A DNA stretch of 38,150 nt, from positions 1 to 38,150 of the IMG/VR virus record IMGVR_UViG_3300045739_000037; one strand, written 5' to 3'. The stretch is from a virus. The notes beneath the pieces were generated by a model. The model ran no database searches and was not told the origin of the DNA. It worked only from the letters and a program-made list of their open reading frames with translations. Below, piece after piece: positions 1 through 38,150 of this stretch (position 1 is the first letter of the stretch; each line of letters starts with the position of its first letter). The translations under genes were made by a program, and so were the position numbers.

Positions 1-127
1 AGCAGTTGAAGCAACCCAGAGTTGGGGCCGCATAGCCTGTGTAGACTGGTATTCAAAGTAAATTATGTCATCAGCCTCAGAAGTGGTGGGGGTGGGCCAA
101 AGGTAAAATTGGTTATCAAGCACTCCT
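1..127. repeat. Terminal direct repeat, left copy
   Basis: These 127 bases are identical to 38024-38150. The adaptor gene reads in frame across the joined ends, so the repeat is best explained as the overlap of a circular assembly, not a biological long terminal repeat. A length of 127 matches a k-mer size often used in assembly. The real circle would be 38,023 bp. Confidence 0.95.
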
Positions 128-483
128 TTAATCCTGAAACGCTCCCTTGGCCCTGTGGAGATTGCCCCCCTAACTCTTTCTTGCCAGTCTTGAGCTGTTA
201 TGGGACCGAAAACTTCCCAGTTTTGGTCGTCATTCCAGTATGTCTCATACAACTGCCAATCTAAGTCAGTCGGCATAGCATAGTTTGCTTGGTCTGCTAC
301 AAGCGTTACCGAATGCTCTTTGGTCAATTCCGGCCACTCCACTCTAACTCGCACATCATGCAACACTCTATATGTCAGAGATAACAGTTGACGAGTTGTA
401 TTGTCTGTAGAGTCAATGACTGAGGTAGGCCGAGGTAGTCCAATCTCATCAGCAACGTCTTTTAGCATTGTAAGCAAACTCAT
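1..483 (-). CDS. Tail adaptor / head-tail connector protein, N-terminal part (cut by window end)
   Basis: The gene starts at ATG 483-481 and runs off position 1. It continues in the same frame at 38023 and stops at 37637, giving 289 residues once the circle is closed. The start overlaps the stop of the upstream gene as ATGA. The N-terminus (MSLLTMLKDVADEIGLPRP) and the following helices, the Ala-Asn-Tyr-x-Met-Pro-x-Asp-Leu-Asp motif and the later Phe-Tyr-Leu-Trp-Pro-x-Pro motif are typical of podovirus adaptor proteins that bind beneath the portal (T7 gp11 / P22 gp4 functional class). Position after the capsid genes and before the tail genes agrees. The family assignment is from motif recognition only. 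Confidence 0.8.
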   Translation of the reverse strand, partial: MSLLTMLKDVADEIGLPRPTSVIDSTDNTTRQLLSLTYRVLHDVRVRVEWPELTKEHSVTLVADQANYAMPTDLDWQLYETYWNDDQNWEVFGPITAQDWQERVRGAISTGPRERFRIKGVLDNQFYLWPTPTTSEADDIIYFEYQSTQAMRPQLWVASTA

Positions 484-1181
484 TCAGTCTCCTCCCTTAC
501 TATTCCAGCTTCCCTCTCAAGCCTTTCTAATGTCAGTTCCGCTTCGGTTTTCTTCTTAGGTGCAACTTTTCTCTTCCTGGGTTTGCCAGGACTCTTCTTC
601 TTACTAAGTTCTGCAATCTGAGCTTCCAACTTGGCTATTCTTTCATCTTTTTCATCATTGTCACTGGCAAGTTTCTGAGCTATAGCTTCATCAACTTGAA
701 GTTGAAGAAAGATTTTAGCCCGTTTTTGAAGTTCCCTAGCTCCCATACCAATGTTATCAAGAGACCCATCACTGGCATCTGCCAACTGTTCAACAGTGTG
801 AATGTTAAGGCTATTAAGGTTATTAATCATAGCAGTATCTACTTGAGGCCAGACCTTTAGTGGGGTTCCATCCCACTGCTCTTCTGCCTTATCGAGATAC
901 TTTTGCCATTGATTAGGCCATCGCTTCTTATGAAGCTCATTTACAACTTGGTCCTGATAATCCTTAGAACCAACTTCAAAAATTCTAACATAGTCCTTAT
1001 TGACCCATTTATCCTTTGTTGGGTCCAACTTGCCGTTCTCGTCTCTGCCTTTAAGTTTGACTGCCTTGCTCCAAAACATAACGGGAACGCTAGTGTCGTC
1101 TCCATGTGAGACCATAGCATAGCCTCTAGAGTAAACACTCTTATCTAGTGGCATCATTCCACCATAAACTTCATCTTCCAT
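480..1181 (-). CDS. Helix-hairpin-helix virion-associated protein
   Basis: 233 residues. I chose ATG 1181 because a GGAGGG ribosome-binding site lies just upstream; the TTG twelve bases earlier is part of that site. The middle (roughly residues 110-160) has the pattern of a helix-hairpin-helix or SAM-like domain: 'NNLNSLNIHTVEQLADA', then a Gly-Met-Gly turn and a second helix. A coiled-coil stretch (IAKLEAQIAELSKKK) follows, then a strongly basic Lys/Arg/Pro tail. It lies between the decoration-like protein and the tail adaptor, the place where many podoviruses keep a small conserved virion protein. Contact with packaged DNA through the basic tail is an inference. No exact function is recognised. 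Confidence 0.7.
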   Translation of the reverse strand: MEDEVYGGMMPLDKSVYSRGYAMVSHGDDTSVPVMFWSKAVKLKGRDENGKLDPTKDKWVNKDYVRIFEVGSKDYQDQVVNELHKKRWPNQWQKYLDKAEEQWDGTPLKVWPQVDTAMINNLNSLNIHTVEQLADASDGSLDNIGMGARELQKRAKIFLQLQVDEAIAQKLASDNDEKDERIAKLEAQIAELSKKKSPGKPRKRKVAPKKKTEAELTLERLEREAGIVREETE

Positions 1182-1202
1182 ATTGCCCTCCAAATAGGAA
1201 AT

Positions 1203-1220
1203 GAGGGGCCGAAGCCCCTC
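1203..1220 (-). terminator. UUCG-loop hairpin after decoration gene
   Basis: On the minus strand GAGGGGC, loop TTCG, GCCCCTC forms a perfect 7-bp GC-rich stem with a stable UUCG tetraloop. It sits just after the decoration-gene stop (1229) and before the next start (1181). Only a short, interrupted T run follows (ATTTCC), so it could be a partial terminator or an mRNA-stabilising or processing hairpin that raises capsid expression over the downstream genes. Confidence 0.65.
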
Positions 1221-1228
1221 GGTTAAGG

Positions 1229-1726
1229 TTACGACCCAGTCTCAAGGTCATCGGTACTAAATGGTCTAGCAAGCTCAAAGTCTGCTAGAGAAGTAGCACT
1301 AACAACAGCACTGGCTCCCTTTGCGTTTCTAACGTAATCGCCATCTACGACAGCGTCGTCAACATATCCGGCTGTAGCAGTCAGATATACGTTTCCGTTA
1401 TCAGCAAAAGAGGCTAATGCACGACCAGATGCTTTACCTCCGATTTGTACCCAACCATATTTATCAGCAACAAGGGCACCAAGGGCTACACCCATTGGGC
1501 CAATGCCATCAGCAACAGCTAATGTAATACTAAAGTCGTCAGCGTTAATATGTACGAAAGAACCAGCAAGACACGAAGCCACGCCAGTACAATACATAAA
1601 TTCGCCATCACCATTAGTAGCGTCTTTAGCTCTAATTATGGTTCCAATTCCGTACTCGTCGGAAGAGTCGATATTAGTCATCGCCTTGATACCAAGGCGG
1701 TTTTCTACAGGTTTCCATGTAGGCAT
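1229..1726 (-). CDS. Probable head decoration protein
   Basis: 165 residues, ATG 1726 with a CCAAGGAGGG ribosome-binding site. The protein is Gly/Ala/Val-rich and predicted all-beta: short repeated beta segments such as 'GIGPMGVALGALVADKYGWVQIGG' style turns (residues about 75-100), no signal peptide and no membrane segment. It lies 15 bp downstream of the major capsid gene and ends before a strong hairpin. Small beta-rich proteins of this size next to the capsid gene are usually decoration proteins that bind the capsid exterior. That call rests on position, size and general composition; I see no catalytic motif. Confidence 0.65.
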   Translation of the reverse strand: MPTWKPVENRLGIKAMTNIDSSDEYGIGTIIRAKDATNGDGEFMYCTGVASCLAGSFVHINADDFSITLAVADGIGPMGVALGALVADKYGWVQIGGKASGRALASFADNGNVYLTATAGYVDDAVVDGDYVRNAKGASAVVSATSLADFELARPFSTDDLETGS

Positions 1727-1741
1727 AATTCCCTCCTTGGT

Positions 1742-2740
1742 TTAATCAAACATTACACCCTGAACAAATGCGTTGCTCAGAGTCATATTACCGGCCCATC
1801 CAATCAATCGAACCATCGCATCCTGGTTCACAGAGTGACGGTCAGGCGAAAGAACGGTCATATTCCGTTTGGAATGTGTTCGTAGCCTAATGTAATCTGT
1901 GTTCAGGAAGTATGCACAACCAGTTGCATCACCGAGAGTGGTTCCAGGAGCAGCACCCCCGTATCCACCATCAAGAACAACATCGGCTGTAATGAATTTA
2001 ACTGTTTGGAAACCGGCTGTGGCAACATCACTCTTACCAATACGCTGGATGTCTTGTAGACTTCTCAGGAAGTATTCATAAAAGTTGTTATCACAGACGA
2101 TAAGGTCAGGTTTGTCAGTTCCTCTAGTACACTTCAGCCATAATCCAGTGAAATGCTCCAAAGCAGTAGTTTTGCTCATCGCAGCACTACCATCAGAGTC
2201 GCAATCCCATGTCTGGTTACGCCAGAAGGAGAAAGAGGCACGGTCGATGCCGCCGACAGTACCCGTGGTTGGGTCTTGGGCGACTAGCTTCTGAAGTCCA
2301 CCAATCTGTTTTGAACCATCAGCCGTACCGTCAGAATAAATATCGGTCGACATGTTGTTAGCCAACGTGCGTTCCGCATTCTTCATTCGGGCTTTTAATA
2401 GGTTAATGGTTGCATCACGACCGGAGTTCTTCAGTTGTTCCAAGCCGGAAATACTAACTGCAATTGCTACCTGTTTCCAATCAAACTCCGCAGCAGAGAA
2501 AGTGTCTGACGGTGTAATGTCAAGCACTTCATAACCACTGTAGCGTTTGTAGGTAGAATTTTCAGCGTAATCCAGCTCTTCAACTAATGAACGTCCACCA
2601 GGAACAAGCTCAAGGTTACCCTTTGAATTACAACGGGTAAGTAGAGCGTTGTTCTTCGTTACATTGTCAAAGAATTTCTTACGTCTATGACGTAGAGTTG
2701 TAGAGACAATGTCAGTGAACGTACTATTTGCTGATGCCAT
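1742..2740 (-). CDS. Major capsid protein (HK97-fold)
   Basis: 332 residues. This is the major head protein. The segment around residues 110-145 (helical spine with KNAERTLANNMSTDIYSDGT) is characteristic of a podovirus/siphovirus capsid family in which a long helix leads into a loop. The start (MASANSTFTDIVSTTLRHRR) and the C-terminal region with 'RTHSKRNMTVLSPDRHSVNQ' fit the same family. It follows the scaffold gene directly and precedes the decoration-like gene, the standard head-gene order. The start has a usable AGGAGTG site upstream. It is full length for the family, with no sign of a separate protease domain, so a scaffold rather than a prohead protease probably guides assembly. Confidence 0.92.
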   Translation of the reverse strand: MASANSTFTDIVSTTLRHRRKKFFDNVTKNNALLTRCNSKGNLELVPGGRSLVEELDYAENSTYKRYSGYEVLDITPSDTFSAAEFDWKQVAIAVSISGLEQLKNSGRDATINLLKARMKNAERTLANNMSTDIYSDGTADGSKQIGGLQKLVAQDPTTGTVGGIDRASFSFWRNQTWDCDSDGSAAMSKTTALEHFTGLWLKCTRGTDKPDLIVCDNNFYEYFLRSLQDIQRIGKSDVATAGFQTVKFITADVVLDGGYGGAAPGTTLGDATGCAYFLNTDYIRLRTHSKRNMTVLSPDRHSVNQDAMVRLIGWAGNMTLSNAFVQGVMFD

Positions 2741-2753
2741 AGTACACTCCTAT

Positions 2754-3905
2754 TCATGTTATCTCTCCATCTACAATGCCAGCTATAAGCTCACCCAAAT
2801 CTTCAGGAGTTCCTTTTGGAACAGGTGGGGAACTTGAGTTTCCTTTAATCGAAGAACCCGCTTTCTTCTTTGCGGCTACATCGGTTCGCTTTGCTCGCCG
2901 TTGCCTCTTTTCATTCTTCGATTGAATCATCTCTCTAATCCTTGGATTAACCCAACATGCTTCTTCATAAGCCTTCTGAAGCACTTGAGGCAAAGAAAGT
3001 TCAGGATGTTGTTGAGAAAGGGCAATACTTCTATGTGCCATATCCTCTGCAAGTTCTTGCTTAATCTCATCGTTTTGCAGATAAGGTCTCAAAAACTTAC
3101 CGTTCGCATCCTTCTCCTGAGCAAATTCGGCTGATGTCTGGCTAACCTGTCGGTTTTGCTGTTCAGCAGCAATTCTTTGCTCATTTTCCTTGGCTCTCTT
3201 TTGGTCCTCCTCAAATTGAGTGACCTTCCGCTCAAGTTGCTGTACCCTTGGGTCTTCCTGGGGAACTGGTCCCTGCTCGTATAAATCCTCCGGTACTAAC
3301 CCCTTTTGCTCTAAGAGGTGGTTAATCCCTCTTATTGGGTCTTGTTCGATTAGCTCCTGAGCCTTTAAGACATTCCCTACAACAACATGGTCAGGAATTT
3401 GAAGATGTTGCCACCGTCCCTTGAAAGGTCTAATTTGCTGCTCGAACTGCTCATAATAGCCTTGTAATGGAGCTACTTGTTTTTCTAAGTACGCTCGTTT
3501 TTGTGCTTCACGGGTTTGCATCCCTTGCAGAGCAGCCATCTCAGACCTTACTAACCTCTTGGCCTCAGAGGACATGGTGTCAAATATTTCCCGCTTTTCA
3601 GCGTTCCAGGTGCCAGGAGCAGATAGGTCATCCTCAACAGGAGCCTCTTCTTCCTCTTCTGGACTTACCTCATGCTCGTCTGATAAATCTTCCTCTTCCG
3701 GCTCTTCCTCTTCTTGAGGCTTTTCTTCAACTTCCTCATCGCCGGACTCTAAGCCTTGTTTTCGGTCCTCCTTGTCTAAGGCTTCTATCAAACCCTCTTC
3801 TATTTCTTGTAGCTCTTTTTGCTCCTCTGTCAACTCATCATTTTCAGGAACTTCTCGCTCCAAGTCTTCCAAAACGTCGTTATTTTCTTCCTGTGACTTC
3901 GTCAT
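2754..3905 (-). CDS. Scaffolding protein
   Basis: 383 residues. The first 95 residues are extremely acidic with long Glu/Asp runs. The middle is Gln/Glu-rich helix and coiled coil (about 115-290), and the C-terminus is basic (KNEKRQRRAKRTDVAAKKK) and ends in a short acidic helix. Such charge partition with a helical body, directly upstream of the major capsid gene, is typical of scaffolds that nucleate procapsid assembly and leave before packaging; the basic end is where P22-type scaffolds contact coat protein. The ATG at 3905 follows GGGAGGG and overlaps the upstream gene by 26 bp. The function is inferred from composition and position. Confidence 0.82.
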   Translation of the reverse strand: MTKSQEENNDVLEDLEREVPENDELTEEQKELQEIEEGLIEALDKEDRKQGLESGDEEVEEKPQEEEEPEEEDLSDEHEVSPEEEEEAPVEDDLSAPGTWNAEKREIFDTMSSEAKRLVRSEMAALQGMQTREAQKRAYLEKQVAPLQGYYEQFEQQIRPFKGRWQHLQIPDHVVVGNVLKAQELIEQDPIRGINHLLEQKGLVPEDLYEQGPVPQEDPRVQQLERKVTQFEEDQKRAKENEQRIAAEQQNRQVSQTSAEFAQEKDANGKFLRPYLQNDEIKQELAEDMAHRSIALSQQHPELSLPQVLQKAYEEACWVNPRIREMIQSKNEKRQRRAKRTDVAAKKKAGSSIKGNSSSPPVPKGTPEDLGELIAGIVDGEIT

Positions 3906-4188
3906 ATGCCCTCCCTATATCCTCCTCCATACCCCCGATTTCCGGTACGTTACCAGAATTATACGGTTTTAAGGTATGCATCTGGTCTCCTATTTCAACG
4001 CAGCCGGAAGCCTTAGTTCGCTCCCTGAACTTGGATTTAGAGTCAATCATTTCCCCAGTGGCAGGATGCCAAAGGGGGTCCATCTCGTCCGTGATTATGT
4101 TATGTACCTCGGCTTTCGCTTTCTCCTCATATGAAACAACTTTTTGCTGTATGGGACACCATATGAATTTTTGTCTCTTTACACTCAT
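3880..4188 (-). CDS. Conserved phage protein upstream of scaffold
   Basis: 102 residues. The N-terminus (MSVKRQKFIWCPIQQKVVSY) and the central 'HPATGEMIDSKSKFRERTK' followed by 'GCVEIG' match a small protein I recognise from other podovirus-like phages, where it also sits before the scaffold or capsid genes. The His-Pro-x-Thr-Gly and Asp-Ser-Lys-Ser-Lys-Phe-Arg elements look like a conserved core. It has no membrane segment. The start overlaps the preceding stop as ATGA and its end overlaps the scaffold start by 26 bp, so it is translated within the head-gene cluster. A role in capsid assembly is likely but unproven. Confidence 0.75.
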   Translation of the reverse strand: MSVKRQKFIWCPIQQKVVSYEEKAKAEVHNIITDEMDPLWHPATGEMIDSKSKFRERTKASGCVEIGDQMHTLKPYNSGNVPEIGGMEEDIGRAYDEVTGRK

Positions 4189-4430
4189 CTTGCTCCTGGC
4201 TCCTTACATGCAGCGTCAAGGGCCTCTAAAACATCGGATTGAATTTTCTTAATCACGTGTTGCAGATTACCCTCTAAACCTGCTTTAGTAAAACTTACCG
4301 CTCCAATATTTGTTCCATGTCTACCAAGTATTCTAACAGTCAAAGCACCGTTTCCTATTTCTACTTTAGATTCAAAACCTTGTTTCTTGATGGCTTTTTT
4401 TGCATGTATAATCGCATCTTGAAACGTCAT
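4185..4430 (-). CDS. Hypothetical protein, 81 residues
   Basis: 81 residues, ATG 4430 with a GGAG site eight bases upstream. The pattern is an N-terminal helix (FQDAIIHAKKAIKKQGF), several short strands in the middle and a C-terminal helix rich in Ala/Leu. No catalytic or metal motif is visible. It sits between a coiled-coil protein and the conserved pre-scaffold protein with an ATGA junction, so it is part of the head operon. I do not recognise the family. Confidence 0.65.
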   Translation of the reverse strand: MTFQDAIIHAKKAIKKQGFESKVEIGNGALTVRILGRHGTNIGAVSFTKAGLEGNLQHVIKKIQSDVLEALDAACKEPGAR

Positions 4431-4431
4431 T

Positions 4432-4824
4432 TTAATCTCCTCCGATTATGGTAAGAAGTAGCAACTCCTCTTCCTCTCGTTTTAATAACTCCTTTAACCC
4501 CTTAAGCTCTTCAAGAAGTGCTTTATAGCGATTGTCAAGTAGTAATTTATCGTGCTCAGCACGTCTTTTATCGGCTTCAAGACGAGCAAGCATTTCTTCC
4601 ACATTTCGCTTAGCCTGTAACGCATCGTCTCTCTCCTTCTTTATTTCCTTAGTGGTTACCTTTCTACGTCTCTTCCAACGGTCCTGGATTTTAGGCTTTT
4701 TGTCACTAATCCATTTCTCATAATTAGAAACATAGTGGGGTAAAAAATGTCCTCCTACTTCTTCTTCTACTGGCGGTGCCGCAAATGACGACTTCGCCGG
4801 TCTCATGAAAAATATAATACTCAT
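4432..4824 (-). CDS. Coiled-coil protein
   Basis: 130 residues. Residues 55-120 form one long, highly charged helix with heptad spacing (Lys/Glu-rich, with several Leu at a/d positions), ending in a hydrophobic LLLLTIIGGD tail. The N-terminal 45 residues contain a Trp-Ile-Ser-Asp-Lys-Lys-Pro segment before a very basic stretch (RWKRRRK). It could be a minor head or assembly protein. A second in-frame ATG at 4806 (MRPAKSS) is a possible start, as the ATG at 4824 has only a weak ribosome-binding site. Function unknown. Confidence 0.6.
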   Translation of the reverse strand: MSIIFFMRPAKSSFAAPPVEEEVGGHFLPHYVSNYEKWISDKKPKIQDRWKRRRKVTTKEIKKERDDALQAKRNVEEMLARLEADKRRAEHDKLLLDNRYKALLEELKGLKELLKREEEELLLLTIIGGD

Positions 4825-4834
4825 TCATACATTC

Positions 4835-5317
4835 TCAATCGCTAGTTTCATATTTACCCGTCACCCTAACATTGTAGGTTGAAGCCGCTTGCCACTGGGT
4901 TCCATTTCCTAAGTATAGTCGACCTTGAGTGGAACTTACACAAATAGCTCCAAGTGCATAATCTGCACTGCCAATAGACCCATCGCCTGAACCAATATTT
5001 TTAACTGTATAATCTGTGACATAAAACGTATAACCAGCAGGTCTTGTCCAGAGAAAATACCAAGTATTCGCTGCTGGCCTCGCACCTGTCCAACTCATAG
5101 TATACCAAACAGTCTTTCCCCTTTTTAAATAACGACAACTCTGTAATGTAGGGGTCGTTGTCCAAGTAGTCCCAAAAGGAGTTAAAGTAACGGATTCAGT
5201 GCTCCATTCACCAAAGGCGGTCCCATCCACATCGCCGTCGACAGTAAGGTCGTTACACGATATATCACCGTCAAAATTAGCAAGGTATTTTTTTAACTGG
5301 TCGTAAAACCAACTCAC
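4835..5317 (-). CDS. Beta-rich virion or fibre-like protein
   Basis: 160 residues from a GTG start that overlaps the upstream stop as GTGA and lies five to seven bases after GAGGAGG. The N-terminus is a short amphipathic helix (WFYDQLKKYLANF). The segment that follows ('DISCNDLTVDGDVDG') resembles the repeated short strands found at the head of phage fibre shafts. The remainder is Thr/Tyr/Trp/Gly-rich beta sheet with a final strand pair, like small C-terminal domains of head or tail fibres. It belongs to a block of beta-rich genes between portal and scaffold. A surface-exposed virion role is inferred. Confidence 0.6.
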   Translation of the reverse strand: MSWFYDQLKKYLANFDGDISCNDLTVDGDVDGTAFGEWSTESVTLTPFGTTWTTTPTLQSCRYLKRGKTVWYTMSWTGARPAANTWYFLWTRPAGYTFYVTDYTVKNIGSGDGSIGSADYALGAICVSSTQGRLYLGNGTQWQAASTYNVRVTGKYETSD

Positions 5318-5493
5318 TCATCCTCCTCTTTCATTCTAATTTGGATATTACTGCTGTCGCTTGGGTCCGGCTCAATGTCGTCAACATCGACCCAGTTGTA
5401 GGACCCTATAAAAGTGGGTATTTCTGCTTTTAACAAGTTAAAAAGCTCTTCCTTCGTCGCCCTTTTTATAACCACCTTTCGCTTCTCTGTCAT
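5314..5493 (-). CDS. Hypothetical small acidic protein, 59 residues
   Basis: An ORF reading MTEKRKVVIKRATKEELFN from ATG 5493, with a basic N-terminal third and an acidic C-terminal half (Val-Asp-Val-Asp-Asp-Ile-Glu-Pro-Asp-Pro-Ser-Asp). It fills an otherwise empty 180-bp gap and its stop overlaps the next start as GTGA. A GAGGG site precedes the start. The AT-rich strand bias and junctions are like the neighbours, so I take it as real. No function recognised. Confidence 0.6.
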   Translation of the reverse strand: MTEKRKVVIKRATKEELFNLLKAEIPTFIGSYNWVDVDDIEPDPSDSSNIQIRMKEEDE

Positions 5494-5500
5494 AACTCCC

Positions 5501-6253
5501 TCACTTACACATAATTAAATTTTGATGTTGTGGATTATTATATGGATGCTCTAATGTAATATCCTTCATGCCGGAGGCAACCGTAAAACTTGTTATTTTG
5601 TCCCCAGATTGGCTATAAAGTGCGGCTGTCGAACCCACTGAGGCATCTAAAAGCCACCACCCGTTAGCATCACAAGCAATGCCGTTAAGGGTTCCCGCCC
5701 CCGTATTGATAGATTGAAAATTCCTAATAGTCGTCCCATCAATATTATAACCATAGATAGGTACACCCGCTAAGGAGTTGTTTATTGTCCATAACGCCCG
5801 GCCACGCATGCAAAGACCCTCTAAATTCGGAGCACTCGGATATGTAACGCTCCACTTGAGTCTATTGGACCAGTTATAACTACTTATTTGATAAGATGCC
5901 GGTATGGACGTTTGGACGGCTAGCGTGTAATAACCTAGACCATCAATAGCAAACCCTCGATAAGTGGTAAACGCTGCGGCTCTAGCCACTTGCAGCAAGC
6001 TATTTACCGCCTGAAAACCCCGAGTGAACCGAACCAGAAGAATTGAAGGTCCTCCGGCGAACGGGCCGCCGCTAGTAGCTCCCGCAACGAGGTATGACCC
6101 GTCGCCGACACTTTGTATTGCCTGACAGTTGGTATGACCAGAAACGATACCCACCTGCCTCTTTTTCTGCCCAGTCTTACTATAAACGTAATACTGAGCT
6201 TGAACTGTTGAAGCAATAAGCCAGACTATGCAGAACGCTATTAGTTTGAGCAC
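5501..6253 (-). CDS. Secreted beta-propeller-like protein
   Basis: 250 residues. The GTG start at 6253 is placed by GGAGGT a few bases upstream, and it overlaps the end of the upstream gene by 13 bp. Residues 1-19 form a Sec-type signal peptide: Leu-Lys, a hydrophobic core (IAFCIVWLIAS), then Val-Gln-Ala before a Gln-Tyr-Tyr mature end. The mature part has repeated short blade-like units ending in Asp-Gly or Gly-x-Trp-x-Leu, as in Kelch, TolB or lactonase-like beta-propellers, with no obvious catalytic motif. An exported protein is odd in the middle of a head operon: it could be a periplasmic or surface factor made late, or a virion protein whose hydrophobic start anchors it. Confidence 0.65.
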   Translation of the reverse strand: MLKLIAFCIVWLIASTVQAQYYVYSKTGQKKRQVGIVSGHTNCQAIQSVGDGSYLVAGATSGGPFAGGPSILLVRFTRGFQAVNSLLQVARAAAFTTYRGFAIDGLGYYTLAVQTSIPASYQISSYNWSNRLKWSVTYPSAPNLEGLCMRGRALWTINNSLAGVPIYGYNIDGTTIRNFQSINTGAGTLNGIACDANGWWLLDASVGSTAALYSQSGDKITSFTVASGMKDITLEHPYNNPQHQNLIMCK

Positions 6254-7908
6254 GACACCTCCGCATCGTCAATGTCAAATTTAACGCTGGCACTGGAACA
6301 CCCTGTACATGTGGCGGTAATGCTTATGTAGCGATGGTGAACGCGAAATGGATAGCTAAAACAAATCTCACTGGACACCTCCACATCTTCATGCATCCAG
6401 TTGGACAAAAAGCCCTCCCGATACTCATAATCCACGGTTCCATCGTTTGAGCCGCGAATAACAAAGGTCATTCTTGTGGGAGCACCCGTACTATCTAAAC
6501 AATAACTGAAGCGGCACTCCCTATAATTCCACACCTCAATGTCGCCTGATGTCCTGGTTGTGGTGTTTTCATAAGCATCATCAATATTTGTCGGGTAATA
6601 CCAAACTTTATTTACCCCCTCCACCTGCTCGCCGTAGCGGTTTACGGCTATATCCACTCTATCCGCCGCAGCCACCTCCGAGGCTCCCCCAGAGGGTTCT
6701 GAAACTGTGTCTGGCTCATAATCCGTTGCCTTGCCTCCTATTTTCACGGGCCAGGAATCTCTGCCCGAAACAGTGTCGGTATCATCGTGTGCTCTTGAGC
6801 CGCCGATAACGAGTTCACCTTCCGTTGAGCTAGATACAGCATTAATCTCTACTACCTTATTGCCGTCGAGGTCTGCGATAATATTAGGCACCAGATACAA
6901 CGAACCAGCCGCATAAGCGGTATAGGGCTGAACTTGACCACCAACGGTTTGACCCCCAATCACGATAGGGTTATCGGTTCGCGTAGCTCCGACAGCGTCT
7001 GCCCCTTCTATCGGAAGTGGATTAGTAATGGAAACGTCGGTATCCGCAACCTGCATATTGGCGTTGGCGTTGAGCGAATCGTGCGTGCTTTGCGTTACGT
7101 CGGGAAGCGTTAGTACGTCCACATCGCCAATGTTGTTTGTCCCTGCCGGTAAGGAATCCGATATGTCAACTTGAAATTTTCCATCAGTATCTAATAGCGG
7201 ATAATAATCCACGCCTAACCCGTCTTTACTAGTGTTAGAGTTGATGCTTACGGGTCCGGTTCCAGAACTTAAACCGACAGTGCCATCAACTGTTATGACG
7301 TTTCCGCCATCTTGGATGTTTACAGCCGCTACACCTGCTGCATTGTCTACTGTTACGTTGTGCCCATCGGCTAATTGATTGGCTGAAGTAGCCAAACCAA
7401 CACTGTCAGCCGCAATGTCGCATTGATACTGCCCTCCAGAAACTCCAGCAGCCAAAGTGCTAGTGTCGCCATCTATAGTGGTAAGTAGAGCCTCTGCCGC
7501 TGAAAGGGTTGACTCCGTAGCTAAGTTTGCCGAGTTACTCTGCACTTGCCAAGGGGCACCGCCCTGGTTGGCAGTTATGGTTCCACTAATAGGTTGAGTA
7601 TCAAAAGGAGTTGTAGCATTATAAAAAGATGTACCATCAGATAAACGACAAGCATGAGGTGACGCCGCAGTAATGTGCTCTTCTGCCGGACTTGCCGGAA
7701 TATTATCCGTATTAAGTTTCGTAGCTTCAACAGCAGTCTTAATATCACCGGAATTAGCCTCCGTCATATTTAAGTCAGCAGCCGTGTCTTGTACCGCTTC
7801 AACACTGTCCGTTGAGCTATTTAAGTACCTTTGTCCAAAAGCCGGTGTTGCGAGAATTAACCCGAGACAACAACTAAGGTAACATCCTGTGAGCCACCTC
7901 TTATACAT
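6241..7908 (-). CDS. Large beta-rich protein with signal peptide
   Basis: 555 residues from ATG 7908, chosen because GGAGGT lies seven bases upstream; a longer reading to 7956 lacks such a site. Residues 1-26 look like a signal peptide (MYKRWL, hydrophobic CYLSCCLGLILATPAF, then Gly-Gln). The body is Asp/Thr/Val-rich with repeated 'VNIQDGGNVITVDGTV'-type units around residues 185-225, a layout common in phage structural proteins. The last 90 residues form a Cys-containing beta domain (GSNDGTVDYEYREGF) like receptor- or carbohydrate-binding modules. The first 52 bp overlap the end of the upstream gene in another frame. It may be an exported adhesin-like or virion fibre protein. Confidence 0.65.
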   Translation of the reverse strand: MYKRWLTGCYLSCCLGLILATPAFGQRYLNSSTDSVEAVQDTAADLNMTEANSGDIKTAVEATKLNTDNIPASPAEEHITAASPHACRLSDGTSFYNATTPFDTQPISGTITANQGGAPWQVQSNSANLATESTLSAAEALLTTIDGDTSTLAAGVSGGQYQCDIAADSVGLATSANQLADGHNVTVDNAAGVAAVNIQDGGNVITVDGTVGLSSGTGPVSINSNTSKDGLGVDYYPLLDTDGKFQVDISDSLPAGTNNIGDVDVLTLPDVTQSTHDSLNANANMQVADTDVSITNPLPIEGADAVGATRTDNPIVIGGQTVGGQVQPYTAYAAGSLYLVPNIIADLDGNKVVEINAVSSSTEGELVIGGSRAHDDTDTVSGRDSWPVKIGGKATDYEPDTVSEPSGGASEVAAADRVDIAVNRYGEQVEGVNKVWYYPTNIDDAYENTTTRTSGDIEVWNYRECRFSYCLDSTGAPTRMTFVIRGSNDGTVDYEYREGFLSNWMHEDVEVSSEICFSYPFRVHHRYISITATCTGCSSASVKFDIDDAEVSCSN

Positions 7909-8354
7909 GTAATTACCTCCGTAAAAATCACTCCATAATTTGCCATATGCCACCACTCACCAGGTCGAAGTTGGATTTTGCTAGTAGTAGCAGCCGCACC
8001 AATGTTTAGGTACGCAGATTCAGCAGTGTCTTTATTAAAAATGCTTGCAGCCAAGCGACTTCCACTGGCAGCTAATGCAGTACCAGAAGCGGAGCCAGCA
8101 GTCACTTCGGTAACTGTAGCAGAAGATACAACAACAGGAGTAGAGTTGACAGGAACGGTCTCACCATCAAGAGTAACCTTAACATCATTACTTTGCGTAC
8201 CTTTAGAAATGTCATTAATATCAACATCAGGAATGGAGTCAGCAATAAAATGCTGAACTAACGCACCACCATCGTCAGTAACCTTTACCGGATAATCATC
8301 ATTGGTATCGGCATCGAACGAAGTCTTTTTATTGGTTACGGTCTGCGAACCCAT
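7857..8354 (-). CDS. Capsid-fibre or head-fibre-like protein
   Basis: 165 residues, ATG 8354 after GGAGGAG. The N-terminal half is Asp/Thr/Val-rich with DFA-type repeats (YPVKVTDDGG; ADSIPDVDIND; NDVKVTLDGETVPV). The C-terminal half has 'SAYLNIGAAATTSKIQLRPG' then Glu-Trp-Trp-His and a closing Val-rich strand pair. That last pattern (x-L-x-I-G-x-A-A-T, L-x-P-G-E) is a recurrent small beta-sandwich in phage head or receptor-binding proteins. It directly follows the portal gene with a 3-bp gap. No signal peptide. The assignment is from pattern and position. Confidence 0.65.
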   Translation of the reverse strand: MGSQTVTNKKTSFDADTNDDYPVKVTDDGGALVQHFIADSIPDVDINDISKGTQSNDVKVTLDGETVPVNSTPVVVSSATVTEVTAGSASGTALAASGSRLAASIFNKDTAESAYLNIGAAATTSKIQLRPGEWWHMANYGVIFTEVITCIRGGSQDVTLVVVSG

Positions 8355-8357
8355 CGT

Positions 8358-10649
8358 TTACTCCTCCACATCAGTAACGGTTGCGCCAGCCATGTTGCCG
8401 GCTGCGTCTCGCATCACCTCCACCACTCTGGTTTTAGCATCATTATCAATCGGAGCTATCACCACTTGTGGTCGACCACCACTATCCTCCCTGTTTGCTT
8501 TTAAGACTTCGGCCTGAACTTGAAGTTCTTTTATCCTTTGGTCACCTTGCATAGCTTGAGCTTTAAAGCCCATTTCAGTTTTCATCTTATAGATGTCAGC
8601 TTGAAATTCCTTAAACATTATCTGCATCTTCTGAAGGTTAAGATTTGCTTCGTTTTGAGCCTTCTGCTGCTCAATCATAAGCTCACCCTGGACCTTCTGA
8701 TAATCATTATGAAGCTCACCTTGAATCTTTTGCATCTGAGCCTGAAAGTCTTGTTGAGCTTTTTGCATCTCAAACTGTTGCTTCTGTTGTTCAGATTGCA
8801 TCTTGAATTCGAGTTCCTTCATCTTCGGGTCAGGTGGAGGTGGCTGCTGAGCCTGTTGCTGTCTTTCCTGCTCTGCCTTCTCCAGTGCCGCTTCAAAAGT
8901 GCTCTCGAGGGGTCTGCCGGCGTTAAAAGAGCGAATGCCAAACATGAGAATTTCACCAAACACCTCGAAGAGTGCTGGATTCATTTGTGCCATGCCTTGG
9001 AACTGCTGCATAAACTGCCCAACGCCATTTAAGAAGTTAATTCTATCTTCACGCTCTAAGCGTTCATCAATAGCGATTGTGGAATCTGTCTCAATCTCGA
9101 TTCGGTAGCTACGAAGAGTATCATCTTCAAGAAGGGTCATAGCGTCTTCAAACGGTATGTTTTGAGAGTCAATCTGAAACTCTTGCCCACTCATCTGTCT
9201 AATGTTTTCAACATCAAACTTCTCAGCTACGATTTCGCAAATAAGACCGATTAAATCCTTTGCAAAACGCTGAACCTCTTGTTGCCGGTCAGTAAGTCTA
9301 AGAGTAGCAAACTGTCCTTTAATCTGTTGAGCGGTAGCGGTGTCGCCAGGATTTGAGCTTCCACGAATAATATCGCTCATGCCTGTAATTTCATACAGGT
9401 CACCTTTTAGCCTATCCCTAGCAGAATAAAGCTGCATAAGCGTGTTTGCCATTTCTTCAGTGGGCAAAACGTCTAATACACCTTTAAAACCACCGGATTG
9501 AGCAAAACCAACCCAGTCCTGAACAGGTTCTAAGTAGTTTTCACTTCCGTTATCAATAATATTAACTAAAGTGGTACAACTTGCGTCATAAGCTCCAACA
9601 AAACGAATAACGTCTTCAAGGAGCATGATACGCTTAGTGAGAACTTCCAGTTCTTCAGCTAAATTCTGGTAAATCGAGAAATCGGGGCTAGGAATAAGAG
9701 AATCAGTAGTTGTGGTAGCTAAAAGAGGACGTGGGCAGGGAAAGAAGTCACGAAGTTCAAGTGGGTCTTCATCTTTTCTTAAAAATCCGTCTTTCTTTAG
9801 CTTAGAAAGGTGGTAGCGAAAGCCAGAATCCTTATCCCAGATTTCATATACAATACCCTTCTTAAAAAACGGCTTACTTTCGGCATCACCAGTATCTTGT
9901 TCGGCTGAAATGTCTTCAACGGAAGTATCTTCTAGTAAATCCTTAGTGAATACTTTGCCAAACTCCTCTACCGCCTCTTCATACGTTAAAGCAACACGAC
10001 GAGCTACCCAACGAACCTCATCCCACACACGGGCTGGGTTATGAAGGAAGTCTTTCCAATGTACATAGTCAACAACGGTACTCTCACTTATTAATTCTTC
10101 ATGAATATAATAAATTCCGTCCTCATCTTCCTGAATTTCGACATCTTCTGGAAGTTCAATGTCGACATCTTCCTCTAAATCGATTCGCTGCTCGTCAAAA
10201 ACGGGTTCATACCGCACCCAGGCTTGGCCTTGGCCGGCTAAAAGATAATCATCTCGACACTGCTTCATAACAAGGTCGAAATCAAAGTCTTCAATCTGAA
10301 AATGTGCAGACGATTCCAGAATTTGAGCCGCAGCCCTCCCTACGGGGTCATTATCTGGAAACCGTCTGCGAGCCACTACTTTTGGAGTTCTAGAATATAG
10401 TGCAGGTTGTAGTGTCTGCACATTTGACCAGAGTATGTTATATGCTACCGAAATATCTTTTCCGCCCTTCTGTTCACGGTTCTTATACCTCTGAACAATA
10501 CGGGCACTTTTATCTACCCAATCCTTATAGGGCTTATCGTCTTCCGCTCTTTCTATCTCTGCAATCCAACGCTTGACTTCAGCGTCTATGGAACCGTCTT
10601 CAATATCCTCTACGCTATCCACTTGGTCATAATCAGCCGCTTCACTCAT
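8358..10649 (-). CDS. Portal protein (P22-type)
   Basis: 763 residues, long for a portal and like the P22 class. The N-terminal region (IERAEDDKPYKDWVDKSARI then NREQ and VAYNILWSNVQTLQPALYSR) is the classic entry of this family; the body carries the stem and wing, with 'SSNPGDTATAQQIKGQFATL' at about residues 430-450. The C-terminal 160 residues are a Gln/Glu/Lys-rich long coiled coil with a Pro-rich break (QQPPPPDPK), matching the barrel extension of long portals. The protein forms the dodecameric ring at one capsid vertex through which DNA is packed. Its ATG overlaps the large terminase stop by one base (TGATG). Confidence 0.93.
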   Translation of the reverse strand: MSEAADYDQVDSVEDIEDGSIDAEVKRWIAEIERAEDDKPYKDWVDKSARIVQRYKNREQKGGKDISVAYNILWSNVQTLQPALYSRTPKVVARRRFPDNDPVGRAAAQILESSAHFQIEDFDFDLVMKQCRDDYLLAGQGQAWVRYEPVFDEQRIDLEEDVDIELPEDVEIQEDEDGIYYIHEELISESTVVDYVHWKDFLHNPARVWDEVRWVARRVALTYEEAVEEFGKVFTKDLLEDTSVEDISAEQDTGDAESKPFFKKGIVYEIWDKDSGFRYHLSKLKKDGFLRKDEDPLELRDFFPCPRPLLATTTTDSLIPSPDFSIYQNLAEELEVLTKRIMLLEDVIRFVGAYDASCTTLVNIIDNGSENYLEPVQDWVGFAQSGGFKGVLDVLPTEEMANTLMQLYSARDRLKGDLYEITGMSDIIRGSSNPGDTATAQQIKGQFATLRLTDRQQEVQRFAKDLIGLICEIVAEKFDVENIRQMSGQEFQIDSQNIPFEDAMTLLEDDTLRSYRIEIETDSTIAIDERLEREDRINFLNGVGQFMQQFQGMAQMNPALFEVFGEILMFGIRSFNAGRPLESTFEAALEKAEQERQQQAQQPPPPDPKMKELEFKMQSEQQKQQFEMQKAQQDFQAQMQKIQGELHNDYQKVQGELMIEQQKAQNEANLNLQKMQIMFKEFQADIYKMKTEMGFKAQAMQGDQRIKELQVQAEVLKANREDSGGRPQVVIAPIDNDAKTRVVEVMRDAAGNMAGATVTDVEE

Positions 10650-12163
10650 CAGTATTCCCTCCGAAATTCCGTTTTCTTTTGCCTGTCAATCCCTTCCTGG
10701 ATTTCCCAAAGGTCGTTTAACGTCAACTCACCCAAGGTTTTACCCTTAACTGGCTCATTATATGTAGCAGCAGAAGGACGACTCATACATGCGTATCTGA
10801 CCATGTCAGGCATGTGGTCGTCACCTCTGGTGTCTGCGTCTTCGACCTTCTTTTCATCATGCTGAAGAGCAGGAAGGGTACGGATGGTCTCCGTGCAGGT
10901 AGTAAAAAAGTAGAGAAGGGGCGTGAATTTCTCATTCGGCCCATACTCTTCCGCTTCTTCTCTGTCAAGATAAGAATACTCGTCTACCTCCCCTACTAAC
11001 CTACCTCGAACAGCGTTCCATCCAGCTACTCTAGCATTATCAGCTGGTCTAACAGGTAAACCAGCTTTTCGCATCTGTTCAGCTATAGATGGACCTCCGT
11101 CCTCCTTCCAACACGCAGGGTCAAGAACAGTGTATGAAATATTCTCCCCTTGTCCAGTCCTTGATAGAACACCTTTACCAACGTCTTTAGGAGGCATTTT
11201 AAGTCCAACATTTGGTTTTAACTGACCATTTTCATCTTTTGGAGCACCATACCACTCCCGATACATAATCAAACTTCCTGCTGGATACCGACAAACGGTG
11301 TTTTTATCAATATAACCATCACTCACAGCAAACCACCCAAATCCAAAGGGTTTAAAAGAACCCCAGTCACCGGCTCTAAATCGACTCCAGTGAGCTGGGA
11401 TTCTAAAGGGTTTTACAACATGTTTATCTAACGAAAATTCAGGGAAATATGCACCTGTAATGGCATCCCAATCGCCGTCTAGCCAAGCACGAACTAGCTC
11501 AGGAGAACCAACTCCTTTAAGTCGGTTAATGTAAAGAGGGTCACGCTCTAATAGAATCTTATTATCCTGCACCTTAGACCGTATAAACATCCTAGTCATG
11601 CCGGACTCAGAATCATCAAGAGGGGAAAGCCCAAGAGGATTGTGGTCTATGAAGTATTTTTTGACCCACATGTGACCTGGACCCCCAGGGTTGGCAGTAG
11701 CCCGTATTCGCTTAGTAGGGACATCTGCTTCTGCCCATCTGAGACACGCTTTTAGCTGATTATATCCATCTGCTGTGGGCCATTGAGTTAACTCGTCCCA
11801 TCCTTGCCAAGGGTAAGCGTGACCCTGGTATCTGCTTGCATCCCTGGTATATTCAAGATACCGCATTCTAAGTCTAGCACCATTCGGCCAGGTCCAGTCT
11901 CTATCTTTTTCCCTCCAAGTAGCTTCCGTTTGAGGGAAGACCGAATGGGACCGTTGAACAAGCTCCGCAAGCTCTGGATAAGTTCTTCTAAAGAGGATTC
12001 CTTGCCAGTGTCGTCCATACTTAGGTACGTCTTGAAGGTAGTCTCCAAGCAAATAGTCTGATTTTCCGCCACCTCTAGCTCCCCCAAATAATAGCTCGTC
12101 AACCCATGTAGCCTCACAAGCATCAGCTTGAGGCCCCTTCTGAGGTGACCAAGCTCCAACCAT
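10649..12163 (-). CDS. terL: Terminase large subunit
   Basis: 504 residues. This is the packaging motor ATPase with a C-terminal nuclease. The Walker A motif is GGARGGGKS (27-35). The Walker B element with its catalytic acid is Trp-Asp-Glu-Leu-Thr-Gln (D123/E124). A coupling motif follows at ATANPGGPGH (155-164). The RNase H-like nuclease begins at FRAGDWGSF with its first acidic residue at D266. Length and motif order are complete. It follows the small terminase and a 92-residue protein and is followed directly by the portal. Which packaging type is used (headful or cohesive end) cannot be told from sequence alone; the circular assembly would suit headful packaging with permuted ends. Confidence 0.95.
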   Translation of the reverse strand: MVGAWSPQKGPQADACEATWVDELLFGGARGGGKSDYLLGDYLQDVPKYGRHWQGILFRRTYPELAELVQRSHSVFPQTEATWREKDRDWTWPNGARLRMRYLEYTRDASRYQGHAYPWQGWDELTQWPTADGYNQLKACLRWAEADVPTKRIRATANPGGPGHMWVKKYFIDHNPLGLSPLDDSESGMTRMFIRSKVQDNKILLERDPLYINRLKGVGSPELVRAWLDGDWDAITGAYFPEFSLDKHVVKPFRIPAHWSRFRAGDWGSFKPFGFGWFAVSDGYIDKNTVCRYPAGSLIMYREWYGAPKDENGQLKPNVGLKMPPKDVGKGVLSRTGQGENISYTVLDPACWKEDGGPSIAEQMRKAGLPVRPADNARVAGWNAVRGRLVGEVDEYSYLDREEAEEYGPNEKFTPLLYFFTTCTETIRTLPALQHDEKKVEDADTRGDDHMPDMVRYACMSRPSAATYNEPVKGKTLGELTLNDLWEIQEGIDRQKKTEFRREY

Positions 12164-12166
12164 TAT

Positions 12167-12445
12167 TTAACAATCCCCCGAATCGGATTTAACAAATTTA
12201 CGAAGCAACTGCTTTACATCCAACACCTTATGGTCACTATCAAGAGATACATGATTTACAACCTTCGCTATCTCTCTCACTAGCTCCCTATACTCAGTAC
12301 ATTCTTTTTGATACTGCTTCTTTAAGGCCCTTAAACTAGCCAGAGCACATCTGTCCCTCTGGTCTATCTCCTTTAGAGTCTTCTCCTTCGCATCCTTAAT
12401 CGAATCATATGTAGGCTTCAAATATACCTTCCGCTCATCCGTCAT
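12167..12445 (-). CDS. Helical protein between terminase subunits
   Basis: 92 residues from ATG 12445, chosen because GAGGAGAGGG lies just upstream; a longer frame to 12538 lies wholly inside the small terminase gene. It overlaps that gene by 11 bp and stops 3 bp before the large terminase start. It is all helical and highly charged (DAKEKTLKEIDQRDRCALAS, then KKQYQKECTEYRELVREIAK), with Asp-rich turns. No domain is recognised; position suggests a packaging accessory. Confidence 0.65.
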   Translation of the reverse strand: MTDERKVYLKPTYDSIKDAKEKTLKEIDQRDRCALASLRALKKQYQKECTEYRELVREIAKVVNHVSLDSDHKVLDVKQLLRKFVKSDSGDC

Positions 12446-13142
12446 CGCCCTCTCCTCTACTATCAAGAAGAACCTGTTTTCTCCTATCCATCTCAGCTTC
12501 CCACTCCTCTCTAGAAAGCTGTTTCGGACCATCAACAAAGCCCTTCCCCTTATTCAACGTCACTTCCAAACTATGCCTCTCATTCCAGCCAGCTTGGCAC
12601 TTCATCCAAAAAAAACTACTCGCATTATCACCCGCTATAGCCCTCCTAAAAATCCCATCAGCTACAGCAGCATTCGCCATCTGCCTCGCCATAGCCATAG
12701 CATCCCCTAACCGATTCTTTAACGTCTGATGACTAACCCCTATAGCCTTCGCTATAACCTCATTTTGAAGACCCAACATCGCCATCCTCACAACCAACTC
12801 CTTATACTCCCTCTGATTCAACTTATTAGTCCCACATAACTGCCACGGCTTCGTCAGACTCTTAACCTCATCCCGCTCAGGAACCCTCAAAAATAACTCC
12901 CCACTAGGGTCAATCCTAACCTCCTTCGCATCCAACTTAACCCCATTCATAACTATACCCTCAATATCTAACTGCCCATCATTATCAATAGGTACTTGAA
13001 TAGATTGCTCATTATTAGATTCAGTAGTGGTTGGAGAGGGGATAACGCCGCCGTTGGAAAAATTTTTTCGGTTCGATACCCCAGGGGGGTCTATAACATC
13101 GTTTGAATTAAGAGGCAGAGAGGGAGTATCAGGCTTTTTCAT
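12435..13142 (-). CDS. terS: Terminase small subunit
   Basis: 235 residues. It binds phage DNA and loads the large subunit. The helix-turn-helix is clear: NEVIAKAIGVSHQTLKNRL (about residues 122-140), followed by a helical oligomerisation region with Met-Ala repeats and 'SSFFWMKCQAGWNERHSLEV', which resembles the x-F-W-x-K-x-x-x-G-W-x-E signature of small terminases. The N-terminal 90 residues are polar and unstructured-looking (Ser/Asn/Pro-rich) and longer than usual. The ATG at 13142 has only a distant AGGGA, so the true start could be internal. It is the first terminase gene after the control region. Confidence 0.85.
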   Translation of the reverse strand: MKKPDTPSLPLNSNDVIDPPGVSNRKNFSNGGVIPSPTTTESNNEQSIQVPIDNDGQLDIEGIVMNGVKLDAKEVRIDPSGELFLRVPERDEVKSLTKPWQLCGTNKLNQREYKELVVRMAMLGLQNEVIAKAIGVSHQTLKNRLGDAMAMARQMANAAVADGIFRRAIAGDNASSFFWMKCQAGWNERHSLEVTLNKGKGFVDGPKQLSREEWEAEMDRRKQVLLDSRGEGDDG

Positions 13143-13278
13143 AACAGTGTTAAGTTCCCTAGAAATCTAATTCTCTTCCCTAAAGAGGGATAACCTACTG
13201 TATACACGGTACTAGTGTTACGGTTTCGCTTGAAGCTCAACCGATTGGGTAGGTTAAAAAGTAGAGAGGAGAGAGAGA

Positions 13279-13292
13279 AAGAATATATTCTT
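13279..13292. promoter_or_regulatory. 14-bp perfect palindrome
   Basis: AAGAATATATTCTT is identical to its reverse complement. It lies about 140 bp upstream of the small terminase start and its centre is 41 bp (about four helical turns) from the centre of the palindrome at 13317-13336. A dimeric regulator operator is a reasonable guess. Confidence 0.5.
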
Positions 13293-13316
13293 GTACATCT
13301 ATCCTGTTCTACTTAG

Positions 13317-13336
13317 CAAACTAATATATTAGTTTG
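13317..13336. promoter_or_regulatory. 20-bp perfect palindrome, putative operator
   Basis: CAAACTAATATATTAGTTTG is a perfect 20-bp inverted repeat. It covers the possible -10 hexamer (TATTAG on the minus strand) of a late promoter, so a bound protein could block or place the polymerase. It has no T tract and is not a good terminator. Confidence 0.55.
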
Positions 13337-13387
13337 TTAGGATAAGCAAGTATCTAATTGCTAGTGAGTAATGATATTGGGTAGTTA

Positions 13388-13567
13388 TCACTTATCTTGT
13401 TTGAGAAGCTCAGCTAATTTCTTTCTAGCTGATTCGGTGGAAGTATCGAAGCTGCCTTTGATACTCTTTCTGTGTCTTCTCTGTCTTGGTATGTAGACTC
13501 CGTAATGTTTTCTGACGTTGTCAGATATTCTGTCTGGATTGACTGAGTCTGTGTGATTCTTTGTCAT
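13388..13567 (-). CDS. Small basic protein, 59 residues
   Basis: An ORF from ATG 13567 that reads MTKNHTDSVNPDRISDNVRK and continues with a basic segment (PRQRRHRKSIKG) and a helical C-terminus (SARKKLAELLKQ). It is the first minus-strand gene at the divergence point. No clear ribosome-binding site precedes the ATG, although an AACTAAACTAG stretch like the early leader repeat lies there. The basic character and position next to operators suggest a small DNA- or RNA-binding regulator, which is inference only. Confidence 0.5.
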   Translation of the reverse strand: MTKNHTDSVNPDRISDNVRKHYGVYIPRQRRHRKSIKGSFDTSTESARKKLAELLKQDK

Positions 13568-13633
13568 ATCTAGTTTAGTTCAGCCGGCACTTGTTCAGCC
13601 TATACTAATTTTTGGATTACGCAAGACATTTTC

Positions 13634-13663
13634 ACTATGCAAAGATTTCATAGCTGATATTAC
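13634..13663. repeat. 30-bp direct repeat, copy 1 (operator-like)
   Basis: Begins ACTATGCAAAGATTTCATAG and shares 24 of 30 positions with 13703-13732. Inside it CTATG and CATAG form an inverted pair separated by nine bases, suggesting a binding site for a dimeric protein. Confidence 0.6.
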
Positions 13664-13702
13664 TCGACTCTTTTTTTCTCTCCTCTACTTTCAGGTAGTT
13701 AT

Positions 13703-13732
13703 ACTATGCAAAGTTTGCGTAGCTGAAATCAT
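13703..13732. repeat. 30-bp direct repeat, copy 2 (operator-like)
   Basis: Begins ACTATGCAAAGTTTGCGTAG. The start is 69 bp from copy 1. The inverted pair is CTATGC and GCGTAG, one mismatch from perfect. The half-site ACTATGCAAAG and the following TAGCTGA are kept exactly in both copies, while the bases between vary. Confidence 0.6.
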
Positions 13733-13786
13733 TAGGTTATTTCTTTTCTTCCTTGCATCTTTTTTCTTTCCTTTCTGCTCCTATTA

Positions 13787-13802
13787 TGTAAATATATTTA
13801 CA
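13787..13802. promoter_or_regulatory. 16-bp perfect palindrome before first early gene
   Basis: TGTAAATATATTTACA is a perfect inverted repeat 46 bp upstream of the first early start codon. It overlaps AT-rich sequence that could serve as a -10 element (TATTAT at 13782). Like the two late-side palindromes its centre is ATATAT. Confidence 0.55.
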
Positions 13803-13847
13803 GATAGACCGATAGTTCTATTAACATTACCCAAAGGAGAATACATT

Positions 13848-14429
13848 ATGAATACCTATTATGTAACACCAAATGAGAATCCGGAGCTTTGGAAAATAGC
13901 TAAGGCAGTAGGCTATAAGGGCAAGAAACTAACAGCACAACCATTTAAAGGGCCTATGAGTCTCAACTCTTATTGGTCTGGCGGGAGTAAAGATAATTGG
14001 AGCTTTTATAATCTTGACTCAGGTCAGATTAGTACAGTTAGTCAAAATGGCACTCCTTTTGACGGTAAAGATTATGGCCTCTCTGAGCTTCCTGAAAATG
14101 TCTGTTTAGTTAATCATTGCTGCTTTTGTGGAAAATACTCTTGCGAACTCTATTTTCCACAGTCTCAGATAACTAAGCTGCTAGGTGAAGCTCCAGACAT
14201 TTCAGAAGACGAGTCAATCATAATTGATTACACTTGTGCTCTCAAGTCGAGTTATGCTGGCGTTAAGAATTATCGCTTTGTTAAAGCTAAGAGAGCTACC
14301 GGCATAACCGAAGAACGCTGGAACGCTGCCAAGCAAAGCTGTATTGAGAAAAAATGGCTTAATAAAGCCGGAGCTATCACCCCAAAGGGCAGAAATATGA
14401 GACAACGCCCTGCCGGTTCAGTTTACTAA
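13848..14429 (+). CDS. Early phage protein, unknown function
   Basis: 193 residues, ATG 13848 with AAAGGAG upstream. The start (MNTYYVTPNENPELWKIAKA), the SYWSGGSKDNWSFYNLDSG segment (about residues 42-60) and VNHCCFCGKYSCELYF (about 89-104) belong to a protein I recognise as common in uncultured phages but without a known role. A final basic segment (TPKGRNMRQRPAG) may bind nucleic acid. There are five Cys, two in a CFCGK cluster. First gene of the early arm and followed by a structured intergenic cassette. Function not known. Confidence 0.75.
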   Translation: MNTYYVTPNENPELWKIAKAVGYKGKKLTAQPFKGPMSLNSYWSGGSKDNWSFYNLDSGQISTVSQNGTPFDGKDYGLSELPENVCLVNHCCFCGKYSCELYFPQSQITKLLGEAPDISEDESIIIDYTCALKSSYAGVKNYRFVKAKRATGITEERWNAAKQSCIEKKWLNKAGAITPKGRNMRQRPAGSVY

Positions 14430-14438
14430 GCACTATTT

Positions 14439-14497
14439 GAGTCTGTCACACTGTGGCAGTCTCATGTTTTGCTTAACTAAACTTAGGAGAATACCCA
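14439..14497 (+). promoter_or_regulatory. Hairpin-plus-leader cassette, copy 1
   Basis: An 11-bp stem (one mismatch, one G-U) with an ACT loop at 14439-14463, followed by ATGTTTTGCTTAAC, AAACTTAGGAG and a start codon at 14498. The 33 bases after the stem are the same in copy 2 at 14838. The T-rich stretch after the stem suggests a weak intrinsic terminator or attenuator joined to a strong ribosome-binding site. Confidence 0.7.
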
Positions 14498-14803
14498 ATG
14501 ACATTTACTAAACACATCATGAAGTATAGGAGTTCCGGCCATACATTCACTATGGACGTTGTACCTGTTAGAGAGCACGGGAAAAAGAGCATAATCGGAC
14601 TAAAGATAGTTCAATCACGCTATAAGGAAGAGACTATAGACGGTGTTCCTTATGTCTTTGGCTATGGTGCTGATTATGAGTGCTGCTTCCGTTTCTTTGA
14701 TAAGGTTATTAGGAGCGAAAAGAAACTAGCCTTAGAAGCAGATAGGCTAATCGCTGAAAACCACTCTTTCATTGAAGGATGGAAGCCATACGAAATTAAT
14801 TAG
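14498..14803 (+). CDS. Early hypothetical protein, 101 residues
   Basis: 101 residues starting 6-8 bases after the AGGAG of the leader cassette. Alternating strands (GHTFTMDVVPVRE, KSIIGLKIVQSRY) are followed by a helix (KKLALEADRLIAENH). No signal peptide, metal motif or catalytic signature. It lies between two copies of the hairpin cassette and so is expressed as its own unit. Unknown family. Confidence 0.7.
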   Translation: MTFTKHIMKYRSSGHTFTMDVVPVREHGKKSIIGLKIVQSRYKEETIDGVPYVFGYGADYECCFRFFDKVIRSEKKLALEADRLIAENHSFIEGWKPYEIN

Positions 14804-14812
14804 GCAAGGTTT

Positions 14813-14871
14813 GCCAGCGCCTCACTGAGGCTCTGGCATGTTTTGCTTAACTAAACTTAGGAGAATACCCC
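14813..14871 (+). promoter_or_regulatory. Hairpin-plus-leader cassette, copy 2
   Basis: GCCAGCGCCTC, loop ACT, GAGGCTCTGGC (14813-14837): an 11-bp stem with one mismatch, then the same ATGTTTTGCTTAAC and AAACTTAGGAG as copy 1. The stem arms differ from copy 1 at many positions but still pair, and the loop is kept, which supports a real RNA structure. Confidence 0.7.
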
Positions 14872-15117
14872 ATGAAACTTAAAAGAATCAGAAAGACATC
14901 CGCTCAAGAGCTAACGCTCAACACTGGAGCAGTTGTGCTCATTAGCTACAGCACTCCCGTTGCTGCCTTCCTTCCCGGCGATGGATGGTATAAAACTGAA
15001 AAGAAATGGAGTTCCACTACATCAAAGCAGGTGAATCAATGGCTAAAAGAAAACGACGTTTTTGATTTAGCTAAGACCAAACCTCAAACATTCTTTGATT
15101 CTTTGATAGGAGACTAA
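14872..15117 (+). CDS. DUF8033-like small protein
   Basis: 81 residues, ATG 14872 with AGGAG upstream. The central 'STPVAAF', then WYKTEKKWSSTTSKQVNQWL (about residues 45-64) matches a small phage and plasmid family (DUF8033-like) in which a Thr-Thr-Ser-Lys-His/Gln-x-x-x-Trp-Leu motif is kept. No function is known for the family. It follows the second leader cassette and is followed, 3 bp later, by a 55-residue gene with its own AGGAG. Confidence 0.7.
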   Translation: MKLKRIRKTSAQELTLNTGAVVLISYSTPVAAFLPGDGWYKTEKKWSSTTSKQVNQWLKENDVFDLAKTKPQTFFDSLIGD

Positions 15118-15120
15118 CCC

Positions 15121-15288
15121 ATGAAGCATGAGTCTAGGATTTTAAATACTGTTCTAATTGAATTCAAGCGTCGTATAGTCAAACCAGACCAGGACTATAT
15201 GGCAGAATTAGCTAAAATACAGCGTGAGACGGATTCTAAGAGGTTTTTTAAGAAAATACATGCTATGAGCCAAGTTAAGCCAAAATAA
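15121..15288 (+). CDS. Small basic helical protein, 55 residues
   Basis: ATG 15121, nine bases after AGGAG, ends TAA 15286-15288. The sequence begins MKHESRILNTVLIEFKRRIV and is all helix with a Lys/Arg excess (DSKRFFKKIHAMSQVKPK at the end). It sits in frame between two recognisable early genes with almost no spacing, so I take it as real. Function unknown. Confidence 0.55.
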   Translation: MKHESRILNTVLIEFKRRIVKPDQDYMAELAKIQRETDSKRFFKKIHAMSQVKPK

Positions 15289-15291
15289 GCC

Positions 15292-15426
15292 ATGTGTAAG
15301 CCTACAAACGATATGACAAGGGGAGAGTTGATAGCTTTTATCGAGTCTCTAAGAAAGGAGATTCAAAGACTAGTTCAGGAAAACGCTGAGCTTCGAAGGG
15401 CTATCACTTCCCTTTTATCTTCTTAG
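15292..15426 (+). CDS. Short leucine-zipper-like protein, 44 residues
   Basis: From ATG 15292, three bases after the previous stop, to TAG 15424-15426. The core (ELIAFIESLRKEIQRLVQEN) has Leu/Ile at heptad positions and looks like a dimerising coiled coil. No strong ribosome-binding site, so it may depend on coupling to the gene before. Its end overlaps the convergent gene by 23 bp. Confidence 0.45.
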   Translation: MCKPTNDMTRGELIAFIESLRKEIQRLVQENAELRRAITSLLSS

Positions 15427-15781
15427 CTAAAACAGCGTCTTTTAACGCCGTTGGTTCTATCTCTAGGTGTTCACATATCCAAAGAAAAGAAAACGGGACA
15501 CATTCACGGCAATTAAAGAAGGCCCTTGAATTAAACACTGAATAATCGTCTAATTCATATCGGCTCTCTGAATAATCAATAATGGCTCTCCAGAGTATCG
15601 CTGCTAAAAGAGCTTTGTTAGGGTCTCCACCTTGGTTTAGTAAATTATTAAAACGCTTGCCACTTGTCCTATTATCCCACCTCTTAGCCTTAGCCGGCTC
15701 ATCTTCATAAAACATAGGGTCAATAACAAACCTTGGCTCTCGCTTATTTTTCGGCATACTTGATTTGATACACTGAAACAT
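15404..15781 (-). CDS. Minus-strand protein in early arm, possible regulator
   Basis: 125 residues. The ATG at 15781 overlaps the previous stop as TAATG; ATG 15757 (MPKNKREP) is an alternative. The C-terminal half (KALLAAILWRAIIDYSES, then FSFLWICEHLEIEPTALKDA) follows a pattern I recognise from small phage proteins: a helix, a short spacer, then Phe-Ser-Phe-x-x-Ile-Cys-Glu-x-Leu-x-Ile and a Pro-initiated helix, which looks like a helix-turn-helix. The family has no established function. The gene is transcribed against the surrounding arm with its own upstream partner, so a regulatory role is plausible. Confidence 0.65.
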   Translation of the reverse strand: MFQCIKSSMPKNKREPRFVIDPMFYEDEPAKAKRWDNRTSGKRFNNLLNQGGDPNKALLAAILWRAIIDYSESRYELDDYSVFNSRAFFNCRECVPFSFLWICEHLEIEPTALKDAVLAKKIKGK

Positions 15782-16020
15782 TACAGAGATTCCCCAAAAT
15801 AAGCCTTACACATACGCCTATATTTTTTCTTTTCTACCCTAAACGCTCTCCTTATATCACACACTTGGGTATACTTTAAAGGGCTTAAAACGTTCTCTTT
15901 ATGATGCTTAATCAAAGCCCTGTGCCATCCTAGCTGCTCTAATCTGCGTCTTGCCTCTTGATGGTCCATTTTTTTTGATAGTCTAACGTATTCTAAAAAG
16001 GACACTTTTCTTGCTATCAT
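15781..16020 (-). CDS. Small basic protein, first gene of minus-strand pair
   Basis: 79 residues from ATG 16020, selected because TTTTTTGGAG lies eight bases upstream; the longer frame to 16125 runs into the divergent gene. It is helical and strongly basic (SLKK.., EARRRLEQLGWHRALIKHHK, then RRAFRVEKKKYRRMCKAYF). It is coupled to the next gene by TAATG. Divergent from the gene at 16115 across a 94-bp gap. A nucleic-acid-binding regulator is an inference from charge and layout. Confidence 0.6.
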   Translation of the reverse strand: MIARKVSFLEYVRLSKKMDHQEARRRLEQLGWHRALIKHHKENVLSPLKYTQVCDIRRAFRVEKKKYRRMCKAYFGESL

Positions 16021-16114
16021 GATAATCTCCAAAAAAACATATTGACTTTTAGAATCATAGCATGAGATAAGAGGAGAGTAAACACATTTACAACCTAACC
16101 CAAAGGAGAATAAG
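16021..16114. promoter_or_regulatory. Divergent intergenic region
   Basis: 94 bp between the minus-strand pair and the plus-strand genes. On the plus strand TTGACT (16043) could be a -35 element with a poor -10 17-18 bp further. CCCAAAGGAGAATA at 16100 is nearly the same ribosome-binding segment as before the first early gene (13829). Promoters on both strands are expected here. Confidence 0.45.
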
Positions 16115-16417
16115 ATGGAATACAATCAAATGATGAAAACCATCAAGGATTTCCACGCTAAAATAGCCGGAGATAGAGAGAAGTTCGCTATCTACTGCTT
16201 GATACAGCGTTTGGAAGACGAGATGGACGAGTATTTAGACAAGATGTTCTGGTCTAATGCAACCGATGAAGAGCGGAAGCGAGAGAAGGCGGTAGCAAAG
16301 GCACACATGAAAACCATGAACTTTGCACACCAAATGCTTAATATGCCTTCGAAGCATGAAGTGGAAGCTCTTGAATATGAAACAGAGGAATTTTGGGAGA
16401 AGAAAAACAATGAATAG
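16115..16417 (+). CDS. Helical early protein, 100 residues
   Basis: ATG 16115 with CAAAGGAGAATAAG upstream. The protein is nearly all helix with many Glu/Lys/Met (DREKFAIYCLIQRLEDEMDE; HEVEALEYETEEFWEKK). No known motif. It starts an operon that runs to 18104: each following gene overlaps or nearly touches the next. Function unknown. Confidence 0.7.
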   Translation: MEYNQMMKTIKDFHAKIAGDREKFAIYCLIQRLEDEMDEYLDKMFWSNATDEERKREKAVAKAHMKTMNFAHQMLNMPSKHEVEALEYETEEFWEKKNNE

Positions 16418-16622
16418 CGTACAAATTAGGAAAGTCGATAACGGTTATATAATCTCTTGGTACGATGAGGAGATGCATCGAGCTAAGGAATCAGTAGAGC
16501 TACTGTTCGAGCATGTTGTAGAGGCTCTGGCTGAACATCTTGGTGAAGATAAGTGGACCGTCAAACGTGCTTGTGAACGATATATTGAATCAGCAAACCT
16601 AAAGGAGTGTGGAAATGAGTAG
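16410..16622 (+). CDS. Hypothetical protein, 70 residues
   Basis: ATG 16410 overlaps the previous gene by 8 bp and follows GGGAGA. It begins MNSVQIRKVDNGYIISWYD: two strands of an N-terminal beta hairpin, then an acidic helix (SVELLFEHVVEALAEHLGE). The pattern 'x-I-x-K-x-x-N-G-Y-I-I-x-W' followed by helix is frequent in tiny phage proteins of unknown role. Overlap with both neighbours supports expression as part of the operon. Confidence 0.65.
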   Translation: MNSVQIRKVDNGYIISWYDEEMHRAKESVELLFEHVVEALAEHLGEDKWTVKRACERYIESANLKECGNE

Positions 16623-16857
16623 AGCTAAATACCCTAGACTTAGACATGTAAGCGTTACAGACCTGTTAGGCCCTCCGCTTGATGCAGATACAGCAGCTTC
16701 AGTTGAATGTGACCGCATCAGAGAACGAAGGCTTGGCAAATGTGTAACATCAGAACGCAGTATTGGATGGGTCCGAGAGGATGCATACGGAGACTTCGGG
16801 GGTGATAACAACGCTTGCTCAAGCGACTACCTACGAAGACAAAAAAGAGGAGGTTAA
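16615..16857 (+). CDS. Hypothetical protein, 80 residues
   Basis: ATG 16615 with AAAGGAG upstream; a GTG two codons earlier is less likely. Arg- and Asp-rich (ECDRIRERRLGKCVTSERSI), with no hydrophobic core segments, so probably a small, soluble or partly disordered protein. It overlaps the preceding gene by 8 bp and ends 2 bp before the single-strand-binding-like gene. Function unknown. Confidence 0.6.
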   Translation: MSRAKYPRLRHVSVTDLLGPPLDADTAASVECDRIRERRLGKCVTSERSIGWVREDAYGDFGGDNNACSSDYLRRQKRGG

Positions 16858-16859
16858 TT

Positions 16860-17441
16860 ATGAGCCATCAGGAAAAGCAAGAAATTATAAATACTATTCC
16901 TGATGTCGAGGACACGTACGAGACTATCGAGAAGGGAAACCACTTGATGGGTCTCGTACGAATCCAAAACATCGACATGCCCACATGGGACGAGTCAATA
17001 AGTGCATTCAATAAAGAAAAGACAAAGCCAGGTTACCGGCTGTCGTTTCGCTCAAAGGAGAATAAAAACTCTTTTGTAAATATTGATGTCGCTTCTTCTA
17101 CTTTTAAACGCTCCAACATGTGGAACCTCTTGAACAACATGAGCGGAGAGCAGCTAAAGCCTAACGTTAAAAGCAGCGAGCTTTTTGAGACCATGCTAGG
17201 GTTTCAGGGCCAGTGGTTTGATGTTCGAGTAGCTCATAGAGAGGGTAAAGGAAAGTATGAGGGAACATTCTTTGCACACATTAAAGACCTTCAAGTCTAT
17301 CCGGCTGCTAAGTGTCCTAAAGGTAGTGCTCTGGATTTCTTTGGTGAAGAGCTAAAGGAACCGCCTAAGAAGATTCCACATCAGGATGACTTAGAACCCG
17401 AGAAGGATGATAGCTTAGATGATGATGAAATACCTTTCTAG
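16860..17441 (+). CDS. Single-stranded DNA-binding-like protein
   Basis: 193 residues; ATG 16860 after AGAGGAGG. The C-terminus is strongly acidic and ends DDDEIPF, the hallmark of bacterial and phage single-stranded DNA-binding proteins whose tail recruits partner enzymes. The body is beta-rich with aromatic residues suited to an OB fold (VRIQNIDMPTWDESISAF; FQGQWFDVRVAH; GTFFAHIKDLQVYP). I do not recognise the exact family. In this phage, without polymerase or helicase, such a protein could coat replication intermediates and attract host SSB partners. The tail is direct evidence; the OB fold is inferred. Confidence 0.75.
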   Translation: MSHQEKQEIINTIPDVEDTYETIEKGNHLMGLVRIQNIDMPTWDESISAFNKEKTKPGYRLSFRSKENKNSFVNIDVASSTFKRSNMWNLLNNMSGEQLKPNVKSSELFETMLGFQGQWFDVRVAHREGKGKYEGTFFAHIKDLQVYPAAKCPKGSALDFFGEELKEPPKKIPHQDDLEPEKDDSLDDDEIPF

Positions 17442-17450
17442 GAGGCTATC

Positions 17451-18104
17451 GTGAGTGAGAATATTCTAGAAGGTCAAGTAGTAGGAGAACAAAGTGCAAG
17501 GAAAAGCAAAGAGGGCAAGCTCGGTATCGAGTTCTGTCTACAAGATAAGAGGGGAAACGCTAAAGATTGTGTGCTCTGGACTCACGTCTGCCGCCAAGAC
17601 CCTAACGGACTGCTACCTGGCAGGGAGTATATCCTCAGAGGCTTTAAGGGTAGTGGAGGGACATTTGTCGTCAAGTCTTACACTCGTAAAGGAGATGAGG
17701 AAGAACCCACTCACAGAAGCGTCAGAGAACAAATCTTAATGGATTATTGCTCTATGAGAGGAGATGCGGAGCTTCCGTCTTGGTTTTATACCGAGAAGGG
17801 AAACGAGATATATAGAAAGTGTCTTAAAGAACTTAGCGGCTACATGGTAGCTCAGGGTTATGTTAAGGCAATAACTTCTAATGGCCTCGAATGGGTTCAG
17901 GAGAAGTGGTGTGTCAAGCATGGTGAGGATTGGTATGAACGGATTCACTTTTGCTACAAGGCACTAGGAGATGAGCGTGTAATCCATGAGTTCAAACGCT
18001 TTGAAAAGAAGTATGGCAGTTCTGTAAAGACCATAGATGTTAAAGCATACAACGAGAAGTTTATACCTTGGTTGATACAGCAAGCACAGGAGTCTTTCGA
18101 GTAG
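17451..18104 (+). CDS. Partner of the SSB-like protein, unknown function
   Basis: 217 residues from GTG 17451, six bases after GGAGG. The first 85 residues are beta-rich (GQVVGEQSARKSKEGKLGIE; YILRGFKGSGGTFVVKSYTR) and could be a second OB-like domain. The rest is helical with a Trp-rich part (WYERIHFCYKALG) and a C-terminal helix. No nuclease or ATPase motif is found. It is separated from the SSB-like gene by 9 bp and both likely act on the same DNA. The gene is followed by a terminator-like hairpin, so it ends the operon. Confidence 0.6.
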   Translation: MSENILEGQVVGEQSARKSKEGKLGIEFCLQDKRGNAKDCVLWTHVCRQDPNGLLPGREYILRGFKGSGGTFVVKSYTRKGDEEEPTHRSVREQILMDYCSMRGDAELPSWFYTEKGNEIYRKCLKELSGYMVAQGYVKAITSNGLEWVQEKWCVKHGEDWYERIHFCYKALGDERVIHEFKRFEKKYGSSVKTIDVKAYNEKFIPWLIQQAQESFE

Positions 18105-18142
18105 CTACTCCTTTGGGTATTCGGAAAAGCTATTCGGGTGTG

Positions 18143-18167
18143 GCCCCGACCTTAAACGGGGCTTTAT
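18143..18167 (+). terminator. Rho-independent-type terminator
   Basis: GCCCCG, eight-base loop ACCTTAAA, CGGGGC then TTTAT. It lies 39 bp after the 217-residue gene and 22 bp before the next start. The T run is short, so termination may be partial. Confidence 0.65.
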
Positions 18168-18188
18168 GGCTAAACAAGAGAGGGCATT

Positions 18189-18620
18189 ATGTTCTGGAGA
18201 GAGAGGGCTAAGAAACGTACCATTGATGAGATGGTCGAGAAGGTAACTGAAATCATGGGCAAACGTATAGAAAAACAAATCGAAGATGCAATTGAACCAT
18301 TAAGGAAAAGGATTATAGTATTAGAAAAGCTGCTTCAGTTAAGTAGAATAGACCTAGATGAGTACGGTCATCCTTGGAACTTTTTCATCCCCAACTGTGG
18401 CCGCAATCCGAATCCACCCAAGCGTACACGTTATGAGATTGATGTATGTAAAGAGATGCGGAGCTATATAGACCCGCCCATGACTAAGAAAGATGACGAG
18501 TTTACAGTCACACCCAAGAAGAGGAAATATGAAAAACGTGACCCGAAAGAGAAAGCGAAGAAGAGCAGCGTTTCTAATACCAAAAGAAAAGCGAAGTCCA
18601 AAGCAAGAAAAACTAGCTAA
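18189..18620 (+). CDS. Coiled-coil protein with basic tail
   Basis: 143 residues; ATG 18189 after GAGAGGGC. Residues 1-55 make a charged helix with heptads (MGKRIEKQIEDAIEPLRKRI). The middle includes Pro-rich WNFFIPNCGRNPNPPKRT. The last 45 residues are mostly Lys/Arg/Ser (KKRKYEKRDPKEKAKKSS), the sort of tail that binds DNA or RNA. It begins a new transcription unit after a terminator and precedes a small basic ORF and the protease. Function unknown. Confidence 0.6.
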   Translation: MFWRERAKKRTIDEMVEKVTEIMGKRIEKQIEDAIEPLRKRIIVLEKLLQLSRIDLDEYGHPWNFFIPNCGRNPNPPKRTRYEIDVCKEMRSYIDPPMTKKDDEFTVTPKKRKYEKRDPKEKAKKSSVSNTKRKAKSKARKTS

Positions 18621-18663
18621 GGAGTACGTCGAGGAACGCAGGAAAGCTAAGGAGCAATCATGA
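18529..18663 (+). CDS. Small basic ORF coupled to protease gene
   Basis: 44 residues from ATG 18529 (GAGG six bases upstream) to TGA 18661-18663. The stop overlaps the protease start as ATGA. The product is very basic (MKNVTRKRKRRRAAFLIPKE) with a helical, charged end. It overlaps the end of the previous gene by 92 bp in another frame, where both sequences are Lys/Arg-rich. It may be real or act mainly to couple translation to the protease. Confidence 0.45.
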   Translation: MKNVTRKRKRRRAAFLIPKEKRSPKQEKLAKEYVEERRKAKEQS

Positions 18664-20018
18664 GAACTTTACTCACCATCTTAGCGTTAGTTATTGCATC
18701 CAATGTATGGGCAACACCGTTAGTATTTAAGGATGAGTATGTTTTGTATAAGGTTAGCCCCGACTTAACAACTGCAAGTTCAGATGATAAAGTATTACTG
18801 GTTAAAACGAAGGGAGGGCATCTTAGGACTGCTAGGCATGAAGAAAGTCGAATGCTCAAACCTTATGACACCCGAGGAGATAAATGCCCAATTGTCTCCC
18901 AGGGTTACGTTTGCTCTCCAAACTTCCTTATCAGACCTGCTTTCCAATCAAACGACCCATACTACAAAAGTCAAATGCTTTATGGAATTAATGGGACATT
19001 TGGAGTGGGTGCAGATAAAGTTTGGGATTCCACCAACGGTAGCGGGGCGTTGGTTGCGGTCCTTGATACCGGAATCGACCTAAACCATCCTGACCTAAAA
19101 CAAAACATTTGGATAAATCCTGGAGAAGCACTCGATGGTAGCGACACTGACGGGAATGGCTACACTGATGACGTATGGGGCTTTAATTTTGCTAATGCTG
19201 GCTTACCATTCGACTACAATGGGCATGGGACGCACGTTGCGGGGACCGTTGCGGCTGTTAGCAATCATATTGGCGTGGTGGGCGTTGCTTATTCTAGTAA
19301 ACTTATCGCTGTTAAAATCATTGGAGACAGTGGTGGTGGTTCTATTTTCTCAGCTATAAAAGGAATAAACTATGTTACAAGTCTGGCTAAGTCTGGTCAT
19401 AATATTGTTGCTATTAACGCTTCTTGGGGTAGTCCTGGATTCTCAGAGCCACTTAGACAAGCAATTCAAGAAGCTGCTGAACAGGGAATCCTCTTCATCG
19501 CAGCAGCAGGAAACCAAGGAGTAAATAATGACAAACATCCGTATTACCCTGCAACATTCGGACTCCCGAATATACTGTCGGTGGGAGCGATTGATAGCGG
19601 AGGGAACGTGGCAACCTTTTCTAACTACGGAGTACAAACCGTCCACCTCTTCGCTCCAGGCGTGGGAATATGGTCAACTATCCCAGATAGACGCTACGAC
19701 CTTCTTTCAGGGACTAGCATGTCTGCACCACACGTTACAGGCGTTGCAGCCCTTCTGCAAGGAGGACTTGCAGACCGTAGACATAAAATCCTTACTGGCG
19801 TTACCAAAAGGGAAAATCTTGCCAAAAGATGTACGACAGCAGGAACAGCGAACGCACTCGGCAGCGTTAGCGGGGCACCTCCCGTGTGCAAGAAAAAGAA
19901 ATGTATAAAATGCTGCAAGGCTTGCAAGGAAAAGTATAAGAAGAAAAAGAAACGTAGAAAGTGTCGGACTAAATGCCGGTACACCTACAACTGTGATAAA
20001 GGAGTTTGTAAAAAGTGA
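18660..20018 (+). CDS. Secreted subtilisin-family (S8) serine protease with Cys/Lys-rich tail
   Basis: 452 residues; ATG 18660 after AAGGAG. A signal peptide spans about residues 1-18 (MRTLLTILALVIASNVWA, cut before Thr-Pro). After a short pro-like region, the S8 domain (about 95-370) keeps all active-site elements: VAVLDTG with D136, NGHGTHVAGT with H189, oxyanion N285 in AAAGNQG, and SGTSMSAPH with S353. An Asp-rich loop DTDGNGYTDD (162-171) fits a calcium site. The C-terminus (about 391-452) has ten Cys among Lys/Arg runs. The role is unknown; degrading host surface protein, processing virion proteins or attacking competing phage are options. Only a few phages are known to me to carry exported S8 proteases. 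Confidence 0.93.
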   Translation: MRTLLTILALVIASNVWATPLVFKDEYVLYKVSPDLTTASSDDKVLLVKTKGGHLRTARHEESRMLKPYDTRGDKCPIVSQGYVCSPNFLIRPAFQSNDPYYKSQMLYGINGTFGVGADKVWDSTNGSGALVAVLDTGIDLNHPDLKQNIWINPGEALDGSDTDGNGYTDDVWGFNFANAGLPFDYNGHGTHVAGTVAAVSNHIGVVGVAYSSKLIAVKIIGDSGGGSIFSAIKGINYVTSLAKSGHNIVAINASWGSPGFSEPLRQAIQEAAEQGILFIAAAGNQGVNNDKHPYYPATFGLPNILSVGAIDSGGNVATFSNYGVQTVHLFAPGVGIWSTIPDRRYDLLSGTSMSAPHVTGVAALLQGGLADRRHKILTGVTKRENLAKRCTTAGTANALGSVSGAPPVCKKKKCIKCCKACKEKYKKKKKRRKCRTKCRYTYNCDKGVCKK

Positions 20019-20653
20019 GTAAAGAAATAGTAATAGCACATTATAACGAACCGCTTGAGTGGATTAAGGATATACCGGAAGGCTGGCGTATTGTTGTCTA
20101 CTTCAAGGGCAAGAAGCCTGAGCCAGTAGAGGGAGTTCTATATAGAGAGCTAGAGAATGTAGGTAGAGAGTCACACACGTACCTTTACCACATCATAGCT
20201 AACTACGATAAGCTCTGTGACATAACTGTGTTCACTCAAGCTGACCCATTCGACCACAACATAAAGTTCCTAGAAGAACTAAAGTACGTTAAGGAAGATA
20301 TATCCTTTCGCCGGCTCTCAAGGCGTGGCCTCTTGCATGATGAAGCTCTATATCCACATCTAGCAGGAGATAAGTATCCAGAGTTCTTCCGTGAGACAAT
20401 GGGCTACGATTGTGACGCTATGAACTTCTGCTTTGCGAACGCTATCTTTGCGGTGAACAAGGACGTAGTGCAGGGAAGGCATCTTGATTTTTATAGAGAC
20501 CTATTCACACGACTACCTCAAACGCTCATGCCTTTTCAGGGACACTTTATAGAACGTATGTGGGCTAGGATATTCCGTGTGGTAGAGAAGCCAACAGATA
20601 AACAGATGGTTGCTATCAGCCGACTATTACATGAGATGGAAAATGAAAGTTAG
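20015..20653 (+). CDS. DUF3431 glycosyltransferase-like protein
   Basis: 212 residues from GTG 20015, overlapping the protease stop as GTGA, with AAGGAG upstream. The pattern fits DUF3431: VIAHYNEPLEWIKDIPEGWR at the start, a Y-x-x-x-x-x-L-x-N-V-G-R-E-S-H-T-Y segment (LENVGRESHTYLYHIIANYD, about 48-67) and VFTQADPFDH (about 75-84). The family is found in surface polysaccharide clusters and is thought related to glycosyltransferases; its reaction is not firmly established. It lies between the protease and a GT-A-type glycosyltransferase, suggesting cell-surface or virion sugar modification. Confidence 0.8.
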   Translation: MSKEIVIAHYNEPLEWIKDIPEGWRIVVYFKGKKPEPVEGVLYRELENVGRESHTYLYHIIANYDKLCDITVFTQADPFDHNIKFLEELKYVKEDISFRRLSRRGLLHDEALYPHLAGDKYPEFFRETMGYDCDAMNFCFANAIFAVNKDVVQGRHLDFYRDLFTRLPQTLMPFQGHFIERMWARIFRVVEKPTDKQMVAISRLLHEMENES

Positions 20654-21437
20654 TTTAATTACTCCAACAGGTGGTAGACCGCTTGCCTTCAGCATTTGTG
20701 AACGTTGGATGGCAAGACAGACTAAGATATGGGATGAGTGGTATGTCCTAGATGACTGCGACCCTGCCACTCCCCTAACGCTAGGGCAGCGTAGTATAAG
20801 ACCATCCTGGCGATGGGAAAAGGGAATGGACACACAGAGAGAGAATGTTTGTGAGCTGCTTGATGCTGTTACCGGAGACATTATCTTCTTTATTGAAGAT
20901 GATGATTGGTATCACCCTAATTACATAAAGAAGATGTGCAAGCTCGCAGAGGTGACGGGAGCTAATGCAGTAGGGGAAGCGTTCTCTAGGCACTACCACA
21001 TTTTATCACGTTGCTATTATCAATTCCCCAACACTGAGTATTCTCCTTTATGCTCTACCGTTATTACCAGAGAGAACATTCCTAACATGATAAAGGCATG
21101 TCAGATTAAGGAGACTCCTATAGACGGGACGTTTTGGTGTAACTTTTCTAAAGGAGCACTGATAAAAGGTGACTTAGTGTTAGGTATTAAAGGACTTCCA
21201 GGTAGACAAGCCTCTAGTGCATGGCACAATGAAAGCGGTAGAGACGTTGCTAAGATGAAATACTTCGGAGCTTCAGTTGATAACTATGGAACTATATTAA
21301 GAGATTGGATAGGAGAGAGGGATGCCAAAGTCTACGAACAAATTCAATGCAAGGAAGACGGAGGTGGACGGGTTCCTGTTCGACAGCAAGAAGGAGAGCG
21401 AGAGGTATCTGTACCTGAAAGCAAGGATGGCGAATAA
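20643..21437 (+). CDS. Glycosyltransferase, family 2-like (GT-A fold)
   Basis: 264 residues from ATG 20643, at MKVSLITPTGGRP; an earlier in-frame ATG would lie inside the previous gene. GT-A features are VSLITPTGGRP (nucleotide-sugar entry), EWYVLDDCDPATP and the metal-binding acidic motif in FIEDDDWYHPNYI (about residues 78-90). The last 38 residues are read out of frame through the start of the next gene, so the true ancestral stop may have been lost. It probably moves a sugar from a nucleotide donor to an unknown acceptor; with DUF3431 it could glycosylate DNA, protein or a surface polymer. Confidence 0.8.
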   Translation: MKVSLITPTGGRPLAFSICERWMARQTKIWDEWYVLDDCDPATPLTLGQRSIRPSWRWEKGMDTQRENVCELLDAVTGDIIFFIEDDDWYHPNYIKKMCKLAEVTGANAVGEAFSRHYHILSRCYYQFPNTEYSPLCSTVITRENIPNMIKACQIKETPIDGTFWCNFSKGALIKGDLVLGIKGLPGRQASSAWHNESGRDVAKMKYFGASVDNYGTILRDWIGERDAKVYEQIQCKEDGGGRVPVRQQEGEREVSVPESKDGE

Positions 21438-21654
21438 GGAGATAGAAGACCTGGAGCTACAACCACCGTTTAAGATGAGCGTTAAGGGTAAGCACATCTG
21501 TAGATACACTGCTGACTTTAGATATAAGGAGAATGGAAAGATAGTTATCGAGGACGTGAAGGGTTATAAGAAGAAGATGGCTTATGCATACTGGCAGCTA
21601 AAGTGGAAGCTCCTTCAGGCATTAGAACCCGATTGGATATATAGGGAAATTTAG
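21322..21654 (+). CDS. DUF1064 PD-(D/E)XK nuclease-like protein
   Basis: 110 residues; ATG 21322 with GGAGAGAGG upstream. The N-terminal KFNARKTEVDGFLFDSKKES and the core Tyr-Thr-Ala-Asp-Phe-x-Tyr, then VIEDVKGYKKKM are diagnostic of DUF1064, a small phage family with a PD-(D/E)XK restriction-like fold, related in fold to Holliday-junction and VSR-type nucleases. Catalytic residues visible are E (in SKKESE), D (TADF) and ED-V-K. It begins inside the end of the glycosyltransferase gene, overlapping it by 116 bp in the +1 frame. It could resolve branched DNA before packaging. Confidence 0.82.
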   Translation: MPKSTNKFNARKTEVDGFLFDSKKESERYLYLKARMANKEIEDLELQPPFKMSVKGKHICRYTADFRYKENGKIVIEDVKGYKKKMAYAYWQLKWKLLQALEPDWIYREI

Positions 21655-21685
21655 AACTTTAGTGTTGGAATTCTAGTGAAGAAAG

Positions 21686-21877
21686 ATGAAAGCAATAAAC
21701 GTTAACTTTATAGAGAAGTATGGTTTTGAACGCCCTCCCGATAGAGATGGGTATTATATTAGCCGCTTGAATCTTATGAAGATGATTGAGGACTTTGCTA
21801 AAAACCAAATCTTTCCACCGATTAAGATTGTTTGGGATGAGAAAATTAATTCAACCAAGGAGGAAGGCGATGGGTGA
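21686..21877 (+). CDS. Small early protein, 63 residues
   Basis: 63 residues beginning MKAINVNFIEKYGFERPPDR. The first half has an aromatic-rich turn (Tyr-Gly-Phe-Glu-Arg-Pro-Pro) and the second a helix. It ends EKINSTKEEGDG, which is shared in pattern with the next gene (EKIDSAKEEGNE) because both ends are encoded by the repeated ribosome-binding cassette. No function recognised. It overlaps the next gene by 8 bp. Confidence 0.55.
   Translation: MKAINVNFIEKYGFERPPDRDGYYISRLNLMKMIEDFAKNQIFPPIKIVWDEKINSTKEEGDG
21839..21872 (+). repeat. Ribosome-binding cassette repeat, copy 1
   Basis: GAGAAAATTAATTCAACCAAGGAGGAAGGCGATG. A near-identical 34-base copy lies at 22062-22095, and the shorter core CCAAGGAGGA recurs at 22304 and 22521. 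Each copy places a strong AAGGAGG before a start codon while encoding the KEEG-type end of the gene before. Confidence 0.75.
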
Positions 21878-22100
21878 TAAATGTCCAAAGTGCAACGGCA
21901 GTTTCCGAGGGCCGTCATATAGGTCAAGTGGCTTTGTTAATGGCTGTTTACTGGGGGAACACTTGCTTTATGTATGCGCCCAATGTGGCTATCAGGAAGC
22001 AAGGCCAACAAAAGATGCGGGGGAAACTCATGCATATACATATCGAGGTAGCTTTGTTACCGAGAAAATTGACTCAGCCAAGGAGGAAGGTAATGAGTGA
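21870..22100 (+). CDS. Zinc-ribbon protein, 76 residues
   Basis: ATG 21870 follows AAGGAGGAAGG. Two Cys pairs, CPKC (near residue 5) and CAQC (near residue 36), separated by about 30 residues make a zinc-ribbon or rubredoxin-like knuckle: MGDKCPKCNGSFRGPSYR then LYVCAQCGYQEARP. The ending (KIDSAKEEGNE) is encoded by the repeated cassette. Small phage zinc ribbons often bind nucleic acid or host polymerase, but the target here is unknown. Confidence 0.7.
   Translation: MGDKCPKCNGSFRGPSYRSSGFVNGCLLGEHLLYVCAQCGYQEARPTKDAGETHAYTYRGSFVTEKIDSAKEEGNE
22062..22095 (+). repeat. Ribosome-binding cassette repeat, copy 2
   Basis: Same element as 21839-21872 with only a few base differences (GAGAAAATTGACTCAGCC then AAGGAGGAAGG, TAATG). 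It drives the DUF551 gene at 22093. Confidence 0.75.
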
Positions 22101-22317
22101 GGAGTGGATTGATGTAAAAGACGAGCTTCCGGAGCTTGATACGGAAGTCTTGCTTTTTGATGAAGAAGATGGGTGCCAAGTCGGTTATCGCACATCGGGG
22201 AAGCCTTACTTAAATTGGGTTTGCTCTTATGCACATGACGGGTGGTCCCATGCTGCATTGGGAGATGTTACCCACTGGATGCCACTACCCAAGCCACCCG
22301 CAACCAAGGAGGATTGA
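22093..22317 (+). CDS. DUF551 protein
   Basis: 74 residues from ATG 22093, overlapping the previous gene by 8 bp. The start EEWIDVKDELPELDTEVLLF and the end VTHWMPLPKPPATKED are the two conserved ends of DUF551 (W-I-x-V-x-D-x-L-P and T-H-W-M-P-L-P-x-P-P). The family is common in phages and its function is not known. Preceded by the AAGGAGGAAGG cassette. Confidence 0.85.
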   Translation: MSEEWIDVKDELPELDTEVLLFDEEDGCQVGYRTSGKPYLNWVCSYAHDGWSHAALGDVTHWMPLPKPPATKED

Positions 22318-22321
22318 TGTT

Positions 22322-22543
22322 ATGGGACTGTCTTATGACGACATTACGAGGGCGCACAGTCTTGGGGAAACCGAGGGGAGGCGAGAGGGTGAATTGGCTG
22401 GCATGAAGTGGTTGATGCGAGAGCTTCTTTCGGTCGGTTATGATGAACGGAAAATTAATAGCGTTTATCGAGCGGCGGTTGCGCGGTGGCGAAGGAATGG
22501 GTCAACAACCAGCCCACCCACCAAGGAGGAAGGTGATGAGTGA
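22322..22543 (+). CDS. Small helical protein, 73 residues
   Basis: ATG 22322 with AAGGAGG ten bases upstream. Mostly helical and charged (DDITRAHSLGETEGRREGEL; LMRELLSVGYDERKINSVYR) and ends SPPTKEEGDE, again from the ribosome-binding cassette for the next gene. No known domain. The arrangement suggests a tightly packed polycistronic string of tiny genes. Confidence 0.6.
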   Translation: MGLSYDDITRAHSLGETEGRREGELAGMKWLMRELLSVGYDERKINSVYRAAVARWRRNGSTTSPPTKEEGDE

Positions 22544-22772
22544 CTTTGGATTTGCCCCACAATATCGCTGCGTAATATGTGAGCGTACAGATTTTGAGTC
22601 GGAGACTGAGTTGTTCGCCCACTGCAAAAAATGTCGCATAGAAAACTCACCGCAGCTTATGAGGAATAGAGTGCATTACGTGATGGGAGAATTGGAAGGA
22701 CTCTTAAGCTACTGTGATGAAATAGAAGATTTACTTCACAAGAAGTCTAGTTCTCAGTCGGAGGAAAAATGA
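22536..22772 (+). CDS. Cys-rich zinc-finger-like protein, 78 residues
   Basis: ATG 22536 after AAGGAGGAAGG. It has CVIC near residue 11 and HCKKC near residue 30, spaced as in a small zinc finger with extra His, then a helix (GELEGLLSYCDEIEDLLHKK). It overlaps the gene before by 8 bp and the nuclease after it by ATGA. Metal binding is likely; a DNA- or RNA-binding role is inferred. Confidence 0.65.
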   Translation: MSDFGFAPQYRCVICERTDFESETELFAHCKKCRIENSPQLMRNRVHYVMGELEGLLSYCDEIEDLLHKKSSSQSEEK

Positions 22773-23284
22773 CAGATGAAACATTTAAAGAAGCATTAGA
22801 GCGGGGAGAGAAGTACGAAGCTCTCCTAGATGAATACTACAATAAGAAAGGCTTTGAGGTGAAAGCCCCAGAGCAACTTCAATACTTAGGAGCAGACAGA
22901 CTCTTTAAAACTAAATACTGTAGGTTCCTAGTTGAGTATAAAGCAGATGAGACAGCCGGTAAGACTGGTAACTTCTTTATAGAAATCTGGTCTGATATAG
23001 AACAGGAGAAACCCGGCTGGGCATGTACGTCCTTAGCCCAGGTGCTTATCTATTACATTCCCGACTGGAAGACTGCGTTCTGGCTTAATATGGCAGCGAT
23101 ACGCTTTGCTCTGCCTATGCTTAACAAGACATGCCAGAAGAAGGACTGCCACATAGACTTTCATTCACAAGGGTTGCTGGTTCCAATAAACAGCTTACAT
23201 AGGAGCAACTTTATCCGAGTGGATAAGATAGATGAAGAAGCTACTGAAAAAGATAGAAAGCCGGTTCAAGGTGAACTGCTCTAA
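22769..23284 (+). CDS. PD-(D/E)XK nuclease-like protein
   Basis: 171 residues; ATG 22769 overlaps the previous stop (ATGA). The segment from about residue 35 reads PEQLQYLGADRLFKTKYCRF, then LVEYKADETAGKTGNFFIEI: the aspartate and the Glu-Tyr-Lys pair give the D...E-x-K signature, and the Thr-Gly-Asn-x-Phe-I-E-x-W/S-D motif is a known feature of a phage family with this nuclease fold. A later 'SLAQVLIYYIPDWKTAF' completes the fold. It likely cuts or processes DNA, perhaps host DNA or branched intermediates. Confidence 0.78.
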   Translation: MTDETFKEALERGEKYEALLDEYYNKKGFEVKAPEQLQYLGADRLFKTKYCRFLVEYKADETAGKTGNFFIEIWSDIEQEKPGWACTSLAQVLIYYIPDWKTAFWLNMAAIRFALPMLNKTCQKKDCHIDFHSQGLLVPINSLHRSNFIRVDKIDEEATEKDRKPVQGELL

Positions 23285-23660
23285 GCTGCCTCCGCATTGG
23301 AGTCCGGATGTACTTATGAGCAAGGAAAGCGCAAGCACGAAGTGGGTAATTGGCCTTGGGAGGGTGGAGTGTTTTAGCCACGAACACAACACCTTCCCTA
23401 TGGTCGTATGTGATGGGGATAAGCTAGAAAAATGTCTTAGACTCCGAAGTCGGTTCCTCTTCAAAATCAAAGGAGGGTATAAGAAGCCGTCGTTTCTTCT
23501 GTTTGCTCGGTTCACGGACGGAGATTTTTTTACTAAGGTGAATCACCTTCATGAGTTCAAGCAAAAGAAGGCGTCTGCCAGAGACAAGTCCGACGATTCC
23601 ACCAGCAGTGAGTGGAGGGTTTACATCCCCATTGGAAACTTTCAACCTCTTACTTCTTAG
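23232..23660 (+). CDS. Hypothetical protein at end of early arm
   Basis: 142 residues from ATG 23232, overlapping the nuclease gene by 53 bp. N-terminal basic (MKKLLKKIESRFKVNCSK), then alternating strands (KWVIGLGRVECFSHEHNTF; RFLFKIKGGYKKPSFLLFAR) and a polar, Ser/Asp/Lys-rich end. No recognised motif. A later Met (MSKESAS) is a possible start. Last gene on the plus strand; it overlaps the small convergent gene by 11 bp and no terminator hairpin is seen between them. Confidence 0.55.
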   Translation: MKKLLKKIESRFKVNCSKLPPHWSPDVLMSKESASTKWVIGLGRVECFSHEHNTFPMVVCDGDKLEKCLRLRSRFLFKIKGGYKKPSFLLFARFTDGDFFTKVNHLHEFKQKKASARDKSDDSTSSEWRVYIPIGNFQPLTS

Positions 23661-23709
23661 GTTTGCGTTTCCCTTTCTTCTTTCCCTTTTTCTTGCCACC
23701 GCAAGGCAT
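23650..23709 (-). CDS. Tiny Lys-rich peptide, 19 residues
   Basis: ATG 23709 to TAA 23650, product MPCGGKKKGKKKGKRKPKK: more than half Lys/Arg. It is the last minus-strand gene, just after the small membrane protein, with little ribosome-binding signal. Tiny basic peptides at operon ends do occur in phages, but coincidence is possible. Confidence 0.35.
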   Translation of the reverse strand: MPCGGKKKGKKKGKRKPKK

Positions 23710-23710
23710 A

Positions 23711-23926
23711 CTATTTACCCAGTTTAGCTTTAACTCTCCAGTGCAGTAGACCGAGTCCACCATAAGCACCAGCGATATACTCAAGTATTACTATAATCTC
23801 TGCCCACGGAATTGTAGGCCAGAGAACTACAGCGTAATGAGTAATGAGAAAGATAATCGTACCGATTACCGTCTTCTCGCCATTCCAGGGTAGTAACCCC
23901 AACAGTTTATCTAGGAACTTATACAT
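23711..23926 (-). CDS. Small two-helix membrane protein, holin candidate
   Basis: 71 residues. I chose ATG 23926 (MYKFLDKLLGLLPWNGEKTV) because AGGGG lies a good distance upstream; ATG 23932 is too close to it. Two hydrophobic segments (about residues 17-35, 40-58) are joined by a Pro-Trp turn, and the end is basic (LLHWRVKAKLGK). Phage holins often look like this: short, two helices and a charged tail. It is next to an XhlA-like gene, which supports a lysis role. An endolysin partner is not visible next to it. Confidence 0.6.
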   Translation of the reverse strand: MYKFLDKLLGLLPWNGEKTVIGTIIFLITHYAVVLWPTIPWAEIIVILEYIAGAYGGLGLLHWRVKAKLGK

Positions 23927-23935
23927 AAGCATCCC

Positions 23936-24061
23936 CTAGTTAATGTTAAAAAGCCGCCAATAAGCTCTCTTAAGGAACTCCCAAGCGGCTTTCACCATCC
24001 CCCAAGTAACGTAAAACTTCACGTTTTTCGGAGGGTCGAATTCTAAGTCTTCACTATCCAT
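23936..24061 (-). CDS. Small conserved protein with lysis genes, 41 residues
   Basis: The start is ATG 24061 (MDSEDLEFDPPKNVKFYVTW); the longer frame to 24163 overlaps the XhlA-like gene. The second half (Trp-Gly-Met-Val-Lys-Ala-Ala-Trp, then FLKRAYWRLFNIN) is amphipathic. It overlaps the XhlA-like gene by 19 bp and precedes the holin-like gene by 9 bp. Possibly a membrane-associated accessory of lysis. Confidence 0.5.
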   Translation of the reverse strand: MDSEDLEFDPPKNVKFYVTWGMVKAAWEFLKRAYWRLFNIN

Positions 24062-24297
24062 AGTATCAGCCCCGTGAATACGGTTCCGACTATACCGTAT
24101 AGCCACTTCACGGCAGCATTTGTACTCCTCATCTGAGCCTTCGTAGCAAAATTCTTCATACAATCCCGTCGTTGAAGTGAATACTCAGATTTCATATCGT
24201 CCAACGTCTTAACCAAATGTTTCACATCACCGGCGAGCGTGATTAATAAATCATGGTCGCTCATATCATCAAACCTCTTTTTTTCTTCCTCTGTCAC
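24043..24297 (-). CDS. XhlA-like lysis accessory protein
   Basis: 84 residues from GTG 24297, whose G is the last base of the upstream TAG (TAGTG), with GGTGGGG upstream; a longer ATG start at 24321 lies inside the upstream gene. A charged helix (HDLLITLAGDVKHLVKTLDD, then EYSLQRRDCMKNFATKAQMR) is followed by a single C-terminal membrane helix (about residues 64-82, WLYGIVGTVFTGLILWIV). This is the plan of XhlA/hemolysin-type proteins, which work with holins. Orientation with the long helix in the cytoplasm is expected from the family. Confidence 0.65.
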   Translation of the reverse strand: MTEEEKKRFDDMSDHDLLITLAGDVKHLVKTLDDMKSEYSLQRRDCMKNFATKAQMRSTNAAVKWLYGIVGTVFTGLILWIVKT

Positions 24298-25271
24298 TAC
24301 TGATACCCCACCATAGCCCACGTTGACGAATCCAAACCAATAAAGAGATACCCACCATTAACAAGTATCTGAACAGAAGCATTAGCTGCTAGGTCTGCGA
24401 TATTATCGCCAGAAGCAGGAAATACATCTGCATGTTCTCCAAGAACTCCCCTGGAAGTAACGTATACCATTTTACCAGCCGCAGCCGCAGGGAGGGTAAC
24501 GTCATTCCCGCCATTAATCTCAACACTAGTCATATTGTGGGTGATATTAACAGTTCCTTGTCCAGTTCCCGCAGCAAGGTCGTCCTCCACTTTGAGCACG
24601 CCAGCATCAAAACCATCGTCGAAAACCCAATCATCAGTCTGGGCAGCAATCTTAGCCCCACCGACATTACCAGAAATTATTTCTGTGTTATTGATTAAAT
24701 GTGACCTTTTTAGGAGAATCCACTTATTGACAGTTGTTGGGTCGAATACTACCGCAGCTGGAATATCAGTAGTTATATCACCAGGGTCTAACTCAACTGT
24801 CCCATCTGATTTAAAAACATCAACTTCTGCTAAGTCATTAACCTTAATTTTCACAGGCCCAGTAGTCGTAGTTTTGGGTACAAAGCCAAGAAGCATTCCA
24901 GCAGTATATGAAGTTAATGCGGGGTTAAGAACGATAGAAAACAACTGATAGCTTCCTTCATCACTAGCAGTGACATAAGTATCAAAGAAGTAGTCATCCC
25001 TTCTCACTTCCCAGAGTCGAGCAAGCTCTAATCGTCCCTCTGCAAAGGGGATGTTTATTACGCTATTGCCACCAAGGTCTAAGTTTCCAGTAAGGGTTGT
25101 AGTTCCATCTTTCCGAACAAGATTAGAAATCCCGGCAGCTAGGTCTTGGTCATGGGTATCATGGCGGTCAGCTACAATCTTAATACCAGCAGCAAAGTTT
25201 TGTGCCCAAATAGCAGAGCCGTTAAAAAAGCCATCAGTTCTTACGAATGTTCCATTACCATTCCAAGCCAT
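24297..25271 (-). CDS. Tail-fibre-like protein, paralog 3 of 3
   Basis: 324 residues, GGAGATTTTT before the ATG. The N-terminal 75 residues share a pattern with the next two upstream genes: Gly-x-F-x-R-T-D/N-G, then a W-x-Q-x-R/N-D-A-G-x-K-I motif and HDTHDQDLAAGISNLVRKDG. The middle is beta-rich and the C-terminus has 'NGGNDVTLPAAAAGKMVYVT', then a closing GGYLFIGLDSSTW. This is the design of podovirus fibre or receptor-binding proteins: shared head-attachment end and variable shaft. It stops just at the XhlA-like start. Confidence 0.75.
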   Translation of the reverse strand: MAWNGNGTFVRTDGFFNGSAIWAQNFAAGIKIVADRHDTHDQDLAAGISNLVRKDGTTTLTGNLDLGGNSVINIPFAEGRLELARLWEVRRDDYFFDTYVTASDEGSYQLFSIVLNPALTSYTAGMLLGFVPKTTTTGPVKIKVNDLAEVDVFKSDGTVELDPGDITTDIPAAVVFDPTTVNKWILLKRSHLINNTEIISGNVGGAKIAAQTDDWVFDDGFDAGVLKVEDDLAAGTGQGTVNITHNMTSVEINGGNDVTLPAAAAGKMVYVTSRGVLGEHADVFPASGDNIADLAANASVQILVNGGYLFIGLDSSTWAMVGYQ

Positions 25272-25285
25272 AAAAATCTCCTAAA

Positions 25286-26251
25286 TCACGACCCCACAAC
25301 CCATCCATAATCGGAACCATCCTTGACTGCCCATATAATAGTGCCTCTACCAGCATTTAGGCTGGCGTCAGCAGGGGAGCTGGCTAATCCTATAAAATCG
25401 CCAATAGCAGCGTATAAGGTTAAGGGAAAGCCACTAGTATAGTGAGCACACAACGCTATCCACTTTCCGTAATGGTCCTGAGCTGATGGTAGGGCTACAC
25501 CGTTTCCATTAGTCGAACATACAGTGACTTCTGTTATTGTTTTAGTAAGAGCATATGCTGTTGCATAGCTACTACCAGTTGCGGTAACCCCAGTTTCAAC
25601 TGTATATTTAGGGAACTTTCCAGCAGTGCTGAAAGTAATGTCGGTATCGCCGTCTATCTTATCAGCAGTTAGAGCATTATCTGCTATACTTTCCGTGTCG
25701 GCAGGGTCCACCCTACTTTGCAATACGAAATGGTCGTTCTCGTAAACCAAATCCACCACTTGCCCAGAAATGATTGTATCTGCTGGTAATTCCGAACCAT
25801 CTTTGAGTAATACGCTCTGTGCTCCTTCGCTGTCTATATCTAAGGTAGTATTACCAGTGTTGGCATGATTGGCGAGAAATAGAACACGCATACCCGTTGA
25901 ATATGTCGGTATCTGCCCATCCACTGAAGAAAGCGTATAGGCGGAAGCGGCACCCCCACTAGTTCCATGCCAAGAATAACTTCTTATGATGTAGTTAGCA
26001 GATAAGGGTTTCTGGTTCCCCCAGGCGTCAGCCACATTAGTCCACTTATACCCAGCCATCGGAAGACTTGCCGTTACGGTTGTGTCACCATTTTTCTTAA
26101 TGCGATTGGTTAGAGCGGTAGCGAAGCCCTCATCATGAGTGTCATGAAGCTCTGCTAATATCTTGACACTGGCGTCACGATTTTGGCCCCAAACGGTATT
26201 GCCAGAATAGACACCATCGGTCCTTGTATATATTCCGTTACTATCTGCCAT
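25286..26251 (-). CDS. Tail-fibre-like protein, paralog 2 of 3
   Basis: 321 residues. It shares the entry (IYTRTDGVYSGNTVWGQNRD), the HDTHDEGFATALTNRIKKNG segment and the distal LPSAQDHYGKWI element with both neighbours, but its middle is different. Glu/Asp-poor strands and Ser/Thr-rich loops are typical of fibres. It starts on the stop of the paralog upstream (TAATG at 26251) and ends 14 bp before the next. The three genes probably arose by tandem duplication and give fibres with different receptor ends, or one mixed trimer. Confidence 0.75.
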   Translation of the reverse strand: MADSNGIYTRTDGVYSGNTVWGQNRDASVKILAELHDTHDEGFATALTNRIKKNGDTTVTASLPMAGYKWTNVADAWGNQKPLSANYIIRSYSWHGTSGGAASAYTLSSVDGQIPTYSTGMRVLFLANHANTGNTTLDIDSEGAQSVLLKDGSELPADTIISGQVVDLVYENDHFVLQSRVDPADTESIADNALTADKIDGDTDITFSTAGKFPKYTVETGVTATGSSYATAYALTKTITEVTVCSTNGNGVALPSAQDHYGKWIALCAHYTSGFPLTLYAAIGDFIGLASSPADASLNAGRGTIIWAVKDGSDYGWVVGS

Positions 26252-27246
26252 TAGTTTGTATACGTTCCTTTATAATATCCCCACTTAGATGAGGTTAAGC
26301 CCATAAAACAATATGTATATCCTACGGGTACTTCTACATAAGCACTAGGAGAATTTGTTGAGATTTGTTCTCCCACTTGAGGATAAACCCTAAGCTCATC
26401 TCCTGTACCATGATGAGCAACATAAAAGAGCTTTCCTTCATTGCCATCCGCAGTGGGTAATCTCGCATACCCATTCCCAGCATGACTCACTGCTCCAGTA
26501 AACTCACTAACTATATATGTTATGGAGGTTGGACTACCCGTTGTGCCAGCAGATTTGCTAGTTTCTACAGCAGGAACAAAGCCAACACCAGTATCTTCTG
26601 CGAAGTCAACATCATCGCCAATGTCGTCAACATTAACCTTAGCCGTAGTAAAGGCATCATCTTCAAAGTTAGCATCACCCCACGGGGCCTCGTTGTTCAG
26701 TAAAAGAAATTGAGTACCGTCATAGACAACATCCACGATACCATCCGCAACAATATCTGAAGCCTCTAAATTAGATGTTGCATCTTGCCGAAGGATATTC
26801 TTATCCCCAAGAGCGTTCACATTAAGGGTAGCCGCTCCGCCATTAGAGTTATTAGCAATAAAACGAAACATTTGACCGGCAGCATAGGCAGACGGAGCAA
26901 CAGGAACGGTTATATCGTAATTAACACCAGCTACGCCCCCGTCTGTTGCAGTTCCGCCCCAAAGGAGAGAGCCATCTTGAACTTGACCAACCGTTACATA
27001 CTCATCAAGTGCTGTAGCGATACCAACGTTTGTGCAGGTGTTGGAGTAGTTCATGTCCAAATCACCTGTCATAGCATTTTGCCCGTCCTTGCAGAGACAA
27101 GCATTTATACCATCAGCAATATCCTGGTCGTGAGTATCGTGACGGGTGTCTACGATTTTATCACCATCATCTCTATCGTCCTGCCATAGAGTTGCACCAG
27201 TGTTATCACCGTTGGTCCTGCTAAATGTGCTTCCGCTAAATGCCAT
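26251..27246 (-). CDS. Tail-fibre-like protein, paralog 1 of 3
   Basis: 331 residues. N-terminal FSRTNGDNTGATLWQDDRDD then RHDTHDQDIADGINACLCKD; middle Asn/Asp/Gly-rich beta sheet with an 'AATLNVNALGDKNILRQD' unit; C-terminal GNGYARLPTADGNEGKLFYV and YTYCFMGLTSSKWGYYKG. The conserved N-terminal 70 residues probably dock to the tail and the distal part meets the host. It lies after the 722-residue internal protein. Confidence 0.75.
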   Translation of the reverse strand: MAFSGSTFSRTNGDNTGATLWQDDRDDGDKIVDTRHDTHDQDIADGINACLCKDGQNAMTGDLDMNYSNTCTNVGIATALDEYVTVGQVQDGSLLWGGTATDGGVAGVNYDITVPVAPSAYAAGQMFRFIANNSNGGAATLNVNALGDKNILRQDATSNLEASDIVADGIVDVVYDGTQFLLLNNEAPWGDANFEDDAFTTAKVNVDDIGDDVDFAEDTGVGFVPAVETSKSAGTTGSPTSITYIVSEFTGAVSHAGNGYARLPTADGNEGKLFYVAHHGTGDELRVYPQVGEQISTNSPSAYVEVPVGYTYCFMGLTSSKWGYYKGTYTN

Positions 27247-29414
27247 TAACTTCTCCCAAGTGCAGCTTTAATCTTCTTAACGTAAGCTGGGTCAGCCTCA
27301 CCTCTCCACTTCTTAATAAACTTCTCTACATCACCATCAACGCTATCAAGTTCAGACTGTATTACTCTCTCTGCCCATCGTGCATACATAGCTCTATCAG
27401 CAGGGTTATTCATGTCTCCTTCACCACCAAGTCCATACTTAGGGTCAGAGTCCTTAGCATCTAAGAACTTCTCCGCTTGAGTAATAAAGCGTTTAGTAAA
27501 CTCAAGCATCTCAGGGTCATCTTTAAAGACCTTACGCCGTATCATCTCCTTCGCTAAGGTTCCTGTAATCTGAACAGGCCCGTAAGCAGATGACTTCCTA
27601 CGCCGTGGTCCACCAACTTTAGTCCTTATAAACCTCTTCTCACTTGCAACGGGAGTTGCTTCAGTCTTTGGACCTGTTTCTGCTCCCGTTAGAGCGTTAT
27701 ATAGAGGTGTCTGTTCAGTCATTTTTTTTTTACTATCCCCACCAACAGTAGTATTATTAGTAAGGCCAGAGACAAGTGCTTGAGCATTCTGTTCAACATT
27801 AGGGGCCTCCGCTTCACGGGCAGCACCAACTAATCCAGTAACAACTGGCCTTGTTGGGTCAACAGCACCAACTGGAAGTTTGCCAATCCCTCTTATGGCC
27901 TTTCCAATTGCCTTACTACCAGGCTTAGATGCTGCTGCGGAGAGCGTAGCTCCCATAGCAAGTCCCGCACCTGGACTGCCCATTACGTATCCGATACCTC
28001 CAAAACCAAACGTTGGACTAAAGATTCTACCCATTCTGATAGCTTTATCTATAATCGTCCTAGAACGTGCTTCACCAAGAGAATGCTGTAGGATAGGACC
28101 AAGCTCATGATAAGCAGAGAGCTTCTTATATGCTGTTTCGAAACGAACAAACTCTTCTGGGGTTAGGTGCTCCTTAGCATAGGCTTTAATTGAATCCCTA
28201 ATATCAAGACCAGCAGCCTTCTTCATGCCATTAAGAGTCTTACCATCAACATCCCAGTTAATGTCTTCATAGACTGAAACCTTATCATCTACCGCATCTC
28301 GAATGGAGTCATAAGTCCGGTTCGAATAGGTGTCCTTGATGTTTGCTATCTCACCAGCCTCTTCTCCAGTTGGAGTTTCCTTCTTATGAGGTGGTGTCTT
28401 CTTCTTAAACTGCTTATCCATCCGAGTAGTCTGAACAACCAAGGGGTCGTCTACGTTGTCGAGCTTATCGAAAAGGTCGTTAAGGTCACTGTAATACCCC
28501 TCTACTTTCTCATGGGCACGAATCAGCATTTCCTCTTCATCTGGGAAGCCCTTTAAGAAGTCATCAGCTTCAGCAGTATCAATAGCTTCATCAAGGTCAG
28601 TTACTACTCGCTTCTTCTTAGTATCGACATCCTCTATAACATCGTAATGTTTCTTAAGCTGCTTTTTCCAGTCGCCACTACGAATACCCATGCCGACCTT
28701 TTCCATCTTCTTGGCAATCTTCTCAGTGCCGGCTTCAAGTCCAGGACTAGGCTTCCTGACTAACACCTTTCCACCTAACCTAGCTATCGGTTCTGCAACC
28801 GCATACTCACCAAGCCTTTCAGCATAGAGGTTACCCATGTCACTAAAGGATGGAATCTCTTCATCCGTTAAAGCACCCTTAATAACATTAACAATATTAT
28901 CAAACGTGGCTCCACCAACAGCAGCTCCAGCAACATTACCAGCAGGACCACCAGGGGTGCCTAAGAGACCACCGGCTATTTCACTAGCTGCCCTACCTGT
29001 GCCGTGAATACCCTTTTCAACCATACCCAAAGTAACGTCTTCTTTATCTGGAAGAAGTGGCCTAAGAAGAGCCATCGGTAATGCTGCTGGACCAGAGGCT
29101 TGAACACTTGGATGCTGAGCTTCATAATAGACATCCTTGGCATACTCAGGGAGAGTCTCAGTCACGAAGGAGGGAATACCCTTTGCTAATTCTACTAAAC
29201 CAGAAGCGGTCGTTTTTGCTCCGGTTGTAAAGCTACCAATAGGGTCAAAGCCTCCTTCGGTATCAGGGGTAGCAGACTGTAGGCCCAACTTCAAATCGAA
29301 CTCATCTCTCGACATGTCTGAGTAGTGTGCTTCATAGAGTTTACCAGCTAACGTGGTATCATCCATGTCATCATACTCAGGATATTGTGCTCTAAAGTCT
29401 TCTAATCCACTCAT
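27246..29414 (-). CDS. Large internal virion protein with possible transglycosylase end
   Basis: 722 residues. The N-terminal motif FRAQYPEYDDMDDTTLAGKL, then YEAHYSDMSRDEFDLKLGL is a recurrent opening of phage ejection proteins. Long helical and Ala/Gly-rich stretches (about 100-200, 480-530) suit a protein stored in the head. From about residue 610 a segment (RRRKSSAYGPVQITGTLAKE) recalls the Gly-x-x-Gln element of lytic transglycosylases, with a Glu (SEKRF) about 20 residues before it, so a local peptidoglycan-cutting end is possible. It overlaps the upstream stop as TAATG. Confidence 0.7.
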   Translation of the reverse strand: MSGLEDFRAQYPEYDDMDDTTLAGKLYEAHYSDMSRDEFDLKLGLQSATPDTEGGFDPIGSFTTGAKTTASGLVELAKGIPSFVTETLPEYAKDVYYEAQHPSVQASGPAALPMALLRPLLPDKEDVTLGMVEKGIHGTGRAASEIAGGLLGTPGGPAGNVAGAAVGGATFDNIVNVIKGALTDEEIPSFSDMGNLYAERLGEYAVAEPIARLGGKVLVRKPSPGLEAGTEKIAKKMEKVGMGIRSGDWKKQLKKHYDVIEDVDTKKKRVVTDLDEAIDTAEADDFLKGFPDEEEMLIRAHEKVEGYYSDLNDLFDKLDNVDDPLVVQTTRMDKQFKKKTPPHKKETPTGEEAGEIANIKDTYSNRTYDSIRDAVDDKVSVYEDINWDVDGKTLNGMKKAAGLDIRDSIKAYAKEHLTPEEFVRFETAYKKLSAYHELGPILQHSLGEARSRTIIDKAIRMGRIFSPTFGFGGIGYVMGSPGAGLAMGATLSAAASKPGSKAIGKAIRGIGKLPVGAVDPTRPVVTGLVGAAREAEAPNVEQNAQALVSGLTNNTTVGGDSKKKMTEQTPLYNALTGAETGPKTEATPVASEKRFIRTKVGGPRRRKSSAYGPVQITGTLAKEMIRRKVFKDDPEMLEFTKRFITQAEKFLDAKDSDPKYGLGGEGDMNNPADRAMYARWAERVIQSELDSVDGDVEKFIKKWRGEADPAYVKKIKAALGRS

Positions 29415-30634
29415 TATCTAATTCCTAATGGGTCACTAGCTGTTGTTTGAGGCGAAGCAGCCGTACTCCCTCCACCTCCAAAATATCCAGATGCCCAGGT
29501 TTCCCACGTTGGAGCATTTGGATTAATCAAAAGGGTGGCTCCGCTTGCATCGTCCTTCGTTGGCTTCAACAAACCACTATCCTTCTTGTATTTAGTCCAG
29601 TGAGTTCTAGCTCCACGTACAGAGCCGTAAGTGTTCCTATACCAGTGGAGATAGCTCTGATACTGCTCTTCTAGTTGGGCCATAGCTTTCAGTTTATTAA
29701 TAATGAACTGATTCGCTTCTCTTGTGTAGGTGTTCTGAGGTCCGGCACCCATAAGAGCCTTACTCTCAAAGTCAGACAGAGCACCAGAACCCTTGGCCCT
29801 ATAGAGCTTAACAATGTCAGGTTTAATGGTTTCAAGAATCTGGTAAGCCGTAAGTTCTTTCTCTTGCGTATCGGAAACTAGACTTCCAACAGTCGCATAA
29901 GCCTTGCTAATTCTCCCAGAAATAGGTCCGAAATCATCAGCAGTATCTAAGGCTTCTTGAGCAGTCTCAGCTAGAATGGTTAAGCCACTAGCTCTATCTT
30001 CAGCTTTAGCCATTTCCTTGGCACTAACAGTATTCTCTGCTGTTTCAGGTTTAAACTCATCCTTGATAATGGAACTAATCTGAGCATTCCCAAAGCCCTT
30101 GGACCTTAATTCTGCCATTCGTTGGTCCCTTCTCTCTCTAAGAGGAACTGGCATAGCATTAAAATCAAGCTCGTCTATTCCCATACCTTCAGCATCCGGC
30201 TTGCTACCAGCCGTTAACCCTTTAGCAAGAGCTTGAAGCTCTGGGTCAGTAGCAGTACCAACACGCTTGATTTTTTCAGCTTCCATCTTGTCACGCTCGT
30301 AAGCAGCAACTTCAGGGCCAAGATGAGAGAACTCTGGCATCTCAGTAATAGCTTGAGCACTGTTATCGCTAAGTAGAATTTGGGTTAGGGGATTACCAAC
30401 TTCTTCAGCGTACCGCTTCTCTGCTCTTCCTTGACCATAACCTTCGAGTCCTCCACCAGCTAGGCTACGAACAATGGTAAAGAGAAGTCTCTCACCGTCA
30501 TTCATATCGGAGAGGTCTACATCCTTAGTACCTGCCATGAGACCCTGACCACCTAAGTAATAAGGGTCTCTAGCTAAATAACTCTGCTTCTCTCCAGCGA
30601 GAGATTCTTTAAGAATACTATTTAAGTCTGCCAT
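29414..30634 (-). CDS. Helical internal virion / ejection-type protein
   Basis: 406 residues, almost all helix, with many Ala/Glu/Lys (TAENTVSAKEMAKAEDRASG; LTAYQILETIKPDIVKLYRA) and a Gly/Ser-rich end (GYFGGGGSTAASPQTTAS). There is no signal peptide or membrane segment. It couples to the gene before by TAATG and to the gene after by TAATG. Its size and helix-rich composition in the block between low-complexity protein and fibres suit a protein ejected with DNA, as in the T7 gp14-16 group. No sequence family is recognised with certainty. Confidence 0.65.
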   Translation of the reverse strand: MADLNSILKESLAGEKQSYLARDPYYLGGQGLMAGTKDVDLSDMNDGERLLFTIVRSLAGGGLEGYGQGRAEKRYAEEVGNPLTQILLSDNSAQAITEMPEFSHLGPEVAAYERDKMEAEKIKRVGTATDPELQALAKGLTAGSKPDAEGMGIDELDFNAMPVPLRERRDQRMAELRSKGFGNAQISSIIKDEFKPETAENTVSAKEMAKAEDRASGLTILAETAQEALDTADDFGPISGRISKAYATVGSLVSDTQEKELTAYQILETIKPDIVKLYRAKGSGALSDFESKALMGAGPQNTYTREANQFIINKLKAMAQLEEQYQSYLHWYRNTYGSVRGARTHWTKYKKDSGLLKPTKDDASGATLLINPNAPTWETWASGYFGGGGSTAASPQTTASDPLGIR

Positions 30635-31818
30635 TAGCCTCCAAAGCCTCCATATGGTGGGGGTTCACCACCTTCACCACCTCCGCCAAAACCGCCAGAA
30701 GCAAGGCCACCGAGATAATGACCGTAATCAGCCCTATTATACCATTCATCAAATGTGGTCCTCCAAGGAGGATTCCTTGTGTAGGCATAACTTGTGCCGG
30801 CTACATCGGGAGGTGCCATAGTGTAGTCATAAGGTGTTCCGAAATTTGGACCTTGCATACTAGGCATCATATTCTGCATCATGCCATACTGCTGATAAGG
30901 AGCATTGTACTGCATGTTATACATTTCAGCCTGTTGCTGCTGTTGTCCCATGCGATTCTGCCAATCCTGTTGAGTCTCACCAGCGTACATATTCCTAATA
31001 TCCATCTGAGCACCAACATCCTGAAGCTGCTCCCTAGTATAGCGGTCTCTAGCCTCACCACTCATTCCGAATAGTCGACTCTGTTCCACTCCACCAGTCT
31101 CGATAGACTTAGTCATAGCGTCGTCATAGGCGTAACCTTCACGCTGCCTGAAGTCATCCATAGCTCTATCAAACGCTTCAGAACCGTAAGAAACTCCCAT
31201 GTCGGCAAGACGTTGTCGCTCATCATCTTCCCTACGTTCCCATTCACGTCCGAGCTTCTGAGAATAACGCCCATAAAGGTCTTCCTCTATATCTTGACGC
31301 TCACCCCAGAAGTCACCACTTCCGCCTGGTCTAGCTACTTCGTTTCCGAAGCCTCCCCATTGGATGTTCTGAGGAGCAAAGCCTCCCCAAGAAGCATCAG
31401 AAACATTACCCATAACATCGTATGGTCCCTGCTGCTCCATCTGTCCAAGCAGGTTTCCTTGCATATCGCCGATACGACCACCATGTTCCATCTGCTGGTC
31501 CCATCTCTGTTGCTGCTCAGGGCTTAGAGAATCTTGGAGTGACCACTGACCAGTTTCAGGGTCTTGGGTCCACTCACGAACATTCCCAAAAGCATCCGTC
31601 TGACCATAACGATTCATCGCTAGGTTCTCATCTCGATACCTTTGGTCATACTCCCATTGGCCTTCAAGAGCACCTTTAGGTTTTCTTGGACTCCAATCTC
31701 CTTCACCAGAACCCGTGCCAGAGATTATTCCCTGACGGTATTCTCTAGCAGCATCAACTCCCTGCTCTCTCCGAATTTGGTAGAACTGCTTTCGCTGCTT
31801 CTTACTTAGTTTTGCCAT
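30634..31818 (-). CDS. Gln/Gly-rich internal virion-type protein
   Basis: 394 residues from ATG 31818 (TAATG with the gene before). I prefer it over ATG 31824 because GGGAGGAG lies directly against the latter. The body has Arg/Glu/Gln helices and the segment RLADMGVSYGSEAFDRAMDD, a motif I recognise from other podovirus ejection-type proteins. The last 140 residues become Tyr/Gln/Met/Gly/Pro-rich (QQYGMMQNMMPSMQGPNFGT) and close with Gly/Pro repeats. Low-complexity tails of this type suggest loose packing or assembly contacts in the head. Confidence 0.65.
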   Translation of the reverse strand: MAKLSKKQRKQFYQIRREQGVDAAREYRQGIISGTGSGEGDWSPRKPKGALEGQWEYDQRYRDENLAMNRYGQTDAFGNVREWTQDPETGQWSLQDSLSPEQQQRWDQQMEHGGRIGDMQGNLLGQMEQQGPYDVMGNVSDASWGGFAPQNIQWGGFGNEVARPGGSGDFWGERQDIEEDLYGRYSQKLGREWERREDDERQRLADMGVSYGSEAFDRAMDDFRQREGYAYDDAMTKSIETGGVEQSRLFGMSGEARDRYTREQLQDVGAQMDIRNMYAGETQQDWQNRMGQQQQQAEMYNMQYNAPYQQYGMMQNMMPSMQGPNFGTPYDYTMAPPDVAGTSYAYTRNPPWRTTFDEWYNRADYGHYLGGLASGGFGGGGEGGEPPPYGGFGG

Positions 31819-32504
31819 TACCATCTCCTCCCATATGAAGGCGGAGCACCATACATGGATTGATAACCTTGGTTAGCCGAGGGGCCGCCATACCCCATCG
31901 GTCCTTGTTGTCCACTAGGAAAACCCATTATTTGGCCTCCTTGTCCTTGGTATGGTGCTCCATAAGGATTCTGCATCGGAGGTCGTTGCATCCCATAACC
32001 ACCATATCCACCGTAACCACCCCGCATTGGGGGTCTTTGCGGAGGTCCATAACCCATTCCTGGTCCACCACCACCTCGCCTCATCTGGTCTTGTTGTTGA
32101 TTCCTGTATTGCCCAGCCTGTTCTTCACTCATCCAAGATGGTCTTCCATATCCACCACCTTGTCCTGGAAACGGTAAGCGTCCAGGTCCATAGTGCCTAG
32201 TATCCTGTGGCTCTTGCCCTGGAGGAGGTTGCTTCCACTGACTCGGAGGTGGGGGAGGGGGTTGCCTTCTTGAAGGCTGTTCACCACCACCATACATATC
32301 CGTCGGCCTCTGTGGAGGCGGTGCCGTTTGTGATTGTGGAGTAGGAGGATTAGGTCTTGGAGGCGGAGGTGCCTCTTGACCCATCATTCTAACACCAGCT
32401 CGCCTAGCTGCTCTTGGGTGATTTCTAGCAAATCTTTGAGCCTGTCCACCACCAGCCTGAGCCGCCTGTCTTGCTCGTCTCATTATTGGTCTACGTCTTG
32501 CCAT
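31818..32504 (-). CDS. Low-complexity Gly/Tyr/Pro/Gln/Arg protein
   Basis: 228 residues. The first 40 are strongly basic (ARRRPIMRRARQAAQAGGGQ) and the rest is a disordered, repetitive chain of Pro, Gly, Gln, Tyr and Arg, with Gly-Gly-Tyr and Arg-Gly-Gly units (MRGGYGGYGGYGMQRPPMQN). Nothing suggests a fold. Such composition resembles prion-like or RGG-type sequences that bind nucleic acid or self-associate. It lies in the virion protein block and is translated in frame with strong ribosome sites, so it is not a spurious ORF. Its role is unknown. Confidence 0.6.
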   Translation of the reverse strand: MARRRPIMRRARQAAQAGGGQAQRFARNHPRAARRAGVRMMGQEAPPPPRPNPPTPQSQTAPPPQRPTDMYGGGEQPSRRQPPPPPPSQWKQPPPGQEPQDTRHYGPGRLPFPGQGGGYGRPSWMSEEQAGQYRNQQQDQMRRGGGGPGMGYGPPQRPPMRGGYGGYGGYGMQRPPMQNPYGAPYQGQGGQIMGFPSGQQGPMGYGGPSANQGYQSMYGAPPSYGRRW

Positions 32505-32513
32505 TTTATTCTC

Positions 32514-32888
32514 CTATAAAGTTTCTCTCGAACCTTGGACAAGGCCCTTTAATACTGCTTGCTTAATACTGTTCGGCCATGCAGCCGGTTTCCCATACAT
32601 CCTAGTCAACGGCTGAATAGCTTGATTCATTCTTAAACCAACTTCCCCTGTAGTAGCCGTCTCCTGAGTCCCTGAAAAACTCTCAGTAGGGACAAACGCT
32701 TCAGGTTGAGGGGTAACCATATGGGCCGTCTGAGGTTGTGCCCCACTCATCAAAAAGGTAAGGGGATTCATCTGACCAGGGAGCGTCCTACCACCATGCA
32801 CCAATGGGTTATAACCCTTTCTTACCTCAGTCGCACTTTGAGCCTTATACGTTGGCTTATAATTTGGGTCTACTTTCACTAATGGCAT
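32514..32888 (-). CDS. Small virion-operon protein, 124 residues
   Basis: 124 residues, ATG 32888 coupled to the stop before it as TAATG. Pro/Thr/Gln-rich in the middle (GAQPQTAHMVTPQPEAFVPT) with an N-terminal VDPNYKPTYKAQSATEVRKG and a helical C-terminal half (PNSIKQAVLKGLVQGS). No recognised motif. By position it is a minor tail or internal protein. Confidence 0.6.
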   Translation of the reverse strand: MPLVKVDPNYKPTYKAQSATEVRKGYNPLVHGGRTLPGQMNPLTFLMSGAQPQTAHMVTPQPEAFVPTESFSGTQETATTGEVGLRMNQAIQPLTRMYGKPAAWPNSIKQAVLKGLVQGSRETL

Positions 32889-34435
32889 TACAAGATTCCT
32901 CCAGGTTCATAGTTTATGTGGATAGCAGATAAGGCAAAGAAAATATTGTCATAATCAGCTTGCATTTTAATAGAAACACAACGTCCAACCCCACTAACCC
33001 CATACCAATCCATAGTGTACTCATTATCACTATCCCAATCACTCGTATCCCAAGCACTCGTATTCCAGGGACTTCCACCTGAGCCAGTAAGAGAAATGGT
33101 ATCGGTAATTGGTTCACTTCCAAAGTCAACATCAATATCAAGTGACATGGATATGGGTTGCACAGAACGAACAATAGGACGAATCATGTTAAAGTGCTTA
33201 ACGTGCATATTATCGCCAAGAAAGTTAAACGCCGTTTTTATCTTCCAGGAGATAGTTGCTCCGTCATCCTGACTTCCATAATCAGCCTCGTAAACTTTCC
33301 CGTTCGTGCCACCAAAATAGGGTTTGCCCTGGAAGATACACCAAGCACAGGCGTTCATCCCTGTATAGCGAGTCCAAGCACCAGTTAGGTTATTCATCAC
33401 ATACTGCTCGTATGTCGTCTCTTCTGACACCGGAATATTGAAAAGAGTGTAATGGCCTATAGGGTATAGAAGAGCTTCCCAGCCAAAATTATCACCATAG
33501 TCCTCTGCTACCTCAGTAAAGGCTTGGTCAATCTTATCGGTCAATGTTCTATAATCCACCACTGCTGACGTTGCCATCATCTGACTAAGGGCTATCGGGC
33601 CTTCCTTAGTAATGATTACTAAGTCACCAGTAATATGAAGATAAGCCCGACGGCCAAGAGGTTCAGGGATAACAAACTGACCGACACGCTCCCAGTTTGA
33701 GGTACTTCCTGGATAGCTCCCAGCGTATATGAGAACCTCTCCAGTAGAGAACACACAAACCAGCATGTCGTCTAAAGTTGTTCCAGAATCCCTAGTCCAA
33801 GTGGTAGTAAAAAGTAGGTGTCCACCAAGTTTAGTTACGAAACTTAAGTCTAGCTCTGTCAATCCACCAGCTATCACCTGGACATTATCAGTGTACCAAA
33901 CACTCTGAGAGTCCTTCTCGACAAGGTATAGCCTCTCTCTGTAGGAGTTTATCTGAATCAAAACGGCATCGTCAGCTATACCGGTAAAGAGATTTTGAGC
34001 AACAGTCCCAGTACCAGTCCATTTAAGCGGCTGGTCAGTTCCGTTCACCATCAAGAGAGTATCGTTGGCTACGATATAATCCCACTTAGAATTACTTACC
34101 GGTTCTGAATTATCTATCTGTACTTCGGTCGATGTAGTTACATCCCAAATCTCACCATCTGAGCCACTACCGTCATAAACAATCGCTACTAACTTCTCTG
34201 TCCCATCAGCAAGGGTGAAGGGAATCAGAGTGTTGACAGCGTTTGCTAAGCCGGTATCAGCATGTTCTTGAAAGCCATTTCTAATCTTAAGTTCAGCCGT
34301 GTCAGGAAACATATTCTCTAAGAGGATAGCGTCATCAGGAGGCATCTGTGCAAACGGGTCTCTGGCGTTCCACCCTCCGAGTGGTGCCGGTATGGTGGCC
34401 GATGTTGATTGTTGGTCCTGCATTGGTGCTGGCAT
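32888..34435 (-). CDS. Tail hub / stabilisation-type protein (beta-rich)
   Basis: 515 residues. The first 60 residues (IPAPLGGWNARDPFAQMPPD, then AILLENMFPD and IRNGFQEHAD) are a well-known opening of a phage family often called stabilisation or tail-tubular-B-like. The rest is repeated beta units with Trp/Gly/Asp, like a propeller (KWDYIVANDTLLMVNGTDQPLKWTG; GEVLIYAGSYPGSTSNWERV). In T7-type phages this protein lies below the adaptor and holds fibres; in P22-like phages a protein of this type seals the head. It starts on the preceding stop (TAATG). Confidence 0.75.
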   Translation of the reverse strand: MPAPMQDQQSTSATIPAPLGGWNARDPFAQMPPDDAILLENMFPDTAELKIRNGFQEHADTGLANAVNTLIPFTLADGTEKLVAIVYDGSGSDGEIWDVTTSTEVQIDNSEPVSNSKWDYIVANDTLLMVNGTDQPLKWTGTGTVAQNLFTGIADDAVLIQINSYRERLYLVEKDSQSVWYTDNVQVIAGGLTELDLSFVTKLGGHLLFTTTWTRDSGTTLDDMLVCVFSTGEVLIYAGSYPGSTSNWERVGQFVIPEPLGRRAYLHITGDLVIITKEGPIALSQMMATSAVVDYRTLTDKIDQAFTEVAEDYGDNFGWEALLYPIGHYTLFNIPVSEETTYEQYVMNNLTGAWTRYTGMNACAWCIFQGKPYFGGTNGKVYEADYGSQDDGATISWKIKTAFNFLGDNMHVKHFNMIRPIVRSVQPISMSLDIDVDFGSEPITDTISLTGSGGSPWNTSAWDTSDWDSDNEYTMDWYGVSGVGRCVSIKMQADYDNIFFALSAIHINYEPGGIL

Positions 34436-35946
34436 TACGTAATCTCCTCCCCTTCAGCAGCCGCTAACTCTTCCCCAGTCTTCTTCTTTGCCTCCTTTAG
34501 TTTCTTTATCTCTTCCTCGGTCATACCTTCATAAACTGGGTCTTCATCCTCATCTTCTGGGTCAATCTCCCTTAATCCGACTTGTGCTTGCGCTTGCTCT
34601 GGAGTCAAAGCCTGTTCCATACCCTGTCTTGCCGCAAATAAATCGAAGTCTTCTAAGTATTTCTCCATCCAAGCAACGTGCTCTGCGTCTGCTTTCTCGG
34701 TATCGTATTCTATATCATAGAGATAATTAAACGCATTCTGTATAGCCTGGGCTTCTTCTCTACTTAAACCCCACTCCTCATAGTTCTCGCCTATATACCT
34801 AATCAAGTTGGAGCGGTTAACTTCGGCTTCCTGTTCTCCAAAAGCTGTTATATACCACTTAGCAATAGTTGCTTTCGGGTCTTCGCTATTAAACGCTTCT
34901 CTAGCCATATAAGTTGCCATCTGGTCTACAAACCCTGGGTCACGCTCGCCCATAGCATAGATGAGAGGCTTCATAGCTCCAGTCATATTCATAAGAAGCG
35001 GATTCATCATCTCTTCAGGAGTATTCTCATGAACAGCATACTGCTGACCGTCATATTCAATCACATCATCAAAAAGATGGAGCTTAGAATAGCTACCATC
35101 TGCTAATATAAGCCTTGGACCTTCTCCAGGGACGACCTCTCCAAGGCCAAGTTTTTCTAAGTTGTCGTGAATATGCTCTCTATGTTGCCTCCAAGGACTC
35201 TTCTTAGAAGCAAAACCAGACCAGTCATAGGCTTGCTCGATAGGCTTAGAAAGTGGTTTGTGAAGCTCTTTAGGAATTGGCTTAACGTCATCAACACCCA
35301 AAGCAACGCCAGGTGAACTAGCCTCTAATACTTCAGTATCAGTTAGGGGTCTACCGATTTCTCCTGGCTTCTTATCTAAATTCTGATGTGTTCTCATCAC
35401 ACCTTGAGCACCTAAACCAACTGCCAATCCAATCGGTCCAGCAGTCGCAAAAGAAAGAGCAGCATTACCGAGCGTTTGCCATTTCTCACTTTCCCTCATA
35501 CTAAAGTGTGGGTCGTGTTTATAATCATATTTCTGTTCTGGGTTCACAACTACGGGAGCATTCTGTCTGTTTTGGCTTTCAGACGTAGTCGGCTGGTCAG
35601 GATTCTCCATCTGGTCTGTTGCACTAGACATATACTGTGCTGGTTGAAGATTGGCTTGACCTATATTGCCACCACCAACACCTCCACGTGGAAGCTGCAT
35701 ACGAGGGTCAGCACCCATGTTGTTAAGCATTCCCGCTCCCTCTGCCGGACCCATCCACGGTCTGTATGACCCTGGCTGTAGTTGAGCATTTTGTTCAACA
35801 TCGAAGTTACCCATCGCTACGGCAGGATTGGGTTGCTGGCGAGGTATGCCAGGAGTTCCAGTAGGGTATTGCATACGCTGTTGTTGCCGCTTTTGGGCCT
35901 GAAGTGCCTCCAGCTCCATCAATGTTTGAGGTGGTCGGTATGCCAT
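34435..35946 (-). CDS. Tandem virion paralog B
   Basis: 503 residues. From about residue 300 it shares a long, collinear pattern with the gene before it (35946-37634): Met-Asn-Pro-Leu, GERDPGFVDQMATYMAREAF, then SDP-type K-A-T-I-A-K-W-Y, RSNLIRYIGENYEEWGLSRE, 'EAQAIQNAFNYLYDIEYD', HVAWMEKYLEDFDLFAARQG and a TPEQAQAQVGLREIDPEDED end. The N-terminal part is Pro/Gln/Met-rich and differs. The pair probably arose by duplication and may form alternating or hetero-oligomeric parts of the tail or internal core. It ends in an acidic/Lys tail. Confidence 0.65.
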   Translation of the reverse strand: MAYRPPQTLMELEALQAQKRQQQRMQYPTGTPGIPRQQPNPAVAMGNFDVEQNAQLQPGSYRPWMGPAEGAGMLNNMGADPRMQLPRGGVGGGNIGQANLQPAQYMSSATDQMENPDQPTTSESQNRQNAPVVVNPEQKYDYKHDPHFSMRESEKWQTLGNAALSFATAGPIGLAVGLGAQGVMRTHQNLDKKPGEIGRPLTDTEVLEASSPGVALGVDDVKPIPKELHKPLSKPIEQAYDWSGFASKKSPWRQHREHIHDNLEKLGLGEVVPGEGPRLILADGSYSKLHLFDDVIEYDGQQYAVHENTPEEMMNPLLMNMTGAMKPLIYAMGERDPGFVDQMATYMAREAFNSEDPKATIAKWYITAFGEQEAEVNRSNLIRYIGENYEEWGLSREEAQAIQNAFNYLYDIEYDTEKADAEHVAWMEKYLEDFDLFAARQGMEQALTPEQAQAQVGLREIDPEDEDEDPVYEGMTEEEIKKLKEAKKKTGEELAAAEGEEIT

Positions 35947-37634
35947 TAGAGTGTCAATCCTCCACTAGTTTGTACTGGCGGTTCTTCATCCTCATCAGCA
36001 GGATTAATATCAATCAACCCAGCCTGGGCTTGTGCCTGTTGGGGTGTTATTCCACCACCCTGACCCTGCTTGGCCGCCGCATAATCAAAGTCTTGGAGGT
36101 ATATATCCATCCATTTTTGATGTTCTAGGTCGGCTGCTTCTACATCATATCCTTCCTGGAAGAGATAATTTAGAGCATTCTGAGTTGCTTGAGCTTCCTC
36201 AAGACTCATGCCCCACATCTCGTAATTTCTACCTATGTACTCAATTATCTTCGTTCGATTAATCTCTGGGTCTTCTGGGAAGAGGTGTCTATACCAAGCA
36301 ACTAGCGTTCCCTTCGGGTCTGCTGACTGCATAGCAGCATGTGTTAGGTAGTTAGCCATCTGACCGGCAATCTGTGGGTTCTTCTCTCCAGCTATATACA
36401 TAATTGGAAGGATTGCCTTACCAACATTAGCAAAAAGAGGATTACGCATCTGCTCAGGAGTAGTATCGTACCACCTATACTCATTACCTTCCGCATCTTG
36501 GCCCATTAACGCATCACCATCTTTACCTATATCGAAAGTCGCACCACCGGGAAGTAGTATATGATGGCTACCATCAATCATAGTAGCTAAGCCTCTTTGG
36601 GCTAGTTTATCCCTAGCCTTATCTCGCTTAATCTGGTCTTCGTGCTTTCCGGTCTTAACAAGCGTTCCAGTAAGGCCAGTTAATCCACCTATGATAGCAC
36701 CCGCTATAGCTCCGTATGGCCCACCAACTCGATAACCAATAAGTGCACCAGAGGCCGCACCTTGACCAAGTCCCCTAGCTACTCCACCAGCAGAGCGGTC
36801 ACCTTCGCCCCATCGGTCAACAATATCATACATTCCATAAGCACCTGCTGCCGCTCCTAAATTAGAAAGAGTTCCCCCTTGTGCTCCTAATCCACCAGCT
36901 CCAAAGAATCCTCCACCTTCTGCGGCACTAGCACCCTGCAACATACCAGCATATTCAGCACCACTGGCTACTGGTCCTATGTTCGCTCCAGCACTTGCCC
37001 CTTCGAGCATACCACCATACTGTGCACCACTAGCTACTGGCCCCATACCACCAATGTCCGTTGCTACTGCACCATATCCAGGGCCGGTAACTTGTGTACC
37101 TGAAAGTATGGTTGGAGTTTCGGGTAGTCGACTTGCTGAAACTATTTCTGGAGTAGCTACAGTACCAACACCACCACCGCTTCCGACTCCACCACTTCCA
37201 ACACCACTAGAAATGGTGGATGCAGAGTCAACCCCTACCTCTGCGAGAGGGCTGGCAGAGGCTTTCTCTGCACCACCGAGATTGAAGTAGCTGCTAATAT
37301 CGTCGGGAATAAGGTCAGTCCAACTATCATAGCCAAACTGCTCACTTAATACATTTCCCCAACCCTCTTTTGCTGCCTGTTTGCCAATATCCGTTGCATA
37401 CCCATATCCAGCAGCTCCAGCCAAGCTCATAAGTGCAGTCATCCAAGGGTCAGCAGCTCCACCTTGAGCGGCAGCAGCACGTTGCTGATTAGCCGCAGCC
37501 TGTTGTTGCTGCATAGCAGCCACGGACTGAGCAATACTAGGTATGCTTACGGCACTTTTTCTTGGTTCTACCGCCGGCTTTGGATACGCTTGCGGTCTTG
37601 GTATATTTCTAGGTGGTCTATATCCTCTTGCCAT
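35946..37634 (-). CDS. Tandem virion paralog A
   Basis: 562 residues. The C-terminal 220 residues share the pattern of paralog B (NPLFANVGKAILPIMYIAGE; INRTKIIEYIGRNYEMWGMS; EAQATQNALNYLFQEGYD; TPQQAQAQAGLIDINPADED). The N-terminal third is Ala/Gly/Gln-rich with tandem Gly-Ala-x-Tyr-G-G-M-L-x-G-A-S units (about residues 205-235, GAQYGGMLEGASAGANIGP then GAEYAGMLQGASAAEGGG) and a Gly-rich membrane-like stretch (GAIAGAIIGGLTGLTG). The hydrophobic Gly/Ala segment may span or perturb a membrane during ejection. It lies directly after the adaptor. Confidence 0.65.
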   Translation of the reverse strand: MARGYRPPRNIPRPQAYPKPAVEPRKSAVSIPSIAQSVAAMQQQQAAANQQRAAAAQGGAADPWMTALMSLAGAAGYGYATDIGKQAAKEGWGNVLSEQFGYDSWTDLIPDDISSYFNLGGAEKASASPLAEVGVDSASTISSGVGSGGVGSGGGVGTVATPEIVSASRLPETPTILSGTQVTGPGYGAVATDIGGMGPVASGAQYGGMLEGASAGANIGPVASGAEYAGMLQGASAAEGGGFFGAGGLGAQGGTLSNLGAAAGAYGMYDIVDRWGEGDRSAGGVARGLGQGAASGALIGYRVGGPYGAIAGAIIGGLTGLTGTLVKTGKHEDQIKRDKARDKLAQRGLATMIDGSHHILLPGGATFDIGKDGDALMGQDAEGNEYRWYDTTPEQMRNPLFANVGKAILPIMYIAGEKNPQIAGQMANYLTHAAMQSADPKGTLVAWYRHLFPEDPEINRTKIIEYIGRNYEMWGMSLEEAQATQNALNYLFQEGYDVEAADLEHQKWMDIYLQDFDYAAAKQGQGGGITPQQAQAQAGLIDINPADEDEEPPVQTSGGLTL

Positions 37635-37636
37635 AA

Positions 37637-38150
37637 TTATGTCCCATAGCCTGTATCAGGCACATTAGCAGATGAAATGAATCTAGGATGCATAAGCCTT
37701 GTCATTTGCAAGCCTTTAGCACCCTTTAATGACGTTGCTCGACTCTTTAAGAGCCGCTCAAAGTCAGCACGTAAATCTTGATAAGATAGTCCTTTAGCTC
37801 TCTTATACATCCACTGGACACCTAGCCCTATTAAGTGTTCATTTAGATGACAAACATCGGTATCAGCAAGATACTCAGTATAATCGTCCCCCGAATAAGT
37901 CCAAGAAAGATTTCCGTCGGAAGCAGAGCCACTAGTATGAGTAGGAGCGGTGCTCCCAGAAGTACCCCCAGCATCGCATGTATAAATATTTCCATTATAC
38001 CAACAATAATCCCCTGTTATATAAGCAGTTGAAGCAACCCAGAGTTGGGGCCGCATAGCCTGTGTAGACTGGTATTCAAAGTAAATTATGTCATCAGCCT
38101 CAGAAGTGGTGGGGGTGGGCCAAAGGTAAAATTGGTTATCAAGCACTCCT
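37637..38150 (-). CDS. Tail adaptor / connector protein, C-terminal part (cut by window end)
   Basis: This is the continuation of the gene starting at 483. The unique part, 37637-38023, encodes the last 128 of 289 residues. After the common 'EYQSTQAMRPQLWVASTAYI' follows a carbohydrate-binding-like insert (about residues 161-210): W-x-x-x-T-A-Y-x-x-G-D-Y-C, then NGNIYTCDAGGTSGSTAPTH and DGNLSWTYSGDD. Similar W-x-P-x-x-Y-x-x-G-D-x-V-x-x-x-x-x-Y modules occur in phage structural proteins. The end is helical and basic (FERLLKSRATSLKGAKGLQM), like other adaptors. Confidence 0.75.
   Translation of the reverse strand, partial: GVLDNQFYLWPTPTTSEADDIIYFEYQSTQAMRPQLWVASTAYITGDYCWYNGNIYTCDAGGTSGSTAPTHTSGSASDGNLSWTYSGDDYTEYLADTDVCHLNEHLIGLGVQWMYKRAKGLSYQDLRADFERLLKSRATSLKGAKGLQMTRLMHPRFISSANVPDTGYGT
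38024..38150. repeat. Terminal direct repeat, right copy
   Basis: Identical to 1-127. It should be removed once when the circle is closed. The adaptor gene reads through it in one frame. Confidence 0.95.

Follow-up and report, generated by a model that had tools for sequence, protein, structure and literature searches.

A phage-encoded subtilase of exported type with a predicted cysteine-stapled hairpin tail

Why would a phage encode an apparently exported protease with a cationic, cysteine-rich tail, and what might that tail do? Secreted proteases of small phages are little studied, and a limited literature search returned no description of an architecture combining a secreted S8 protease with a cysteine hairpin tail. 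Here, we analyze a candidate for such a protein in the virus record IMGVR_UViG_3300045739_000037, the whole 38,150 bp of which constitute the window.

Results

An intact protease gene in a relative of phage Mx8

Because a 127-bp repeat is present at both ends of the window, we read it as an assembled, repeat-closed and probably complete phage genome. The protease open reading frame (ORF; Table 1) is real, its frame is intact, and its GC and GC3 are similar to those of the neighboring genes. An earlier, sequence-only reading of the locus had named a chimeric contig as a finding that would overturn it; such an origin is unlikely given the terminal repeat, the 4-bp overlap between the protease stop and the GTG start of the next gene, the composition shared with the neighbors and the presence of a comparable protein in a related phage. 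A simple chimera was rejected on the first three of these grounds, and a frameshifted 3′ end was rejected because the C-terminal S8 motif runs on to about residue 405.

Named phages related to the carrier by the capsid protein include Bradyrhizobium phage ppBjS10J-1, Stenotrophomonas phage BUCT555 and Myxococcus phages Mx8 and Mx9, and by such sequence relationships the carrier is judged to be a relative of Mx8. Host searches with the same protein produced a match in 1 of 58 genomes from the phylum of a Silvanigrella MAG (G101) and two matches, both weak, among 237 genomes from the phylum of a ‘Deltaproteobacteria’ MAG (G097); with matches so few or weak in both phyla, we name no host. One further record (L358) is merely a short capsid contig.

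The protease gene is followed, in order, by a DUF3431 gene, a glycosyltransferase family 2 (GT2) gene with a marginal match (24.6 bits against a cut-off of 23.3) and a DUF1064/resolvase-like gene, and in the sequence these four genes look like one operon. Of the two adjacent sugar-transferase-like genes proposed earlier, one stands as the marginal GT2, whereas the other is the DUF3431 gene, with no assigned function. The protease gene would lie in the early arm, an assignment made from strand and neighbors alone. An SSB-like ORF (16815-17441, plus strand) ends in DDDEIPF; taken with the DUF1064 resolvase-like gene and a weak PDDEXK ORF, it points to a recombination module. No polymerase or integrase was matched among the ORFs scanned.

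Scans of IMG/VR and of phages for DUF3431 returned no match. In another virus, L142, an S8 gene and a trypsin-like ORF each have two DUF3431-like ORFs at a distance of ~3-4 kb, an arrangement that is no more than suggestive. There, at L142:9157-10810, the trypsin-family ORF, which has a hydrophobic N-terminus, directly overlaps the S8 ORF, and both DUF3431-like ORFs, along with sugar genes, are located 3-5 kb downstream of this pair. In the late arm of the window, the product of ORF 5501-6253 (minus strand) has a strong signal-peptide-like N-terminus and no Pfam match, and in the adjoining ORF 6241-7956 a comparable hydrophobic stretch accompanies an internal start.

Table 1 Features of the protease gene and its downstream neighbors in the window
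Feature	Coordinates	Strand	Basis
Shine-Dalgarno AAGGAG of the protease gene	18649..18654	+	Read in the sequence
S8 subtilase gene, 452 aa, ATG start	18660..20018	+	PF00082, E 3.1e-55 (Pfam); phrog_3677; deseasin MCP-01
Putative signal peptide MRTLLTILALVIASNVWA, residues 1-18	18660..18713	+	Hydrophobic N-terminus; cleavage after VWA inferred by inspection
Presumed propeptide, residues 19-97, with C76 and C85	18714..18950	+	Position relative to homologs
Catalytic domain, ~residues 98-405	18951..19874	+	pLDDT ~88-98; match to 3vv3, rmsd 1.5, target TM 0.92
Catalytic Asp136 codon	19065..19067	+	Invariant in 39 aligned S8 proteins
Calcium-type loop DTDGNGYTDD, residues 162-171	19143..19172	+	Nearly invariant in 39 homologs
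Catalytic His189 codon	19224..19226	+	Invariant in 39 aligned S8 proteins
Oxyanion-hole Asn285 codon	19512..19514	+	Invariant in 39 aligned S8 proteins
Catalytic Ser353 codon	19716..19718	+	Invariant in 39 aligned S8 proteins
Cationic Cys-rich tail, ~residues 406-452, 9 Cys	19875..20015	+	Sequence; missing from bacterial homologs
Predicted tail helix 1, residues 412-425, with C415, C418, C419, C422	19893..19934	+	AlphaFold2; same when folded alone
Predicted tail helix 2, residues 429-442, with C435, C439	19944..19985	+	AlphaFold2, whole protein and tail alone
DUF3431 gene, 212 aa, GTG start, own AAGGAG at 19999-20004	20015..20653	+	PF11913, E 4.8e-14
GT2-like gene, probable ATG at 20643	20643..21437	+	PF00535, E 2.6e-5

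S8A catalytic core and N-terminal region

In addition to its Pfam match (Table 1), the protease ORF matches the PHROGs family phrog_3677, ‘protease’ (E = 6.2e-61), and, in phmmer, deseasin MCP-01 (E = 1.9e-65). The Asp-His-Ser triad occupies the expected DTG, HGTH and GTSM motifs (AVLDTG for D136, NGHGTHVAGT for H189 and SGTSMSAPH for S353), and the oxyanion-hole asparagine is found in AAAGNQG (N285). The complete active site and the calcium-type loop described earlier were both borne out by the alignment of 39 S8 proteins; within the loop, D162, D164, N166, G167, D170 and D171 are each present in at least 90% of the homologs. Loss of the active site, the other finding on which the earlier reading would have fallen, is ruled out by the invariance of the catalytic residues, and the site is likewise intact in the AlphaFold2 model. 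Built with the 39 homologs, this model has a mean pLDDT of 85.7, with ~95-98 across most of the core, and displays the subtilisin fold; the top structure in Foldseek is deseasin MCP-01 (E = 9.6e-36, 39% identity). On sequence and model, the product is near certain to be an S8A subtilase. The closest cellular S8 domains share ~50% identity with it and are scattered over many phyla, so that no donor can be named; all matching phage proteins are below 60% identity.

The N-terminus is strongly hydrophobic (mean KD of 3.13 across 10 residues), and by this simple measure direct reading of the sequence upholds the proposed signal peptide; the protease is thus presumably exported. The presumed propeptide has no Pfam propeptide match and is poorly predicted by AlphaFold2 (low pLDDT), and for these reasons we withhold the label ‘I9-type propeptide.’

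The tail is predicted to fold into a helical hairpin

Residues 405-452 carry a net charge of +20. Ten cysteines had been counted in the last 60 residues; nine are found there, and the count of ten holds for the last 62, the tenth being C391. As had been proposed, the tail is foreign to ordinary subtilisins, in that none of the bacterial homologs compared has one like it. AlphaFold2 predicts that it forms a two-helix hairpin, with pLDDT of ~87-93 in the whole-protein model and ~94 when the tail is folded alone with one homolog, with the caveat that AlphaFold2 easily builds helices from Lys-rich sequence and that the comparison covers just two tails. A fold search of the PDB with the small tail model (49 residues) yielded three matches in total, all of them to alpha-hairpinins (the Jug r 2 fragment 9q1l, BWI-2c 2LQX and VBP-8 6o3q), with TM of ~0.6 and weak E values of 7-8. 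Such E values are expected at this length, yet the agreement of all three matches on alpha-hairpinins is notable. The tail is therefore predicted, on the models, to be a disulfide-stapled two-helix hairpin rather than simply a ‘Cys/Lys-rich’ extension.

The core cysteine spacing, C418-X3-C422-X12-C435-X3-C439 (CX3C-X12-CX3C), is compatible with a nested C1-C4, C2-C3 arrangement, and we infer the pairs C418-C439 and C422-C435; C410 and C445 would probably pair as an outer staple. These disulfides would fail to form if the protein folded in a reducing compartment. CX3C counts alone are within the expectation from composition (shuffle p of 0.13 and 0.16), so that it is the alignment between the two tails, along with the fold prediction, that carries the claim for the tail. 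Searches with the tail only gave no match among phages, in IMG/VR or in Pfam, and the best hit among PDB sequences was insignificant (E = 0.47).

A second phage protease with a similar tail

A single-sequence scan of IMG/VR with the protease produced no match, and relatives were gathered with homolog alignments as queries. Among 74 viral S8 ORFs, 65 lack an export signal and nine are exported-like by a simple hydrophobicity rule; most of the sampled proteins are ~300 aa long and belong to the former kind. Only one other, a 477-aa protein encoded in IMGVR_UViG_3300006802_000264 (L102), also ends in a basic, cysteine-rich twin-CX3C tail (CINKC...CRKQC), which is rich in Cys, Arg and Lys and has X13 spacing in place of X12. 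It is likewise of exported type and comes from a phage of the same broad lineage: the capsid proteins match at 31% (E = 1.6e-32), and two further late-arm proteins are related. Unlike the protease described here, it has a lipobox signal and a Pro-rich linker, and the catalytic cores are just 34-39% identical.

Six cysteines align between the two tails, with a score exceeding that of 4,999 of 5,000 composition-preserving shuffles and reached by the remaining one. The cores lie apart in the tree, yet the AU test does not reject their union in one clade (p = 0.197), so that shared descent, tail exchange and convergence are all possible explanations of the resemblance. The occurrence of a protease with such a tail in a distantly related phage suggests an envelope-anchored enzyme. 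Beside the L102 protease lies a phospholipase A2-like ORF (L102:11213-11587) with a CCICHDIEY motif and a below-cut-off match to PF09056 (E = 0.0022).

Other viral S8 proteins have C-terminal additions of their own, with likely envelope roles. That of L104 ends in a Pro-rich linker and a SPOR domain, the latter scored, and L106 has the same tail sequence; the two are possibly a peptidoglycan-targeting variant. The L131 protein ends in a hydrophobic segment and that of L095 in PPC domains. C-terminal targeting thus appears to be a recurrent theme, which lends support by analogy. No S8 protein above the Pfam cut-off was found in 43 records related by the portal or in 49 related by the capsid, many of these 92 records being fragments, and the protease gene accordingly appears, from the sampled sequences, to be accessory.

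Discussion

Proposed role of the protease

We consider it possible, with a probability of roughly 0.4, that the protein is an exported subtilase with a calcium-binding, deseasin-like and self-processing core, which its hairpin tail anchors to the host envelope and which cuts surface proteins of the infected cell; it is the localization, anchoring, target, timing and benefit that we infer. The protease would be exported through Sec and lose its propeptide by self-processing, whereupon the mature enzyme would be held at the envelope by its C-terminal cationic disulfide hairpin, which, as modeled and with its charge of +20, would suit binding to anionic envelope polymers. From there, it would cleave proteins of the envelope or surface in infected or lysogenic cells, perhaps working with the putative sugar-modifying products of the apparently co-transcribed DUF3431 and GT2 genes, and the surface so altered could lose receptors, exclude superinfection or make release easier. 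Sequence does not discriminate between action at the surface, exclusion of superinfecting phages and release. In favor of the envelope-anchored subtilase, we count the S8 identity and active site, the signal peptide, the hairpin model, the L102 tail, the C-terminal additions of other viral S8 proteins and the vicinity of DUF3431 and S8 genes in L142; against it count the helix bias of AlphaFold2, the number of tails (two), the alpha-hairpinin E values of ~7-8, the accessory distribution and the marginal GT2.

The alternative to which we give most weight, although we regard it as unlikely, is lysogenic-conversion or nutritional cargo, whereby a deseasin-like scavenging protease would degrade outside protein to the benefit of host or phage and would play no direct part in conflicts between phages. 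The closest enzymes are indeed secreted bacterial subtilases, many such S8 genes are present in Bdellovibrionota genomes, and the accessory distribution fits; moreover, the layout of ppBjS10J-1 is prophage-like and temperate phages are known among the Mx8-like relatives. However, with no integrase match here, lysogeny is without sequence support, and the tail stands where scavenging deseasins usually have C-terminal domains that bind substrate.

Next in weight, and unlikely as well, is a role as a release factor: perhaps after opening by a holin, the protease would break envelope or S-layer proteins, aid lysis and substitute for a separate endolysin. Consistent with this, no stand-alone endolysin was detected among the ORFs scanned with Pfam or PHROGs (not every ORF by both), a small hydrophobic ORF (23711-23932) is a possible holin, and L102 has its weak phospholipase A2-like gene beside the S8 gene. 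The protease gene, however, is situated in the plus-strand arm among nucleic-acid genes, away from the holin candidate, and a virion protein (27246-29414) may itself end in a transglycosylase-like part. This 722-aa late-arm protein, encoded on the minus strand, has no library match, and its C-terminus (SAYGPVQITG) resembles a virion transglycosylase by eye; the L102 protein at a similar place carries Phage_lysozyme.

Behind these two, and rather improbable, comes a scenario in which some Mx8-like phages fused a cationic stapled hairpin to a captured secreted subtilase, possibly more than once, and so gained an envelope-anchored protease to strip surface proteins and exclude phages or kill neighbors. 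Less probable again is the idea that the tail has no specific fold and is a low-complexity extension of the 3′ end, for example a charge-based sticker, a metal binder or a product of gene-end drift. The tail is Lys-rich and atypical in composition (GC of 0.377 versus 0.475 in the core) and has no Pfam match, and the 3′ end of the gene doubles as the ribosome-binding site of the next one; nevertheless, the six cysteines aligned with L102, at a score reached by one shuffle in 5,000, and the confident hairpin predicted both in the whole protein and alone argue for a fold. We give still less credence to the tail as an effector, a cationic alpha-hairpinin-like peptide freed by self-cleavage to inhibit proteases or to serve as an antimicrobial against competitors, even though its four-cysteine spacing conforms to CX3C-X4-20-CX3C (PMC11591084), the fold matches include the inhibitor BWI-2c and the charge is +20. 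The extra cysteines and the CC pair violate the strict alpha-hairpinin rules, and this is a single short tail. Phages in general use proteases in head maturation, but virion maturation, or a virion-carried protease for prohead or tail processing, is hardly tenable for a product with a signal peptide whose gene lies on the strand opposite the head and tail genes and is missing from relatives with common capsid and portal. Thus, what endures of the sequence-only reading is a phage S8 protease of exported type that carries an unusual tail rich in Cys and Lys, whereas its suggestion of virion tail maturation is disfavored by the signal peptide and the location outside the late arm.

Returning to the envelope-anchored subtilase, the S8A core is known, and what is new here is the predicted fold of the tail. 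Should the hairpin indeed anchor the enzyme to the envelope, it would offer a small module with which to place enzymes on bacterial surfaces, and the editing of the host surface by phages would take in proteins along with sugars. The papers found discuss the helix-hairpin fold for plants, scorpions and fungi; a phage would then join this list, most probably through convergence.

Comparison with known systems

Deseasin MCP-01 of Pseudoalteromonas sp. SM9913 (PDB 3vv3) has the closest catalytic domain and shares all of it with the phage protease, including the acidic calcium-type loop (NGNGY-type). Deseasins have extra C-terminal domains such as PKD; the phage protease, in which PF00082 alone was matched, lacks such long domains and has the cationic cysteine hairpin of ~47 residues instead, as well as a deletion of five residues after the catalytic serine helix. 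Since the C-terminal domains are missing from its sequence, we do not file it as a deseasin.

Alpha-hairpinins (BWI-2c, VBP-8 and the Jug r 2 fragment) resemble the tail in their helix-loop-helix, which in the phage protein is seen in the predicted model only, and in the CX3C-Xn-CX3C pattern. The published rules also exclude a CC adjacent to the core and allow at most two additional cysteines outside the motif (PMC11591084), whereas the tail has CC at 418-419 and five extra cysteines (C410, C415, C419, C445 and C450); hence, on sequence and model, we do not file it as an alpha-hairpinin despite the like shape. Furthermore, alpha-hairpinins are secreted plant peptides, whereas the tail is a domain of a protease, without demonstrated sequence homology to them. 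Finally, the subtilases of Bacillus phages BSP12 and SP-15 (phrog_3677) have the S8 catalytic domain in common with the protease, from which the other sampled viral S8 proteins mostly differ in their shorter length and lack of an export signal, the twin-CX3C tail being shared with L102 alone.
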